Under the pieces are notes generated by a model. That model did not search any database, was not told the DNA's origin, and worked only from the letters and a program-made list of their open reading frames with translations. The translations under genes were made by a program, and so were the position numbers. From Hoeflea sp. YIM 152468 (GTDB lineage Bacteria > Pseudomonadota > Alphaproteobacteria > Rhizobiales > Rhizobiaceae), in NCBI RefSeq assembly GCF_029210485.1, contig NZ_JARGET010000003.1:124001-188000 (forward strand): 64,000 nucleotides of DNA, given 5' to 3'. Each line of letters starts with the position of its first letter. Position 1 is the stretch's first letter. Of this stretch, positions 1 to 64,000 are shown one piece after another.

Positions 1-921
1 CGGGAGCGCAAATCCGCGCACCATGTCGATTCCGGTGTCGGGATGGATCTTCTGCATCTCTCCTGACAGGTCGGCGGCTTTTGCTTCAATGGCGCTTGCC
101 CAGTCGTCGGGGCTTTCTCCGGGAACAAACCGGAACTCGATAAAAAAGCGGCAATCCTTGGCGGTGATGTTGTGCGCGGTGCCGCCTTCGATCTGGCCAA
201 CATGCAGCGTGGTGAAAGGCGGCTCGAAGGGAGCCGCAAGTTCGGAGGGCGTGCGTGCGGCATTTTCCGCATTGCGCTGATTGGCCCAATCGATCAGCCG
301 GGCTGCCTGCATGATGGCGCTGACGCCATAGGGCAGCAACGACGAATGGACTTCAAAGCCGCGCACATGGACGTGAAAGCCAAGCCCCCCTTTGTGTCCG
401 GTCACCACCCGCATCATCGTCGGCTCGCCGACAATGACTTCGCGGGCGCGCGGCAGAGCCCCAAGCATGGTTTCGACCAGATCGACCACGGCGACACAGC
501 CAACCTCCTCGTCATACGACAAGGCCAGCTGCAACGGACGCTTGAGCGGGCGGGTGGAAGCCTGCGCCATCGCCATCAGCGCCAGCGCATCGAAACCTTT
601 CATGTCGCAGGCGCCACGACCGAACAGCTTTCCATCACGTTCACTGAGAACCCAAGGATCGGTTGACCAGGCCTGACCTTCCACCGGGACCACATCGGTA
701 TGTCCCGACAGCATGACCCCACCATCGATCTCGGGTCCGGTCTGCGCATAAAGATGCGCCTTGGTGCCGCACGGGCTGAGGATACGCTCTGACTTGATGC
801 CGTAGCTGGAAAGGAACATCTCGACCCACTCCACCAGCGGCAAGTTGGTATCGCTGCTGACTGTTGGATAGGAAATCAATTTGGCCAACAGATCGCGCGG
901 ATTGATTACATCATTCATCAT
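1..921 (-). CDS. M20-family deacetylase, acetylornithine deacetylase (ArgE)-like, partial
   Basis: The reading frame is open from an ATG at 921 (a second ATG lies at 918) to the window edge, so the last part of the protein is missing (307 codons visible). The protein begins MMNDVINPRDLLAKLISYPT and carries M20 metallopeptidase landmarks: the metal-binding SGHTDVVPVEGQAW stretch, GRGACDMKG, and SYDEEVGC, which supplies the catalytic and metal-binding acidic residues. The family hydrolyses N-acyl amino acids; ArgE itself makes ornithine from N-acetylornithine using Zn or Co in the cytoplasm. The gene diverges from a peptide ABC importer, so it may act on imported N-acyl amino acids or peptides instead of serving in arginine synthesis (inference). 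The closest subfamily by eye is the Rhizobiales ArgE type. Confidence 0.82.
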   Translation of the reverse strand, partial: MMNDVINPRDLLAKLISYPTVSSDTNLPLVEWVEMFLSSYGIKSERILSPCGTKAHLYAQTGPEIDGGVMLSGHTDVVPVEGQAWSTDPWVLSERDGKLFGRGACDMKGFDALALMAMAQASTRPLKRPLQLALSYDEEVGCVAVVDLVETMLGALPRAREVIVGEPTMMRVVTGHKGGLGFHVHVRGFEVHSSLLPYGVSAIMQAARLIDWANQRNAENAARTPSELAAPFEPPFTTLHVGQIEGGTAHNITAKDCRFFIEFRFVPGESPDDWASAIEAKAADLSGEMQKIHPDTGIDMVRGFALP

Positions 922-1072
922 TTGTTCCTGAAACAGTTGGAATCCTTGCCTAATCGCTGGCTTTTACAGTTCTGCGCGTTCTCGGTGATCTTGTCCATTG
1001 CATGGCTGGCGCAAGCCTTCATGTCGAGCCCCGCACATGCTCGGGGACTATTCGCGCAAAATCAAAAACCCC

Positions 1073-1086
1073 ACTGGTCAACCAGT
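1073..1086. promoter_or_regulatory. TGGT-N2-ACCA dyad, candidate GntR-type operator
   Basis: ACTGGT and ACCAGT form perfect 6-bp arms around a CA spacer. This TGGT-N(1-3)-ACCA architecture is that of FadR/VanR-type GntR operators. It lies in the 254-bp divergent gap between the deacetylase (start 921) and the peptide transporter (start 1176), about 90 bp upstream of the latter. No GntR gene is present in the window. The rest of the gap holds no credible gene. Confidence 0.4.
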
Positions 1087-1175
1087 CAAGAAATGGTCAA
1101 TAGTATGCGCCACCGGCAATCGAAAGATCAGACCGGCAACGAAAAGACGGGAAAACATCTCCCGAGGGGTACAGA

Positions 1176-2187
<1,012 letters not shown>

Positions 2188-2195
<8 letters not shown>

Positions 2196-3222
2196 AGCTG
2201 CAGGCCCCCTCGTCAAGGTTCGCGATCTGAAAATGTATTTCCCGATCCATGCCGGGCTGCTGCGGTCGCATGTCGGCGATATCAAGGCTGTGGATGGCAT
2301 CAGTTTCGACATCGCGCAGGGCGAAACGCTTGGGTTGGTCGGGGAATCCGGATGTGGCAAGTCCACGGTCGGACGCTCGATCCTGCGCCTGTATGACGTC
2401 ACCGGCGGCACGGTCGAAATCAACGGTTTCGAGATTGCCCATGTCGACCGCGACAGCCTGCGTTTAAAACGGCCGATGATGCAGATGATCTTTCAGGATC
2501 CACAGGCGAGCCTTAACCCGCGCATGACGGTGGCCAACATAATTGGCGAGCCGCTCGACGAACACATGAAGCTCACGGCGGATGCACGGCTGGCGCGGAT
2601 CTACGAACTGATGGACTGGGTCGGGCTCAACCGGGCCTTTGCCAAGCGCTATCCGCACGAGTTCTCCGGCGGGCAACGTCAGCGCATCGGCATAGCCCGG
2701 GCGCTGGCGCTCAATCCCAAATTCATTGTCTGCGACGAGCCGATTGCGGCACTTGACGTGTCGATTCAGGCGCAGGTGGTCAATCTGCTCGAGGAATTGC
2801 AGGAACGGCTGGACCTGACCTATCTGTTCATCAGTCACGACCTGTCGATGGTGCGCCATATCGCCGACCGCGTTGCGGTGATGTATCTGGGGCGGATTGT
2901 CGAAATCGCCGAGCGGGAAACATTGTTTGCCGAGCCGCTGCATCCCTACACCCAGGCCCTGCTTTCGGCGGTTCCCGAACCCGACCCCGAGTCCGAACGG
3001 CATCGCAAACCGATCGTACTTCAGGGCGATGTGCCCTCGCCCGCCAACCCTCCCCAGGGCTGCAATTTTTCAACCCGATGCCCCAAGGTCATGGATGTCT
3101 GCCGGCAGATTGAGCCCGGCGTCTTTGACTTCGGAGACGGAAGACAGGTGGCCTGCCATCTGTATTCGGACGGCATGACAACGACCGCGGAACCAACCGC
3201 AGGCAAGATAAAAAACCAATAA
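2188..3222 (+). CDS. peptide ABC transporter ATP-binding protein (DppF/OppF-like)
   Basis: This is the second ATPase of the importer, 344 residues from the ATG at 2188 (protein begins [15 protein letters not shown]). An in-frame start further upstream at 2134 is unlikely because it lies deep in the preceding gene, while a GGAG sits about 8 bp before 2188. Walker [10 protein letters not shown] is at ~52-60, the signature SGGQRQR and Walker B FIVCDEP follow, and the C-terminal extension has the family cysteines (CNFSTRCP). The DppD/DppF pair forms the heterodimeric motor. The ATPases precede the binding protein, an order seen in some alphaproteobacterial peptide operons. Confidence 0.93.
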
Positions 3223-3239
3223 TCAACAAGGAGACAGCC

Positions 3240-4940
3240 ATGAAACTCAAAACACTTCTGATGGGCGCCGTCGCCGCTATGGCGATCGCACCTGTCGCCC
3301 ACGCCGAGCGCGGCACGGACGGCGACGTCAAGATCATCTACTGGCAGGCGCCGTCGATCCTGAACCCCTACCTTTCGGGTGGCACAAAAGACATCGAGGC
3401 CTCTTCGCTGGTTGTCGAGCCACTCGCCCGATTCAATGAAAAAGGTGAACTGGTTCCCTATCTCGTCGATGAAATCCCGACCGTGGAGAATGGCGGCGTT
3501 TCTGCGGACCTGACATCGATCACCTGGAAACTAAAGGAAGGCATTCTGTGGTCCGATGGCACGCCGGTAACCTCGGCCGACGTCAAGTTTACCGCAGACT
3601 ACTGCATGGCCCCCGACGGCGGCTGTGCCCAGAGCGCAAAATTCGACAATGTCGAAAGCATCGAAACCCCCGATGAGCGGACAATCATCGTCAAGTTCGA
3701 CTCGCCAAAGCCTGTCCCGTATGCTGCGTTTGTCGGTGGTCAGTCGCCGGTGATCCAGGCAGCCCAGTTCAAGGATTGCCTCGGCGCGAAGGCGCAGGAA
3801 TGCACCGCGGCCAATTTCGGCCCGATCGGCACCGGTCCTTTCGTTGTCACCGATTTCAAGCCCAACGACGTCATCACCATGGAGGCCAATGAAAATTATC
3901 GCGATCCGGCCAAGCCGGCGTTTGCGACACTGACCTTCAAGGGCGGCGGCGATGCGGCTTCCGCCGGGCGCGCGGTCATGGAAACCGGCGAATTCGACTA
4001 TGCCTGGAACCTTCAGCTGGCCCCCGAAGTCATCGCCCAGATGGCCGAAGGCGGCAAGGGCACGCCAATCTCGGGGTTCGGCACCCTGGTCGAGCGTATC
4101 GAAATGAACATGACCGATCCGTCGGCAGACTTGCCCGAAGGCGAGCGCGCGACTGCCAAGCACCCCCACCCGATCCTTTCGGATTTGAGGGTTCGCAAGG
4201 CGCTGTCCATGGCGATCGACCGGACCCTGCTGGTCGAAATCGGCTATGGCCAGGCCGGACGTCCGACCTGCAATCTGGTGCCCGCGCCGGAAATGTTCGC
4301 CTCTCCCAATACCGATTGCATTGCCCAGGATGTGGAAGGCGCCAAAGCGCTGCTCGATGAAGCCGGCTGGATGGTTGGCGCAAATGGTGTCCGCGAAAAG
4401 GATGGGAAAAAGTTCAAGCTCCTTTACCAGACCTCGACCAACGCCGTACGTCAGGATTTTCAGGCTCTGATCAAGCAATGGTGGTCGGATATCGGTGTTG
4501 AAACCGAGCTCAAGAACATCGATGGGTCGGTGTTCTTCGGCGGCGACCCGGCTTCCCCGGACACGTTCCAGAAATTTTATGCGGACGTGGAAATGTACGC
4601 CAACAACTTCGACGGCACCGACCCCGAGCAATATCTCGGCCAATATACCTGCGAGAAGGCTCCGCGGCCTGAAACCCAGTGGCAGGGTGAAAACGTCAAC
4701 CGTTATTGCGATCCGGCCTATGACGAACTGGTTGCCGAACTGGGCAAGACCGGCGAAATCTCCAAGCGTGCCGAGATCGCCAAGAAGCTCAACGAGATGA
4801 TCACCAAGGAATCGATGACCATTGTGCCTCTGGTTGATCGTGGTCGTGTTTCGGCCCATTCGAACAGCCTCGGTGGTGTCGTGCTCAACACCTGGGATTC
4901 CGAACTCTGGAATGTCGCGGACTGGTACCGCATCAAGTAA
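3240..4940 (+). CDS. peptide ABC transporter substrate-binding protein (SBP family 5)
   Basis: This 566-residue periplasmic protein belongs to the DppA/OppA family. It has a Sec signal peptide (MKLKTLLMGAVAAMAIAPVAHA, cleaved near residue 22) and the family hallmark around WKLKEGILWSDGTPVTSADVKFT, with GTGPFVVTDF later. The ATG is preceded by AAGGAGAC. Several cysteines in the mature part suggest disulfides. It captures the ligand and delivers it to the DppBC-like permeases encoded downstream. The length is slightly above the usual 530-550. The substrate is not predictable; the neighbouring deacetylase suggests peptides or N-acyl amino acids (inference). Confidence 0.92.
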   Translation: MKLKTLLMGAVAAMAIAPVAHAERGTDGDVKIIYWQAPSILNPYLSGGTKDIEASSLVVEPLARFNEKGELVPYLVDEIPTVENGGVSADLTSITWKLKEGILWSDGTPVTSADVKFTADYCMAPDGGCAQSAKFDNVESIETPDERTIIVKFDSPKPVPYAAFVGGQSPVIQAAQFKDCLGAKAQECTAANFGPIGTGPFVVTDFKPNDVITMEANENYRDPAKPAFATLTFKGGGDAASAGRAVMETGEFDYAWNLQLAPEVIAQMAEGGKGTPISGFGTLVERIEMNMTDPSADLPEGERATAKHPHPILSDLRVRKALSMAIDRTLLVEIGYGQAGRPTCNLVPAPEMFASPNTDCIAQDVEGAKALLDEAGWMVGANGVREKDGKKFKLLYQTSTNAVRQDFQALIKQWWSDIGVETELKNIDGSVFFGGDPASPDTFQKFYADVEMYANNFDGTDPEQYLGQYTCEKAPRPETQWQGENVNRYCDPAYDELVAELGKTGEISKRAEIAKKLNEMITKESMTIVPLVDRGRVSAHSNSLGGVVLNTWDSELWNVADWYRIK

Positions 4941-4949
4941 CCCGGACAG

Positions 4950-4979
4950 TGGATGGCCCGGCGCATGCGGGGCCATCCA
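4950..4979 (+). other. stem-loop after the peptide-binding-protein gene
   Basis: TGGATGGCCC and GGGCCATCCA form a perfect 10-bp stem around a 10-nt loop, starting 10 nt after the stop codon at 4940. No U-tract follows, so it is not a normal terminator. Its place between binding-protein and permease genes fits an mRNA 3'-end protector. Confidence 0.7.
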
Positions 4980-5028
4980 TGCCGACCGGGAAATTTCCGC
5001 GCCATACTGCTGAACCGAGGCGTCGCTA

Positions 5029-6036
5029 ATGCTGACATTCCTTATACGCCGACTGTTTACAGCGATACCGACGCTTGTGCTCATCAGTCTGATCATTTTT
5101 CTGCTGCTGGATCTGGCCCCGGGTGACCCGCTCGCCGATCAGCCGCTGAGCATACCGCCGGATGTCCGGCAGAAAATGCGCGACGCACTCGGACTCGATT
5201 CCCCCGCCTATATTCGCTACCTGCTCTGGGCCAAGCAGTTCTTTTGGGTCGAACCGCTCGTCTTTGTCGACTGGGTGACCGGCACGGGTTTTTCCGAAGG
5301 CATGCAACGCATCGTTTCCTGGCAGTTCCGCGCGCCGGTGTTCGACATCATCATCCAGCGCTTGCCGCAGACCCTGTGGGTGGTGGGACTGGCTTATCTC
5401 GTCGGGGTGTTGATTGCGCTGCCAATCGGCATCATCTCGGCCTACCGGCAATACTCCTGGTTCGACCAGGTCGGCACCTTCGTGTCGATGATCGGCTTTT
5501 CGGTGCCGCCGTTCTTTTCAGGCGTGCTGATGATCGTCTTTTTCGCGATCATGCTGCCCTGGTTCCCGTCGATCTATGACACCACCCTGGTGGTCAATGA
5601 TTTCGAAAGTTTCGGCCAGCAGATCCGGCAGATGACCTTGCCGGTGATGGTGCTGGCGCTGCAGACCACAGCACAGTTGTCGCGCTTCATGCGCGCCTCG
5701 ATGCTCGACAATCTCAATCATGATTATGTTCGCACCGCCCGCGCCAAGGGCATGACAGAAAAGGTGGTGCTGCTCGTGCATGTGCTGCGCAATTCGATGA
5801 TCCCGGTCGTCACCGTCATCGCGCTTGGCATTCCATCGATCTTTGGCGGCGCCATCATCACCGAACAGATCTTCAAGGTGAATGGGTTGGGCCAGCTTCT
5901 GATTACCGCGATCTATGCCAATGATCTGCCGATGGTGCAAACGCTTGCCTTCATCTTCGCGGTGCTGATCGTGCTGTGCAATCTCATTGCCGACATGCTC
6001 TACGGCCTGCTTGATCCAAGGATCCGCTATGACTGA
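5029..6036 (+). CDS. peptide ABC transporter permease (DppB/OppB-like)
   Basis: This 335-residue inner-membrane permease starts MLTFLIRRLFTAIPTLVLIS, the typical first membrane helix of DppB. About six hydrophobic segments are visible. The EAA loop that contacts the ATPase is present around YVRTARAKGMTEKVVLLVHVLRN (residues ~230-255). It pairs with the DppC-like permease, whose start it overlaps by 8 bp. It lies 88 bp after the binding-protein gene, with the stem-loop in between. Confidence 0.93.
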   Translation: MLTFLIRRLFTAIPTLVLISLIIFLLLDLAPGDPLADQPLSIPPDVRQKMRDALGLDSPAYIRYLLWAKQFFWVEPLVFVDWVTGTGFSEGMQRIVSWQFRAPVFDIIIQRLPQTLWVVGLAYLVGVLIALPIGIISAYRQYSWFDQVGTFVSMIGFSVPPFFSGVLMIVFFAIMLPWFPSIYDTTLVVNDFESFGQQIRQMTLPVMVLALQTTAQLSRFMRASMLDNLNHDYVRTARAKGMTEKVVLLVHVLRNSMIPVVTVIALGIPSIFGGAIITEQIFKVNGLGQLLITAIYANDLPMVQTLAFIFAVLIVLCNLIADMLYGLLDPRIRYD

Positions 6037-6949
6037 TGCTCCTATCGCCGTTGCTGTCCCGGCAGATACCTCCGGCCGTTCACAATGGTGGGACGTCTGG
6101 GACCAGTTCAAAACCCACAAGGGTGCGCTGTTTGGTGCTGCGGTGTTCCTGTTCATTGTTCTGGCCGTGACCTTAGGCCCGCTGTTGTGGACCATCGAGC
6201 CGACCTTCATCGATATCCGGGCGCGGAATTCGGGGCCCATGTGGGCTCATCCCTTCGGCACCGACCAGTTGGGCCGGGACATCCTGGCCAGAATGATGGC
6301 GGGCGGCCAGGTTTCGATCGCAGTCGGGCTGACGGCGATGCTGATCAGTGTGTTGCTGGGCACCCTGATCGGTGTGGTCGCCGGGTTCTTCCGCAAGCTC
6401 GACGGCGCCCTGATGGGACTGACCGACCTGTTCCTGGCGCTGCCGCTGCTGCCGCTGCTGCTGGTGATGGTGATGCTGTTCCGGGAAACCCTGGCGCGCA
6501 GTTTCGGCCCCGAAATGGGTACCTTCATCCTGATCGTATCAGCCATCGGGGTGACCAGCTGGATGCAGACCGCACGTATCGTGCGGGGCGAAGTCCTGGC
6601 GCTGAAGGAACGCGAATTCGTGCTGGCTGCCCGCTCGATCGGAACGCCTTCGCGACGGATGATCCTGCGCCACATTCTGCCCAATGTGCTGTCGCCTATC
6701 ATGGTCTCGGCAACCTTGGGGATCGCCACGGCGATCATCACCGAATCCGCGCTCTCGTTCCTCGGCCTCGGCTTCCCGCCGGATTTTCCGACCTGGGGAC
6801 GGCTGCTGTTTGATGCGGTCGACTATCTGCAGCAATATCCGGAGCGGGTGTTCTGGCCTGGCCTCGCGATTTCGCTCACCGTGCTGAGCGTCAACTATAT
6901 CGGCGACGGCCTTCGTGACGCGCTCGATCCCCGGATCCGCGGACGTTGA
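6029..6949 (+). CDS. peptide ABC transporter permease (DppC/OppC-like)
   Basis: This 306-residue permease starts at the ATG at 6029 (MTDAPIAVAVPADTSG), overlapping the previous stop. A longer frame from 5987 would run through the end of the preceding gene and is rejected. It has the N-terminal extension of OppC/DppC, the HPFGTDQLGRDILARMM motif and an EAA loop (REFVLAARSIGTPSRRMILRHILPN). About six membrane segments are visible. It is the last gene of the operon; no clear terminator follows. The region 6950-7170 beyond it holds nothing I recognise. Confidence 0.92.
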   Translation: MTDAPIAVAVPADTSGRSQWWDVWDQFKTHKGALFGAAVFLFIVLAVTLGPLLWTIEPTFIDIRARNSGPMWAHPFGTDQLGRDILARMMAGGQVSIAVGLTAMLISVLLGTLIGVVAGFFRKLDGALMGLTDLFLALPLLPLLLVMVMLFRETLARSFGPEMGTFILIVSAIGVTSWMQTARIVRGEVLALKEREFVLAARSIGTPSRRMILRHILPNVLSPIMVSATLGIATAIITESALSFLGLGFPPDFPTWGRLLFDAVDYLQQYPERVFWPGLAISLTVLSVNYIGDGLRDALDPRIRGR

Positions 6950-7170
6950 CAACCGGTCGGCGGTACCGGTCGACCAGCGCCACATCCACCGACTGTGCAC
7001 ACGCAATCCCGCCCGGGACAACTCCGACAGTTGCCCGTTTACAGCCGTAGCGGGCAGCAAGCCGATCACGGATTTCAGCAATATTGAAGGCTGCGGATCG
7101 CCGGTCGAGCGTGACGAGAGCGAGCAGGTCTGCGACCGTATCGCGGCTGGCAGTGACGCACCTGAGATGA

Positions 7171-7207
7171 CAAAACGGGCGCCCCGGGTTGAACCGGCGC
7201 ACCCGTC
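7171..7207 (-). terminator. intrinsic terminator downstream of cheW
   Basis: Read on the minus strand, GGGTGCGCCGG and CCGGGGCGCCC form an imperfect GC-rich stem around TTCAA, followed by CGTTTTG. It begins 34 bp after the cheW stop. Confidence 0.6.
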
Positions 7208-7240
7208 TGAGATTTATTGCGACGGCCTGTCTGGCAGATG

Positions 7241-7708
7241 TCAGGCGGCGAGTTCGCCTTCTTCGTCGAGCAGGGAATCAAGATCAAGATGGGAAATCAT
7301 CTGCTTGTCCTTGGCGATGATCGACGTGGTCATGCGCTGCACTTCCGTGGCGCCGACTTCGGGAACCGACTGAATTTCGTCTTCGCTGACCGTCACCATA
7401 TCCGACACATTGTCGACCAGCAGGCCGACCAGCTGTCCGCGGATGCTGGCGACGATAATTGCCGACCGTTCGGTCGGGCTGATGGCTTCCAGGCCCAGCC
7501 GCAACGCCATGTCGATCACCGGAATGACCGTCCCGCGCAGGTTGATGACGCCCAGAACGTGGCTTGGCGCGTGCGCCAGCGGAGTCGCAGGCGCCCAGCC
7601 GCGGATCTCCCTGACCGACATGATGTTCACACTGAACACCTGTTCGCCGAGGAAAAACGAAATGATTTCAAGACCTGAAGTCTTGTTGCCGGTTTGAGTC
7701 TCGTTCAT
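7241..7708 (-). CDS. cheW: CheW-type chemotaxis adaptor
   Basis: This 155-residue protein is a single CheW domain. Its elements include FFLGEQVFSVNIMSVREIRGW, the conserved LGVINLRGTVIPVIDM core (residues ~52-67) and VGLLVDNVSDMV. CheW couples chemoreceptors to CheA in the cytoplasm. The ATG at 7708 follows GAGGACACC. No cheA, mcp or cheY lies beside it, so it is an orphan adaptor that may serve a distant chemotaxis cluster or a single receptor. It is transcribed alone and has its own terminator. Confidence 0.93.
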   Translation of the reverse strand: MNETQTGNKTSGLEIISFFLGEQVFSVNIMSVREIRGWAPATPLAHAPSHVLGVINLRGTVIPVIDMALRLGLEAISPTERSAIIVASIRGQLVGLLVDNVSDMVTVSEDEIQSVPEVGATEVQRMTTSIIAKDKQMISHLDLDSLLDEEGELAA

Positions 7709-8069
7709 GGTGTCCTCGCGTCAAGTTGGCCATGCCGCCCCGCGCGTCGCAACGCTTACGGTCTTTTCGGCCCGGCCCCACCGGTTGAATATATTGGATC
7801 GCGGCACCCCGGAAGGCCTCGCATGGGCCCTGTGCGGATCCAGGCCGCCACTGGAAAACGTGTCATACTGGAGGCCTGTGGCCCCTTTCCCATTTCCGGA
7901 CCTAATCACGCTTTCGTTAAGAATGCGGAAACAAAAATCCCGGAAAGAGGCGATTCAGTCCCGAGTGCGATCGCCGGATCAGAATTCCTGTTCGAAAGTG
8001 CCACGCCAGGCCTCACCGACTGCCGCCCGCGAGGGTGCCTTGCCGGGATTCACACGCGTGACATGACTT
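7709..8069. other. 361-bp gap without a credible gene
   Basis: This stretch lies between the cheW start and the helicase terminator. Open frames across it have no recognisable protein features. It must hold the leftward cheW promoter. An AT-richer patch near 7915-7940 (GTTAAGAATGCGGAAAC) contains only a half match to a CtrA site. Confidence 0.5.
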
Positions 8070-8108
8070 TCAAGAAAAGAGACACCGGGCCGACTGATCC
8101 GCCCGGTG
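8070..8108 (-). terminator. intrinsic terminator of the DEAD-box helicase gene
   Basis: On the minus strand CACCGGGC and GCCCGGTG form a perfect 8-bp stem around a 10-nt loop. TCTCTTTTCTTG follows. It starts 46 bp past the helicase stop. Confidence 0.75.
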
Positions 8109-8153
8109 CTGTGGTCTGTTGCAGTACCTGTCTGGGCAACAGCTTGCTGGTCT

Positions 8154-10283
8154 TCAGGCTTTTGGTTTGCGCTTCAGTCCGCCGGTGCCGCCCTCGGAAC
8201 CGGGTTTCGCCGGACCCTTGCGGTGCGGCTTTGCTGTGGGCTTGGCTGCGGGCTTGGCGGCGGCCTTGACGCCTGGCTTGTCGCGCTTGGGCTTCTTGTC
8301 CTTGACAAACGGCCGCTCCGCGCCGGCATCGGCACGGTCGACCGACTTTGCCGGTTTCGCAGGTTTTGCTGCCTCCGCGCGGGGAGCCTCCCCGCGAGTC
8401 GGCGCAACATCATCATAAGGCCAGACGCCGGGAGTCGCGTTGGCGGGCATGTCATCGCGGGCCGAGGGTTTGCGGTCGGCATAGGGATCCTTGCGTGGCG
8501 GGCGATCATCCCGCTTCTTGCCGCCGGTGAAAGGCCGCTTCTTGGCGTAGTCGCGCTTCGGCTTCTCACCCGGAGCATAATCGCCCGCCGACCGCTCACC
8601 GCGGGGACCAGTGTGAAAGCCATCATCCCTGGTTCTCGGTGGGCGTGCCGAGCGGGCTGGCGCCTCGGGCACACTCTCAAGGCGGGTGACGACGACGTTT
8701 TTCTCGATCTTGCGCGTCGGACCTATGGCGGCTTCGAACTTGGCCGCCGCAGCACCGGCAATCTCGACATGGGTTTCGACGTCGTGGATGCGGATCGAGC
8801 CAATCTCGTTCTTGGTGATGTTGCCGGCGCGGCACAGCATCGGCAGCAGCCAGCGCGGCTCCGCGGTCTGCTTGCGGCCAAGCGAGAGCGAAAACCAAAC
8901 CGCATCCTTGATAGGCACATGTTCGCGTGGCGCGCGCTCGGCATAGGTGCCGCCCGGTGCAGAAACCGGACCATCGTCGATCAGCTCTTCGGGAGCGGAA
9001 CGACCGGCGCGATGCACGCGGACCAGCGCTGCGGCTACTTTCTCCGCGCCGTACCGCTCGAGCAGCGCCGCGACCATCGCAGCTTCGTCTTCGGCCACTT
9101 CCGCCTCAAAGAACGAATCCCCCATCAGCCGCTCATCGTCACGGGCGAGGATTTCCTCGGACGACGGCGGTCGCGCCCATGCAGCTGAAATGCGGGCATC
9201 TCCCAACAAGCGTTCGGTGCGGCGACGAGCATTGTAGGGGACGATCAGCGCGGACACACCCTTGCGTCCGGCGCGTCCGGTCCGGCCGGACCGGTGCAGC
9301 AAGCTTTCCTTGTTCTTCGGCAAGTCAGCATGAACAACCAGCTCGAGATCGGGCAAGTCAAGACCCCGGGCGGCGACATCGGTGGCGACACATACCTTGG
9401 CCCGGCCATCGCGCAAAGCCTGCAGCGCATGGGTGCGTTCGTTCTGGCTCAGTTCACCTGACAAGGCGACCACGGAGAAGCCGCGGTTGGAAAAGCGGGC
9501 TGTGAGATGATTGACGGTTGCGCGGGTGCTGCAGAACACGATGGCATTCTTGGCATCATAATAGCGCAGCACGTTGATGACGGCGTTCTCGCGGTCATTT
9601 GGCGCCACCGTCAGCGCCCGGTATTCGATATCCAGATGCTGTTTCGCATCGCTGGCTGTGGTGACGCGGACCGCCTTGTACTGGTAACGCTTGGCCAGAT
9701 TGGCGATACCCGCCGGCACGGTGGCTGAAAACATCAATGTGCGGCGCTGGTCGGGTGCGGCATCAAGGATGAACTGCAGATCATCGCGAAACCCGAGATC
9801 AAGCATCTCGTCGGCTTCGTCGAGCACCACAGCCCGCATCGCCGACAGGTCCAAAGACCCGCGCGTGATATGATCGCGCAACCGGCCCGGAGTTCCCACC
9901 ACAATATGTGCGCCACGGTCGAGCGTCCGCCGCTCGGTCATCATGTTCATGCCGCCTACGCAGGTGGCGATCCGGACACCGGCGTCGGCGTAGAGCCAGG
10001 CCAGTTCACGCTCCACCTGCAGCGCCAGTTCACGCGTCGGCGCGATGCAAAGCGCCATCGGCGCTTCGGCACGCGGCAGCGTCTGCTCCTCGCCCATCAG
10101 TGTCGGCGCAAGAGAAATCCCGAAGGCCACGGTCTTGCCAGAACCGGTCTGGGCTGAGACGAGAAGGTCCGCGTCACGAAGTTCGGGCGCCAGCACGGAT
10201 TCCTGAACCGGCGTGAGCGTCTCATAGCCTCGCTTTGCCAACGCACTGGCAATTGCGGGATGAATGTCAGTCTTGGACGTCAT
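8154..10283 (-). CDS. DEAD-box ATP-dependent RNA helicase (DeaD/CsdA-like)
   Basis: This 709-residue helicase has the full motif series: AQTGSGKT at 44-51 (motif I), PTREL at 82-86 (Ia), TPGR at 131-134 (Ib), DEAD at 155-158 (II), SAT at 186-188 (III), TDVAARGLD at 301-309 (V) and HRSGRTGRAGR at 330-340 (VI). A DbpA-type RNA-binding domain is likely at ~460-530 (GNITKNEIGSIRIHDVETHV). A long Lys/Arg/Pro-rich disordered tail runs from ~550 to the end, ending in AAKPAAKPTAKP-like repeats. Such tails give nonspecific RNA affinity. The protein probably unwinds rRNA or mRNA in ribosome assembly or cold adaptation. It is transcribed alone. Confidence 0.95.
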   Translation of the reverse strand: MTSKTDIHPAIASALAKRGYETLTPVQESVLAPELRDADLLVSAQTGSGKTVAFGISLAPTLMGEEQTLPRAEAPMALCIAPTRELALQVERELAWLYADAGVRIATCVGGMNMMTERRTLDRGAHIVVGTPGRLRDHITRGSLDLSAMRAVVLDEADEMLDLGFRDDLQFILDAAPDQRRTLMFSATVPAGIANLAKRYQYKAVRVTTASDAKQHLDIEYRALTVAPNDRENAVINVLRYYDAKNAIVFCSTRATVNHLTARFSNRGFSVVALSGELSQNERTHALQALRDGRAKVCVATDVAARGLDLPDLELVVHADLPKNKESLLHRSGRTGRAGRKGVSALIVPYNARRRTERLLGDARISAAWARPPSSEEILARDDERLMGDSFFEAEVAEDEAAMVAALLERYGAEKVAAALVRVHRAGRSAPEELIDDGPVSAPGGTYAERAPREHVPIKDAVWFSLSLGRKQTAEPRWLLPMLCRAGNITKNEIGSIRIHDVETHVEIAGAAAAKFEAAIGPTRKIEKNVVVTRLESVPEAPARSARPPRTRDDGFHTGPRGERSAGDYAPGEKPKRDYAKKRPFTGGKKRDDRPPRKDPYADRKPSARDDMPANATPGVWPYDDVAPTRGEAPRAEAAKPAKPAKSVDRADAGAERPFVKDKKPKRDKPGVKAAAKPAAKPTAKPHRKGPAKPGSEGGTGGLKRKPKA

Positions 10284-10494
10284 AGTGTACTTTCAATTGG
10301 AATGGCCGGCCCAGATGGATTGAGCGCAAGCGGCAAGTCGCGGCCCCGGCAGATCGGTGGGGTATAGGCCATCGGGGTTGTGGTTCAAAGCGCCAAATTC
10401 AGCAGATTGGTAGCCAAACAAGCATAAATAGCCGTATTGTTGCGATGACGGTCGTAGCTACGGAACCTTGTCCGGTTTGCGACGTTATTGTGTC

Positions 10495-10764
10495 ATGAAA
10501 AAGGTCACATTCATCGCCGTGTCATGTCTGGTGCTTGCCGCAGCCACCGTTGCGGCCAAGACAAGCGACCATAGCACAGATTTCCACCATCCAGAGGCGG
10601 AAACTGCGTCCCCATCTGGCGAAGACAGCCTCAAGAACCGGATGGCGTCACAGCAGATCCGCCGGGTGGCAGCACCAGAGGTCGAGTTCAACTCCTGTGG
10701 CAAAGCCTCCTGGCCGTATTATCCTGTCGAATGTCTGCAGCGCGTCGATATGGCCGACCTGTAA
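10495..10764 (+). CDS. small exported protein of unknown function
   Basis: The preferred start gives an 89-residue protein, MKKVTFIAVSCLVLAAATVA and onward, with a clear Sec signal peptide ending near AAA-KT (residues ~20-24). The mature part of about 65 residues is polar, His/Glu/Ser-rich at first (DHSTDFHHPEAE), and ends with two cysteines about 14 apart (NSCGKASWPYYPVECLQRV) that could form a disulfide. A TTG start nine codons upstream would spoil the signal peptide. I do not recognise a family, although short exported Rhizobiales proteins with a C-x(n)-C tail next to regulators are common. It stands alone between the helicase (divergent) and a LysR gene. Confidence 0.6.
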   Translation: MKKVTFIAVSCLVLAAATVAAKTSDHSTDFHHPEAETASPSGEDSLKNRMASQQIRRVAAPEVEFNSCGKASWPYYPVECLQRVDMADL

Positions 10765-10893
10765 CGCAAGGCGCTTTCCCTCGAATTTCGTTCCCGACAT
10801 CGTTCTTGCAATAGTCTTCGACAGCCCAATTCCTGCCTGATGGACGCGCACAATCTCTGTTGTCAGCCGTGCCGAATGCTGGTTGTTTGGGCG

Positions 10894-11802
10894 ATGGCTT
10901 TCACACTCCGTCAATTGCAGTATTTCGTCGCCGTCGCAGCCCAAGGCACAGTGTCCGGGGCAGCGCAAAACCTGTCGATTTCGCAATCGGCAGTGACCGA
11001 AGCAATCAAGGAGCTTGAAGGCGACCTCGGAGTCCAACTGTTCGACCGCCATTCGCGCGGCTTGGCGATCACGCACAAGGGACACCAGTTTCTGCGTCAC
11101 GCTGCCAAGATCCTCTCCGACGTCTCCGACGCGCGGCGAACCTTCTCGGACGACAAGGAAAACCTGACAGGCACGCTCAATCTGGGCGTGACATCGCTGG
11201 TCGCCGGCTATGTGCTGTCTGATCTGCTGGCGCGCTATCGCCGGGCTTTTTCGGGCGTCACTGTCTCGGCGATCGAAGACAATGGCGATTACCTCGAACA
11301 TCTGCTGATCGGCGGCGAGCTGGACGTGGCGGTGATCGTGATTTCCAATCTGCGCAACCGCATGGCGCTGCAAACAGAAATCCTCGAGGTTTCGCCCTAC
11401 CGGCTGTGGCTGCCGCTGGGCCACCGGCTGGCATCAGCCGAAAGCATCACAGTGGCGGATGTGGCGGAAGAACCGGTGATCATGCTGACCATTGACGAGA
11501 TCGAGGAAAGCACTGCCAAACTGTTGAACGCCATTGGCTCGCGACCAAAGATCGCCTTCCGGACCCGATCGGTGGAAGCGGTGCGCAGCCTGGTTGCCAC
11601 CGGGGCCGGGGTGGCATTGCTGCCCGATCTGGTTTACCGCCCCTGGTCGCTGGAGGGCGACCGGATCGAAAGCCGTGATGTCTCCGGCAGCCTTCCGATG
11701 GTTCAGGTCGGCGTCGCCTGGCGCCGAGGCAGCGAACTGTCGCAAACCGCACGCGATTTCATCGGTCTCGCACAGGCGCAAAGGGCGCTCAGGCAGCGCT
11801 GA
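10894..11802 (+). CDS. LysR-family transcriptional regulator
   Basis: I place the start at 10894 (MAFTLRQLQYFVAVAAQGTV), where LysR homology begins; an ATG at 10840 would add 18 unlike residues. The result is 302 residues. The winged HTH occupies ~1-60 (VSGAAQNLSISQSAVTEAIK, then LFDRHSRGLAITHKG), followed by the periplasmic-binding-protein-like effector domain. It lies 127 bp upstream of the polyamine-type importer on the same strand, which makes it the likely regulator of that operon (inference). A palindromic T-N11-A box lies in between. Confidence 0.9.
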   Translation: MAFTLRQLQYFVAVAAQGTVSGAAQNLSISQSAVTEAIKELEGDLGVQLFDRHSRGLAITHKGHQFLRHAAKILSDVSDARRTFSDDKENLTGTLNLGVTSLVAGYVLSDLLARYRRAFSGVTVSAIEDNGDYLEHLLIGGELDVAVIVISNLRNRMALQTEILEVSPYRLWLPLGHRLASAESITVADVAEEPVIMLTIDEIEESTAKLLNAIGSRPKIAFRTRSVEAVRSLVATGAGVALLPDLVYRPWSLEGDRIESRDVSGSLPMVQVGVAWRRGSELSQTARDFIGLAQAQRALRQR

Positions 11803-11823
11803 TCATGGTATCTGTTTTTCCGA

Positions 11824-11842
11824 TATTGCAATTCTGATAATA
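11824..11842. promoter_or_regulatory. candidate LysR box (TATT-N11-AATA)
   Basis: TATT and AATA flank exactly 11 bp, matching the T-N11-A layout of LysR-type binding sites. The site lies between the LysR gene and the binding-protein gene starting at 11930. It is short and AT-rich, so a chance match is possible. Confidence 0.35.
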
Positions 11843-11929
11843 GTATTTGCGGACTCAAACCTGCCGTATCACTCTCGGTCCCGGACAAGGTCTCCATTTT
11901 GGCGACTGCAGCGTGGTGGGAGCAGGCAG

Positions 11930-13096
<1,167 letters not shown>

Positions 13097-13123
13097 GTCC
13101 GGCAGGCCGACCTGAAGCCTGTT

Positions 13124-13149
13124 CTCCCTCCCCTTATTCGGGGAGGGAG
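13124..13149 (+). other. stem-loop after the polyamine-binding-protein gene
   Basis: CTCCCTCCCC and GGGGAGGGAG form a perfect 10-bp stem around TTATTC, 27 bp after the stop at 13096. A TTTTT run follows 8 nt later, so partial termination is possible, but the main effect is probably 3' protection of the binding-protein message. Confidence 0.75.
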
Positions 13150-13235
13150 GCTGACACTTTTTCGATATAGTTGTGATGCCTCTCGCCTGGACCGGGTCCC
13201 TGGGGAAGGCTGAACAGGACTGATTTGGATTGCCC

Positions 13236-14225
13236 ATGCCGCATGCCGTCTCATTTCAGCAGGTCTCCCGCCACTTTGGAGCCGTTCGCGCTGTCGACGC
13301 CGTTGATCTGGAGATTGCGCCGGGTGAGTTCTTTGCCATGCTCGGACCTTCCGGTTCCGGCAAGACCACCTGCCTGCGGCTGATCGCCGGATTCGAGCAA
13401 CCGACCTCAGGCCATATCGAGATTTTCGGAGAAACGGTGGAGGGCGTTCCGCCCTACCGGCGCAACGTCAACACCGTGTTTCAGGACTACGCGCTGTTTC
13501 CGCACCTGAATGTGGCTGACAATGTGGCTTACGGACAGATGATCCGCGGCGTCGGCAAGGCGGAGCGCGCGCGGAACGCTGAAGCGGCCCTCGAGATGGT
13601 CAAGCTGCCTGGTTACGGATCCCGCAAACCCGGACAATTGTCCGGCGGCCAGCGGCAACGGGTGGCGCTGGCTCGGGCTCTGGTCAACAAACCGAAAGTG
13701 CTGCTTCTCGACGAGCCTCTCGGCGCGCTCGATCTCAAACTGCGCGAGCAGATGCAGGAAGAATTGAAAGTGCTGCAGAAGGCGCTCGGCATCACCTTCG
13801 TCTTCGTCACTCATGATCAGAGCGAAGCGCTGTCGATGGCTGACCGGATCGCGGTGTTCAATGAAGGCCGGATCATGCAGACCGGCACGCCCGAAGAGAT
13901 TTACCGCCGTCCCAAAACCCGGTTCGTCGCCGACTTTGTCGGCTCGTCCAATGTCCTTCCGCCAAAAGTTACCCAACAGCTTGGCGGACCGGCTGAATGG
14001 TCGAGCCTGCGGCCCGAAGATGTTCGCCTCGACGCCGTGAGCGGCCATGAGGCGCGGGTCACCGGTGCAAGTTTTCTGGGCAGCGCCACGCGCGTGACGC
14101 TGGATGTGGCGGGCGAAAAACTCAACGTGCTGCTGCCGTCCGGCCTGGCCGTGCCGGAACAGGGCGCCAGCGTGCGCTTCTCCTGGAAGCCGGATGATCT
14201 GCACCTGATGGGGACAGACGCATGA
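13236..14225 (+). CDS. polyamine-type ABC transporter ATP-binding protein (YdcT/PotA-like)
   Basis: This is a 329-residue ATPase with ATG at 13236. Walker A GPSGSGKT is at 37-44, LSGGQ at 135-139, Walker B LLLDEP at 156-161, and there is a C-terminal TOBE-like regulatory region (residues ~240-329). The layout is that of PotA/UgpC importer ATPases. Its stop overlaps the ATG of the next permease (ATGA), so translation is probably coupled. Confidence 0.92.
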   Translation: MPHAVSFQQVSRHFGAVRAVDAVDLEIAPGEFFAMLGPSGSGKTTCLRLIAGFEQPTSGHIEIFGETVEGVPPYRRNVNTVFQDYALFPHLNVADNVAYGQMIRGVGKAERARNAEAALEMVKLPGYGSRKPGQLSGGQRQRVALARALVNKPKVLLLDEPLGALDLKLREQMQEELKVLQKALGITFVFVTHDQSEALSMADRIAVFNEGRIMQTGTPEEIYRRPKTRFVADFVGSSNVLPPKVTQQLGGPAEWSSLRPEDVRLDAVSGHEARVTGASFLGSATRVTLDVAGEKLNVLLPSGLAVPEQGASVRFSWKPDDLHLMGTDA

Positions 14226-15181
14226 GTGTCTCTTCCTCAGCCTCAGGTGGCGCCATTCTTGCCGGCCGAGGCGGCCTTGGCGGTTCGCTGTCGGACGCCT
14301 TCTGGCGCAAGCCGCAGCTCCTGTTGTTCCTGATGCTGACCCCGCCGCTGCTGTGGCTTGGCGTGATCTATCTCGGCAGCCTGTTCGCACTCTTGATCCA
14401 GAGCTTCTTCTCGATTGACGAGTTCTCCGGCATGGTGGTGCGCGAATTCACCCTCAAGACCTATGGCGAACTGCTGCGCCCCTCCAATCTCGACATCATT
14501 GTTCGCACCGTCATCATGGCAGGGCTGGTCACCATCGCTTCCGCCGTCATCGCATTTCCGATCGCCTATTTCGCGGCGCGCTACGCACGTGGCCGCTGGA
14601 AGGCAATGTTCTATCTGGGAGTGATGCTGCCGTTGTGGTCGAGCTATCTGGTCAAGATCTATGCCTGGAAACTGATCCTGGCCAAGGAAGGCATTCTCGG
14701 CTGGGTGTTTGACAAGCTTCACCTGACATTCCTCATCGACGGATGGCTGGCGTTGCCAATTGTGGGCGGCAATTCATTGTCGGTCAGCCCGACGGGCACG
14801 TTCCTTGTGTTTGTCTATGTCTGGCTGCCGTTCATGATTTTGCCGATGCAGGCAGCCCTTGAGCGGGTTCCAACAAACCTGCTGGAAGCCTCGGCCGACC
14901 TGGGCGCCTCGCCGGGCCAGACGTTTCGCAATGTCCTGCTGCCGCTGGCGCTGCCGGGTGTCATTGCCGGATCGATCTTCACATTCTCGCTGACTTTGGG
15001 CGATTACATCATCCCGCAGATCATCGGTACATCACACCTGTTTATCGGCATGGCGGTCTACGCGCATCAAGGCACGGCGGGCAACATTCCGCTGGCTGCG
15101 GCCTTTACCGTGGTGCCGGTGGTGATCATGGGAATCTATCTGTGGCTGGCCAAACGCGCGGGAGCCTTCAATGCGCTCTGA
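14222..15181 (+). CDS. polyamine-type ABC transporter permease (YdcU/PotB-like)
   Basis: This 319-residue inner-membrane protein has a first helix at [20 protein letters not shown] and about six helices in all. The EAA loop is at [27 protein letters not shown] (residues ~220-246). It forms the channel with the following permease, overlapping it by 11 bp. The N-terminus begins with a Ser/Gly-rich cytoplasmic segment ([10 protein letters not shown]). Confidence 0.92.
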
Positions 15182-15986
15182 CCGTCAAAACCGCACACCG
15201 ATGGGGCTGAAAATCGCGGCCGGCGTCGGGCTTGCATTTCTGCATCTGCCGCTGCTCCTGATCTTCCTCTATGCCTTTACCACCGAGGACAAGAGCTACC
15301 AGTTCCCTCCCCCCGGGCTGACGCTGAAATGGTTTGCCGTGACCTGGAACCGGCCCGATGTCTGGGAAGCGCTGGGTTTGTCGGTGCGGGTCGCCTCGAT
15401 CTCGACAGCCGTTGCGCTGACACTCGGAACGCTGTGCGCCGCGGCGATTTCGCAGACCAGGTTCTTTGGGCGCGAGGCAATCTCGCTGCTGGTCATTCTG
15501 CCGATTGCGCTGCCGGGCATCATCACCGGCATTTCGCTGCGCTCGGCCTTCAACCTGGCCGAAATTCCGTTCTCGTTCTGGACCATTGTTCTGGGCCACG
15601 CGACCTTCTGCGTCGTCGTGGTCTACAACAATGCGGTGGCGCGGTTCCGGCGGCTGCAGGGCTCGCTGATCGAGGCCTCGATGGATCTCGGCGCCGACGG
15701 GTTCCAGACCTTCCGCCATGTGATCCTGCCCAATATCGGCACAGCGCTGCTGGCCGGCGGCATGCTGGCCTTTGCGCTGTCGTTTGACGAGGTGATCGTT
15801 ACCACCTTTACCGCGGGCCAGCAGGCCACGCTGCCCATCTGGATGCTTGAAGAGCTGGTCAGACCGCGCCAGCGTCCGGTCACCAATGTGGTGGCGATGG
15901 TGGTGGTGCTGGTCACCTTCCTGCCAATTCTGGCCGCTTATTACCTCACCCAGGACGGAGACCAGATCTCCGGACAGGGCAAATAA
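15171..15986 (+). CDS. polyamine-type ABC transporter permease (YdcV/PotC-like)
   Basis: This 271-residue permease has about six membrane helices. The EAA loop is [24 protein letters not shown] (residues ~164-187). The C-terminus runs AAYYLTQDG. It is the PotC-type partner in the importer and lies 17 bp before the aldehyde dehydrogenase gene. Confidence 0.92.
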
Positions 15987-16003
15987 CCTACGGGAGACAC
16001 GCC

Positions 16004-17431
16004 ATGGACACCCAAATGCTGATCGGCAACCGCTTCGAAGCGGGAACGGAAGCCGAGGAAAAGATCTTCAACCCGCGCACCGGTGAAACCATCCTCAATC
16101 TGCCCGAAGCCTCTTCAATCCAGATCGAGGCCGCGGTCAATGCCGCCGAAAAGGCGTTTGTCACCTGGTCGCGAACCACACCGGCGCAACGATCCGCCTA
16201 CCTGCTGCAGATCGCCGACCGCATCGAAGCGGAAGCCGACGGATTTGCCGCACTGGAAGCCCTCAATTGCGGCAAGCCGATCAATGCCGTGAGAAACGAC
16301 GAAATTCCCGCCATTGTGGATTGTTACCGGTTTTTCGCGGGCGCCGTGCGCTGCATGCCCGGCCAGGCGGCAGGCGAATACATGGCGGGCCATACTTCCA
16401 TGGTGCGCCGCGATCCGATTGGAATCATCGCCTCGATCGCGCCGTGGAACTACCCGCTGATGATGATGGCCTGGAAGCTGGCGCCGGCGATCGGTGGCGG
16501 CAACACGGTTGTGTTCAAACCCTCTGAACAGACGCCGCTGACATCGCTGAAATTTGCCAGGATCCTTGCCGACATCCTGCCCGAAGGCGTCGTCAACGTC
16601 GTTCTCGGACGGGGCGAAAGCGTCGGCAACGCGCTGATCAATCATCCCAAGATCAATATGGTCTCAATCACCGGAGATGTCGCCACCGGCAAGAAGGTGC
16701 TGCAGGCAGCGGCCAAGTCGGTCAAGCGCACGCATCTGGAGCTGGGCGGAAAGGCACCGGTGATCGTCTTCGACGACGCCGATCTGGATGCCGTCGTGGA
16801 TGGCTTGCGCGCCTTCGGCTTCTACAATGCTGGCCAGGATTGCACGGCAGCCTGCCGGGTTTATGCCGGACCGAAGATCTACGACAGGCTCGTCGCCAGC
16901 CTGACAAGCGCCGTGTCGAGCATCAGGTATGACCAGAGCGACGATGCCGACAACGAGATCGGCCCGCTGATCTCCAAGCGGCAGCGGGACCGGGTGGCGA
17001 GTTTCGTCGAGCGGGCCAGCGAAATGAAGCACATCGAAATTGCCACCGGCGGCAAGCCGGGCGGCGGCGATGGCTTTTACTATCAGCCCACCCTGATCGC
17101 CGGCGCCCTGCAATCGGATGAAATCGTGCGGCGGGAGGTGTTCGGACCCGTGGTCTCGGTAACCCGGTTCTCCGATGCAGACGAGGCCGTGACCTGGGCC
17201 AATGATTCCGAGTACGGTCTCGCCTCCTCGGTCTGGACCAAGGACATCTCCAAAGCCATGACCTGTGCGGCACGATTGCAGTATGGCTGCACCTGGATCA
17301 ACACCCATTTCATGCTGGTCAACGAGATGCCGCATGGCGGAATCAAGCAATCAGGCTATGGCAAGGACATGTCGCTTTACGCCCTTGAGGACTACACCGC
17401 TGTGCGGCATGTCATGATCGCTCACGGCTAA
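16004..17431 (+). CDS. aldehyde dehydrogenase, probably gamma-aminobutyraldehyde dehydrogenase (YdcW/PatD-like)
   Basis: This 475-residue NAD(P)-dependent aldehyde dehydrogenase has the oxyanion Asn in PWNYP (149), the general base Glu246 in LELGGKAP and the nucleophile Cys280 in [11 protein letters not shown]. The NAGQDC sequence and the length match betaine-aldehyde/aminobutyraldehyde dehydrogenases. Position last in a ydcSTUV-like operon points to oxidation of 4-aminobutyraldehyde from putrescine to GABA. The amine oxidase or transaminase for the first step is not in the window. Betaine aldehyde is the main alternative substrate. The ATG follows GGGAGACACGCC. Confidence 0.88.
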
Positions 17432-17569
17432 TGCCGGCTCACCTTGTTTCGGGACGGCCTTGACCGCCCCGGAGCCATGCAGCAAAACCACGCGACAGGG
17501 AACAGCCATCGGGGCCGCACCGAACCGGGTCATTTTATGAAGCGTGAGCACTTTCGCCTATTCAGGGTC

Positions 17570-17579
17570 TGTCCGGACA
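17570..17579. promoter_or_regulatory. 10-bp perfect palindrome TGTCCGGACA before the second LysR gene
   Basis: The palindrome ends 7 bp before the LysR start codon at 17587 and so covers the expected ribosome-binding site. It could be an autoregulatory element. At 10 bp it may also be chance in GC-rich DNA. Confidence 0.2.
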
Positions 17580-17586
17580 AGCGGTC

Positions 17587-18480
17587 ATGAACTGGGATGA
17601 TATCAGGGTCTTTCTTGCTGTCGCGCGCTCGGGCCAGATTCTCGGGGCGGCCCGACGGCTGGGGATAAACCATGCCACAGCGGCGCGGCGGATAACCTCG
17701 CTTGAAACGGCGCTCGGTGCGCAGCTGGTGGTCAGGCGCACCAATGGCTGCGGCCTGACCGGCGAAGGCGAGACATTTCTGGTGCATGCCGAACGCATGG
17801 AAGCGGAGATGCTGGCCGCACAGTCCAATCTCGGCCGCCCCGACAGCGCCATATCCGGCACGGTGCGGATCGGGGCTCCGGACGGGTTCGGCGTGTCTTT
17901 TCTGGCGCCCAGGCTTGGGGTTCTGATTGCACGCCATCCGGATTTGCGGCTGCAGCTGGTCCCGGTGCCGCGCAGCTTTTCGCTGCCGCAGCGCGAAGCC
18001 GATATCGCCATTACGGTCGAACGCCCGGTTGAGGGGCGGCTGGTGGCGCGCAAGCTGGTAGACTATTCGCTGTCGCTTTACGCGTCGCGCGCCTATCTCG
18101 CCGAACACGGGACCCCGCAAGACGCCGACGATCTCAAGGCCCACCGTCTGATCAGCTATGTCGAGGATCTGATCTTTTCACCATCGCTGCATTTCACCCA
18201 CGAGATCTTGCGCAACTGGACGGCCCAGTTTGAAATCTCCAGCGCCACAGGACAAACCGAGGCGGTGCGCTCTGGCGCGGGCATTGCGGTGCTGCATGAT
18301 TATATCGCCGGGCTTGACCCGGACATGATCCGGGTGCTGCCGGAACACCGCATCGGGCGGTCCTACTTCATGGTTTACCATGAATCGGCGCGCGATCTGG
18401 CGCGGGTGCGGACCGTGGCCGACCACATCTCAAAGATAGCACAGGACCACAAGGCGTCGTTTTACCCGGGCCGGTCTTGA
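17587..18480 (+). CDS. LysR-family transcriptional regulator
   Basis: This is a 297-residue protein beginning MNWDDIRVFLAVARSGQILG. The N-terminal winged HTH includes AARRLGINHATAARRITSLE, a variant recognition helix with HATAARR where most LysR proteins have QSAVSR. The effector domain follows (VRIGAPDGFGVSFLAPRL). Such 'MNWDDLR' LysR proteins are a distinct proteobacterial subgroup. It follows the aldehyde dehydrogenase on the same strand after 155 bp and may control it, but no binding evidence exists. Confidence 0.9.
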   Translation: MNWDDIRVFLAVARSGQILGAARRLGINHATAARRITSLETALGAQLVVRRTNGCGLTGEGETFLVHAERMEAEMLAAQSNLGRPDSAISGTVRIGAPDGFGVSFLAPRLGVLIARHPDLRLQLVPVPRSFSLPQREADIAITVERPVEGRLVARKLVDYSLSLYASRAYLAEHGTPQDADDLKAHRLISYVEDLIFSPSLHFTHEILRNWTAQFEISSATGQTEAVRSGAGIAVLHDYIAGLDPDMIRVLPEHRIGRSYFMVYHESARDLARVRTVADHISKIAQDHKASFYPGRS

Positions 18481-18609
18481 GGTTCTGCCGCGAGCAGACA
18501 AGACGGTACCGGACAAGGCGGCACCGGACGGGCGGCACCGGACGGGCGGCACCGGACGGGCGCTTGATCTGGCACTCGGCAAAGCCGTGTTGGCGGATGC
18601 GATCACCCG
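18481..18609. other. intergenic stretch holding the 14-bp repeat
   Basis: No gene is supported here. It contains the short tandem array described separately and the region where the leftward sRNA transcript ends. Confidence 0.5.
18502..18562. repeat. 14-bp tandem repeat, three perfect and two partial copies
   Basis: GGCGGCACCGGACG is repeated exactly at 18517-18530, 18531-18544 and 18545-18558. A diverged copy lies at 18502-18515 (11 of 14 matches) and a 4-bp remnant at 18559-18562. It lies just after the LysR stop. The copies are directly abutting with no spacers. Confidence 0.9.
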
Positions 18610-18757
18610 AAAAACAAAACGCCTGCCGGCATGATACCGACAGGCGCTTGTGGTTTGTCGTGACATCCGAACCGGTGCTTGGGAGGAGGATCCCGGCCCT
18701 GATTGTCACGACTGTAGCCATGCCGAATTGGGAGGAGGAGGAGTTCGACATGGCGTT
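18610..18757 (-). ncRNA. alpha-r14 (NfeR1)-like trans-acting small RNA
   Basis: The minus strand encodes three consecutive hairpins. Hairpin 1 (18754-18717) pairs GCCATG-CGAA with TTCG-CATGGC and exposes CTCCTCCTCCTCCC in the loop. Hairpin 2 (18712-18657) has a perfect 9-bp base GTCGTGACA/TGTCACGAC and exposes CCTCCTCCC. Hairpin 3 (18646-18620) pairs CGCCTGTCGG with CCGGCAGGCG (one mismatch) and ends in UUUUGUUUUU, an intrinsic terminator. Two CCUCCUCCC loops that mimic an anti-Shine-Dalgarno, plus a terminator hairpin, are the published hallmark of alphaproteobacterial alpha-r14/NfeR1 RNAs; AbcR (alpha-r15) is the closest alternative. The predicted transcript is about 148 nt. It would base-pair with ribosome-binding sites of mRNAs, often ABC transporter mRNAs. 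Confidence 0.75.
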
Positions 18758-18763
18758 GATCGA

Positions 18764-18792
18764 GATATGGTGCAGTTTATGCTGCAATGCAA
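18764..18792 (-). promoter_or_regulatory. candidate sigma-70 promoter of the small RNA
   Basis: On the minus strand TTGCAT (18792-18787) and CATATC (18769-18764) are separated by 17 bp, placing initiation near 18757, just before hairpin 1. Confidence 0.5.
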
Positions 18793-18913
18793 TAGGAAAA
18801 ACACAAGATTCTTTATCTTTTGATAAACCTTCCTAAATCTTTGTAATTTTTCGTGTTTTCACGGAGCGAATGGCCTTCCAGCCCCACAGGCCTTCCGGCA
18901 ATGTGGCAGCGCA

Positions 18914-18944
18914 ACAAAAAACCGGGACGCTCAGTCCCGGTTTT
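18914..18944 (-). terminator. intrinsic terminator of the xylFHG operon
   Basis: On the minus strand AACCGGGAC and GTCCCGGTT form a perfect 9-bp stem around TGAGC, followed by TTTTGTTG. It starts about 12 bp after the xylG stop. Confidence 0.9.
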
Positions 18945-18953
18945 GATGGTTGA

Positions 18954-19745
18954 TCAGGCTGTTTGCAGGGCGCCAGGCCCGGGAATCGCGCCCGGCGGGC
19001 ATTTGCCCATGATGATCATGCCGAGAACCTCATCCTTGGTGACATCCGAGGTCTTGGCGTAGCCGACGACCTGGCCGTTCTTCATCACCGTGACACGGTC
19101 GGCCAGATCGAAGATATCGTGGATGTCATGGCTGATCAGGAAAATCCCGATGCCTTCCTTTTTCAACTGCTTGATCAGATCGCCAACCTGTTCGGTCTCC
19201 TGTGGCCCAAGTGCCGCGGTCGGCTCATCCATGATCAGGATGCGGGCGTTGAACAGGATTGCCCGGGCAATCGCCACCGACTGGCGCTGACCACCGGAGA
19301 GCTTGCTGACCGGCTCCTTGAAGCGCTGAAAATTGGGATTGAGACGCCCCATCACCTTGCGGGCCTCCGCTTCCATGGCGATATCATCAAGCGTGCCCCA
19401 AGCGGTTTGCAATTCACGGCCGAGATAGAGATTGGCAGCAGCATCAACGTTGTCGGCAACAGCCAGTGTCTGGTAGATCGTCTCGATGCCGTAACGCTTC
19501 GCGTCGCGGGGGTTTTCGATCTGTGCTTCTTCGCCATTGATGAAGATCTTGCCCGAATCGCGCTTGTAGGCACCCGAGAGAATCTTGATCAGCGTCGATT
19601 TTCCGGCACCGTTGTGGCCCACCAGAGCGACCACTTCGCCGGGAAACAGATCGGTTGAGGCGTGGTCCACGGCCTTGATGCCGCCAAAGGCAATCGAGAT
19701 GTCGCGAAGTTCGACCAGGGGTGTGTTGTGTGTGGTGTCTGACAT
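18954..19745 (-). CDS. xylG: sugar ABC transporter ATP-binding protein (XylG/FrcA-type, single domain)
   Basis: This 263-residue ATPase has Walker A GHNGAGKS at 43-50, LSGGQ at 149-153 and Walker B ILIMDEP at ~169-175. It contains one nucleotide-binding domain, whereas enterobacterial XylG has two (about 510 residues), so it must act as a homodimer, as in rhizobial FrcA-type systems. It is last in the leftward xylF-xylH-xylG order, 11 bp after xylH and after a GGGAG Shine-Dalgarno. The C-terminus ([15 protein letters not shown]) is Pro/Gly-rich. Confidence 0.87.
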
Positions 19746-19756
19746 GGCAGTTCTCC

Positions 19757-21085
19757 CTACTTGGCCCGCGCCCGATACATGGTGTCAATCCAGACGGCGA
19801 AGACAAGCACTCCGCCCACCACCATCTGCTGGATAGCCGCATCGAAACCGATCAGCACCATTCCGGTTTGAAGTGACTGCATCACGATGGCGCCGAGTAC
19901 GGCTCCATAAATGGTGCCTACTCCCCCGGCGAATGAGGTGCCGCCGATCACTGCGGCCGCAATCACATACAGCTCATCGAGCGTGCCCAGATTGTTGGTG
20001 GCGGAGTTGAGCCGGGCGCTGGCGATCACTGCCGACAGCCCGCACAGAAACCCCATCAGGGCAAAGATCTTGACGGTGACCCAGCGGGTGTTGATGCCGG
20101 CCAGCTCTGCTGCTTCCGGGTTGCCGCCAATGGCAAAGACATAGCGGCCAAAGCGTGTCCGCGAGGTCAGGAACGTCATGGCGATTCCGACCGCGATCAG
20201 AATGAGAACCGGAATGGCAAAGCCGTGAGAAATAAAGATCTCCTTGACCGGCGTCTCAAGGTTGTTGGCGGCAGCATACTGCCTGACAATTCCGATGGGC
20301 CAGGGATAGCTGTTGACCAGCATGACGAAGCCCACTGTCACGCCGCAGCCGACCAGACCGAGAAAGATTTCGGCCCACATCGGCCGAAGCGGAAAGTCGT
20401 AACGCTGGCGCTGACGACGGCCGACCAGCATCAGCGCAACGATGCCGATGCAAATGAGAATGCCGACCACCCAGCTGCCAGTGGAACCGATCGAACCGTA
20501 AGGCCCGCCACCGAGCAGTGAAAACGTGCTGTCGACCGGAGAAATTGTTTCGCCGCGGGCCAGCAGGAAGGCCGCGCCGCGCCAGACCAGCAAGCCGCCC
20601 AGCGTCACGATAAAGGCTGGAATTCCCAGATAGGCAACCAGATAGCCATGAAAACCACCGATCAGGGCGCCAATCAACAATCCGCTCACGACCGCTATGA
20701 TCCAAATCAGCGGATGACCGAGCCCCAGATACTCCGGCAAGATCCAGACCTGGATAATCGCCATCATCATGGCGCAGAAACCCAGAATTGAACCCACCGA
20801 CAAATCGATGTGGCGGGTGACGATCACGAGAACCATGCCGGTTGCCATCACCCCGATGGACGCCGTCTGCACGGACAGGTTCCAGATGTTTCGTGCGGTC
20901 AGGAAGGATCCACGGCCAAGAACAAGCTCACCATAGAGATGGAATCCAACCCAGATGGTCAGCAAGGCGGCGATCATGCCGAGAAGGCGCACATCGACTT
21001 CAGTGGCTCGCATGAACCTGATAAATAGCCCCTCGCGGTCAACGCGACCGGCGCCAGTGGTTGTCTTTGTCGTTGATTGGTTCAC
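19757..21085 (-). CDS. xylH: sugar ABC transporter permease (XylH-like)
   Basis: I prefer the GTG start at 21085 ([20 protein letters not shown], 442 residues) because GGGGGAG sits 6 bp upstream; ATGs at 21109 and 21169 lack such a site. About ten membrane helices are visible. Signature parts include [37 protein letters not shown], as in ribose/xylose permeases, and [24 protein letters not shown] near the end. It forms the channel for the XylF-bound sugar. It follows xylF with a stem-loop in the 155-bp gap. Confidence 0.88.
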
Positions 21086-21189
21086 CAGGACTCCCCCATC
21101 CTCACGCATATTATTCTGCCTCTCCCGACACCGGCACTCCCCCGGCGGCCGCCAGCACCTCTTGCCCAAGCTCCCGGGCGAAGAGAAAC

Positions 21190-21216
21190 CTGCGCCGGCG
21201 AGGTTCGCCAGCGCAG
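21190..21216 (-). other. stem-loop after xylF
   Basis: CTGCGCTGGCGA and TCGCCGGCGCAG form a 12-bp stem with one mismatch around a 3-nt loop, 24 bp downstream of the xylF stop on the minus strand. A weak TTTCTCTT follows. It fits an mRNA 3'-end protector or partial terminator between binding protein and permease. Confidence 0.7.
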
Positions 21217-21240
21217 AACAGTCTCACACCCTTTGGCTGA

Positions 21241-22269
21241 TCAGCAACCGTTTACGCCATCCATGGCGCCTTCGCAGACCTTGTCCTTGGCGATATGTCC
21301 GGCTTCGATGACAACATTGATGTTGTCCTTGGTGATCGGAGTTGGCGCAAGGAAGATCGCGTTCATCTCAACGCCGTTGGCGCCGCCGGACCACTTAACG
21401 GCACCCGGGATATCGGACATGGCCTTGCCATCCGCCAGCATGCCGGCGATGTTGCCAGCGGCCTTGCCAAGAGCACGGGAGTCTTTCCAGACCGACACGG
21501 TCTGGGTGCCGCGGGCAACGCGGTTGAGAGCGGCATGATCGCCATCCTGGCCACCGACCGGAATGTTGAGGCCCTGGGCCGAGAGCGCTGCGATGACGCC
21601 GCCAGCCATGCCGTCGTTTTCCGACAGAACCGCATCAACCTTGTTGTCAGCCGCGGTCAGGATCTGCTCCATGTTCTTCTGGGCATTGTCCGGCTTCCAG
21701 CCATCCGTGAAAGCTTCGCCAACAATCTTGATCTTGCCGGCATCGACGTCCTCGCCGATGACTTCCATCATGCCTTCGAGCAGAAACAGCGCGTTCGGGT
21801 CACCCTTGTCGCCCTTGATGATGGCATAGTTGCCTTCAGGCTGCTGAGCCTTGACGGTTTCGGCGATGATGCGGCCGACGCCCTTGTTGTCGAAGGTCAG
21901 GTAGAAAGCGCGATCATCCTCGATGAGGCGGTCGTAGCCGAGCACCGGAATGCCTTCGGCATCAGCCTTGTCGACCGCTGCGCCGACCGCGCCCGAGTCA
22001 ACAGACAGGATCACCAGAGCGTTGGCGCCCTGGGCGATCAGGCTTTCGACATCGGTCAGCTGCTTGGCAGCGGAAGCCTGTGCGTCAGCCGAGATGTAGG
22101 TGTCGCCATTGGCTTCGATGGCCGCTTTCATGGCGTTTTCGTCGGTTTTCCAGCGCTCTTCCTGAAAGTTGGACCAAGACACGCCGATCACCATGTCCTT
22201 GGCGAAAGTCGCAGTCGACATGGTTAGCGCAATGGCCGTGCCGGCCATCAGAGTAAGAATGGATTTCAT
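21241..22269 (-). CDS. xylF: D-xylose-type ABC transporter substrate-binding protein
   Basis: This 342-residue periplasmic protein has a Sec signal peptide (MKSILTLMAGTAIALTMSTATFA, cleaved before KDM). It matches XylF in several places: ERWKTDENAMK, LVILSVDSGAVG, VLGYDRLIEDDRAFYLTFDN, GNYAIIKGDKGDPNA, DGWKPDNAQK, SAQGLNIPVGGQDGD and GTQTVSVWKD. XylF binds D-xylose, although relatives in this group bind other pentoses or hexoses. The ATG follows TTGGGAGGACACT. A 21-bp perfect dyad lies about 90 bp upstream and a ROK repressor is divergently encoded. Confidence 0.9.
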   Translation of the reverse strand: MKSILTLMAGTAIALTMSTATFAKDMVIGVSWSNFQEERWKTDENAMKAAIEANGDTYISADAQASAAKQLTDVESLIAQGANALVILSVDSGAVGAAVDKADAEGIPVLGYDRLIEDDRAFYLTFDNKGVGRIIAETVKAQQPEGNYAIIKGDKGDPNALFLLEGMMEVIGEDVDAGKIKIVGEAFTDGWKPDNAQKNMEQILTAADNKVDAVLSENDGMAGGVIAALSAQGLNIPVGGQDGDHAALNRVARGTQTVSVWKDSRALGKAAGNIAGMLADGKAMSDIPGAVKWSGGANGVEMNAIFLAPTPITKDNINVVIEAGHIAKDKVCEGAMDGVNGC

Positions 22270-22356
22270 AGTGTCCTCCCAAGACTAGACCTGCCGGACT
22301 GGTCTCTCCTGCCCGGTCAATGCTCAACTGTGCGAGCGGCCAGCAAAGGCAAGCTT

Positions 22357-22377
22357 TTTTCTCGACAGTCGAGAAAA
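22357..22377. promoter_or_regulatory. perfect 10+1+10 dyad upstream of xylF, candidate ROK (XylR) operator
   Basis: TTTTCTCGAC-A-GTCGAGAAAA is a perfect inverted repeat. It lies 88-108 bp upstream of the xylF start and about 490 bp from the ROK gene start. A CTGACA that could serve as a leftward -35 element lies just upstream on the minus strand, so repressor binding would block xylF transcription. Confidence 0.7.
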
Positions 22378-22862
22378 TTAATGTCAGGGTTCCCGCATGC
22401 TGTCAACACACCCGGTGAAGGAGGAAGCTCCGGGGTTCAATAAAGCCACACAAGAGTATTCGGCGCCACAACAGCATCGCATCTGCGGCGCGACGGAAAT
22501 TGCGCAGCGGAGGTCTGGCATAGGAACTGATCCGCAGAAGAAGGGGACACTTCATGACCAATAGTGCGTCCGTGCATGTGCCACGCCAATTTCCCACCGG
22601 CCGTTGCTTTGCATAGCAACGCGTTGCAACTGCGGCAAGAAATCTGCTGTCTCGCGTCAGTGGATCGATTGCCGGCGCGCCCTGCCTGCCCACGCCTCCT
22701 ACGCACAATCCTGGTCTGGTACCGCCGAACAGCGGTGCGCGGGACGCCGCAGACCCCTGACAATGCGGCAGTGGTTTGCCACACATGTCCAATGGACACA
22801 TGGCGACGGTCATTGCGGCGCAGCACTTCGGTCACGAGCCGGAAAAGGCAGGGTGGAGTTTC
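22378..22862. other. 485-bp divergent gap with two further palindromes, no credible gene
   Basis: Several frames are open here, but none has recognisable protein character. Two short dyads stand out: GCAACGCGTTGC at 22616-22627 and TGTCCA-A-TGGACA at 22786-22798. The second is 65 bp upstream of the ROK start and could be an autoregulatory operator. The unusually long leader before the ROK gene is unexplained. Confidence 0.45.
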
Positions 22863-24095
22863 ATGCTGACCAGATCCAGTACCGAACTTGTACGCCAGCA
22901 GAATCGGGCGCTCGTGCTGGAAGCGCTGCGCCAGCAAAGCGGCCAGTCGCATACCGACCTGGCGCTGGAGACAGGCCTTGCGTCGGCAACCGTTACCGCG
23001 ATCACCCGCGATCTGGAAAACGAGCGTGTCATCGAGCGGTCGGAGGCTCCGCCTGCAGGCGGCCGCGGGCGGCCACGGGTTCTTTTCAAACAACGCCGCA
23101 CGGCCGCCTATGCAGCCTTTGTCCGGATATCCTCCGATGCGTTCCAGTATTCGATGGTGGATTATTCGGGCACGCTGATCGACCGGGTCGAGGAAAAACG
23201 CGAAAACACCGGTCAGAAGGTGGAAGCGTTCGCCAATGACATTCGTGCTGCCCTCGTCCGGTTGGTGGAGCGGACCCGGATTTCACGCGAGGATCTGAAA
23301 GCGATCTCGATTTCCTCGAAGGGGCTGGTGGCGGACGACAACACAACGCTGCTGTGGTCTCCGGTGTTGGGCAGTCAGCAAATCAATCTGCGCACGACGC
23401 TTGCACCCGATTGGAAGGCCAATGTCACGCTCAGCCATGAAAGCCGGCTTGTCGCCAGCGCGTTGCACACCGCGTTAGCCCGTCAGGAAGGCAAACCCAT
23501 ACCGCGTCTGGCTGCCCTGTCGCTCGGCCACTCCATCGGGCTTGGCGTTGTCCATACCGGAGCTGATGGCGCAACTTGGGCCCGTGCGCCGGTCTTCGGA
23601 CATATGATCCATACGCATGGCGGCGCGCTGTGCCGCTGTGGATCACACGGCTGTATCGAAGCTTATGCGGGGTTCTACGCAATCCTGCGCACCGCGTTCG
23701 AAGTGCCTCCCACGACCATTCCCGCCAGCTTCGTCCCGTTTCGGGAGGTTGAGAAAATTGCGATTTTGGCCCGGCGGGGCGACCGGATGGCCGAGTTTGC
23801 CTTCCGGCAGGCCGGAACGGCGCTCGGCAACGGGCTAGCGCGCTTGATCAGCCTGCACGGCAAGATGCCGGTGGTTTTCACCGGACCGGGCATCCGCTTT
23901 TTCGATCTGATGCGACCGGGCATTGACCAGGGTCTGTCCGCTTCCCTCGGCATCCGGATCGAAGGCCCCCCAGACATCTCGCTTTCGCTCGACGAGGAAC
24001 GCCTCGTTTATGAAGGCCACCTCAATCATACCATGGCGGCTATCGACCGCGATGTCATAGCGGCCAAGATCAATGGACAGGGAGGATCACCATGA
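22863..24095 (+). CDS. ROK-family transcriptional repressor (XylR-like)
   Basis: I start at 22863 (MLTRSSTELVRQQNRALVLE, 410 residues) because GGTGGAG precedes it and homology begins there; an upstream ATG at 22776 is less likely. Residues ~10-60 form a MarR-like winged HTH (SHTDLALETGLASATVTAIT). The ROK domain follows, with the zinc site GHMIHTHGGALCRCGSHGC (residues ~246-264). The position of the kinase catalytic Asp (usually NDANAAALGE) reads HESRLVASA, so it is a regulator and not a sugar kinase. It diverges from xylFHG and its stop overlaps the next start (ATGA), so it heads an operon with the two secreted-protein genes below. Confidence 0.88.
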   Translation: MLTRSSTELVRQQNRALVLEALRQQSGQSHTDLALETGLASATVTAITRDLENERVIERSEAPPAGGRGRPRVLFKQRRTAAYAAFVRISSDAFQYSMVDYSGTLIDRVEEKRENTGQKVEAFANDIRAALVRLVERTRISREDLKAISISSKGLVADDNTTLLWSPVLGSQQINLRTTLAPDWKANVTLSHESRLVASALHTALARQEGKPIPRLAALSLGHSIGLGVVHTGADGATWARAPVFGHMIHTHGGALCRCGSHGCIEAYAGFYAILRTAFEVPPTTIPASFVPFREVEKIAILARRGDRMAEFAFRQAGTALGNGLARLISLHGKMPVVFTGPGIRFFDLMRPGIDQGLSASLGIRIEGPPDISLSLDEERLVYEGHLNHTMAAIDRDVIAAKINGQGGSP

Positions 24096-25531
24096 TCAGT
24101 TCAGCACCGGGAGGACGATGGAGACGGCTTTTTGCCACACTGCTTGGACTGCAGTTCGCGTTGGCCGCCACCGCGAGCGCTGACGAACCGTGGGCCGAAC
24201 GCACAGCGGCGCTCGGTGCAATCAGCGTCATGCCAAGCGGGGTTTTGCCGAAAGATGAATTGGAGCGCTTGATCGACATCGGCGAAGCCCTGTTTCGAGC
24301 CAATTTCACCACCCTGGACGGTGTCGGGCGGCCGCAGGCAACTCAGGCCATTGACCCGACGCGGCGCAAACACCCGCGCGCGCAGATGTTTTTCCGAACC
24401 GCCGGCCCGGATGCCGGTTCCTGCGCCGCCTGTCACAACCAGCCCGCAATCGGCGGAGCCGGTGACTTTGTCGCCAATGTGTTTACTTCCGAGGGCTTTG
24501 AAAGCGCCGATTTCGATTCCCTTGATCCACAGTTTTCCAGTGAACGCGGGACCAATCATCTCTTTGGCGCCGGTCTCATCGAGCTGCTGGCCCGTGAGAT
24601 GAGCCACGACCTGCACACCATCCGCAGCAAGGCTCTTGCGCGCGCGCGCGCCGAAGGCGCGGCGGTGCGGCTTGCCCTGCAGACGAAAGGCGTTGCCTTC
24701 GGGCATATTACCGCCGAGCCGGACGGTTCAGTCAATCTCGACGAGCTAGATGGCCTCGACACAGACCTCGTCATCCGCCCGTTCAGCCAGAAAGGCGTGA
24801 TGACCTCGCTGAGACAATTCACCGTCAACGCGCTCAACCATCACCACGGCATGCAGTCCGATGAGCGTTACGGCGCGCGCTGGACCGGTTCTGACGATTT
24901 TGACGGCGACGGCACTTTCGCCGAAATCTCCACCGGCGACGTCTCCGCGCTGGTAGCCTGGCAGGCGACACTGCGCGCTCCGGTGCGGGTGGTTCCCGAC
25001 ATTGAAGGATGGGCCGAGGCCGCAGAACGGGGCGAGGCAGCCTTTACCGATCTTGGCTGTGCGAGTTGTCACCGCCCTGCCCTGCCGCTTGACTCTCTGT
25101 CCTTTGCCGATCCGGGTCCGCTGGATCTGGCGGGCACCCTGAACGACCGGCAGGTCAGCGACACGGCAATTTACGACATCGCCTTGCTGGATTGGGCAGC
25201 AGATCTGCCCCGCGATGCCGCGGGCCGGGTGCTGGTGCCGTTGTATGGTGACCTCAAGCGATATGTGATGACCGACAGTCAGATCGATGCACTTGGCAAT
25301 GAGCTTCTGTCGCAGCGGTTTGTTGACCGCAATATTTTCCAGACGGCAGAACTGTGGGGCGTCGGGTCGACACAGCCCTATGGTCACAGGAATGATTTCA
25401 GCAGTCTGCATGACATCATCCTCGCCCATGGCGGCGCCGGGCGCAGCGCTCGGGACGCCTATGCCGCCGCGTCCGATTCGGAAAAATCGGCGCTGATTGC
25501 CTTTCTCAAGACCCTGGTGATTTTGCCATGA
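24092..25531 (+). CDS. di-heme oxidoreductase (DHOR/DUF1111 family), periplasmic c-type cytochrome
   Basis: This 479-residue protein has an N-terminal signal sequence (RRLFATLLGLQFALAATASA, cleaved near residue 30). Two CxxCH haem-attachment sites are present: CAACH at 111-115 and CASCH at 323-327. It also has LFGAGLIELL and VMTSLRQFTVNALNHHHGMQ, typical of the DHOR family, and a DFDGDGTF loop (~269-276) resembling a Ca2+ site. These proteins are distant relatives of MauG/CcpA di-haem peroxidases, and their physiological substrates are mostly unknown. The start overlaps the ROK stop and the end overlaps the CRTAC1 start (ATGA in both), so the three genes form one translational unit. Confidence 0.88.
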   Translation: MISSAPGGRWRRLFATLLGLQFALAATASADEPWAERTAALGAISVMPSGVLPKDELERLIDIGEALFRANFTTLDGVGRPQATQAIDPTRRKHPRAQMFFRTAGPDAGSCAACHNQPAIGGAGDFVANVFTSEGFESADFDSLDPQFSSERGTNHLFGAGLIELLAREMSHDLHTIRSKALARARAEGAAVRLALQTKGVAFGHITAEPDGSVNLDELDGLDTDLVIRPFSQKGVMTSLRQFTVNALNHHHGMQSDERYGARWTGSDDFDGDGTFAEISTGDVSALVAWQATLRAPVRVVPDIEGWAEAAERGEAAFTDLGCASCHRPALPLDSLSFADPGPLDLAGTLNDRQVSDTAIYDIALLDWAADLPRDAAGRVLVPLYGDLKRYVMTDSQIDALGNELLSQRFVDRNIFQTAELWGVGSTQPYGHRNDFSSLHDIILAHGGAGRSARDAYAAASDSEKSALIAFLKTLVILP

Positions 25532-27177
25532 CCCATCTTCAATCCACCCTTGCCCTCGGCGCTCTTTGCTTCCTTGCTCTGAACCACTCCGCTGGTGCCC
25601 AGCCCGCCTTTACCGCGGATGTCCCGATACTCCACGAAGAAGCGGCCAGCGCGGGCATCAACCAAACCTACACGGGAGGATGGGAATATTTTGTCGGCGG
25701 CGGTGCCGCGAGTTTCGATTGCAATGGCGATCGCCTTCCCGATCTCCTGATCGCCGGCGGCTCTTCGCCAGCCAGGTTTTTTGTCAATGAAAGCCCCACC
25801 GGTGGCGCTCTGTCCTTCAGGCAGCTTGAAACAGGCCTGGAGGCCGAAGACCTGACCGGCGTTCTGGGCGCCTATCCGCTGGATATCGACAATGACGGGC
25901 ATACGGACCTGGTCCTGCTCCGGCTCGGGCGCAATCTTGTGCTCAAGGGCGGACCCGATTGCACATTCGAGAAAGCCAACCGGACCTTTTCCATCGATGG
26001 CGGACGCGCCTGGTCGACGGGAATGTCAGCCACCTGGGAGAAGGGCAATATCTTTCCCACTCTCGCCATCGGCAATTATGTTGACCGCTCGGCCCCGGGA
26101 ACGCCCTTCGGAACCTGCGAGCCCAACCAGTTGCTCAGACCCGCGCCGGGTGAGGTGCCCGACTATTCGGAATCCATGCGTCTGGAACCGGGCTACTGCG
26201 CCTTGTCGGTGCTGTTTACCGACTGGAACCGCTCGGGACGCCGCGACCTGCGGATCACCAATGACAGGCAATATTATCGTGGCGGAGAAGAACAATTGTG
26301 GGAAATGCCCGAGGGCCGCCCTCCCCGTCTCTACTCCGCTTCGCAAGGCTGGCAGCGGTTGACCATCTGGGGCATGGGTATCGCCGAAACGGATTTCGAT
26401 GCCGATGGCCTGCCGGAATATGCGCTGACGTCGATGGGCGATACCAAACTGCAAAAGCTTGATGACGAGGCCGGCGAAGACCGGCCTACCTATCGCGACA
26501 TCGCTTTCGAGAAGGGCGCCACCGCGCAGCGGCCCTACACAGGCGATGACCCGAAACCCTCAACCGGCTGGCACAGCCAGTTCGCCGATATCAACAATGA
26601 CACCAAAATCGATCTTTTCATCGCCAAAGGTAATGTGCAGGCGATGTCTGATTTCGCCAGCTTCGACCCCGACAACCTGCTGCTGGGCGGGTACGACGAC
26701 ACATTTCATGAGCACGGCATGCAGGCAGGTCTTGCGCTTGATACACGCGGCCGCGGCGCCGTGGTGGAGGATTTCAACATGGATGGCATGCTGGATCTGC
26801 TGGTTGTCAACCGCGAACACCCCGCAAGCCTGTTCCGCAATCTTGGAGCAGCGACGGAGTGGGGGCACCGGCCGCTGGGCAACTGGGTCAAGATCGAACT
26901 CGACAATGGCACGGTCAATCCGGCGGCCGTCGGGGCGCTGATATCCGTGCGTACCGGCACAAGAACCCAAACGCGCCGGATCCAGGTGGGAGGCGGACAT
27001 GCTTCAGGCCAGGCGGGCTTCACGCATCTGGGTTTGGGTGTGTCCGAGCGTGCGACGATCCGCGTGCAATGGCCTGACGGCGAATGGAGTCACCCTTACC
27101 GGGTGTTTGCCAACCAGCACGTCAAGATCATTCGTGGTGAAGCCAACGCCCGCTATTGGTATCCGGTCACGCGATAG
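25528..27177 (+). CDS. secreted FG-GAP/UnbV (CRTAC1-family) beta-propeller protein
   Basis: This 549-residue protein has a Sec signal peptide (residues ~1-24). At least five FG-GAP calcium-type loops are visible: FDCNGDRLPDLLIAGG, LDIDNDGHTDLVL, TDFDADGLPEYALTSMGD, ADINNDTKIDLFIAKGN and EDFNMDGMLDLLVVN. A C-terminal ASPIC/UnbV module follows (NWVKIELDNGTVNPAAVGALISV through VQWPDGEWSHPYRVFANQ). The fold is an extracytoplasmic beta-propeller that usually binds Ca2+ and partner proteins or glycans. It is translationally coupled to the di-haem protein, which suggests a complex or an enzyme-substrate pair (inference). No catalytic motif is evident. Confidence 0.88.
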   Translation: MTHLQSTLALGALCFLALNHSAGAQPAFTADVPILHEEAASAGINQTYTGGWEYFVGGGAASFDCNGDRLPDLLIAGGSSPARFFVNESPTGGALSFRQLETGLEAEDLTGVLGAYPLDIDNDGHTDLVLLRLGRNLVLKGGPDCTFEKANRTFSIDGGRAWSTGMSATWEKGNIFPTLAIGNYVDRSAPGTPFGTCEPNQLLRPAPGEVPDYSESMRLEPGYCALSVLFTDWNRSGRRDLRITNDRQYYRGGEEQLWEMPEGRPPRLYSASQGWQRLTIWGMGIAETDFDADGLPEYALTSMGDTKLQKLDDEAGEDRPTYRDIAFEKGATAQRPYTGDDPKPSTGWHSQFADINNDTKIDLFIAKGNVQAMSDFASFDPDNLLLGGYDDTFHEHGMQAGLALDTRGRGAVVEDFNMDGMLDLLVVNREHPASLFRNLGAATEWGHRPLGNWVKIELDNGTVNPAAVGALISVRTGTRTQTRRIQVGGGHASGQAGFTHLGLGVSERATIRVQWPDGEWSHPYRVFANQHVKIIRGEANARYWYPVTR

Positions 27178-27189
27178 GCCCGGACGCCT

Positions 27190-27924
27190 TCACTGAATAA
27201 AGCCGACGCGCAAGGCATAGGCTACGGCCTGGGTTCGATTGACGGCGTCGAATTTTCGTGCCGCGTTGTTGAGATAATGATTGACCGTGTGTTCCGACAG
27301 GCCAAGGATCTGGGCAATTTCCGCCGATGTCTTGCCCTTGGATGTCCAGATCAGGCATTCATGCTCGCGCTCCGTCAGCGGTGAATCCGCTTTTGGCGGC
27401 TTGGCTGAGACCTGACGAAGCTTGTTGTGCGCAAGGTGTCCACAAAGTGTCAGCTCCGCTGTCTCACCGAAACTCAAGGGCGCCCGGTTGCCAACAAAGC
27501 AAACCGCTGCTGGCCCGTGATCGGGGTGATAGACCGGGACAATGAACCAGTAATTCTGATGATATCTGGAAGCGACGCTTTCGGCGAAGCTCATGAAACT
27601 GTTTCGCGGCACAGAACAGGAACCGTCAACCCTGTATTCGACTGGCGCGCCGGCATCCCGGAGGGCATCCGTCAATGGATTGCTGGTCAAACAGTTGTCT
27701 GCTGGATTTCCCTGAACGATATCAGAGGGAGCCGAGGTAATGACAACGTCCTCGGAGAAAGAGCCTGTGCTGACACCGGGCGTGTCGACAACAAGAAAAT
27801 ACCGGAACGCGTAAGTCTCCGTGATCTCCCGAAGCAGCCTGAGAAGATCAAATTGCGTCGCGCACGCTTCCAAACGCTGGTGGACAGTCTGCAACGCGCC
27901 CAATTGCCGGCCCTGAGCAGTCAT
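27190..27924 (-). CDS. LuxR-family transcriptional regulator (solo)
   Basis: This is a 244-residue regulator. The C-terminal LuxR HTH spans ~182-244 (PLTEREHECLIWTSKGKTSA, then LSEHTVNHYLNNAARKF). The N-terminal 170 residues look like the autoinducer-binding fold (FRYFLVVDTPGV, then YHQNYWFIVPVYHPDHGPAA), though the usual acyl-homoserine-lactone pocket residues are not obvious by eye. No luxI gene is in the window. The gene converges on the CRTAC1 gene (12 bp between stops) and diverges from an acyl-CoA synthetase. Confidence 0.85.
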   Translation of the reverse strand: MTAQGRQLGALQTVHQRLEACATQFDLLRLLREITETYAFRYFLVVDTPGVSTGSFSEDVVITSAPSDIVQGNPADNCLTSNPLTDALRDAGAPVEYRVDGSCSVPRNSFMSFAESVASRYHQNYWFIVPVYHPDHGPAAVCFVGNRAPLSFGETAELTLCGHLAHNKLRQVSAKPPKADSPLTEREHECLIWTSKGKTSAEIAQILGLSEHTVNHYLNNAARKFDAVNRTQAVAYALRVGFIQ

Positions 27925-28240
27925 GTGCCTTCAGGCCCCGCAACACACGGCCTCTGCCCGGACGACTTCGTGACTGCGACGGAACTGGTGATTCCGAAAA
28001 ACTTCCTGATCTGCAATCTGCTCATCCAATCCACAAACCACTACCGAAATCACCGCATTGGATGTAGCGCCGTAGACGCATACTGAACCCAAGACCAGGA
28101 CCAAATCCGCGTATACTTAAGACTATACTAAATTGCAACACATTCAAATCTATAGATCTGCGCCAGTTTGGTGTTGTCTCCCTTCTCTATCCGGCGCTAC
28201 TGTTTCCTCTGGATGAGGACAAAAACAAGATGGGGATCAA
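27925..28240. other. 316-bp divergent gap with an imperfect dyad
   Basis: No gene is supported. The last 120 bp are AT-rich. GTATACTTAAGACTATAC (28111-28128) is an 18-bp imperfect palindrome with GTATA/TATAC arms, and it overlaps TTAA-N7-CTAA (28117-28131), one base from a full CtrA site. It lies about 110 bp upstream of the acyl-CoA synthetase and may control it. Confidence 0.4.
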
Positions 28241-29869
28241 ATGCTTGGAATGATGCAGGAGTGGCCGCTGCTTTGCCACAAGGTACTCGATCATGCGGCG
28301 ACCTATCACGGACAGAGAGAAATTGTGTCGCGGTCTGTCGAAGGACCCTTTCATCGAACCAGCTATGCGGCGGTTCGCGGCCGCTCTCTCCAACTCGCCC
28401 AAAGACTCGACCGAGACGGCTACGGCGTCGGTGACCGCATTGCGACCATGGCCTGGAACACCTGGCGCCATCTGGAGAGCTGGTACGGGATTTTGGGGAT
28501 CGGGGCGATCTACCACACCCTCAATCCGCGGCTTTTTCCCGAACAGATCACCTGGATCATGAACGATGCCGAAGATCGCATGCTGTTTGTGGATCTCACC
28601 TTCGTCAAACTGGTCGAGATGATCGCGCCAAACGTTCCCAGCCTCGAACGCATTGTGATTCTGACAGACGACGCGCACATGCCGGAAACCTCGCTCATCA
28701 ACGCGGTTTCCTATGAAAGCTATCTTGCAGAAACTGATGGCGACTTCGCATGGGCCGATTTCGACGAAAGAACCGCAGCCGGGATGTGCTACACGTCCGG
28801 GACCACCGGCGATCCCAAAGGCGTGATCTATTCGCACCGGTCGAATGTGCTGCATGCAATGGCGGCCTTGCAGCCGGACATGCTCAACCTGTCCTCCAAA
28901 GACCGGCTGATGCCGGTGGTGCCATTGTTTCACGCCAACGGCTGGTCCACGGCATTCTCGGGCCCGATGGCGGGCTGCACAATGGTATTGCCCGGCGCGG
29001 GAATGGATGGCGCATCGATCTACGAGATTTTGACTGAGGAAAAAGTCACGATCACGGCAGCGGTGCCAACCATCTGGCTGATGCTGCTTCAGCACATGGA
29101 AAAAATTGGTGGACAGCTGCCTGACCTGTCCCGCGTGGTGATCGGTGGTTCGGCTTGTCCGCGCGCAATCACGCAAGCTTTCCAGGACATCTACGGGGTC
29201 GAGGTCATCCATGCCTGGGGCATGACTGAAATGAGCCCGCTCGGGACAATTTGTTCGCTAAAACCCGAATACAGCCATCTGGAGGGCGCGGCCAAACTCG
29301 ATCTCCAGGTCAAGCAGGGGCATCCGCCTTTTACGGTCGAGATGAAAATTACCGATGACGCAAACAGCGAGTTGCCCTGGGATGGCAAAACCTTCGGCCG
29401 GCTGAAGGTTCGCGGTCCCGCAGTCTCCTCATCCTATTACAAGGACCGCGGCGCCGACCAATTCGAGACCGGAGGCTGGTTCGATACCGGCGACGTCGCC
29501 CATATCAACGCCTCGGGCTACATGGAAATCACCGACCGGGCCAAAGACGTGATCAAATCCGGCGGCGAGTGGATCTCCACGATCGAAATCGAGAATCTGG
29601 CTGTGGGACATCCCGATGCGGCCGAAGCCGCAGTGATCGGCGTTGCGCATCCGAAATGGGACGAGCGGCCACTGCTGGTGGTGGTCATCAAGGATGGGCG
29701 CACGCCGACGAAACAATCGATGCTCGACTTTCTCGATGGAAAGATCGCCAAATGGTGGATGCCCGATGACGTGGTTTTCGTTGACGAGATTCCGCACACG
29801 GCGACGGGCAAAATCCAGAAGACGGTGTTGCGCGACCGGTTCAAGGATTACCGTCTGCCAACCGCCTGA
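28241..29869 (+). CDS. fatty-acyl-CoA synthetase (AMP-binding, AlkK/FadD-like)
   Basis: This 542-residue ANL-family enzyme has the P-loop-like [11 protein letters not shown] at 184-194, [12 protein letters not shown] in the adenylate-binding region, WFDTGDVA, and the C-terminal catalytic-lysine segment [10 protein letters not shown]. It activates a carboxylic acid, probably a medium- or long-chain fatty acid, with ATP and CoA in the cytoplasm. The NPRLFPEQ and [10 protein letters not shown] segments are typical of the AlkK-type branch. It is monocistronic, divergent from the LuxR gene and convergent with the UgpC-type ATPase. The exact chain length cannot be read from sequence. Confidence 0.92.
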
Positions 29870-29955
29870 CACGGTGCTCGTCCACATGCTCGCCCGAGCA
29901 GAAGGACGCGAGCGCATTTCCACCTCGGGTTCTTTGACGATCCAATCCGGTTCGA

Positions 29956-31041
29956 TCAGCGCAGGCGCAAGCCCGTTCCGTCATCAAACAGGAAGGCCCG
30001 TTCCGGATTGAAACCCGTCTTCAAAACATCGCCTTCCTGCACCTGACGATTGTCGCGCAGCTCGATGGTCAGCGGCATTTCCTCTTCGGATCGCGAATAG
30101 GCAAAGGATGACCCGCCGAGATGTTCGATCACATCAATGGGTGTCTCGATGCTGATCGCGCCCGCCGGATCGAAATGTTCCGGGCGCAGGCCCAGTGACA
30201 GCGCAGTTCCCTTTTGCGGGTGCGGAGTGCTGATGTTCATCGGGACCACTACATTTCCCATATCTGTCAGGCGCACGGTCAAGGTGTCACCTTCGGAAGC
30301 GGCCACCACAGCAGGCAGAAAGTTCATCCGTGGCGAGCCTATGAAACCCGCGACAAAGGCATTGTCGGGGTCGTCATACAGATGCAGAGGCGATCCGACT
30401 TGCTCCACGCGGCCGGCGCGCAAGACAACGATCTTGTCGGCAAGCGTCATGGCCTCAACCTGATCGTGCGTCACGTAGATCATCGTTGCGCCGAGATCCT
30501 TGTGCAGCTTGGCGATTTCGAGGCGCATCTGCACCCTGAGCTCGGCGTCAAGATTGGACAGGGGTTCGTCAAACAGGAAAACCTTGGGTTGGCGGACAAT
30601 CGAGCGGCCAATGGCCACCCGCTGACGCTGCCCGCCGGACAGCTGCTTCGGCTTTCGCTTGAGCAATGGCCCGAGATGCAGGATCTCGGCGGCCCGGGCC
30701 ACACGCGATGACACCTCGCTTGCGGGATGACCAGTCATCTTGAGGCCAAACCCCATGTTCTCCTCAACCGTCATGTGCGGATACAGTGCGTAGGACTGGA
30801 ACACCATGGCAACCCCCCGATCCGCCGGCTCCGCTTTGGTCACATCGACATCGCCGATTGTCATAGAGCCTCTGGTGGCATCCTCCAGCCCGGCAATAAG
30901 CCGCAAAAGGGTGGACTTGCCGCAGCCGGAGGGGCCAACAAACACGGTGAATTCTCCATCATCCACGCTCAGGTCAACGCCATGAATGACATCTACCGAT
31001 CCAAATGATTTCTCGACCTTGCGGAGTTCCAGCCCTGCCAT
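29956..31041 (-). CDS. sugar ABC transporter ATP-binding protein (UgpC/MsmK-type)
   Basis: I start at 31041 ([20 protein letters not shown], 361 residues), after GGGAGAGAAA; an upstream frame start at 31128 has no homology. Walker A GPSGCGKS is at 36-43, LSGGQRQ at 134-140, Walker B FLFDEP at ~155-160 and a TOBE domain at ~230-361 (LGLRPEHF). It should energise the CUT1-type permeases at 33.5-35.3 kb, which lack an ATPase of their own. It follows the IclR gene on the minus strand, so motor and regulator share one arm of the divergent locus. Confidence 0.9.
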
Positions 31042-31111
31042 TTTCTCTCCCTCTTCCGGCATCATGCCGGTTTCTTGCACCCCGCCGGAGCAGCCGGCGC
31101 TGTCACCTGTG

Positions 31112-31963
31112 TTACGGTCTCGGCCCAAGCCGCGGCCCCATGTCGTCCATGATTGCGCCAGCAGTTTCGCGGACCAGCTGGGCCCAGGATTGCAACGCCT
31201 CCATCGATACCCGGTAAGCCGGTCCGGTTACCGAAACACCGGCTACAAATGTGCGGTCAGCACTAAACAGTGGCGCAGCGACACAGCGAATGCCCAGTTC
31301 ATGCTCTTCGCGATCATAGGCATTGCCGGAGCGCCGGATTTCCCCGATCTCCGCGCGCAACTGGTCGGCTGTCACCAGGGTGTGTTCGGTGAACCGGCGG
31401 AACTGAATGGCGTCGATCACGCCGGTGAGAGCGTGGTCATCCATTGCCGACAATGCGGCCTTGCCGACACCGGTACAGTAGACCGGCGACGCATTGCCGA
31501 TTTGAGAGTACATGCGCACCGCCTGACGGCTTTCCACCTTATCGAGATAGATCACCTCGGTGCCGCGCAGCACACCCAGGTGCACGGTCTCGCCTGTGCG
31601 CTCATGCAACAGCCTGAGATGCGGTTCTGCGATAGCGCGAAACTGATTGCCGGCCCAGGCTTTGGCGGCGAATTTGAGCAATCGCAGCCCCAGCGTATAG
31701 GTATGATCGCGATTGAGGCTCAAGAGGCCTTCCTCGACAAGATTGGTCAGTTGCCGGTGCAATGTACCGCGCGGCTGGTTGCTCAACGCCAGAATGGCCG
31801 TGAACCGCATCGGCTCTTCGGCGGAGGCGACGATATCGAGTACCGACATCGCCTTTCCGAGCGTTCCGGTGTCCGGTTGCGGCTTGCCACGGGCCGGTGC
31901 TGCCGAAGAATCTTCGCCGCTGACTGAAGCTGAATCCAATTGGTTTTTTGGCGCCTGTTGCAA
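31112..31963 (-). CDS. IclR-family transcriptional regulator
   Basis: The best start is the TTG at 31963 (reads [18 protein letters not shown]), because GGGGGAGGAAAC lies directly before it; an ATG frame from 32128 would cover the divergent promoter and the dyad. The product is 283 residues. The winged HTH occupies ~33-85 ([20 protein letters not shown], then [12 protein letters not shown]). The IclR effector domain follows ([20 protein letters not shown], and [10 protein letters not shown] near the end). It diverges from the galactoside operon and is its probable regulator, responding to a sugar or sugar acid intermediate (inference). The weak TTG start would keep levels low. Confidence 0.87.
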
Positions 31964-32050
31964 GTTTCCTCCCCCGAGCAGCGGTGGCCGCGACGTTTGC
32001 CGCTTGACATTTATTACACCATAGCCTGATAATTCTGAATAGTCAAACTG

Positions 32051-32069
32051 AGTTCCATATAACGGAACT
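32051..32069. promoter_or_regulatory. inverted repeat AGTTCC-N7-GGAACT, candidate IclR operator
   Basis: Perfect 6-bp arms flank ATATAAC between the divergent IclR gene and the galactoside binding-protein gene (start 32128). IclR-family proteins bind palindromes of this size, and no other dyad of comparable quality is in the gap. Confidence 0.55.
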
Positions 32070-32127
32070 TGATAAGGCTGTCCGCTCAGTGCGGATGGAT
32101 CCGGGTCCAACGGGAGGTAGACCACCA

Positions 32128-33363
32128 ATGAAATCGCTACTTAAAACCACATTCACCGGCGCGGTCGCGCTGGCCATGATGACCAGCGCCTCGTTCGCCA
32201 GCGAGTTGATCATCACCTATGACGATCTCAATCCGGGGCCCAAAGCGGCCTTTGAAGCGGCCGTTGAAAAATTCAAGGGCGAAAACCCGGACATAAACGT
32301 CACCGTCAACAACAATGACCGCGAAGCGCACAAGACTGCGATCCGGAATTTTCTGACTGCCGACGCGCCGGACGTGACCACCTGGTACGCTGGCAACCGC
32401 ATGCGTCCATTTGTTGACGCCGGACTGTTTGCTGATGTGTCCGACGTCTGGGAAGCCGAAGGCTTTTCCAAGACACTCGCCTCAACCAAGCCATCCATGA
32501 CCGTCGACGGCAAACAATACGGCGTGCCCTACACCTACTATCAGTGGGGTGTTTATTACCGCAAAGACATCTTCGACAAACTCGGCCTGTCCGAACCGAA
32601 GACCTGGGACGAGTTCATCGCGGCGTCAAAAACAATCAACGAAAGCGGCGTCAAGCCGTTCACGATCGGGACCAAGTTCCTTTGGCCTGCAGCAGGCGTC
32701 TTCGATTATCTCAACCTGCGCCAGAACGGCTATGATTTCCATAACCAGCTGACGGCCGGCGAAGTCAAATATACCGACCAGCGCGTCCGCGACACCTTCG
32801 CACGCTGGCAGGAATTGCTGGATGCCGGCGGCTGGGTTGACAATCATGCGACCATGGACTGGCAGGAAGGCATGAGCCTTTTCATCAATGGCGAAGCCGC
32901 CATGTATGTCATGGGCAACTTTGCGGTTGGCTCGATGCGCGATGGCGGCCTCACCGAAGAGCAGATCGATTTCTTCCAGTTTCCGGTGATCAATCCGGAC
33001 ATTGCCAATGCGGAGGAAGCTCCGACTGATACCTGGCACATGCCAACCAACGCCAAAAACCCGGAAAATGCCAAGAAATGGCTTGCCTTTGTTGCACGTG
33101 AAGATGTCCAGACGGAATGGAACGAGGCGCTCGGCCAGTTGCCGATCAACTCGAACTCCACTGTCGGCGACGACAAGTTCATTCAGCAAGGCTTCGCCAC
33201 GCTCAACGCCGCCGCGGGCATCGCCCAGTTCTACGACCGCGACGCCCCGGCAGAAATGGCCAAGGCCGGCATGGAAGGTTTCCAGGAATTCATGGTCAAG
33301 CCAGAACGCCTGGACGCCATTCTCGAACGCCTCGATAAGGTTCAGGAGCGCGTTTACAAATAA
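32128..33363 (+). CDS. sugar ABC transporter substrate-binding protein (SBP family 1, CUT1 type)
   Basis: This 411-residue protein (start MKSLLKTTFTGAVALAMMTS at 32128, after GGGAGGTAG) has a Sec signal peptide cleaved after SFA. The mature part opens ELIITYDDLNPGPKAAFEAA, and the family 1 pattern NPDINVTVNNNDREAHKTAIRN follows. It should bind an oligosaccharide in the periplasm. Downstream GH36 and GH42 genes indicate alpha- and beta-galactosides as the ligands (inference). It is the first gene of the rightward operon, followed by a strong stem-loop. Confidence 0.9.
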   Translation: MKSLLKTTFTGAVALAMMTSASFASELIITYDDLNPGPKAAFEAAVEKFKGENPDINVTVNNNDREAHKTAIRNFLTADAPDVTTWYAGNRMRPFVDAGLFADVSDVWEAEGFSKTLASTKPSMTVDGKQYGVPYTYYQWGVYYRKDIFDKLGLSEPKTWDEFIAASKTINESGVKPFTIGTKFLWPAAGVFDYLNLRQNGYDFHNQLTAGEVKYTDQRVRDTFARWQELLDAGGWVDNHATMDWQEGMSLFINGEAAMYVMGNFAVGSMRDGGLTEEQIDFFQFPVINPDIANAEEAPTDTWHMPTNAKNPENAKKWLAFVAREDVQTEWNEALGQLPINSNSTVGDDKFIQQGFATLNAAAGIAQFYDRDAPAEMAKAGMEGFQEFMVKPERLDAILERLDKVQERVYK

Positions 33364-33373
33364 CCGCGAATGA

Positions 33374-33406
33374 CAGGACGCCGGGCCATCAGCGCCCGGC
33401 GTCCTG
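33374..33406 (+). other. stem-loop after the galactoside-binding-protein gene
   Basis: CAGGACGCCGGGC and GCCCGGCGTCCTG form a perfect 13-bp stem around a 7-nt loop, 10 bp after the stop at 33363. No U-tract follows. It is the strongest hairpin in the window. Confidence 0.8.
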
Positions 33407-33470
33407 GTGGGAACTGCCAGAATCCGGACAAACACAAGGTTCGTGTGACAGGCGCTTGGGAGGGCAAGGC

Positions 33471-34424
33471 ATGAGCGATGCGACGACACATCCAGGATCC
33501 ACAGTCGTAAAAGCCTCATCGTATGGCTGGTTCCACCGCAATCGCATCAAGCTCGCCCCTTGGCTGTTTCTGGCACCCGCGCTGATCTTCTTCGCCATCT
33601 ATGTGGTGATCCCAATTTTCCAGTCGATCTGGATTTCATTTTACGAATGGAATGGTCTCGACAATGCCGACGGCAGCTCGAGCGCGGTATGGGTCGGCCT
33701 ACGGCACTATTTCGACCTGCTCGACGATGACAGATTCTACACTTCCCTTAAAAACAACGTTCTCTGGCTGGTGCTGTTCATGCTGGCTGTCCCAATCGGC
33801 CTGGGGATCGCGCTGTTTCTTAATCAAACCGTGACCGGCATCCGGATTTACAAGTCGCTGTTCTTTTTCCCCTTCGTCATTTCGCAAGTCGTCGTCGGTC
33901 TGATCTTCTCGTGGTTCTACAATCCCAATTTCGGAATTGTCGGCCAGGTCTGGGAGTTCTTCGGGGCCGTCCCGCCTGCCATTCTGGCGGATGAAGATCT
34001 TGTCACCTACGGCATTATTTTCGCTGGCCTGTGGCCGCAGATCGCTTACTGCATGATCCTTTACCTCACCGGCCTCAACAATGTCGCCCCGGACCAGATT
34101 GAAGCCGGGCGGCTTGATGGCGCCAAGGGCTGGAAGATGCTGTGGTACGTCGTCCTGCCGCAGCTCTGGCCGGCCACGTTCCTTGCGATCGTGGTCACGG
34201 TCATCGGCGCACTTCGGTCGTTCGACATGATCGCGATCATGACCCAGGGCGGCCCCTATGGCTCATCCAACGTGCTGTCCTATTACATGTATGAGACCGC
34301 ACTTTCCGAATATGGCTACCGCTACGGATACGGCTCGGCCATCGCCGTTGTTCTGTTTGCCATAATGATGATCTTCATCAGCTTCTTCCTGTGGAAGATG
34401 TGGCGCGACGAGAGAGGCAGTTAG
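33471..34424 (+). CDS. sugar ABC transporter permease (MalF/UgpA-type)
   Basis: This 317-residue permease starts at the ATG at 33471 (MSDATTHPGSTVVKASSYGW), after GGGAGGGCAAGGC. About six helices are visible, the first at LAPWLFLAPALIFFAIYVVIPIFQ. The EAA loop is DQIEAGRLDGAKGWKMLWYVVLPQLWP (residues ~207-233). It pairs with the next gene, 3 bp downstream, to form the channel. Confidence 0.92.
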   Translation: MSDATTHPGSTVVKASSYGWFHRNRIKLAPWLFLAPALIFFAIYVVIPIFQSIWISFYEWNGLDNADGSSSAVWVGLRHYFDLLDDDRFYTSLKNNVLWLVLFMLAVPIGLGIALFLNQTVTGIRIYKSLFFFPFVISQVVVGLIFSWFYNPNFGIVGQVWEFFGAVPPAILADEDLVTYGIIFAGLWPQIAYCMILYLTGLNNVAPDQIEAGRLDGAKGWKMLWYVVLPQLWPATFLAIVVTVIGALRSFDMIAIMTQGGPYGSSNVLSYYMYETALSEYGYRYGYGSAIAVVLFAIMMIFISFFLWKMWRDERGS

Positions 34425-34427
34425 CAG

Positions 34428-35282
34428 ATGTTTCCTGCACCCATTGAACGTTCTTCACCCTCTGCGCAGATCGCTTACAAAGTCGCGCTGCCGATAGCAC
34501 TGGTGATCTGGTTGCTGCCGTTGCTGGCGATCTTCATGACCTCGATCCGCCCGGCGATGGACATCAATTCGGGCAATGTGTTCGGCTGGCCATCGAGTTT
34601 CCAGCTGCTCGAAAACTACTCGGCGGTGTTTACCCAATCCCGCGCCGGGACCTATATGCTGAACTCTGTTCTGGTTACCGTACCGACCATGATCGTCTCG
34701 GTGGCGCTCGCCTGTCTTGCCGGCTATGCGCTTGCGATTTACCGCGATTTTAAATGGGCTTTGCCGCTGTTCTTCCTGTTCGTCGCCGGTAATTTCGTTC
34801 CGTTCCAGATCCTGATGGTACCGGTCCGCGATCTCTCGGTCCGGACAGATACCTACGACACGATATTGGGGCTGGTGCTGTTTCACTCAGCGTTCCAAAC
34901 CGGTTTCTGCACATTGTTCATGCGCAACTTCATCAAGGCGCTGCCTTACGAACTCGTCGAAAGCGCGCGGATCGAGGGCGTTGGCGAGTTCAAGATCTTC
35001 TGGTATCTGGTCCTGCCGCTGGTCCGACCGGCGATCGCAGCTCTCGCGGTGCTGGTTTTCACCTTTATCTGGAACGATTTTTTCTGGGCGACTGTCCTCA
35101 TTCAAGGCGATGACCGGCTGCCGATCACGGCCGGAGTGCGCGCGCTGAACGGCCAGTTCGTGAGCCAGTGGCAACTGGTTTCGGCGGCCTCTCTGCTTGC
35201 GGCGATGCCGCCGGTGCTGATGTTCTTTCTGATGCAGAAACACTTCATTGCCGGTCTCACCCTCGGTGCGACAAAGGGATAA
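34428..35282 (+). CDS. sugar ABC transporter permease (MalG/UgpE-type)
   Basis: This is a 284-residue permease with six predicted helices. The EAA loop is YELVESARIEGVGEFKIFWYLVLPLVRP (residues ~180-207). The C-terminus ends QKHFIAGLTLGATKG, the canonical CUT1 ending (FxAGLTxGAxKG). It lies 2 bp before the alpha-galactosidase gene, indicating one transcript. Confidence 0.93.
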   Translation: MFPAPIERSSPSAQIAYKVALPIALVIWLLPLLAIFMTSIRPAMDINSGNVFGWPSSFQLLENYSAVFTQSRAGTYMLNSVLVTVPTMIVSVALACLAGYALAIYRDFKWALPLFFLFVAGNFVPFQILMVPVRDLSVRTDTYDTILGLVLFHSAFQTGFCTLFMRNFIKALPYELVESARIEGVGEFKIFWYLVLPLVRPAIAALAVLVFTFIWNDFFWATVLIQGDDRLPITAGVRALNGQFVSQWQLVSAASLLAAMPPVLMFFLMQKHFIAGLTLGATKG

Positions 35283-35284
35283 CA

Positions 35285-37432
35285 ATGCTCCAGCCAGAAT
35301 TGCCAGACTTTGCCGTCACCGACGTCCACAGGCTCGACGGTGGTGACCGGACCGCTGTCTTTGCCAGCTTCAACAACGGCGTGCCGTGCCTGATCCATTT
35401 CGGACCTACGCTGCCGAAGCCAGACGATCTGGCCGCGCTGGCAATTGCCACGATCGCCAATGTCGGCGCCGGCCAGATCGATCCGTTCCAGCCGCTGACG
35501 CTGTGCCCGCTCGCCATCACCGGCTGGCAAGGACATCCGGGCATGATCCTGCAGGATGCTCAGGGTCGCGATTATCTCGCCAATCCGCAGCTCGCCGGCA
35601 TACACGCCGATGGCGCCAATGGTGTCCGCTTCTCGCTGGCTGACCGGGGCAACCCCGACGGCATCAGTCTGGTCATTTCGGTCCGTCTCGATCCCGAAAC
35701 CGGCATCCTGCGTCTGTCGGAGACGCTGACCTTACCCGACGACTGGAGCTGCACCTGGCTTGCCGCAGCTGCCGTGCCAGCGCCCACAGGGATGAACCGG
35801 ATCATCGACCATTCCGGCCGCTGGTGTGGCGAATTCCAGCGTCAGGAAACGGGGTGGCGCACCGGCGCCCACAGCCGCGAAAGCCGCGAAGGCCGTACCG
35901 GCCACGCGCATTTCCCCGGCGTCACTCTGGCCACTGCCGCCACCGGCGAGAGCACAGGCGACTGCCTGGCTGCAACACTCGCCTGGAGCGGCGGCCACCG
36001 GATGCTGGCCGAGCAACTTGCCGACGGGCGGCGGCAGGTGCAGTTCGGTGTGCTCGACGACGGGCTGGCGCGTGGCGAAATCGTTTCACCGGTGCTGCTG
36101 CTATCCTGGTCGGATCAGGGTTTCAACGGCATTGCCCAGTCCTTTCATCGCCACACCCGCTCTGTCCAGGCGCCGGTCAGCGCCCGGCGTGACCGCGAGC
36201 CACACCCGGTTCATTACAATTGCTGGGAAGCGGTCTATTTCAGCCATGACCTCGAGGAGCTCAAAACCATCGCCTCGCTGGCTGCCCGCCTGGGCGCCGA
36301 ACGCTTCGTGCTTGATGATGGCTGGTTCCGCGGCCGCAACGATGACACTTCAAGTCTGGGCGACTGGGAGATCGACCGGGTGAAGTTCCCGGACGGTCTC
36401 ACCCCGTTGATTGAACATGTCCAAGCCCAAGGTATGCGCTTCGGCCTATGGTTCGAACCCGAAATGGTCAACCGCGACAGCCAGTTGTTTCGCGCCCATC
36501 CCGGTTACATGCTGGGGCCCGTCGACCAACCAAGCGGCCGCAATCAGCATGTCCTCGATATGGCCAGCGAAGAGGTCCGGGCCCATTTGTTCGGACAGAT
36601 CGACGCGCTTCTTTCCGCCCATCGCATCGACTATGTCAAATGGGACCATAACCGGCCCCTGACCGGCGGCAGACCGGATCAGGCACGCGGATTTCTGACG
36701 CTGCTCGGCGATCTGGTCCGTGCCCATCCCGATGTCGATTTCGAGAGCTGCGCGTCGGGTGGCGGACGCATCGATTTCGGCGTGCTGGAGCTGGCGAGCC
36801 GGGTCTGGCTGTCGGATTCCAATGATGCAATCGAACGACTGCGAATGCAGCATGAGGCAAGCCGATGGATCGCCCCGGAAGTCCAGGGCTCCCATGTCGG
36901 CCCCCGCCATTGCCATACCTCGGGCCGGGTGCTGTCGATGCAGTTTCGGGCATGGGTTGCGGCGCAACGGCATATGGGCTTCGAGATGGATCCACGTGAC
37001 CTGACATCTGACGAGAGCGCAACACTGCGCCGCGTCACCGCCTGGTGGAAGCACAACCGGGGCTTTCTGTTCTCCGGTCATTTGCACCGGTTGGACAGTG
37101 ACGACGGTGAAGTCATTGCGGAAATGACGGTGGATACGGAGGCAAACCGGTTTATCTTGTTTGCCGGACAGGCAGGCGCTTCGGCGCAAATTGCCCAGCG
37201 CCCCTTGCGGGCAGCCGGGCTTGATCCGGACGCGATCTACCAGATCGCGCTGGTTAACCCCGAGGATGTCAATGAGCGAGCCAACCGGCGCATTGTCAAC
37301 GCCTTCGGCAACGGCGGCAGCGAACGACTGTCGGGTGCGTTCCTGATGAATCACGGGGTCCGCTTGCCGAATGCCGTTCCGGCCTCCATGACCGTAATTG
37401 AAGGGCGAAGGATCGCCCCGGAGCAACACTGA
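35285..37432 (+). CDS. alpha-galactosidase (GH36)
   Basis: The start at 35285 (MLQPELPDFAVTDVHRLDGG, 715 residues) avoids overlap with the permease; a frame from 35168 would overlap it. The catalytic barrel is at ~300-600. It has FVLDDGWFRGR at 341-351, the nucleophile Asp454 in YVKWDHNRP, the ESCASGGGRIDFG stretch at 487-499 and the acid/base Asp511 in LSDSND. No signal peptide is present, so it is cytoplasmic and cleaves imported raffinose-, stachyose- or melibiose-type alpha-galactosides to release galactose. Its stop and the next start share a base (TGATG). Confidence 0.93.
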   Translation: MLQPELPDFAVTDVHRLDGGDRTAVFASFNNGVPCLIHFGPTLPKPDDLAALAIATIANVGAGQIDPFQPLTLCPLAITGWQGHPGMILQDAQGRDYLANPQLAGIHADGANGVRFSLADRGNPDGISLVISVRLDPETGILRLSETLTLPDDWSCTWLAAAAVPAPTGMNRIIDHSGRWCGEFQRQETGWRTGAHSRESREGRTGHAHFPGVTLATAATGESTGDCLAATLAWSGGHRMLAEQLADGRRQVQFGVLDDGLARGEIVSPVLLLSWSDQGFNGIAQSFHRHTRSVQAPVSARRDREPHPVHYNCWEAVYFSHDLEELKTIASLAARLGAERFVLDDGWFRGRNDDTSSLGDWEIDRVKFPDGLTPLIEHVQAQGMRFGLWFEPEMVNRDSQLFRAHPGYMLGPVDQPSGRNQHVLDMASEEVRAHLFGQIDALLSAHRIDYVKWDHNRPLTGGRPDQARGFLTLLGDLVRAHPDVDFESCASGGGRIDFGVLELASRVWLSDSNDAIERLRMQHEASRWIAPEVQGSHVGPRHCHTSGRVLSMQFRAWVAAQRHMGFEMDPRDLTSDESATLRRVTAWWKHNRGFLFSGHLHRLDSDDGEVIAEMTVDTEANRFILFAGQAGASAQIAQRPLRAAGLDPDAIYQIALVNPEDVNERANRRIVNAFGNGGSERLSGAFLMNHGVRLPNAVPASMTVIEGRRIAPEQH

Positions 37433-38202
37433 TGACGAAACAAACTGTATCATTTCCCGACCTGCAGGACGCGGCTGTTGTCATTACCGGCGGCGGTACC
37501 GGCATAGGAGCGGCACTGACGGCAGGATTTGCCGCGCAGGGTGCGAAGGTTGCCTTCATCGACATTGCAGACGCAGCAAGCCGCGCGCTCGCCGCGCGCC
37601 TGGCCACGGGCCACCGGCATGCGCCACTGTTCATTCATGCCGACCTCACCGATCTTGACGCCGTCAAACAGGCGGTCGCAGAAGCCGAAAGCGCCCACGG
37701 CGCGGCCACCGTGCTGGTCAACAATGCGGCAGTCGACGACCGGCACGAGCTGCTCGACATGAGCGAGGAGTACTGGGACACCAATCAGGCGATCAATCTG
37801 AGACCCGTGGCGTTTACCGCAAAGGCGGTTGCGCCGGGGATGATCGCAGCCGGCGGCGGCGCAATCGTCAATTTCACCTCGACGTCCTACATGCTCAATA
37901 TCGGCGCCATGCCGTCCTACACTGCCGCCAAAGCCGGCATTGTCGGCCTGACCAAAGGGCTTGCCGGACGACTCGGGCCTGACGGCATCCGCGTCAATGC
38001 CATTGCTCCGGGCTGGGTGATGACAGAGCGGCAGAAACGGCTGTGGGTGACCGATGCGGGCCTCGCCGCAATGATTGACCGGCAATGTCTCAAGCGGCCG
38101 ATCGAACCCGAAGACATGGTCGGACCCTGTCTTTTCCTGGCGTCCAAAGCATCTGCCATGATTTCCGCCCAGGTTCTCATCGCAGACGGAGGCATGATGT
38201 GA
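37432..38202 (+). CDS. short-chain dehydrogenase, probable D-galactose 1-dehydrogenase
   Basis: This 256-residue classical SDR has the cofactor motif TGGGTGIG at 19-26, NNAA at 97-100, Ser150/152 and the catalytic YxxxK at Tyr163 and Lys167 (SYTAAKAG). It sits directly between alpha-galactosidase and KDGal kinase, which fits oxidation of D-galactose to galactono-lactone, the first step of the De Ley-Doudoroff pathway. That assignment rests on context; SDR substrate specificity is not readable by eye. It is coupled to both neighbours by overlapping stop/start codons. Confidence 0.85.
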   Translation: MTKQTVSFPDLQDAAVVITGGGTGIGAALTAGFAAQGAKVAFIDIADAASRALAARLATGHRHAPLFIHADLTDLDAVKQAVAEAESAHGAATVLVNNAAVDDRHELLDMSEEYWDTNQAINLRPVAFTAKAVAPGMIAAGGGAIVNFTSTSYMLNIGAMPSYTAAKAGIVGLTKGLAGRLGPDGIRVNAIAPGWVMTERQKRLWVTDAGLAAMIDRQCLKRPIEPEDMVGPCLFLASKASAMISAQVLIADGGMM

Positions 38203-39131
38203 GCTTCTCCCCTGCACTCGTCGCCGTTGACTGGGGCACATCGAGCTTTCGCCTGTGGCTGATGTCACGCGACGGCACGGTGCTGGCCGAACAGCGCAGC
38301 GATGAAGGCATGAGCGAAATCGCCGCGCGGGGTTTCGAGACGGTGCTGGAACATCATCTAAGCTGTCTCTCGGTACCAGCGAACCTCCCCGTGGTCATTT
38401 GCGGCATGGCCGGATCACGTCAGGGCTGGGTCGAGGCCGGCTATCTCGACACACCGGCCGATGTCACGACCATCGGTGCCCGCGCCACATTGGTGCCGGA
38501 TGCGGCCAGGCAGGTCATCATTCTGCCAGGCCTGGCCGTGCGTTCGGAAAGCGAGCCGGACGTGATGCGCGGTGAGGAAACCCAGTTGCTTGGCGCCCAT
38601 CTCGAAATGCCCGGCGGCGCGCGCTACTGCATGCCCGGGACTCACTCGAAATGGGTCAGCATGCAGGGCGCTACGGTGGCCGGGTTTGAAACCTTCATGA
38701 CCGGCGAACTGTTTTCAACGCTCAGCGCCCGGACCATTCTGGTCCATTCCACAGGCGGTGACGGACCTGTGGAAGCCAATGACCCGGCGTTCCTGACCGG
38801 TGTGCGCGATGGCTGGGCACGTCCGGCAAAGACGACGCATCAACTGTTTTCAATCCGGGCCGGGCAATTGCTTTATGACCACGATACGGATGAAAGCCGG
38901 GCACGGCTGTCGGGCCTGCTGATCGGCGCTGAATTCGCCGGCGCGGGCGTGCATGGCGACGAACAGATCGGCCTGGTGGCCAGCGGCGCCTTGCAACGGC
39001 TCTACCATGCGGCCCTGACCGCGTGCGGCGCCAAGGTTCGCGATATCGACGCCGATGTGGCGGTGCGGCGTGGCCTGATGGAAGCCTGGCAGCGATATTC
39101 CAACACCAGCGGAGAACTCACGCAATCATGA
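38199..39131 (+). CDS. dgoK: 2-dehydro-3-deoxygalactonokinase
   Basis: The start is a GTG at 38199 (reads VSFSPALVAVDWGTSSFRLW, 310 residues), overlapping the SDR stop by 4 bp; an ATG frame at 38085 lies within the SDR gene. The ASKHA phosphate motif VDWGTSSFRLWL is at ~10-21, followed by VICGMAGSRQGW and MPGTHSKWV, which are characteristic of DgoK. It phosphorylates 2-keto-3-deoxygalactonate with ATP in the cytoplasm. Its product is the substrate of the aldolase encoded next. Confidence 0.92.
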   Translation: MSFSPALVAVDWGTSSFRLWLMSRDGTVLAEQRSDEGMSEIAARGFETVLEHHLSCLSVPANLPVVICGMAGSRQGWVEAGYLDTPADVTTIGARATLVPDAARQVIILPGLAVRSESEPDVMRGEETQLLGAHLEMPGGARYCMPGTHSKWVSMQGATVAGFETFMTGELFSTLSARTILVHSTGGDGPVEANDPAFLTGVRDGWARPAKTTHQLFSIRAGQLLYDHDTDESRARLSGLLIGAEFAGAGVHGDEQIGLVASGALQRLYHAALTACGAKVRDIDADVAVRRGLMEAWQRYSNTSGELTQS

Positions 39132-39766
39132 TACGGATCAAGTTTCCAGCAATGAAGCGCAGCCTCGTGGCGATCCTGCGCGGCATCAAGCCTGAAGAGA
39201 CCGCCGATATCGTCGATGGTCTGATCGCCGCCGGGTTCACCGCCATTGAAATCCCGCTCAATTCGCCCGACCCGTTCCGCTCCATCGGGATTGCAGTCAA
39301 ACGGGCGCCGAAAGAGGTGCTGATCGGCGCCGGCACCGTCTTGACCGCAGAAGACGTTGACCGGCTCAATGACATCGGCGGCAGGCTGATGGTCAGCCCC
39401 AATGTCGAGCGCGAGGTCATTGCCCAGGCCGCATCGCACGGAATGGTGACGATGCCCGGAGTGTTCACCCCGACCGAAGCGCTTGCGGCCTGCGCAGCCG
39501 GTGCGTCGGCGCTCAAATTCTTCCCGGCAAGCGTGCTCGGCCCCTCCGGCATCAACGCCATTCGCGCGATCCTGCCCAAGGATGTTCCTGTCGGCGCGGT
39601 TGGCGGTATATCCAACGACGATTTTTCTGCCTATGCCAAGGTCGGCGTCCGCACCTTCGGGCTGGGCTCAAGCCTCTACAAGGCCGGCATGACGGCAGAC
39701 GAAGTCGCCCGCCGGGCAGCGGCAGCGATCGCTGCGTTCGATGCGCTGATGGTGGACCAGTCATGA
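39128..39766 (+). CDS. dgoA: 2-dehydro-3-deoxy-6-phosphogalactonate aldolase
   Basis: The ATG at 39128 overlaps the dgoK stop (ATGA) and gives a 212-residue protein. The KDPG/KDPGal aldolase landmarks are present: Arg18 (ILRGIKPEE), Glu41 (AIEIPLNSP) and the Schiff-base Lys130 (ALKFFPAS). NSP after EIPL and the DgoA-like length favour KDPGal over KDPG. It yields pyruvate and glyceraldehyde 3-phosphate. A frame beginning at 39023 would lie within dgoK and is rejected. Confidence 0.92.
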   Translation: MIRIKFPAMKRSLVAILRGIKPEETADIVDGLIAAGFTAIEIPLNSPDPFRSIGIAVKRAPKEVLIGAGTVLTAEDVDRLNDIGGRLMVSPNVEREVIAQAASHGMVTMPGVFTPTEALAACAAGASALKFFPASVLGPSGINAIRAILPKDVPVGAVGGISNDDFSAYAKVGVRTFGLGSSLYKAGMTADEVARRAAAAIAAFDALMVDQS

Positions 39767-40653
39767 GCGTCAAACCCTCCAACTTCTCGGGCGCAAAACT
39801 CGATGCGCCGGCAAGCCTGCTCGGCGAAGGCCCGAGCTATGATCCGCATACCGGCACCGCCTGGTGGTTCGACATCATCGGGTGCAGGCTGTTTGAATAC
39901 GCGCTGGCAACAAACAGTGTCAAAATCCACGTGCTGCCGGTGATGGGCAGCGTGCTGGCCCGCATTGACGACACCCGACAGATGATCGCCACCGAGACCG
40001 GGCTGCACCTGCGCCACGTTGCGACCGGTGAACTGGAACTGATCACGCCGATCGAGGCGGACAATGCGGTGACCCGATCCAATGACGGACGGGTTCATCA
40101 ATCGGGTGCGTTGTGGCTGGGCACCATGGGCAAACAGGCCGAGAACAACGCCGGTGCAATCTACCATGTGGCGCGCGGCAAGGTGACGAAGCTGTATCCG
40201 GATATGAGCATTCCCAATGCGATCTGCTTTTCGCCTGACGGGACAATCGCCTATTTCACGGATACCGTGACGGCTCAGCTGATGCGGGTGACCATCGACC
40301 CGGCGACTGCGCTGCCAACCGGCACACCGGAGGTCCTTTATGACCACCGTGGTGGCGAGGGCGGACTTGATGGTGCGGTGTGCGACCAAGCCGGCACCAT
40401 CTGGAACGCCCGCTGGGGAGCCGGATGCGTCGACGCCTACTCGCCGGACGGCAAGCGGTTTGCCTCGTTCAAGGTTCCGGCCAAGCAGACGACTTGCCCC
40501 GCCTTTGTCGGCGAAGCAGCCGACCAACTGCTGGTCACATCGGCGCGCGAAGGCTTGTCAGCGGACAAGCTCGGCGCCGATCCAGGCGCCGGCTCGACCT
40601 TCCTGCTCGACCACCCGGTCAAGGGCCGGTTCGAGCCAGATTACAGTCTCTGA
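39763..40653 (+). CDS. SMP-30/gluconolactonase-family lactonase, probable galactonolactonase
   Basis: This 296-residue six-bladed beta-propeller has the metal-binding Glu22 in LLGEGPSYDP, a metal-ligand Asn in IPNAICFSPDGTIAYFTDT (residues ~149-167) and GGLDGAVCDQAGTIWNARWG with the catalytic Asp (~200-206). It should hydrolyse the aldonolactone made by the SDR dehydrogenase. It overlaps dgoA by 4 bp (ATGA), consistent with a single pathway operon. Confidence 0.9.
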   Translation: MSVKPSNFSGAKLDAPASLLGEGPSYDPHTGTAWWFDIIGCRLFEYALATNSVKIHVLPVMGSVLARIDDTRQMIATETGLHLRHVATGELELITPIEADNAVTRSNDGRVHQSGALWLGTMGKQAENNAGAIYHVARGKVTKLYPDMSIPNAICFSPDGTIAYFTDTVTAQLMRVTIDPATALPTGTPEVLYDHRGGEGGLDGAVCDQAGTIWNARWGAGCVDAYSPDGKRFASFKVPAKQTTCPAFVGEAADQLLVTSAREGLSADKLGADPGAGSTFLLDHPVKGRFEPDYSL

Positions 40654-40674
40654 TAGGTTCGGGAGTAGACCTGT

Positions 40675-42675
40675 ATGACGCGTACGCTCGGAGTTTGTTA
40701 TTACCCTGAACATTGGCCTGAAGACCGATGGGCGGACGATGCCGCGCGGATGGCAAGACTCGGACTGACCCATGTCCGCATTGGCGAATTCGCCTGGTCG
40801 CGGCTGGAGCCCAAGCGCGGCGCCTATGATTTCGACTGGCTGCGCCGCGCCATCGATACCCTGCATGCGGCTGGGCTGAAGGTGGTTCTGGGCACGCCAA
40901 CCGCAACACCGCCAAAGTGGCTGGTGGACGAAATGCCTGATATGCTGCCCGTGGGCGCTGACGGGATGGTCCGGAAATTCGGCTCGCGCCGCCATTATGA
41001 CTTTTCCCATGACGGATACCTCGAGGAATGCAAACGCATAACGCTGGCGCTGGCAAAAGCCTTTGGCGCGCATCCCGGCGTAAGCGCCTGGCAAACCGAC
41101 AATGAGTATGATTGTCACAACACCACGCTCTCCTACTCCGCGGCTGCCCAATCCGGCTTTCGCGCATGGCTTCAGCGGAAGTACCAGTCTCCGGATGCGC
41201 TCAACCGGGCCTGGGGCAATGTGTTTTGGTCGATGGAAGTGGCCGAGTTTGATGAGATCGAGCTGCCCAACCTGACAGTGACCGAGGCCAATCCGGCCCA
41301 TGCAATGGATTTCCGCCGCTTTGCATCCGAGATGGTGGTGCGCTTCAACCGCGCGCAAGCCGATATCATTCGAACCCATTCGCCGGGCCGCGATGTGATT
41401 CATAATTTCATGGGCCGGACGTTGGCTTTCGATCATTTCGATGTTGGCGCTGATCTGGACATCTCCAGCTGGGATTCCTATCCGCTCGGCTTTCTCGAAG
41501 ACCGTTCGGACCAGAATGATGATTGGAAGCGGCAGTTCGCCCGTGCCGGCGACCCAGATTTCCAGGCCTTCCACCATGATCTCTACCGCGCCACCTCAAG
41601 GGGCCGCTGGTGGGTGATGGAGCAGCAGCCGGGACCGGTGAACTGGGCGCCGCACAACCCGGCGCCGCGCGATGGCATGGTGCGATTGTGGAGCTGGGAA
41701 GCCTTTGCCCACGGGGCAGAGACCGTCAGCTATTTTCGCTGGCGGCAGGCGCCGTTCGCGCAGGAACAGATGCATGCGGGTTTGCTCAGGCCGGATTCAG
41801 CCGAAGCGGAAGGTTTTGCGGAGGTGGCCCGGGTTGCCCGCGAGATGCATGATCTTGAAGGAAAACTGGACGACAAAACCGGACGTGCGGAAGTGGCGAT
41901 CGTTTTCGATTACGCCTCATCCTGGGCGTGGGAAATTCAGCCGCAGGGGCGCGAGTTCGACTATTTCCGGCTTGTTTTCGAGTTTTACCGGACCATGCGG
42001 CGGCTGGGTCTCTCGGTCGACATCGTCCCGGCGAGCGCACCTGATCTTGAGGGATACAGGATAATCGCGATCCCCGGTCTTTTTACGTGGACACCAGCGC
42101 TGATCGCTGCAATCCGCGCCCATCAGGGCTTTACGCTGATCGGCCCCCGGTCCGGGTCCAAGACCGCCGACTTCGCAATTCCCGCCGCATTGGCTCCGGC
42201 GCTGCCCAAGGATATTGTGGATGTTGAGGTCAGCCGGGTGGAATCGTTGCGGCAGGATTCGCCGGTCCATCTCGCGGAAGGCGGTTCTTTTCAGTACTGG
42301 CGTGAGTTCCTTGAGGCGGGATCCGGCACCGAAACCATCCTGACCGCCGAGGACGGTGTGCCGGGGATGGTTGCGCAGGACAAGCACCGGTACCTGGGCG
42401 GCTGGCCTGACCAGAGCCTGCTTTACGACATCATCCTGCGGCTGGCCGACCATGCCGGGCTGGCGATCAAGGAGCTGCCCGACGGCGTGCGTTTGCGACG
42501 ACACGGCGATCATGTCTTCGCGTTCAATTATGGCGCGACTGCCTTCGATCTCTCGGTGCTGGGCTGGACAGGAACACCGCTGCTTGGAGACCTGATTCTT
42601 CAACCCTCCGGCGTCGCCGTCATGCCTGTGTCCCGAGCCGGTTGCCAAACCCACGATCCCCGCGAGCACTCCTAA
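40675..42675 (+). CDS. beta-galactosidase (GH42)
   Basis: This 666-residue enzyme begins MTRTLGVCYYPEHWPEDRWA, the GH42 barrel start. The acid/base is Glu144 (WQTDNEYDCH) and the nucleophile Glu316 (WWVMEQQPGPVNW). A trimerisation domain (~390-600) and a short C-terminal domain follow. There is no signal peptide, so it acts on imported beta-galactosides in the cytoplasm. RBS GGGAG precedes the ATG, 21 bp after the lactonase gene. It is the last gene of the operon, and its stop overlaps the converging stop of the flavoenzyme gene by a few bases. Confidence 0.94.
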   Translation: MTRTLGVCYYPEHWPEDRWADDAARMARLGLTHVRIGEFAWSRLEPKRGAYDFDWLRRAIDTLHAAGLKVVLGTPTATPPKWLVDEMPDMLPVGADGMVRKFGSRRHYDFSHDGYLEECKRITLALAKAFGAHPGVSAWQTDNEYDCHNTTLSYSAAAQSGFRAWLQRKYQSPDALNRAWGNVFWSMEVAEFDEIELPNLTVTEANPAHAMDFRRFASEMVVRFNRAQADIIRTHSPGRDVIHNFMGRTLAFDHFDVGADLDISSWDSYPLGFLEDRSDQNDDWKRQFARAGDPDFQAFHHDLYRATSRGRWWVMEQQPGPVNWAPHNPAPRDGMVRLWSWEAFAHGAETVSYFRWRQAPFAQEQMHAGLLRPDSAEAEGFAEVARVAREMHDLEGKLDDKTGRAEVAIVFDYASSWAWEIQPQGREFDYFRLVFEFYRTMRRLGLSVDIVPASAPDLEGYRIIAIPGLFTWTPALIAAIRAHQGFTLIGPRSGSKTADFAIPAALAPALPKDIVDVEVSRVESLRQDSPVHLAEGGSFQYWREFLEAGSGTETILTAEDGVPGMVAQDKHRYLGGWPDQSLLYDIILRLADHAGLAIKELPDGVRLRRHGDHVFAFNYGATAFDLSVLGWTGTPLLGDLILQPSGVAVMPVSRAGCQTHDPREHS

Positions 42676-44729
42676 ATATCCTTCATCAGCCGGAGCGCAT
42701 CGTAAATTGCTGCGTGGGTGTTTCTTGCGGCCACTGCATCGCCGATGCGGAACAGCTGGAAGCCTCCGGTTCCGCCTTCCGCAGACAGCCCGCCGGTCAG
42801 CATCTGCGGCTTGCCGGCGATAAATGCCTCATAATCAACCTGCCCCAGATTGCTTGAGTGCGGCTTGAGCTCGAAATAGAGTTCATCGAGCGGCAAGGTG
42901 CCATGATTGATGACGATCTGGTCGAAGTGACGCTCCTTGGCGAGAGGCATGTAATCGCTGCCGATCACGGCTTTGAGGCGATTGCCGTCGCGCTCGACCG
43001 AGGTCAGACGGTAGGTGACCGTGAAGGTGACATCCTTGTCCTGCAATGCGCGCATGTAAGGCACCAGGTTCATCGCCATCACATCCGGTGCGAAGCTGCG
43101 GTCGGGTGTCATGATCTCGACCGATGCTCCGGCCTTCGCCGCCACTTCGGCGGCCTGCAGCCCGGCGTGATCACCCGCATCATCATAGACCAGCACGGTC
43201 TTGCCCGGCTTGATGTCGCCTGAAATCAGATCCCAGCTGGACACCACCAGCTCGTTGCCGGTTTCCAGTACCTCGGTGTGTGGCAAGCCGCCGGTGGCGA
43301 TGATCACCACATCGGGATTTTCAGCGATGACGTCTTCGGCTTCGGCCCAGCTGTTGAAGCGAAACTCGACGTCGCGCGCCGCGCATTGGGCCATGCGCCA
43401 TTCGATGATGCCGATCATTTCCTTGCGGCGCGGGTTCTGCGCGGTCAGCCGGATCTGGCCGCCGGGGTCGGGTTGCGCTTCGATCACCGTGACCTTGTGG
43501 CCGCGCTCGGCCGCAACGCGCGCAGCCTCGAGCCCGGCGGGTCCGGCCCCCACGATCACGATCCGCTTTCGTGTTTCCGCCAGAGCAATCGTGTGCGGCA
43601 TGGTCAGTTCGCGACCGGTGGCCGGATTGTGGATGCACAGCGCGTCACCGGCCTGGTAGATCCGGTCGAGGCAGTAGGTTGCACCGACGCAGGGGCGGAT
43701 ATCGTGCTCCCGGCCTTCCATGATCTTCCTGACCAGATGCGGATCGGCCATGTGGGCGCGGGTCATGCCGACCATGTCGAGCTTGCCATCGGCGATGGCA
43801 TGACGCGCGGTGGCGACATCGGGAATGCGGGCAGCATGAAAGGTCGGCATGCCAACCTCGGCGCGAATCCGGCCTGCAAAATCGAGATGCGGCGCCGATT
43901 TCATCCCCTGCACCGGGATCACGTCGGTCATCGCCGGATCGGTGTGGATCTGACCGCGGATGACATTGAGAAAATCGACGTGGCCTGACGCTTTGAACAA
44001 ATGGCCGATGGCGACGCCCTCGTCTTCGCTGATGCCGCCATTGGCGGTCTCGTCGGCCGTGTACCGCACCCCGACCAGAAGCTTGTCACCAACGCGCGCC
44101 TTGATCGCAGCAACCACATCGAGGGCGAAACGGGCGCGGTTTTCAAGACTGCCGCCATAAGCGCCGTCCAGTTCATTGGTCAGCGGGGACATGAACTGGT
44201 CCATGAGATGGCCATAGCATTCAAGCTCGACACCATCGAGACCGGCGGCGGCCATGCGTTCGGCGGCATCGGCATAATCCGCGATCACCCGGGCAATATC
44301 CCAGTCTTCCATCTTCTTGGGGAAAGCTCTGTGTGCCGGTTCGCGCTGATGGCTGGGCGAGATCGCGGGCAACCAGTCGCCCTTGTTCCAATGGGTGCGG
44401 CGTCCGAGATGGGTGAGCTGGATCATCACCGCGCAGCCATGCTCATGGCACTCGTCGGTGAGCTGCTTCATCCAGCCGACAACCTCGTCCTTGTAGGCGA
44501 GCACATTGTTGAAAACCGGCGGGCTGTCTTTCGATACCGCCGCAGAGCCTGCCGTCATGGTCATGGCGATGCCGGCTCTGGCCCGCTCGACATGATACGC
44601 GCGGTAGCGGTCCTTGGGCATGCCGTCTTCCGGATAGGCCGGTTCATGACTGGTGGTCATGATGCGGTTTTTCAGCGTCAGATGCTTGAGCTTGTAGGGT
44701 TGCAGCAGCGGATCGTTGACTTGCGCCAT
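42672..44729 (-). CDS. NADH:flavin oxidoreductase of the TMADH/2,4-dienoyl-CoA reductase type
   Basis: This 685-residue protein has an N-terminal Old Yellow Enzyme barrel (1-~335; IQLTHLGRRTHW, GVELECYGHLMDQFMSPLTN) and C-terminal FAD/NAD(P) domains (GAGPAGLEAARVAAERGHKV at ~394-413). Between them lies the Fe-S segment CVGATYCLDRIYQAGDALC (347-365). TMADH-type enzymes have four Cys here; this one has Cys347, Cys353 and Cys365, but Ala350 in place of the second. Together with the adjacent MttB-family gene it suggests oxidative demethylation of an N-methylated compound (dimethylglycine, methylproline, histamine-like amine). A true dienoyl-CoA reductase is less likely. Confidence 0.88.
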   Translation of the reverse strand: MAQVNDPLLQPYKLKHLTLKNRIMTTSHEPAYPEDGMPKDRYRAYHVERARAGIAMTMTAGSAAVSKDSPPVFNNVLAYKDEVVGWMKQLTDECHEHGCAVMIQLTHLGRRTHWNKGDWLPAISPSHQREPAHRAFPKKMEDWDIARVIADYADAAERMAAAGLDGVELECYGHLMDQFMSPLTNELDGAYGGSLENRARFALDVVAAIKARVGDKLLVGVRYTADETANGGISEDEGVAIGHLFKASGHVDFLNVIRGQIHTDPAMTDVIPVQGMKSAPHLDFAGRIRAEVGMPTFHAARIPDVATARHAIADGKLDMVGMTRAHMADPHLVRKIMEGREHDIRPCVGATYCLDRIYQAGDALCIHNPATGRELTMPHTIALAETRKRIVIVGAGPAGLEAARVAAERGHKVTVIEAQPDPGGQIRLTAQNPRRKEMIGIIEWRMAQCAARDVEFRFNSWAEAEDVIAENPDVVIIATGGLPHTEVLETGNELVVSSWDLISGDIKPGKTVLVYDDAGDHAGLQAAEVAAKAGASVEIMTPDRSFAPDVMAMNLVPYMRALQDKDVTFTVTYRLTSVERDGNRLKAVIGSDYMPLAKERHFDQIVINHGTLPLDELYFELKPHSSNLGQVDYEAFIAGKPQMLTGGLSAEGGTGGFQLFRIGDAVAARNTHAAIYDALRLMKDI

Positions 44730-44793
44730 GGAAGACGGCTCCTCGTGATTGGACCGCCCGGGGAAATCAGACCAATTCCCCGACGGTGTCAGT

Positions 44794-45234
44794 TCATTGG
44801 CAGCTCATGGCCGAGACCCGCCAGTCATTGGTTCTGGACGCGATGTCGGAAACCTGCCATCCGGCAGCATTGTGCGAAAGCGTCCATTGCACCTCGGTGG
44901 GCTGGCCGAAATTGTCAAAATGCGCGGCCACTGTGGCCACCTCGCCGTCGACGGTTTCATCCAGTTCGAGGGTCTTGGCGATCTCCGCCGCATCGAAGTC
45001 CTGAGCGTCGGCGGCAAAACCGAATTCGATACAATTCGTTTCATCGCGGACCCAGGCTGCATCCGCCGCATTGAGAAATCCGAGCGCCGGCCCGGCGAAC
45101 CGGTCGCGATGTTGCAGATCGAATTCCGCACCAAGGTTATCATAAAAAAATCGCACTGCATCCGACGGCGCTCCCGCATAGGCAGGTGCAGAAAAAGCGG
45201 TGAACAGGGCAAGCAGAGCAACAGACATGCGCAT
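44794..45234 (-). CDS. small exported protein of unknown function
   Basis: The start at 45234 (MRMSVALLALFTAFSAPAYA, 146 residues) gives a clean signal peptide cleaved before GAPSDAV. The mature part reads like small periplasmic proteins of the DUF3828 type (AVRFFYDNLGAEFDLQHRDRF, then CIEFGFAADAQDFDAAEI), a tentative comparison. Two cysteines, one at the end (SAMSCQ), may pair. A start at 45273 would overlap the MttB-family gene. It sits between the MttB-family gene and the flavoenzyme gene in one leftward run. Confidence 0.65.
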   Translation of the reverse strand: MRMSVALLALFTAFSAPAYAGAPSDAVRFFYDNLGAEFDLQHRDRFAGPALGFLNAADAAWVRDETNCIEFGFAADAQDFDAAEIAKTLELDETVDGEVATVAAHFDNFGQPTEVQWTLSHNAAGWQVSDIASRTNDWRVSAMSCQ

Positions 45235-45263
45235 CGAACGAACCCGGTTTGAGGGACCAGGTC

Positions 45264-46835
45264 TCAATACCATGCGTCGGTCATCCTGGCTTTGGTCTGA
45301 TCGACAAAATCCAACAATGCCTCGTCGGTTGCCTCATCCATTGGCGGCGCCTGATAATCGTTGAGCATCTGCTTCCAGCGGGCATTGGCCCGCGTGGCCG
45401 CATCCGTGCGGCCGGCGGTCTCCCATTTCTCAAAAGGCTCGTTGTCGGCGACCTCTGAATCCCAGAACGCTGTCTGGTAATTTGCCATCGTGTGGGCGCA
45501 GCCGAGGAAGTGCTTGCCGACGCCCACCTCGCGAAACGCCTCAAATGCAAGCGCATTGTCGTCAACCACCACACCCGCAAGATAGCTGTGCAGCGCGCCG
45601 CAGAAATCCGCATCCATGATGAATTTTTCATAGGACATCGACAACAACCCGTCGAGAAAGCCCGCCGAATGCAGGATGAAGTTGGCGCCGCAATGCACGG
45701 CCGACAGCATCGACATTGTGCCTTCGTTCATCGCCTGCGCGTCCGGCAATTTCGAGTTGGAAAAATTGCCTGCGCAGCGTAACGGCAGGTTAAGCCGCCG
45801 CGCCAGCTGGCCGATCACCATTGACCCAATGGCCGGCTCGGGCGTGCCGAAGGTGGGAGAGCCTGAGCGCAACGACATTGACGAGAGGAAGTTGCCGAAA
45901 ACCACCGGAGCGCCCTTGCGCTCGAGCTGGGTCAGCGCGCATCCGGCCATGGTTTCAGCCAGCGATTGGGCGAGCGCGCCTGCGGTGGTGACCGGCCCCA
46001 TGGCGCCGCCCAGAATAAACGGCACAATCACCGCAGCCTGATTGGCGCGGGCATAAGCTCGAAGCACATTGGTCATGGTGCCGTCCCAGACCAGCGGCGA
46101 GTTGACGTTGACATTGCCGAGTATGACGCAATTCTGCTCGACAAAATCGCGGCCAAAGACGATGCGGGCCATCTCGATGGAGTCTTCGGCGCGGGTTTCT
46201 GCCGTCACCGAGCCCATGAAGCCGCGATCGGAATATTTCAGATGCGCATAGACCATATCCAGATGGCGCTTGTTGACCGGCACGTCGACCGGCTCGCAAA
46301 TGGTGCCACCGGAATGATGCAGCCAGGGGCTCGATTGCGCCAGCTTGATGAAGTTGCGGAAGTCCTCGATCGTGCCGTAGCGGCGGCCCTTGTCGAGATC
46401 CATGACAAAAGGCGAGCCGTAAGCGGGGGCAAACACCACGCTCTTGCCGCCGATCTCGACGCTGTTGGCCGGATTGCGCGCATGCTGGGTAAAACTGGCC
46501 GGCGCAGATTTGAGAATTTCGCGCAGCATGCCCGGCTCGAATTTCACCAGCAGGCCGTCGATCTCCGCTCCCGCCTGCTTCCAGTGCTGCAATGCCACCG
46601 GGTCATCGCGGAACTCGATGCCAACCTCGGCCAGGATCCGGTCGGCCACAGCTTCGATCTTGAGGAGGCTTTCCTCCCCGAGGATGTCGTAGGTCGGAAT
46701 ATTGCGTAGAATGTAGGGAGCCTTGCGGTGCGGCGGCGCGGTGCCGTGACCGGCACGGCGGCCGTCCCGCCCCCCTGCCCGTTCCCGCCTGCGTCCCGGT
46801 GAAGCCTTGGCTTCGATGGTCTCCACAGTTTCCAT
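45264..46835 (-). CDS. MttB-family (trimethylamine methyltransferase-like) protein, non-pyrrolysine
   Basis: The start at 46835 (METVETIEAKASPGRRRERA, 523 residues) follows GGAGG. A frame beginning at 47024 would run through the divergent LysR gene. The MttB barrel is recognisable from YDILGEESLLKIEAVADRIL, then VNVNSPLVWDGTMTNVLRAY, ILGGAMGPVTTAGALAQSLA and SMLSAVHCGANFILHSAGFL. The frame is continuous with no internal UAG, so it is a non-pyrrolysine member. Family members of this kind (MtgB and others) transfer a methyl group from quaternary amines such as glycine betaine to a corrinoid protein. No corrinoid protein gene is in the window. The N-terminus is an unusual Arg/Gly-rich stretch. 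Confidence 0.9.
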   Translation of the reverse strand: METVETIEAKASPGRRRERAGGRDGRRAGHGTAPPHRKAPYILRNIPTYDILGEESLLKIEAVADRILAEVGIEFRDDPVALQHWKQAGAEIDGLLVKFEPGMLREILKSAPASFTQHARNPANSVEIGGKSVVFAPAYGSPFVMDLDKGRRYGTIEDFRNFIKLAQSSPWLHHSGGTICEPVDVPVNKRHLDMVYAHLKYSDRGFMGSVTAETRAEDSIEMARIVFGRDFVEQNCVILGNVNVNSPLVWDGTMTNVLRAYARANQAAVIVPFILGGAMGPVTTAGALAQSLAETMAGCALTQLERKGAPVVFGNFLSSMSLRSGSPTFGTPEPAIGSMVIGQLARRLNLPLRCAGNFSNSKLPDAQAMNEGTMSMLSAVHCGANFILHSAGFLDGLLSMSYEKFIMDADFCGALHSYLAGVVVDDNALAFEAFREVGVGKHFLGCAHTMANYQTAFWDSEVADNEPFEKWETAGRTDAATRANARWKQMLNDYQAPPMDEATDEALLDFVDQTKARMTDAWY

Positions 46836-46886
46836 GGCCTGTCCTCCAAGCCAAAAGTCTAGGCGCATCGGCAACAGATGTAATGC

Positions 46887-46898
46887 TGGAAAATTCCA
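46887..46898. promoter_or_regulatory. TGGAA-N2-TTCCA dyad between the MttB-family and LysR genes
   Basis: A 5+2+5 perfect inverted repeat lies in the 85-bp divergent gap, 23 bp upstream of the LysR start. It is short, and the gap is too small for separate control elements, so it may serve both promoters. Confidence 0.3.
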
Positions 46899-46920
46899 TG
46901 GCTTTGGATAAGGTGAGCTT

Positions 46921-47868
46921 ATGTCAAACCTTCGCCACCTGCTGCCATCCGCCGGCAATCTCGTCGTATTTGAGGCGGCGGGAAGACATGCCAATTTCAC
47001 CAAGGCCGCGAAGGAGCTGGGCATGACCCAGGCCGCGGTCAGCTATGCGGTCCGGTCGCTGGAAACACAACTCGGAATCTCGCTTTTCACCCGTGCCCAC
47101 CGGGCCGTATCACTGACCGAGTCCGGCCGGAGATTTCATGCCGATGTGACGCTGGGTCTGAGCCATATCCGCAAGTCGGCCGAAGACATTCGCGCGCGTG
47201 GCAGAGCCAACAGCGTCACCCTGGCGGCATCCACGGCCTTCGCATCGATGTGGATGCTGCCACGGCTGCACCGGTTGCGCGATGATCTGCCCGACATCGA
47301 CCTGCGCATCCAGACCGCTGACCGGGATCTCGACATCCGGACAGAATCCATCGAGCTCGGTGTGCGTGGAGGACGTCCGCAAGACTGGCCGGACTACGAC
47401 AGCGCGCTGATCGCACCGGAAGTGATCGAAGCTGTTGCCAGTGCCAGCTATATCCAGAAATACGGCATGCCCGGCAGTGTTGCCGAGCTCACGCAGCATC
47501 GGCTCATTCATCTGGAAGAACCGTCCCGCAACGCCTGTGACTGGCCCCAATGGCTGGCGAGCGCCAACGTCAACGGAGAGACGGCAAGCCGCGGATTGGC
47601 GATCAATGATTACGTTCTGGTCATTCAGGCGGTCATGGAGGGACAAGGCATCGCGCTGGCCTGGCGGCATCTGACCGGCCGGCTGATCCAGACAGGCCTG
47701 CTGCAGAAGGTCACCGATCACCGGCTGGAGACCGGAGCAGCGTTTCATGTCATCTGGCCCAAGGGCCGGCCACTTTCCCAGCCGGCGGAACTGGTACTGG
47801 GTTGGCTCACCAATGAAGGCCGGGAGATCAGCTTCCCGTCGCAAAGCCCCTTGCAGCCTCTGCCGTAA
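46921..47868 (+). CDS. LysR-family regulator, GcvA-like
   Basis: This is a 315-residue protein. The N-terminal HTH is FTKAAKELGMTQAAVSYAVR (~27-46), with LFTRAHRAVSLTESG after it. The effector domain contains VTLAASTAFASMWMLPRLHRL and ESIELGVRGGRPQDWPDYDS, which resemble GcvA, the glycine-cleavage activator. It diverges from the MttB-family gene by 85 bp and probably controls the methylated-amine module; GcvA-like regulators often accompany glycine or dimethylglycine catabolism. The last 41 bp overlap the converging GGDEF-EAL gene. Confidence 0.9.
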   Translation: MSNLRHLLPSAGNLVVFEAAGRHANFTKAAKELGMTQAAVSYAVRSLETQLGISLFTRAHRAVSLTESGRRFHADVTLGLSHIRKSAEDIRARGRANSVTLAASTAFASMWMLPRLHRLRDDLPDIDLRIQTADRDLDIRTESIELGVRGGRPQDWPDYDSALIAPEVIEAVASASYIQKYGMPGSVAELTQHRLIHLEEPSRNACDWPQWLASANVNGETASRGLAINDYVLVIQAVMEGQGIALAWRHLTGRLIQTGLLQKVTDHRLETGAAFHVIWPKGRPLSQPAELVLGWLTNEGREISFPSQSPLQPLP

Positions 47869-49198
47869 TCTTCCTTTGTGCCTCGATCAGGCTGAAGGTC
47901 GTCGCCGCATCGACGGCCTTTCCATAAAGCCACCCCTGCCCGGACTTGCATCCCAACTCGCGCAGCTTGGCGGCCTGCTCTTCGGTTTCAATACCTTCGG
48001 CAATGACTTTGAGATCAAGTCCTTCGCACATGGCCAGAATGGCCCGGACGATGTGTTCGGCGGGTTTGTCGATGGTGATTTCGCTGACAAAACTCCGGTC
48101 AATCTTGACCTTGTTGAAGGCGAAGTCACGCAGCCGCCCGAGACTGGATTGCCCGGTTCCGAAATCGTCAAGCGACACACGGATTCCAACGCTGGTAAGT
48201 TCGGTCACCACCTTGGCCGCGACCTCGGGGTCACTCATCATCGCAGTTTCCGTAATTTCCAGCTCGAGCCGGCGAGGATCCAGCCCGACCCGGTTGATGA
48301 TTGACAGAACATTGAATGCCGTCGCCGGATCGATCAGCTGCGCCGAGGAGAGGTTGAAAGACAAAAACAGATCGGAAGGCCAGTGCTTGGCTGTTTCGGC
48401 GGCCATCTTCAAGAGGGTTTCGGTCAGGGAATCGATGAAGCCGCGCTCCTCCGCGAGCGGAATGAAGTCGGCGGGAGAAATGAAGCCGAGTTCCTTGTCG
48501 GTCCAGCGTGCGAGCGCTTCAAACCCCTGAATCGACCCATCGGACAGATCAACGATGGGCTGGAAATGCACCGCCACCTCATCGGCGATGATTGCCCTGC
48601 GCAATGCCTGTTCAATCTGGGTGCCACGCCGCATTTCTTCGGCTATTTCTTCGGAATAGACCGTAATCTGGCCACGCCCGCGCCGTTTGGACCGGTACAG
48701 CGCGGTATCGGCGCTTTTCAGCAATTCGGCAAACTGCTCACCGGCGAAGGGGTAGACGGCAAAACCGAAAGACGCCGACAAGCGCACGTTGCGATCACCA
48801 AGATCATAAGGCGCCGACAAGACGTCCTTGAACATGCGGCCAATTTTTTCCGCACCCTTCTTTTCGAACACCAAGGGCAGGATGAACGCGAATTCATCAC
48901 TTTCGATGCGTGCGACAAATCCACCGTCGGGCAAACACGCGCGCAGCCTGTGCGCGACCTGACACAGGATCTCGTCGCCGGCAGCATGGCCGAAAAGGTC
49001 GTTGATCGGCTTGAAGCCATCAATATTGGCTATGCCGATCGTGAACGGCGCGGGATCGTCCGCACGTTCGGACGCCAGTTTGCGGATCTTGTCCATCAGT
49101 CTGCGACGGTTGCCCAGTCCGGTCATGGGGTCTGTGTACGATACCGTTTTGGGATTCACGGACAGTACATCCGTCATTTCATCTTCAATGGTCATCAA
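47828..49198 (-). CDS. GGDEF-EAL protein with degenerate cyclase motif and intact EAL domain
   Basis: This 456-residue cytoplasmic protein has no membrane helix. The GGDEF domain spans ~22-185, but its signature reads ESDEF at 99-103 (ARIESDEFAFIL), so both glycines are lost. The EAL domain spans ~195-440 and keeps EAL at 227-229, FNLS at 281-284, EITET at 314-318, DDFGTG at 344-349, KIDRSF and AEGIET. It is therefore predicted to be a c-di-GMP phosphodiesterase, with the first domain as a GTP-sensing or structural partner. Its 3' end overlaps the LysR gene tail to tail by 41 bp. Confidence 0.9.
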   Translation of the reverse strand: MMTIEDEMTDVLSVNPKTVSYTDPMTGLGNRRRLMDKIRKLASERADDPAPFTIGIANIDGFKPINDLFGHAAGDEILCQVAHRLRACLPDGGFVARIESDEFAFILPLVFEKKGAEKIGRMFKDVLSAPYDLGDRNVRLSASFGFAVYPFAGEQFAELLKSADTALYRSKRRGRGQITVYSEEIAEEMRRGTQIEQALRRAIIADEVAVHFQPIVDLSDGSIQGFEALARWTDKELGFISPADFIPLAEERGFIDSLTETLLKMAAETAKHWPSDLFLSFNLSSAQLIDPATAFNVLSIINRVGLDPRRLELEITETAMMSDPEVAAKVVTELTSVGIRVSLDDFGTGQSSLGRLRDFAFNKVKIDRSFVSEITIDKPAEHIVRAILAMCEGLDLKVIAEGIETEEQAAKLRELGCKSGQGWLYGKAVDAATTFSLIEAQRKITAEAARGFATGS

Positions 49199-49263
49199 GA
49201 AAAAGCTTTTCCGCGCGAATGAATGTGTGTCCAGAATGCGGCAGATGTCTTAAAATTGTCCTA

Positions 49264-49288
49264 TAATGGGACCCCGATTAATGGGACC
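49264..49288 (-). promoter_or_regulatory. direct repeats GGTCCCATTA spaced 15 bp upstream of the GGDEF-EAL gene
   Basis: On the minus strand the 10-mer occurs at 49288-49279 and 49273-49264, about 66 bp upstream of the start codon at 49198. The second copy runs into ATTATAG, a plausible -10 region. Confidence 0.4.
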
Positions 49289-49321
49289 TGAAGAATTTGG
49301 CCCCGATTGTAGCAAGAGGAT

Positions 49322-51046
49322 CTACCCCGCTGCCTGCAACCATTGAGGCGCATCGATCCATTTCTCAATCATTCTCTCCAGTTTGTCGGGGCTGACGGGC
49401 TTGGACAGATAATCGTCCATTCCGGCAGCAAAACACCGCTCGCGATCTCCAGTCATGGCGTGGGCCGTGACGGCAATGATCGGGACGTGAACCTTTGTGC
49501 CCCCCGCCGCGGCTTCTGCATCGCGAATTGCCTGCGTAGCCTGCAAGCCGTTCATCATCGGCATCGAAATATCCATGAGTATGATATCGGGCGCCGCGGC
49601 GTGCCAGGCGGCCACCGCCTCATGGCCATTCTCCACAATCCGGAAATCAACGTCCATTGCTTCGAGAACCTGTTCGAAAACGATCTGATTGACATCGTTG
49701 TCTTCGGCAACAAGCACCCGGACCCGCTTGCCCATCGGGGAAGCAGGCGGTGCCGGAACAACGGCCAAATCTGGTTCCGCTGTGCCCGGCATCTGGCTTG
49801 GTTCGAGACGTGGTGCAGATGAGATTCCCGACACCGATTTCACGGTCCGCGGTTCGGCTTGAACCGTGGTGTCCGGCGGCTCGGAATGGCGCTGCTCATG
49901 GGCGTGTTTGCGATCGCCCTGCGGAGCCGGGAGGGTTTTGCCGTCAATGGCGCCGGCCAGTTGTGCCGATAGTTCGACATCATCAATGACCAGATTCATG
50001 GCGTTTGCTGCGTCGAGGAAGGCTCTGGCTTCTTCTGCGCTCGATACCGTCACCGCGTCAGCACCGTTCAGTTTCAATGCGGCGACGCGCGTATCCGAGC
50101 GCTGAGGGTTCTCATCCACAACCAGAACCCGGCGCTGGGCCTTGGGCTGGCCGGTTGAATTGCCGGGCCGGTCACGCCGCTCCACCGCCGAGACCACGGC
50201 GGCATCGTGCGCCGGACGGCGGACAAGATCGACAGTCGCAGCTTTGGGAACATCAGGATCCTCTTCAAGCAAGATGGTGACAAAATAGTTTCCGGGGACT
50301 CCCGACCGGTGCATGCGCGTGACAACGGGCATTACAGTTCCGTCAGCCTGGAAGATTTCACTCTTGGCTCGATAGGGAATACCAGTCTCAAGCACGTTCC
50401 TTTCGAGTGTTTCGTACTGGGCCGCCAGTTCCGGCCCGACAAGGTTGCCGGCAGTAAGTCCAATCACCTGATTTGGCTTCATTCCAGGAATGCGGCAGAA
50501 GGCCTTGTTGACGATTACGTATCGAAGTTCGGCATCCTTGACGATGACGGGGTGGGGAAGATCGTCCAGAACAAGCTGGGAAAGCTCAGCCTTTTGCTGG
50601 GTCAGTGCAAACTCCGCCTCCTTGTGCTTCTGTTCGGTAACGTCCTCTATCATCGAGATCAGAAGGCCATCGGGCATGCGCCGTTTCCGGAGCCGCACCC
50701 AGCGACCATCGGCAAGTTTTTCCACACTTTCAGAACGTTCGCGCCAATGCACCGCTATGCGCTCAGCGATCCAGTCCTCACGCGTTATCGCGCGTGGCCG
50801 TCCGTTCAGCGCCCCCATGGCACCGGCGCCAGCGTCATACATCGCTCCGAGAAAGTCCCTCAGCCGGGTGCCCGGTGCCATCAGTTTCGCGGGAACATCA
50901 AACATGCGGGACATGCCCGAACTCACGCCAATCACCGTGTCGTCCCGGTCAAAGACCAGGATGGTGACATCGAGCGTCGACGCCAATGCTTCAATGGTTC
51001 TGGCGTCGCACTCAAAACGCAGCTGATCGGTTTCACTCAACGCCAT
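49322..51046 (-). CDS. PAS-PAS-pseudoreceiver-receiver protein lacking a histidine kinase core
   Basis: The start at 51046 (MALSETDQLRFECDARTIEA, 574 residues) follows AAGGAAAT. Domains in order are PAS 1 (~15-138), PAS 2 (~155-265; DDLPHPVIVKDAELRYVIVN), a receiver-like module (~304-380; RRVLVVDENPQRSD), a Pro-rich linker (~385-438) and a C-terminal receiver (~440-565; LVAEDND at 445-451, phospho-acceptor Asp492 in ILMDISMP, YLSKPVSP). No H-box, N-box or ATPase lobe lies between them. The layout matches a rhizobial hybrid kinase from which the kinase has been lost or replaced. It may be a phosphorelay shuttle or scaffold. Confidence 0.88.
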   Translation of the reverse strand: MALSETDQLRFECDARTIEALASTLDVTILVFDRDDTVIGVSSGMSRMFDVPAKLMAPGTRLRDFLGAMYDAGAGAMGALNGRPRAITREDWIAERIAVHWRERSESVEKLADGRWVRLRKRRMPDGLLISMIEDVTEQKHKEAEFALTQQKAELSQLVLDDLPHPVIVKDAELRYVIVNKAFCRIPGMKPNQVIGLTAGNLVGPELAAQYETLERNVLETGIPYRAKSEIFQADGTVMPVVTRMHRSGVPGNYFVTILLEEDPDVPKAATVDLVRRPAHDAAVVSAVERRDRPGNSTGQPKAQRRVLVVDENPQRSDTRVAALKLNGADAVTVSSAEEARAFLDAANAMNLVIDDVELSAQLAGAIDGKTLPAPQGDRKHAHEQRHSEPPDTTVQAEPRTVKSVSGISSAPRLEPSQMPGTAEPDLAVVPAPPASPMGKRVRVLVAEDNDVNQIVFEQVLEAMDVDFRIVENGHEAVAAWHAAAPDIILMDISMPMMNGLQATQAIRDAEAAAGGTKVHVPIIAVTAHAMTGDRERCFAAGMDDYLSKPVSPDKLERMIEKWIDAPQWLQAAG

Positions 51047-51358
51047 ATTTCCTTGACTCAACTTCCACTTCAAAGCCCGCGCCGGCCGGGGTAGCCTGTG
51101 CGCACACTCACCCAAAACCTGCGCAATCGCCAAGTCTGGATGGCAACCACTCGCTGCAATCGCGCCACAGCGGGCCAATTGTGACTATCGCAGCCGAGAG
51201 TTAAGTGCTGATTAACCACGTCTGCGGCGGGGCCGTTTTCATGCCGTGAAGACGACGGCGCACCGGGAAGCCTGCCGGTGGTGTGGCCGAACGGACTTTT
51301 CCTGCGCCAATTTGCCTCCACTCATTGCGTTCAGTCCCGAATCCCTCAACATGGCATC
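51047..51358. other. 312-bp divergent gap between the PAS-receiver gene and mutL
   Basis: No gene is supported. The notable element is a perfect CtrA-type site at 51201-51215, described separately. The rest is GC-rich without a clear hairpin. Confidence 0.5.
51201..51215. promoter_or_regulatory. perfect CtrA-type site TTAA-N7-TTAA
   Basis: TTAAGTGCTGATTAA matches the alphaproteobacterial cell-cycle regulator CtrA consensus exactly (TTAA-N7-TTAA). It lies 155 bp upstream of the PAS-receiver start and 144 bp upstream of mutL, so it could act on either gene. Confidence 0.6.
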
Positions 51359-53203
51359 ATGCGTGTCCACCAATTGCCAGAAACCCTGATCAACCAAATT
51401 GCCGCCGGTGAAGTCATCGAGCGGCCGGCCAGCGTTGTCAAAGAACTGGTCGAAAACGCCCTGGATGCCGGTGCCCGGAGGATCGAGATCGCCACGGCGG
51501 CAGGCGGCAAGACGCTGATCCGTGTCATCGATGACGGTCGCGGCATGGATGCCGAGGATCTGTCGCTCGCCGTGCGCCGTCACTGCACGTCGAAAATCGA
51601 TCAACGGCTTGACGACATCCGCACGTTGGGGTTTCGCGGCGAGGCGCTGCCGTCCATCGGCTCCGTCGCGCGTCTGTCGATCCGGTCGCGCCCGCAGGAT
51701 GCGCCGCACGCCAATGAGGTATCCCTGGCTGGGGGTGTGCCGGTGCCACTCAAGCCGGCGGCGGCCAATCCGGGAACGACCGTGGAAGTGCGGGACCTCT
51801 TCTTCGCGACACCGGCGCGGCTGAAATTTCTCAAATCCGACCGAGCCGAAACCGCAGCGATTACGGAGCTGGTGCGCCGTATCGCCATCGCATTTCCTTC
51901 TGTGCGCTTTACCCTGTCGGGTCCGGATCGCTCAACCCTGGAGCTTGCCGCTACCGGTGACGACCGGCTGGCGCGCATAGCCCAGGTGCTGGGCAAGGAG
52001 TTCGCCGCCAACACGATTGCACTTGATGCCCTACGGGACGATGTCGGCCTGACCGGCTACATCGGCTTGCCGACATGGAACAAGGGGAACTCGCTGGCAC
52101 AATATGCCTTTGTCAATGGCCGCCCGGTGCAGGACAAACAGATCCTGTCTGCCATTCGCGCCGCCTATTCCGACACATTGCCACGCGGACGCTACCCGGT
52201 GGCGGTGCTGTGGATCACGCTCGACCCGGCGCTGGTGGATGTCAATGTCCATCCCGCCAAGGCCGACGTGAGATTTCGGGATCCTGGCCTGGTCAGAGGG
52301 CTCATCATCGGAGCCATTCGCCAGTCACTTCTGGCCGAAGGCGACCGCGCCTCGCCATCGGCCGGCGCCGGGCTGGCGCAGGCGTTTCGAAGGCCCGAGA
52401 CGTTCCACCCGGCTTCAGCCGGCGGTGCGTACCCGACCCAGCCTCGCAACGATGGTTTTGCCAACCGTCTGTCGGGCAATGATTGGCAGGCCGCAACCTC
52501 TCCGTCGCGGCCGCTTCATGATCCAGCGGCAGGATTTTCCGATCTGGACCAGCCCGATCTTGCCAGCGCCTCAGCGCCTTCGGCGCGGATGGATGCCGAC
52601 GAGAGAAGTGACACAGGTGTCGAGCACCCGCTTGGCGCAGTGCGAACCCAGATCCATGAGAATTACATCGTCGCGCAAACCCGTGATGGTCTGGTGATAG
52701 TCGATCAGCACGCCGCGCACGAGCGGCTGGTGTTCGAGCGTTTCAAAACAGCGCTGAAAGCGGGCAAGCTAGCCTCGCAGATATTGCTGCTGCCAGAGAT
52801 TGTCGACCTGCCGGAAGACGATTGCGACCGCCTGGCAGATCGCGCGCAAGAGCTCGCCGAACTGGGGCTGGTGCTTGAACGGTTTGGACCGGGCGCAATC
52901 GCTGTGCGCGAAACGCCGTCCATGCTGGGGGAAACAGATGTGGCCGGTCTGGTCCGGGATCTGGCCGACGAAATCGCGGAATGGGACAGTGCTGACGGCT
53001 TGCGTGACAGGCTGGAAGCCGTCGCTTCGACAATGGCGTGCCATGGATCGGTCAGATCCGGACGCCGCCTTGTGTCAGAGGAAATGAATGCGCTGTTGCG
53101 CGAAATGGAACGGACGCCCGGGTCAGGCCAATGCAATCACGGCCGGCCGACCTATATCGAGTTGAAGCTCGCCGATATTGAAAAGCTGTTCTCACGCCGC
53201 TGA
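51359..53203 (+). CDS. mutL: DNA mismatch repair protein MutL
   Basis: The start at 51359 ([20 protein letters not shown], 614 residues) matches MutL N-termini; a frame from 51278 adds unrelated residues. The GHKL ATPase motifs are clear: [34 protein letters not shown] and [16 protein letters not shown] variable linker follows at ~330-430. The C-terminal dimerisation domain holds [12 protein letters not shown] (from Asp449), which fits the DQHA-x2-E-x4-E endonuclease motif of bacteria without MutH. It should nick the daughter strand in post-replicative repair. Confidence 0.96.
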
Positions 53204-53298
53204 CACCAGAGCAATTTCCGGCATGCCGGTGGGCAAACTTGCATTTCTCACGTCCAGACGGCATAGAACAGCCATCATCGAAACCGGAGGATTTGCCC

Positions 53299-53526
53299 AT
53301 GAACCGTTTTGAAGGCCCCGGCGCACATCCGGCAAAGATTCGGTATCTGGATGGTGATTTCCAGATTCTGCTGCCTGGAAATCATGTGACATGCGCTGTG
53401 ACAGGCAAGGCGATTCCGATCGAAGAGCTCAAATACTGGAGCGTTGCGCGGCAGGAACCCTATGTCGACGTTCATGCGTCATTTACCGCCGATCAACGCG
53501 CCGGCGTGCTTCCCACGCAGTCTTGA
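53299..53526 (+). CDS. DUF2093 family protein
   Basis: The start at 53299 (MNRFEGPGAHPAKIRYLDGD, 75 residues) follows GGAGGATTTGCCC. The sequence FQILLPGNHVTCAVTGKAIPIEELKYWSVARQEPYV is characteristic of DUF2093, a short family conserved in Rhizobiales next to lpxK. Two features suggest a small metal or nucleic-acid binding fold: a lone CxxxG turn and a strand-rich pattern. Its function is unknown. It converges on lpxK, with one base between the stops. Confidence 0.85.
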   Translation: MNRFEGPGAHPAKIRYLDGDFQILLPGNHVTCAVTGKAIPIEELKYWSVARQEPYVDVHASFTADQRAGVLPTQS

Positions 53527-53527
53527 T

Positions 53528-54556
53528 CTAGAGGCTCGCGCGGCGGCGCTTGAAAGCAGTTACTGCCGCGTCAATGATCGCATCGGGGGCGTGCGGGCTG
53601 TCATAGACCAGATCGATCTCGAGAACCGACGTCTTTTGCAGAAGTTCCTCAGCCCTTCCGCGTCCTGATTTCAGCCGCGCATAATCCTTGGACGTTGTGA
53701 TCAGATCGAGATTGTACAACTCGGCTTCTGTGAGAAGATCGTCGATCTCGTCATTGGTGAAGGGATGATGATCGGGAAACCTCTGCCGCCGCGCCACCCG
53801 CACACCGGCCTTCTCCAGCGTTGCAAAAAACTTGTCCGGATCGCCTATCGCGGCGAAGGCAAGACAGTTGCGAAAGCGGAATTGCGCGGAATTGCGCGGC
53901 CGAAAACGCGCCAGATGGATCGGCTTTGCGGCCCTCGCCGACATTCGGACCATCGGGTCAGCGGCTTCGCCTTCACCGACCACAATCAATGCATCCGCGT
54001 GACGGATCTGATCAATCACCGGCGCGCGCACCGGACCAGCAGGGAACACGCAGCCATTGCCAATGCCGCGTCGCGCATCGATCACCAGCAGCGCCTGATC
54101 GAACACCAGCCAGGCACTCTGAAACCCGTCATCCATGATGATCAGATCAACGCCCTCGCGGACCAGCAGTTCGGCCCCTTCAATGCGGTCAGGCGACACC
54201 ACCGTCTTGGCCTTGGCAGCAAGAAGCATCGGCTCGTCGCCGACAAGGCGGGCCGTGTCCTTGGCCAGATCCACGATGGTCGCATGTTGCGCCACACCGC
54301 CATAGCCACGCGAGAGAAATCCCGGTTTGAGCCCCCGGCGCATGGCTGCTTCAGCGAGAGAAAGCGCTGTAGGGGTCTTGCCGGACCCGCCCACCGTGAG
54401 ATTGCCGACACAAATCACCGGTGCGGCAACTGCCCGGCGTACCCGGCGGTCCATGATGCGGCGGGCGACCCGGCCGTAAACCCATCCGAAGGGCGATAAA
54501 AGCGCCGACTGAACACCCGGTTTCTGCCACCAGAAGGGCGGCGCCTCGCTCACCAT
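53528..54556 (-). CDS. lpxK: tetraacyldisaccharide 4'-kinase
   Basis: This 342-residue membrane-associated kinase phosphorylates the 4' position of the lipid A disaccharide. The P-loop is VGNLTVGGSGKTP (50-62, Walker A GGSGKTP at the end). IIMDDGFQSAWL carries the second conserved acidic motif. The N-terminal segment (SPFGWVYGRVARR) anchors it to the inner membrane. It is last in the leftward lipid A/Kdo cluster, and its start overlaps the waaA stop by 7 bp. Confidence 0.94.
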   Translation of the reverse strand: MVSEAPPFWWQKPGVQSALLSPFGWVYGRVARRIMDRRVRRAVAAPVICVGNLTVGGSGKTPTALSLAEAAMRRGLKPGFLSRGYGGVAQHATIVDLAKDTARLVGDEPMLLAAKAKTVVSPDRIEGAELLVREGVDLIIMDDGFQSAWLVFDQALLVIDARRGIGNGCVFPAGPVRAPVIDQIRHADALIVVGEGEAADPMVRMSARAAKPIHLARFRPRNSAQFRFRNCLAFAAIGDPDKFFATLEKAGVRVARRQRFPDHHPFTNDEIDDLLTEAELYNLDLITTSKDYARLKSGRGRAEELLQKTSVLEIDLVYDSPHAPDAIIDAAVTAFKRRRASL

Positions 54557-55893
54557 TGCCCGCGTCCTCGGGTCTCCGTATTCTCGTTTTCGCGCGGCAG
54601 CAGCCGGGCCTTGACCGTCAGCGGATTGATGTAGGGCTCAAGCGCCCGAATGGTGGCCTTGAGAGCGCCGCGCATATCACGCAGAGTCTTGTCGCCGCCC
54701 TCGGCCATGGTTAGACGGGCTTGCGGATTTGACATCAGAAAATGCACCGCTTTGGCAAGCATCTCGCCATCGCGAACAAACCGGGCGCCGCCATTCTTGA
54801 GCAGCCTTGCATAGCTTTCCCGGAAATTTTCGACATTGCTGCCCGACAGCACCGCACAGCCGAGCATGGCTGGCTCCAGCGGGTTTTGTCCGCCGCCGCC
54901 CTTCAACGATTTGCCGACAAAGACGATATCGGTCAGGTTGAGATAAAGCCCCATCTCGCCAATCGTATCGCCGAGATAAACATCCGTCGACGGCTCGATC
55001 GACTCGGCGCGTGAGCGACGTGCGACCTTCAATCCACGGGCTGTCAGCATAGCCTCGATGGCATCGGCACGTTCAGGGTGGCGCGGAACCAATATGCTCA
55101 GCTGCTTGTGGCGGGGAAGCAGCGCACGATGAACGGCAGCAGCGATTTCATCCTCACCCTCGAAGGTTGATATCGCGGCCCAGGTTGGCCGGTCGCCGAT
55201 CTGGGTTCTCAGTCTGGCAAGTTCAGCCGAATCCCACGGCGGAGCCATCGTGTCGACCTTGAGGTTACCCGATACCGACACCGGGCGTGCGCCCAGAGCC
55301 AAAAATCTCTCCGCATCCAGATCCGATTGAGCCACGACGTGGGAGAGATTTTCGAACATGGCGTCAGCAAAGCTGGGGCGCTTGCTCCACCGCGCAAAGG
55401 AACGGTCCGACAGGCGGCCATTGACCAGCACCTGCGGTGTTCTGCGCGCGCCCAGCTCCAGGATGGTCATCGGCCAGATTTCGGATTCGGCGATGATGGC
55501 CAGATCGGGTTTCCAGTGATCGAGAAATCTCGACACTGCCGGCTTGAGATCGAGCGGCACATATTGATGAATCACATTGTCGCCGAGCCGTTCGCGCGCA
55601 ACTCCCGCAGAGGTTACCGTTCCGGTGGTCAAAACGACCGAAATGCCCCGCCGCCGCACTTCCTTGATCAAGGGGACGACGGCAGAGGTTTCGCCGACAC
55701 TTGCGGCATGGAACCAGACCAGCGGCCCATTCGGCCGCTCGATCTTTGACCGACCGTACCGCTCATTGCGGCGGGAACGCTCTTCCTTGCCCTTTGCGGC
55801 ACGGATGGCGAGGTAGGGCCCGATCAGGGGATAAATTCCGGCGCCGAACCAGCGATAGCCGACAAGCGCCGCCCGGGCCCAGCCGCGGCTCAC
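54550..55893 (-). CDS. waaA: 3-deoxy-D-manno-octulosonic acid (Kdo) transferase
   Basis: This 447-residue GT30 enzyme adds Kdo to lipid IVA at the inner membrane. Landmarks are the N-terminal anchor (YRWFGAGIYPLIGPYLAIRA), VWFHAASVGETSAVVPLIKEV with the acceptor-binding Glu, IAESEIWPMTILELGAR, and KSLKGGGGQNPLEPAMLGCAV near the C-terminus. Its start overlaps the acyltransferase stop (ATGA) and its end overlaps lpxK. It is essential for lipopolysaccharide synthesis in most Gram-negatives. Confidence 0.95.
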   Translation of the reverse strand: MSRGWARAALVGYRWFGAGIYPLIGPYLAIRAAKGKEERSRRNERYGRSKIERPNGPLVWFHAASVGETSAVVPLIKEVRRRGISVVLTTGTVTSAGVARERLGDNVIHQYVPLDLKPAVSRFLDHWKPDLAIIAESEIWPMTILELGARRTPQVLVNGRLSDRSFARWSKRPSFADAMFENLSHVVAQSDLDAERFLALGARPVSVSGNLKVDTMAPPWDSAELARLRTQIGDRPTWAAISTFEGEDEIAAAVHRALLPRHKQLSILVPRHPERADAIEAMLTARGLKVARRSRAESIEPSTDVYLGDTIGEMGLYLNLTDIVFVGKSLKGGGGQNPLEPAMLGCAVLSGSNVENFRESYARLLKNGGARFVRDGEMLAKAVHFLMSNPQARLTMAEGGDKTLRDMRGALKATIRALEPYINPLTVKARLLPRENENTETRGRGQW

Positions 55894-56657
55894 GCTTGCA
55901 CCTCTACGGCGCGCATGGCTTCTTCCGTCACCCGATTGAGTTCCATGGTCACCTTTGCTCTCGCCGCCGCCAACTCTGCTTCGTCAGCATGCCGGGACAC
56001 CAGTATCGGCTGTGCCAGCCGTACACTGCGCCGGCCAAAAGGCAAGTTGATGGTGGTTTTGTCCCAGGTCGTTTGCATCACGTGGCGACGGCTGGTGGCG
56101 AGTGCGACCGGAACAATTGGCCGACCCGATATCTTGGCCAGAGTGACAATGCCCTCGCCTGCCTGACGGGCCTCACCTTTGGAAATATCCGCGATCATCA
56201 CAACATTGACATTGCGTTTGAGCGCATTGCGCATCGCTATCAGTGCTTTGACGCCGCCCTTTCCGGCAGCCATCTGCGGCTCGCGCCCGCCCGAGCCGCG
56301 GATGACTTCGATCCCGGCGCGTTCAAGCACCCGCGCATTGATCTCGGCATCCGTGCTGCGGGAGACCAGCGAGACAAATCTCCGGTCACGAGGGGCTGCG
56401 TAGGGAACAAGCAGATGCTGGCCGTGCCAAAGTGCAAAGATGGCGGGCCATTTTCCATCCAGCAGCATCTCCCAGTCCGTCGACGTGCCGTTGTCGCGGT
56501 TGTTCCGCCAGATCGTTGCAAGAGTCCATCCGATCAGGGCTGATCCAGCGTTCTGGATCAATTCGGACTGCAAAAGCCTCTTGCTCAGACGCCGCCTGTT
56601 CATCTTCCCGCCGAGCCGCTCAAGCCTCGGCGCAATGTCTGCGTCAGGTTTCGTCAT
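55890..56657 (-). CDS. lysophospholipid acyltransferase-like protein (DUF374)
   Basis: I use the ATG at 56657 (MTKPDADIAPRLERLGGKMN, 255 residues); ATGs at 56699/56702 would add 14-15 residues and overlap the DUF4170 gene by about 20 bp, and neither has a strong Shine-Dalgarno. The DUF374 pattern is present: ALWHGQHLLVPYAAPRDRRF carries the HGQ variant of the acyltransferase box, followed by VIRGSGGREPQMAAGKGGVKAL and VVMIADISKGEARQAGEGIVTLAKISGRPIVPVALATSRR. In this cluster it probably modifies lipid A or a precursor; the actual acyl donor and acceptor are unknown. Confidence 0.85.
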   Translation of the reverse strand: MTKPDADIAPRLERLGGKMNRRRLSKRLLQSELIQNAGSALIGWTLATIWRNNRDNGTSTDWEMLLDGKWPAIFALWHGQHLLVPYAAPRDRRFVSLVSRSTDAEINARVLERAGIEVIRGSGGREPQMAAGKGGVKALIAMRNALKRNVNVVMIADISKGEARQAGEGIVTLAKISGRPIVPVALATSRRHVMQTTWDKTTINLPFGRRSVRLAQPILVSRHADEAELAAARAKVTMELNRVTEEAMRAVEVQA

Positions 56658-56676
56658 CTTGTCTTTCGCCAGTGTC

Positions 56677-56925
56677 TTATGACGCTGATTTGCTTTCATC
56701 ATTCGGATCGAGCATCCGGTGCATGTGCACGATGAAATAGCGCATATGCGCGTTGTCAACGGTCATCTGTGCCTTGGATTTCCAAGCCTGATGCGCCGAT
56801 GCGTAATCGGGAAATATCCCGACGATGTCGAGCGCATCCAGATCGCGGAACGTCATCGACTCGAGGCTTTCGAGTTCACCACCAAAAACAAGGTGCAAGA
56901 GTTGTTTCTTTTTGGCATCCACCAT
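56677..56925 (-). CDS. DUF4170 family protein
   Basis: This is an 82-residue protein, MVDAKKKQLLHLVFGGELES and onward, with GGAGTGACCTG before the ATG. FPDYASAHQAWKSKAQMTVDNAHMRYFIVHMHRMLDP is typical of DUF4170, found in Rhizobiales between cysQ and the acyltransferase gene. The FGGEL and AHMRYFIVH strands suggest a small alpha/beta fold. Its function is unknown; the steady company of lipid A genes hints at a role in envelope synthesis. Confidence 0.85.
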   Translation of the reverse strand: MVDAKKKQLLHLVFGGELESLESMTFRDLDALDIVGIFPDYASAHQAWKSKAQMTVDNAHMRYFIVHMHRMLDPNDESKSAS

Positions 56926-56991
56926 CAGGTCACTCCATGAATTAACGGTGTCTCTACGTAAAGCGCGGTTTGCGGCAATTCGTTTGAAAGG

Positions 56992-57798
56992 TCAATGCCC
57001 GTCACAAGGCTGCAGCAAGGCCAGCAACCCGGGCGCCTGCTGCCTTGCCGCGGCCAACAGCAGGCCGCGTGAGGGATCGGGTGCATTGTAGATCATGGGT
57101 GCGCCGGCCTTGTCGACCAGCGTGTGACCGGTTTCACCGAGCAACGTATCCGCCGCGGCCAGATCCCATTCACTCGATTGCGGCCGGATGTAAACCCCGT
57201 CCAGTTCGCCTTGAGCAACCGCAGCAACCTTGAGCGCCAGTGACGGCGCGCCGGCGACCTTGTCGAGACCTGCGACCGCACCCGGACGCATCTGCGCCGC
57301 TACGACGTCGGGCACGGCAACGCGCAAAGGCGCGTCCGGCACATCGCCTTGGCCAGAGCGGAGACGAACATCATTCAAAAACGCCCCGCCGCCCAAGCGG
57401 CCGTGCCACATCTCGCCGCGTGCGGGAGCGGCAAGCACACCCGCCACCGGCCTGCCATCTTCTATCAGGCCAACGCTGACACACCAGTCGGGCCGTCCGG
57501 CGACATAGGCGCGTGTGCCGTCAATGGGATCAACGATGAAAACGCGTCTGCGGCCAAGCCGGTGCTCGGTGTCCCGGGTTTCCTCAGACAGCCAGCCATA
57601 ATCGGGCCGGGCGTCCAGCAGGATCTTCTTGAGAAGCTCGTCGATGGCAATGTCGGCTTCACTGACCGGGGAACGGCCCTCGTTCTTGTACCAGACTTCC
57701 GGATCCTGACGGAAATGCGCCATGGCGATGCTGGCGGCCAGACGCGATGCCTCCAGCATGATCTTCACATCATCGGCAAACGCCTCAATCTCCGGCAA
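56992..57798 (-). CDS. cysQ: 3'(2'),5'-bisphosphate nucleotidase / inositol monophosphatase family
   Basis: This 268-residue Mg-dependent phosphatase has the metal site VDPIDGTRAY (89-98, Asp90), Glu72 upstream (GWLSEETRD) and the second motif WDLAAADTLLGETGH (~211-225). Length and FIVDPIDGTRAYVAGRPDWCVSV resemble CysQ, which removes 3'-phosphoadenosine 5'-phosphate, but inositol-phosphate substrates remain possible. The start overlaps the pmbA stop by 14 bp, so the two are co-translated. Confidence 0.88.
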   Translation of the reverse strand: MPEIEAFADDVKIMLEASRLAASIAMAHFRQDPEVWYKNEGRSPVSEADIAIDELLKKILLDARPDYGWLSEETRDTEHRLGRRRVFIVDPIDGTRAYVAGRPDWCVSVGLIEDGRPVAGVLAAPARGEMWHGRLGGGAFLNDVRLRSGQGDVPDAPLRVAVPDVVAAQMRPGAVAGLDKVAGAPSLALKVAAVAQGELDGVYIRPQSSEWDLAAADTLLGETGHTLVDKAGAPMIYNAPDPSRGLLLAAARQQAPGLLALLQPCDGH

Positions 57799-59128
57799 GT
57801 GTCATGCCTTCCACCGCAATGGTCGGAGCCGCGACCGCGTATCGGGTGTCAATGTCGTTGGCCAGTGTCATGCGCTTGAACATGTCCTTGAGATTGGAGG
57901 CGATGGTCACTTCGGAAACCGGAAACGACAACTTGCCGTTTTCGATCCAGAATCCGGAAGCGCCACGGCTGTACTCGCCGGTCAGACCGTTGACACCCTG
58001 CCCGATCAGTTCTGTGACATAAAATCCGTTTCCGACCGAAGCAATCAGGTCTTGCGCCGATTGAGGTCCGGGCGTGATGATCACATTGCTGGAGGACGGG
58101 CTTACACCGCCGCCGCGACTGGCCCGGCCGTTGCTCTTGAGCCCCAGTTCGCGGCCAACCGCCGTGGTCAGATACCATTGCTGCAGAATTCCATTCTCAA
58201 CCATCGTCAACGGACCAATCGAGACGCCTTCGCCATCGAACGGACGAGATCCCGGTCCGCGAGCCACGAAGGGATTGTCGACCAGCGTCAGGCCATCAAT
58301 TGCCACCTGCTTGCCCATCATGTCCCTGAGAAAACTGGTCTTGCGAGCAACCGCTGCACCGTTGATGGCCGACACCAGATGTCCGATCAGGCCCCGGGCT
58401 GCGCGCGGATCAAAAACCACGGTCACATTTGCACCGGTCTTGACCTTGCGCGGATTGACCCGCGCCGCAGCGCGATCTCCGGCACGGCGGCCGATCAGGT
58501 CGGCATCATCGAGATCGGCAAAGAAAACACGGCTATCGAAATCGTAATCGCGCTCCATCTTGACGCCTTCACCGGCAATCACGCTGACCGAACGGGAAAA
58601 CCCGGAGCGCTCAAAGGCGCCGGAAAAGCCATGCGAGGTGGCCAGCACCATGCCGTAGAGCCCGGCCCCCGCACCAGCGCCGACCGAGCTGGTGACACCG
58701 GGCACGGCAAGAGCTGCCGCTTCGGCGCTGGTCGCCGCCTCGACAAGGCTTTCCGAAGAAGGCTCCGCCGGATCAAACAGATCCAGATCCGGCCAGGTCG
58801 TGGCGAGCATGTCAGCATCGGCCAGACAGGCGTGCGGATCTTCGGGCGACACCCGCGCCATCGCCACGGCACGTTCGGCAAGCGCCGTTTCGTCAGCGCC
58901 CTGGCCTGAACGCACTGTTGCGACCCTCTGCCCGACAAAGACGCGAAGGCTGAAATCATCCGATTCGGCGGACTGGGTGTTTTCGACCTGGCCATTGCGG
59001 ACCGAGGTGGACCGCGACCGGCTGCGGACGACCAGCGCATCGGCCTGATCGGCACCCGCGGCACGGGCCCGCCCGATAAGTCGCTCCGCCGTCGTCAGCA
59101 AGCCTTCGGATTGTTGTGTATCACTCAT
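57785..59128 (-). CDS. pmbA: TldD/PmbA-family metalloprotease subunit PmbA (TldE)
   Basis: This 447-residue protein begins MSDTQQSEGLLTTAERLIGR. It contains VRNGQVENTQSAESDDFSLRVFVGQRVA and NVIITPGPQSAQDLIASVGNGFYVTELIGQGVNGLTGEYSRGASGFWIENG, typical of PmbA/TldE. It lacks the HExxxH metal site, which is carried by TldD, so it works as the partner of a TldD encoded elsewhere. TldDE cleaves small unfolded peptides and matures microcins. It heads the leftward cysQ-lpxK gene run and is 101 bp from the divergent Kef-type gene. Confidence 0.92.
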   Translation of the reverse strand: MSDTQQSEGLLTTAERLIGRARAAGADQADALVVRSRSRSTSVRNGQVENTQSAESDDFSLRVFVGQRVATVRSGQGADETALAERAVAMARVSPEDPHACLADADMLATTWPDLDLFDPAEPSSESLVEAATSAEAAALAVPGVTSSVGAGAGAGLYGMVLATSHGFSGAFERSGFSRSVSVIAGEGVKMERDYDFDSRVFFADLDDADLIGRRAGDRAAARVNPRKVKTGANVTVVFDPRAARGLIGHLVSAINGAAVARKTSFLRDMMGKQVAIDGLTLVDNPFVARGPGSRPFDGEGVSIGPLTMVENGILQQWYLTTAVGRELGLKSNGRASRGGGVSPSSSNVIITPGPQSAQDLIASVGNGFYVTELIGQGVNGLTGEYSRGASGFWIENGKLSFPVSEVTIASNLKDMFKRMTLANDIDTRYAVAAPTIAVEGMTLAGD

Positions 59129-59229
59129 GATTTTTGGCCTTTCGCTTGGCTCTCATGTATTGTCCCGAGGGTCAAGCATCAAGCCCGGCATGACCAATAG
59201 CAGCCTGGAACGGCAAAGGAGCGCCTTGA

Positions 59230-61047
59230 ATGGCAGCAGTCGAAGCCACCCTTTACACCCAAGGTCTTGTGCTGCTGTGTGGCGCGGTTGTCGCGGCTCC
59301 ATTGTTCAAGAAAATCGGGTTGGGGACGGTTCTGGGCTACCTCGCTGCCGGCATCGTGATCGGTCCCTTGCTGCGAATCATCACCGATGGCGAGGAAGTT
59401 CTGCATTTTGCCGAATTCGGCGTGGTCCTGCTGCTGTTCCTTATCGGACTCGAGCTCAAACCCTCGCGATTGTGGCAACTGCGCCGTGACATCTTCGGAC
59501 TCGGGCTGATGCAGGTCGTGGTGTCGGCGGTGGCGATTGTAGCCGCAACTGTGGTTTTGGGTGGACAGGCCTGGGCGGCAGCGGTGGTGATCGGCTTCGG
59601 GCTGGCGCTGTCCTCGACCGCCTTCGGCATACAGATTCTCGAAGAACGCGGCGATCTCAATACCCGGTACGGGCAACAATCGTTTTCGATCCTGTTGTTT
59701 CAGGACTTGGCGATTGTTCCGATCCTTGCGCTGGTTCCGCTTGTCGCACCGGCAACGGCAGAAGGCGGCGGCTCCATCCTGACAGATATAGCCCTGACCG
59801 TCGGTGCAATCCTGGCCTTGCTGATTGCAGGGCGGTATGTGCTCAACCCGCTGTTTCAGGTGATTGCCGGTACCGGAGCCAAGGAAGCGATGATTGCAGC
59901 GGCACTATTTGTCGTGCTGGCCTCGGGCACCTTGATGCAGATTGCCGGTTTGTCGATGGCGCTGGGCGCCTTCATCGCCGGCGTGATGCTGGCTGAATCC
60001 TCCTACCGGCACGAACTCCAGGCCGACATCGAACCGTTTCGCGGCATCCTGCTCGGCCTGTTCTTCATGGCTGTCGGCCTGTCACTTGATCTGACCGTCA
60101 TTGCCGAAAATGTCCTGGTCATCCTGATCGCTGTTCCGGTTCTGATGATCATCAAGGCACTGGTGATCTATTCCGCGTGCCGCATTTTCGGCGCAACCCA
60201 CAACACCAGTGTGCAGATCGCAGGCTTGTTGCCGCAGGGGGGCGAATTCGGCTTTGTCATCTTCAGCGCCGCCGCAGCAGCCGGGGTGTTTTCCCAGGCG
60301 ACTGCTTCACTGCTGGTGGCAATTGTCACCATCTCGATGGCGCTGACGCCAATTGCGGCCGTGCTTGCCAAGAGACTGATGCGGGAGACCGACGACGAGC
60401 AGATGGACGAAGATTTTGCCGGCGCCGGATCCGACGTCCTGATGATCGGCTTTTCGCGGTTCGGCCAGATCGCGTCGCAAATCCTGCTCGCGGGTGGGTC
60501 TGACGTCACCATCATCGACCAGTCCGCCGACCGAATCCGGTCAGCCTCGAAATTCGGGTTCAAGATCTATTTCGGTGACGGCACCCGCAAGGACGTTCTG
60601 GTGGCAGCCGGCATTCATCGCGCCAAGATCGTCGCCGTCTGCACTCACAAGCGGGACATCACCGACAAGGTTGTCGACCTGATTCAGGCAGAGTTTCCCA
60701 CGGCGCGGATCTTTGCCCGCGCCTATGACAGAACTCATACCCTGTCGCTGCGCGCCCGCGGGGTAGATTACGAGACAAGGGAAACGTTTGAATCGGGAAT
60801 GCTGTTCGGCCGCAAGACGCTCGAGGCACTGGGAACGTCCGAAGACCAGGCGGCGGCAATAAGCCAGGATGTGCGCCATCGCGACGAAGAACGGCTGGCG
60901 ATGCAAGCGGTGGAGGGATTGCTCGCCGGACTGGAGAAACTGCACACACGACCGGTAACGCCGGAGCCACTGATCAAGCCCAAACGCGAATCCGAGCGTC
61001 TGGACAAACCCATTGATGAAAACCTGAACCAGTCCGATCCTGCATGA
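59230..61047 (+). CDS. Kef-type K+/H+ antiporter (CPA2 family) with TrkA-N domain
   Basis: This 605-residue protein has about 12 membrane helices in residues 1-~390 (GLGTVLGYLAAGIVIGPLLR, LLLFLIGLELKPSRLWQLRR). A cytoplasmic TrkA-N/RCK domain at ~395-530 (VLMIGFSRFGQIASQILLAG with the dinucleotide motif) follows. FQDLAIVPILALVPL and LSMALGAFIAGVMLAESSYRHELQADIEPFRG are typical of KefB/KefC. It probably exports K+ in exchange for protons under electrophile stress or gated by nucleotide. GGAG precedes the ATG at 59230. Confidence 0.93.
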   Translation: MAAVEATLYTQGLVLLCGAVVAAPLFKKIGLGTVLGYLAAGIVIGPLLRIITDGEEVLHFAEFGVVLLLFLIGLELKPSRLWQLRRDIFGLGLMQVVVSAVAIVAATVVLGGQAWAAAVVIGFGLALSSTAFGIQILEERGDLNTRYGQQSFSILLFQDLAIVPILALVPLVAPATAEGGGSILTDIALTVGAILALLIAGRYVLNPLFQVIAGTGAKEAMIAAALFVVLASGTLMQIAGLSMALGAFIAGVMLAESSYRHELQADIEPFRGILLGLFFMAVGLSLDLTVIAENVLVILIAVPVLMIIKALVIYSACRIFGATHNTSVQIAGLLPQGGEFGFVIFSAAAAAGVFSQATASLLVAIVTISMALTPIAAVLAKRLMRETDDEQMDEDFAGAGSDVLMIGFSRFGQIASQILLAGGSDVTIIDQSADRIRSASKFGFKIYFGDGTRKDVLVAAGIHRAKIVAVCTHKRDITDKVVDLIQAEFPTARIFARAYDRTHTLSLRARGVDYETRETFESGMLFGRKTLEALGTSEDQAAAISQDVRHRDEERLAMQAVEGLLAGLEKLHTRPVTPEPLIKPKRESERLDKPIDENLNQSDPA

Positions 61048-61335
61048 CGGCCCGCCCCGGCGAACTGAATTCGCGAAACGCATCTGCAATGATCTGGAGC
61101 CGGTCATGGAACATCACCCCTGACCGGCTGGTCGGGTTACGGTTCGCACCGGTTGCGAAAACTTGCAAAAACCGTCGTGTTGCCCGGTGGCGGGCACTCA
61201 ACAAACAGCTCTGACCGCTATACAATCGCTCGGCCGCTTCAGGGCTGCGTCCGGCCATCCAGCTTATGTCTGGACAAACCATTCAAACCGGATATCACCT
61301 TGGGTTCACCTCAACTCCGGGCAGGAAGGCTCGAC

Positions 61336-61752
61336 ATGACGCCATTTCATCTTGCATTTCCAATTCGCAACATTGAAGAGACACGCCATTTCTATGGCGA
61401 GGTGCTGGGCTGCCCGATGGGGCGGCACACAGACAGCTGGATTGATTTCGATCTGTTCGGCCACCAGATGTCCGGCCATGTCCGACCCGACGCCGGTGCC
61501 AACGCCGCATCAGGGGCCGTGGACGGCCAATCGGTGCCGATTCCGCATTTCGGTGCAGTGCTGGAAATGCGCGACTGGAAAGCGCTCGCCGCCAAACTCG
61601 AAGCCGCCGATGGCATTGACTGGATTATCAAGCCGACCTTGCGCTTCGAGGGCCAACCCGGCGAGCAGGCCACCCTGTTCCTGCGCGATCCCTCTGGAAA
61701 CGCGCTCGAATTCAAAGGTTTCACCGATCTTGGGCAGATTTTTGCCTCGTGA
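61336..61752 (+). CDS. VOC (glyoxalase/dioxygenase) superfamily protein
   Basis: The start at 61336 (MTPFHLAFPIRNIEETRHFY, 138 residues) begins with the VOC strand FHLAFPIRNIEETRHFYGEVLGC; earlier in-frame starts lack homology. Metal-ligand candidates are His5, His75 (VPIPHFGAVLEM) and Glu125 (GNALEFKGF). Family members include glyoxalases, antibiotic-resistance proteins and extradiol dioxygenases, so the reaction cannot be named. Its stop overlaps the GTG start of the MATE gene. No gene is visible in 61048-61335. Confidence 0.85.
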   Translation: MTPFHLAFPIRNIEETRHFYGEVLGCPMGRHTDSWIDFDLFGHQMSGHVRPDAGANAASGAVDGQSVPIPHFGAVLEMRDWKALAAKLEAADGIDWIIKPTLRFEGQPGEQATLFLRDPSGNALEFKGFTDLGQIFAS

Positions 61753-63212
61753 CAGATCCTCAGCCCACGACGGCTGAACCGCAAGCCACACCGCCCGGGC
61801 GGATGGCGCAGGCAAAGTTCGTCACCGGCTCGACCATGCGCCATGTGGTCACCATGACGGCAACCGGGTCGATCGGCCTGGTGGCGATTTTCATCGTCGA
61901 TGCACTGAACCTGTTTTACATCTCGCTGCTCGGCCAGATGGAGCTTGCGGCCGCGATCGGCTATGCCGGGACGCTGCTGTTCTTCAGCACTTCCGTGGCA
62001 ATCGGACTGTCGATAGCAGCAACGGCGCTAACGGCGCGCGCGCTTGGCCGCGGGAGTCGTGCAGAGGCGCGCGAGATCGCCGGGGCGTCAATCGCCTACA
62101 TGCTGATCCTGATGATCGGAACCGTGGCGCTGGCCTATCCGTTTCTGGACGAACTGGTCCGGTTGATGGGGGCGCAAGGCCGCACAGCAGAACTTGCCAC
62201 CGAATTCATGCAAATCGTGCTGCCGTCCCTGCCGGTGCTTGGCACGGGCATGTGTCTGGCGGCGCTGCTGCGGGCCATCGGGGATGCCAAACGGGCGATG
62301 TATGTGACGCTCGGCTCGGGCGCTCTGACTGCCGTGCTGGACCCGGTGTTCATTTTCGGCTTCGATCTTGGCATCCGCGGCGCGGCCATTGCGACCGTGA
62401 TATCGCGCTTTGCCCTGGTTGGCATCGGCGTTTACGGACTTGTCTATGTTCACCGGCTGTTCGCAATGCCTTCGGCGAGGACGCTGGCGCGGGAATTCCG
62501 GCCGTTTCTCGCCATCGGCCTCCCGGCTCTGATGACGCAGATCGCGACACCGGTCGGCAACAGCTTCGTCACCGCAACCATGGCCCAGCACGGGGACGCA
62601 GCGGTTGCCGGATGGGCTGTGGTGGGCCGGCTGATCCCGGTCGCCTTCGGCACCCTGTTCGCGCTGTCGGGGGCTGTCGGACCGATCCTTGGCCAAAATT
62701 ATGGCGCAAAGCGCTACGACCGGCTGACCTCAACGATGCGTGACAGCCTCGTCTTCATCCTGATCTACACCCTGATCGCATGGGCGGTGCTGGCACTGTT
62801 TCGCCATCAGATAGCCGACCTCTTCGGCGCCCAGGGCGAGGCCCGCGACGTGATCATCTTCTTCTGCCTGTTCGTGGCGGGAAGTTTTGTCTTCAACGGC
62901 ATGCTGTTTGTCGCCAATGCTGCGTTCAACAACCTCGGTTTCGCGCTTTATTCGACCGCCTTCAACTGGAGCCGGTCGACACTCGGGGTGATCCCGTTCG
63001 TCTGGTTGGGATCACTCTGGTACGGTGCGCCGGGTGCGCTGGCAGGGTATGGACTGGGTGCCGTGGTGTTCGGCCTCGCCTCGATTATGATCTGTTTCAG
63101 GGTGCTGAGCCAAATCCACGGCAGGGATGGTGGCGGACCGGACGCGGTTCCGCCACGCATTCCGCCGGCGGGCCAATCGGCGTTCACCAGCGGGAAAGCC
63201 TCCACGCTCTAG
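61749..63212 (+). CDS. MATE-family efflux transporter
   Basis: The start is a GTG at 61749 (reads VTDPQPTTAEPQATPPGR, 487 residues), overlapping the VOC stop by 4 bp; an internal ATG at 61803 (MAQAKFVTGS) is a fallback. About 12 helices are visible in two pseudo-repeats. MATE landmarks include GYAGTLLFFSTSVAIGLSIAATALTARALGRG, VLGTGMCLAALLRAIGDAKRAM and AVVGRLIPVAFGTLFALSGAVGPILGQNYGAKRYDR. It exports cationic drugs or metabolites with Na+ or H+. The stop and the converging stop of the patatin gene share CTAG. Confidence 0.93.
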   Translation: MTDPQPTTAEPQATPPGRMAQAKFVTGSTMRHVVTMTATGSIGLVAIFIVDALNLFYISLLGQMELAAAIGYAGTLLFFSTSVAIGLSIAATALTARALGRGSRAEAREIAGASIAYMLILMIGTVALAYPFLDELVRLMGAQGRTAELATEFMQIVLPSLPVLGTGMCLAALLRAIGDAKRAMYVTLGSGALTAVLDPVFIFGFDLGIRGAAIATVISRFALVGIGVYGLVYVHRLFAMPSARTLAREFRPFLAIGLPALMTQIATPVGNSFVTATMAQHGDAAVAGWAVVGRLIPVAFGTLFALSGAVGPILGQNYGAKRYDRLTSTMRDSLVFILIYTLIAWAVLALFRHQIADLFGAQGEARDVIIFFCLFVAGSFVFNGMLFVANAAFNNLGFALYSTAFNWSRSTLGVIPFVWLGSLWYGAPGALAGYGLGAVVFGLASIMICFRVLSQIHGRDGGGPDAVPPRIPPAGQSAFTSGKASTL

Positions 63213-64000
63213 CCGCTGAAGGCAAAGACGGCGTCGAGATCGCGCTTGAGCTGTTCGACCACGCCCTTCGATTCCTCCAGGATATCCTTGGCTTTGAGAA
63301 AATCGAGCACACGGAACTGGTGAACCTGAGGTCTGAGAAGGATGTGCGGCGGATGCGCCTGGCGCTTCATCTCGATGATGGACTGCATCATCAACTGGCT
63401 TGCGCCGAACATCATGTCGATGGTCGCCGGCGGCTGACCCGGAACCCCGGATGGATAACCGACGACATCGACACCGATGACGATGTCGGCGAGACCGGCG
63501 AGCTGATCGAAGGGCACGGGGTTGAATATGCCGCCATCGATCATGATCTTGCCGTCGAGCATGACCGGCTTGAAAACGGCCGGTATGGCGGCTGACGCGG
63601 CGATCGCCGGGCGCAGGTCACCCGTGCTGCAAACCACCTCGCGATGGCCATAGTAATCGGTCACCATGATCTTGGTGGCGATCTTCAAATCTTCAAATGT
63701 GCGTGCGACGGTTTCGGGCAGAAATGCCTCGAGAATGCGCTCGATGTTGAACTGGCCGAGCCTCAAGCCGTTCTCGATGGTTCCTTTCACGCCCCGGGGC
63801 CGCGCTTTCCAGATACGGCCTATGGCGCTTGACGGCGTGCCGATGGTGTCGAGGGTGTGAGCCCGGATTTCTTCACCGGACAGGCCGGACGCCATCGAGG
63901 CGCCCATGATAGCCCCGATGGACGAACCCGCAATCGCCACGGGTTTGATGCCCAAGGCGTCGAGAGTCTCAATGACGTGAATATGGGCGATGCCGCGGGC
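63209..64000 (-). CDS. patatin-like phospholipase (RssA-like), partial at its N-terminus
   Basis: The frame is open from the window edge to a stop at 63209 (264 codons visible). It opens ARGIAHIHVIETLDALGIKP, the end of the patatin oxyanion motif, so only about 20 N-terminal residues are missing. The nucleophile elbow GSSIG follows at visible residues ~25-29 (IAGSSIGAIMGASMASGL). The catalytic dyad Asp is in MIDGGIFNPVPFDQLAG. It is probably a cytoplasmic esterase or phospholipase A-type enzyme of unknown role. Confidence 0.9.
   Translation of the reverse strand, partial: ARGIAHIHVIETLDALGIKPVAIAGSSIGAIMGASMASGLSGEEIRAHTLDTIGTPSSAIGRIWKARPRGVKGTIENGLRLGQFNIERILEAFLPETVARTFEDLKIATKIMVTDYYGHREVVCSTGDLRPAIAASAAIPAVFKPVMLDGKIMIDGGIFNPVPFDQLAGLADIVIGVDVVGYPSGVPGQPPATIDMMFGASQLMMQSIIEMKRQAHPPHILLRPQVHQFRVLDFLKAKDILEESKGVVEQLKRDLDAVFAFSG

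Follow-up and report, generated by a model that had tools for sequence, protein, structure and literature searches.

A conserved small RNA locus of Hoeflea with two anti-Shine-Dalgarno loops and a PhaR-like palindrome over its -35 box

Small RNAs (sRNAs) built of modular hairpins with the loop motif CCUCCUCCC have been described as a family in the Rhizobiales (accessible text of PMC3927594), which was later reported under the name of cuckoo RNAs with the two-hairpin RSs0680a of Rhodobacter included. The members of this family, e.g., SmelA075 and SmelA099 from S. meliloti and RSs0680a/CcsR from Rhodobacter, carry CCUCCUCCC in their hairpin loops, vary in the number of modules (two in RSs0680a) and occur in several copies per genome according to the same text (PMC3927594). 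A DUF1127 neighbour is frequent but not obligatory among them, as stated in the available portion of PMC10253847. The ar14/NfeR1 sRNAs (RF02344) are defined in the accessible part of PMC10746234 by three hairpins, each of them bearing the anti-Shine-Dalgarno motif. AbcR1 and AbcR2 (ar15) exert anti-Shine-Dalgarno control over the mRNAs of ABC transporters. The MmgR sRNA (ar8) is described in the available text of PMC7143759 as a Hfq-dependent RNA of 77 nt with three stem-loops, an anti-Shine-Dalgarno motif in the first loop and partial SuhB homology, and with a link to phasins, not importers. Its promoter contains the site CAATTGTGCACCGCAGCATTA, bound by the PHB-binding regulator PhaR (AniA) of S. 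meliloti, which recognises WNWD2NYGCRNYGCRNH2WNW (accessible text of PMC12542648). MmgR is the PhaR-linked sRNA in print within these sources, and a literature search covering titles and the openings of abstracts brought up none in which PhaR was connected with CCUCCUCCC sRNAs.

We analysed a stretch of DNA from Hoeflea sp. YIM 152468 (64,000 nucleotides, hereafter the window), in which folding of the minus strand from 18759 to 18610 revealed three hairpins, two with CCUCCUCCC loops and then a terminator. The features of the locus are as follows.

18610 to 18759, minus strand: putative sRNA transcript of about 150 nt, from the fold, an alignment of 17 sequences with compensatory changes and a match to the ar14 model at 18614-18759
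18717 to 18754, minus strand: hairpin 1, with CTCCTCCTCCTCCC in its loop (18743-18730), from the fold, motif search and alignment
18657 to 18712, minus strand: hairpin 2, with the motif at 18689-18681, from the fold, motif search and alignment
18617 to 18649, minus strand: hairpin 3, an intrinsic terminator with a T-tract at 18619-18610, from the fold, alignment and sequence reading

The first-pass annotation of this DNA had noted two minus-strand stems with the motif in their loops and a third stem ending in a T-run, and the fold bears out both statements. The only two copies of CCTCCTCCC in the window (18730-18738 and 18681-18689, both on the minus strand) lie in the open loops of the two long stems, and the third stem, whose loop does not contain CCUCCUCCC, leads into TTTTGTTTTT. 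The segment 18792-18610 folds with a minimum free energy of -75.1 kcal/mol as compared with -47.3 ± 3.9 kcal/mol for shuffled sequences (z = -7.1), none of the 200 shuffles being equally stable. The motif count by itself is weak evidence because two CCTCCTCCC were also found anywhere within 64 kb in 7 of 100 shuffled sequences. The part from 18792 to 18760 constitutes the promoter outside the RNA proper (about 18759-18610), and the RNA would start near 18760-18757, judging from the promoter and the onset of conservation. Shortly past the terminator, imperfect tandem copies of a unit of about 14 bases (GCCCGTCCGGTGCC) were seen by eye at window positions 18500-18560.

The sRNA locus goes beyond chance because it is conserved in Hoeflea with paired changes in its stems. 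Similar DNA across the locus was found in 16 of the 17 other Hoeflea genomes, the one missing it being 75% complete, and in none of 43 genomes outside the genus; with the window's own genome counted, 17 of 18 Hoeflea genomes have the sRNA, and its stems show compensatory changes. Over the 17 sequences, the proposed structure comprises 37 pairs, which are 98.3% formed and of which 13 are changed on both sides, values that none of 500 shuffles reached. Covariation in homologous loci, which the first-pass annotation had set as one of the tests of its proposal, was thereby found. The sequence CCGGGATCCTCCTCCCAAGCACCGG around the loop of hairpin 2 is identical in all 17 orthologues, and a 23-nt piece of this hairpin is contained in 12 named contigs, all of them from Hoeflea. 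The extended CTCCTCCTCCTCCC run of loop 1, singled out earlier as unusual, is real, but its length is not constant between Hoeflea species and is shortest at locus L023.

Initially, the RNA had been assigned to the alpha-r14/NfeR1 family, and the proposed check with Rfam models went against this assignment. The scan of the whole 64-kb window at gathering thresholds gave no match, the ar14 model (RF02344) reached 37.4 bits on the sRNA (E = 1.5e-5), which is under the cut-off of 58.8 bits, and the ar15 model matched nothing in 18500-18900 at E-values of up to 10. Elsewhere in the genome lies an ar14 locus of its own, with three motifs (L003, G000:C25:54123-54249, minus strand, 107.3 bits). Of the 18 Hoeflea genomes, 17 have ar14 matches of 92-107 bits (20 in total), and the orthologues of the window sRNA, also in 17 of 18, score 27-46 bits with this model; four more matches of 27-32 bits belong to neither class, G005 and G008 having one each and contig C36 of the present genome two. 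We rejected the sRNA as an orthologue of NfeR1/ar14 because its score of 37.4 bits is below 58.8 bits, it carries two motifs and not three, the third loop being without one, and the 107.3-bit ar14 locus is a separate one. Weak matches to ctRNA_pGA1, snoRNA, miRNA and Ysr35 models were dismissed as terminator or AT-rich chance similarities. Two loci on contig C36 may be mentioned here, the further candidate L005 (G000:C36:47982-48088, minus strand), which is GC-rich with two CCUCCUCCC hairpins and lies directly past an apparent tRNA 3' end, and L006 (G000:C36:382291-382396, minus strand), which matches the ar14 model below its threshold and has only one motif, shortened to CCTCCCC, in the last hairpin.

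The sRNA has two hairpins with the loop motif, as the CCUCCUCCC family requires at the least, and combines variable stems with conserved loops (compensatory stem changes; loop 2 unchanged across all 17 sequences). It is a member of the broad CCUCCUCCC (cuckoo) kind, and the NfeR1 label names the right kind but is incorrect in its detail: what stands is a conserved, structured anti-Shine-Dalgarno CCUCCUCCC RNA, not NfeR1/ar14 itself. Unlike the described cuckoo RNAs, it stands alone without a DUF1127 partner, the upstream gene encoding an ABC ATPase and the downstream gene a LysR regulator by Pfam, and it has stems of its own and a PhaR-like site over its own -35 box. When a covariance model of the sRNA was run on a sample of 199 genomes of the family, the three from Hoeflea scored 169.7-178.7 bits and no other genome exceeded 52.1 bits; the stem sequences of this branch were seen in Hoeflea only (≤52 bits elsewhere in this sample). 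The same model matched at least 92 other genomes at E = 0.001 or better, and these counts are lower bounds owing to the strict filters of the scan. Among the 27 best-scoring loci outside Hoeflea, 26 contain either two CCUCCUCCC motifs (11 loci) or three, and one (L104) has none. The anti-Shine-Dalgarno control by AbcR1 and AbcR2 may also be likened to the Hoeflea sRNA, which has no ar15 match, as given above. Elsewhere in the genome, two tandem, near-alike sRNA-like genes with LsrB/VtlR boxes upstream (L007 and L008, G000:C22:152972 and 153198, plus strand) are what we take to be AbcR-like genes, named from their tandem arrangement and their loop.

The sRNA is flanked by an ABC importer operon and a LysR gene, in agreement with the first-pass annotation. 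These genes were assigned by Pfam.

21241 to 22269, minus strand: periplasmic sugar-binding protein (Peripla_BP_4), whose gene opens the ABC operon located upstream of the sRNA
19757 to 21169, minus strand: ABC permease (BPD_transp_2)
18954 to 19745, minus strand: ABC ATPase (ABC_tran), whose gene ends the operon
17587 to 18480, plus strand: LysR-type regulator, convergent and downstream of the sRNA

The ABC ATPase adjoins the sRNA in 16 of the 17 Hoeflea loci. It is 91-95% identical to the ATPase in the window in 5 other loci and about 69% identical in 10, and the operon beside the sRNA therefore may not be the same one in all Hoeflea loci. The LysR gene lies beside the sRNA in 15 of the 17 loci, and we found no evidence for an action of this regulator on the sRNA.

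Upstream of the RNA, the promoter and three further elements were identified in the intergenic region.

18764 to 18792, minus strand: sigma-70-like promoter, TTGCAT (18792-18787), 17 nt and CATATC (18769-18764), read from the sequence and conserved in orthologues
18777 to 18797, minus strand: PhaR-like palindrome over the -35 box, core TGCATTGCA at 18791-18783, found with the phasin-promoter matrix
18899 to 18919, minus strand: distal PhaR-like site, some 122 bp farther upstream than the proximal one, matrix rank 2 in the window with 12.5 bits
18812 to 18827, minus strand: inverted repeat TTTATC-N4-GATAAA at about -67, the pattern TTTAYC-N4-GRTAAA being present in 15 of 17 orthologous promoters

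The promoter is present exactly as the first-pass annotation described it. The TTGCA of its -35 box forms the left half of the palindrome, and TTGCAATGCAGCAT is found in 14 of 17 orthologues; the two cores that differ (TGCATTGCA in the window and TGCATCGCA in L021) do so at degenerate positions of the motif only. The proximal PhaR-like site occurs in all 17 orthologues at a fixed distance from the RNA, each promoter carrying the YGCRNYGCR palindrome expected of the PhaR regulon.

A gene for PhaR is found in 17 of the 18 Hoeflea genomes, the genome without it being 75% complete. Phasin genes gave 59 matches in the 18 genomes, and all 32 upstream regions examined, two of which fall in a single intergenic region between divergent genes, contain at least two YGCRNYGCR sites, as compared with a mean of 4.8 of 32 randomised regions with at least one site. 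We built a Hoeflea PhaR matrix from 64 of 65 phasin-promoter sites, leaving out an extra match at L066. The proximal sRNA site scores best with this matrix among the 63,980 positions of the window (15.46 bits; a mean of 0.15 positions in randomised 64 kb are as good), and the second rank falls on the distal site in the same intergenic region. The distal site reaches 9.3 bits or more at -159/-160 in 12 of 17 orthologues and is weak or missing in the other 5. The cut-off of 9.3 bits was chosen once the sRNA sites were known, and the 2 window positions at or above it compare with a chance mean of 1.78; the weight is placed on rank, place and conservation because this count is not above chance. 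At 9.3-17.4 bits, the sites of the sRNA score below those of the phasin genes (median 24.9 bits), there is one mismatch at a W position in the arms published for S. meliloti PhaR, and the -35 box alone already constrains part of the PhaR-like site. The exact TTGCANTGCAGCA occurs at 8 sites in the genome and its reversed control at none. One of these sites separates a divergent pair of phasin genes, another precedes a carboxylase-like gene and a third is that of the sRNA, with five unplaced. At L044 (G000:C5:131156-131168), the PhaR-like TTGCACTGCAGCA was seen by eye directly upstream of a gene resembling pyruvate or another biotin-dependent carboxylase; S. meliloti PhaR is reported to repress Pyc.

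Transporter mRNAs, suggested as targets in the first-pass annotation, turned out to be plausible, with importer mRNAs predicted from complementarity and target enrichment. Loop 2 is able to pair with UUGGGAGGA. We found 24 distinct sites of TGGGAGGA-N4-10-ATG in the genome and none of the backwards pattern. Three sites with ORFs shorter than 100 aa were dropped, and 16 of the 21 ORFs of at least 100 aa encode periplasmic binding proteins of importers by Pfam (7 TRAP DctP, 4 SBP_bac_1, 2 Peripla_BP_4 and one each of Peripla_BP_6, TctC and NMT1). Among 75 control ORFs with other strong Shine-Dalgarno sequences, taken from a 400-kb sample by crude ORF calling (30 scanned singly, the others via the best 25 of 124 families), at least 7 are binding proteins (Fisher p = 4.8e-9 against 16 of 21). 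Even with 12 binding proteins among the 75 controls, p would be 4e-7. A first control with TAAGGAGA had only 5 sites and was too small. The sugar-binding protein of the adjoining ABC operon is encoded by one of the 16 genes.

22267 to 22281, minus strand: ribosome-binding site and start of the sugar-binding protein gene, TGGGAGGACACTATG, predicted as a pairing site of the sRNA by the TGGGAGGA search and duplex prediction

GGGAGG precedes this start in all 7 of the 12 named Hoeflea loci in which the start is visible, and TGGGAGG in 3 of these 7. When pairing was predicted against ribosome-binding sites in the window, as had been proposed, the duplex of this start with loop 2 (-20.8 kcal/mol) ranked second of 26 chosen starts with a median of -12.15 kcal/mol. 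The strongest pairing (-22.2 kcal/mol) was that of a di-haem oxidoreductase-like gene at 24092-25531 with the ribosome-binding site GGGAGGATCACC. Anti-Shine-Dalgarno complementarity is unspecific, and the AbcR-like and ar14 RNAs encoded in this genome could act on these targets as well.

Our preferred reading, to which we give a probability of roughly 60%, is a trans-acting CCUCCUCCC (cuckoo) sRNA, of a branch seen in Hoeflea only, that is repressed by PhaR, released by PHB and silences the mRNAs of importer binding proteins. It starts from the observed structure and its conservation, the likeness of the motif to phasin promoters and the complementarity to an enriched class of targets. PhaR (AniA) would bind over the -35 box and repress transcription of the sRNA. 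Upon accumulation of PHB, PhaR would be drawn to the granules and the sRNA would be made. Its loops could then pair with purine-rich Shine-Dalgarno sequences (TTGGGAGGA and alike) and block ribosome binding, the chief targets presumably being the periplasmic binding-protein mRNAs of ABC, TRAP and TTT importers, including that of the adjoining sugar ABC operon. Accumulation of the sRNA would block importer translation and lower uptake, amounting to a feedback from storage to uptake. Whereas this kind of sRNA is already known, the unexpected part would be its regulatory link to storage.

A more familiar explanation would be an ordinary NfeR1/ar14-like sRNA, activated by LsrB and under nitrogen control. 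The Hoeflea sRNA resembles NfeR1/ar14 in its loop motif, length, terminator and likely importer mRNA targets, the ar14 match is sub-threshold with an E-value of 1.5e-5, and control of S. meliloti NfeR1 by LsrB and NtrC is reported in the accessible text of PMC10746234. We nevertheless consider this explanation quite improbable in view of the ar14 locus that 17 of 18 Hoeflea genomes have at a separate place and the third hairpin without the motif. Neither the nfeR1-type LsrB box (TGCA-N6-GCAT) nor the NtrC box (TGC-N11-GCA) occurs in any of the 17 sRNA promoters, and the LsrB/VtlR box reported for AbcR genes (GCAT-N3-TG-N3-T) is absent in 16 of 17, with one match at L019, whereas the two AbcR-like tandem genes carry it and served as a positive control. 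The LsrB and NtrC boxes, however, do not separate the sRNA from ar14, because LsrB, VtlR and NtrC boxes are all absent at the Hoeflea ar14 locus L003 as well. Still less credible is that the sRNA is not independent and belongs either to the sugar ABC operon, as a piece of its 3' untranslated part, or to the convergent LysR gene. Even though it lies on the same strand just downstream of the operon, a terminator-like hairpin (about 18942-18915, after the ABC ATPase gene, by eye) stands between the two, and the sRNA has its own promoter. Moreover, the sRNA is present at L026 with neither the ABC gene nor the LysR gene within 1.5 kb, and its persistence without either neighbour indicates a gene in its own right.

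It is also conceivable, but in our estimate unlikely, that the anti-Shine-Dalgarno sRNA is real and the link to storage is wrong, the -35 palindrome being bound by a regulator other than PhaR, e.g., LsrB/VtlR or another factor, or being a mere -35 box. TGCA half sites are found in LsrB sites, too (TGCA-N6-GCAT in nfeR1, according to the available part of PMC10746234), and the other conserved palindrome, at about -67, points to a further regulator. Against this reading stand the lack of the published LsrB/VtlR box in nearly all promoters and the conserved stretch, which extends past the -35 hexamer as TTGCAATGCAGCAT and resembles the sites in phasin promoters.

The PhaR-controlled reading gains breadth from related loci. 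PhaR-like sites of at least 9.3 bits are located upstream of all 20 Hoeflea ar14-type loci (16-25 bits; 0.27 expected), and a DUF1127-like ORF, recognised by pattern, lies between the site and the RNA in 18 of these 20. The ar14 locus L003 is an example, residing behind a DUF1127-like small-protein ORF and the PhaR-like site GAATATTGCACTGCACAAATC. Among the 27 best-scoring CCUCCUCCC-type loci of other Rhizobiaceae genera from the covariance-model scan, in which related species are not independent, 12 have a PhaR-like site of at least 9.3 bits (0.26 expected) and 15 do not; the loci with a site represent 8 of 20 genera. In S. meliloti, nfeR1 is placed at 1667613-1667492 (excerpt of PMC7143759), and SMc02051, a small protein strongly raised without PhaR, has its PhaR site at 1667000-1666980 (excerpt of PMC12542648). 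Assuming common coordinates in these two sources, nfeR1 is about 490 bases away from the SMc02051 site. The pattern is not universal, because S. meliloti nfeR1 is reported to be under LsrB and NtrC control.

We tentatively propose, at somewhat short of even odds, that a switch from storage to uptake, made up of PhaR-controlled CCUCCUCCC sRNAs, is widespread in Rhizobiaceae, in which PhaR titrated by PHB granules would free both stand-alone and DUF1127-linked anti-Shine-Dalgarno sRNAs that silence importer binding proteins. PHB accumulation needs to be balanced against uptake, and a PhaR-repressed anti-Shine-Dalgarno sRNA is a candidate for the missing link. If true, the switch would explain why importers of S. 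meliloti fall without PhaR though their promoters seldom carry PhaR sites, and the stress-associated CCUCCUCCC sRNAs would gain a metabolic input signal. Hoeflea, with its stand-alone CCUCCUCCC sRNAs, appears suited to a clean test. In the Rhizobiaceae genome G232, five consecutive matches to CCUCCUCCC-type sRNA models were observed at C54:17711-18365 (G232:C54:17711-18365), possibly an sRNA array.
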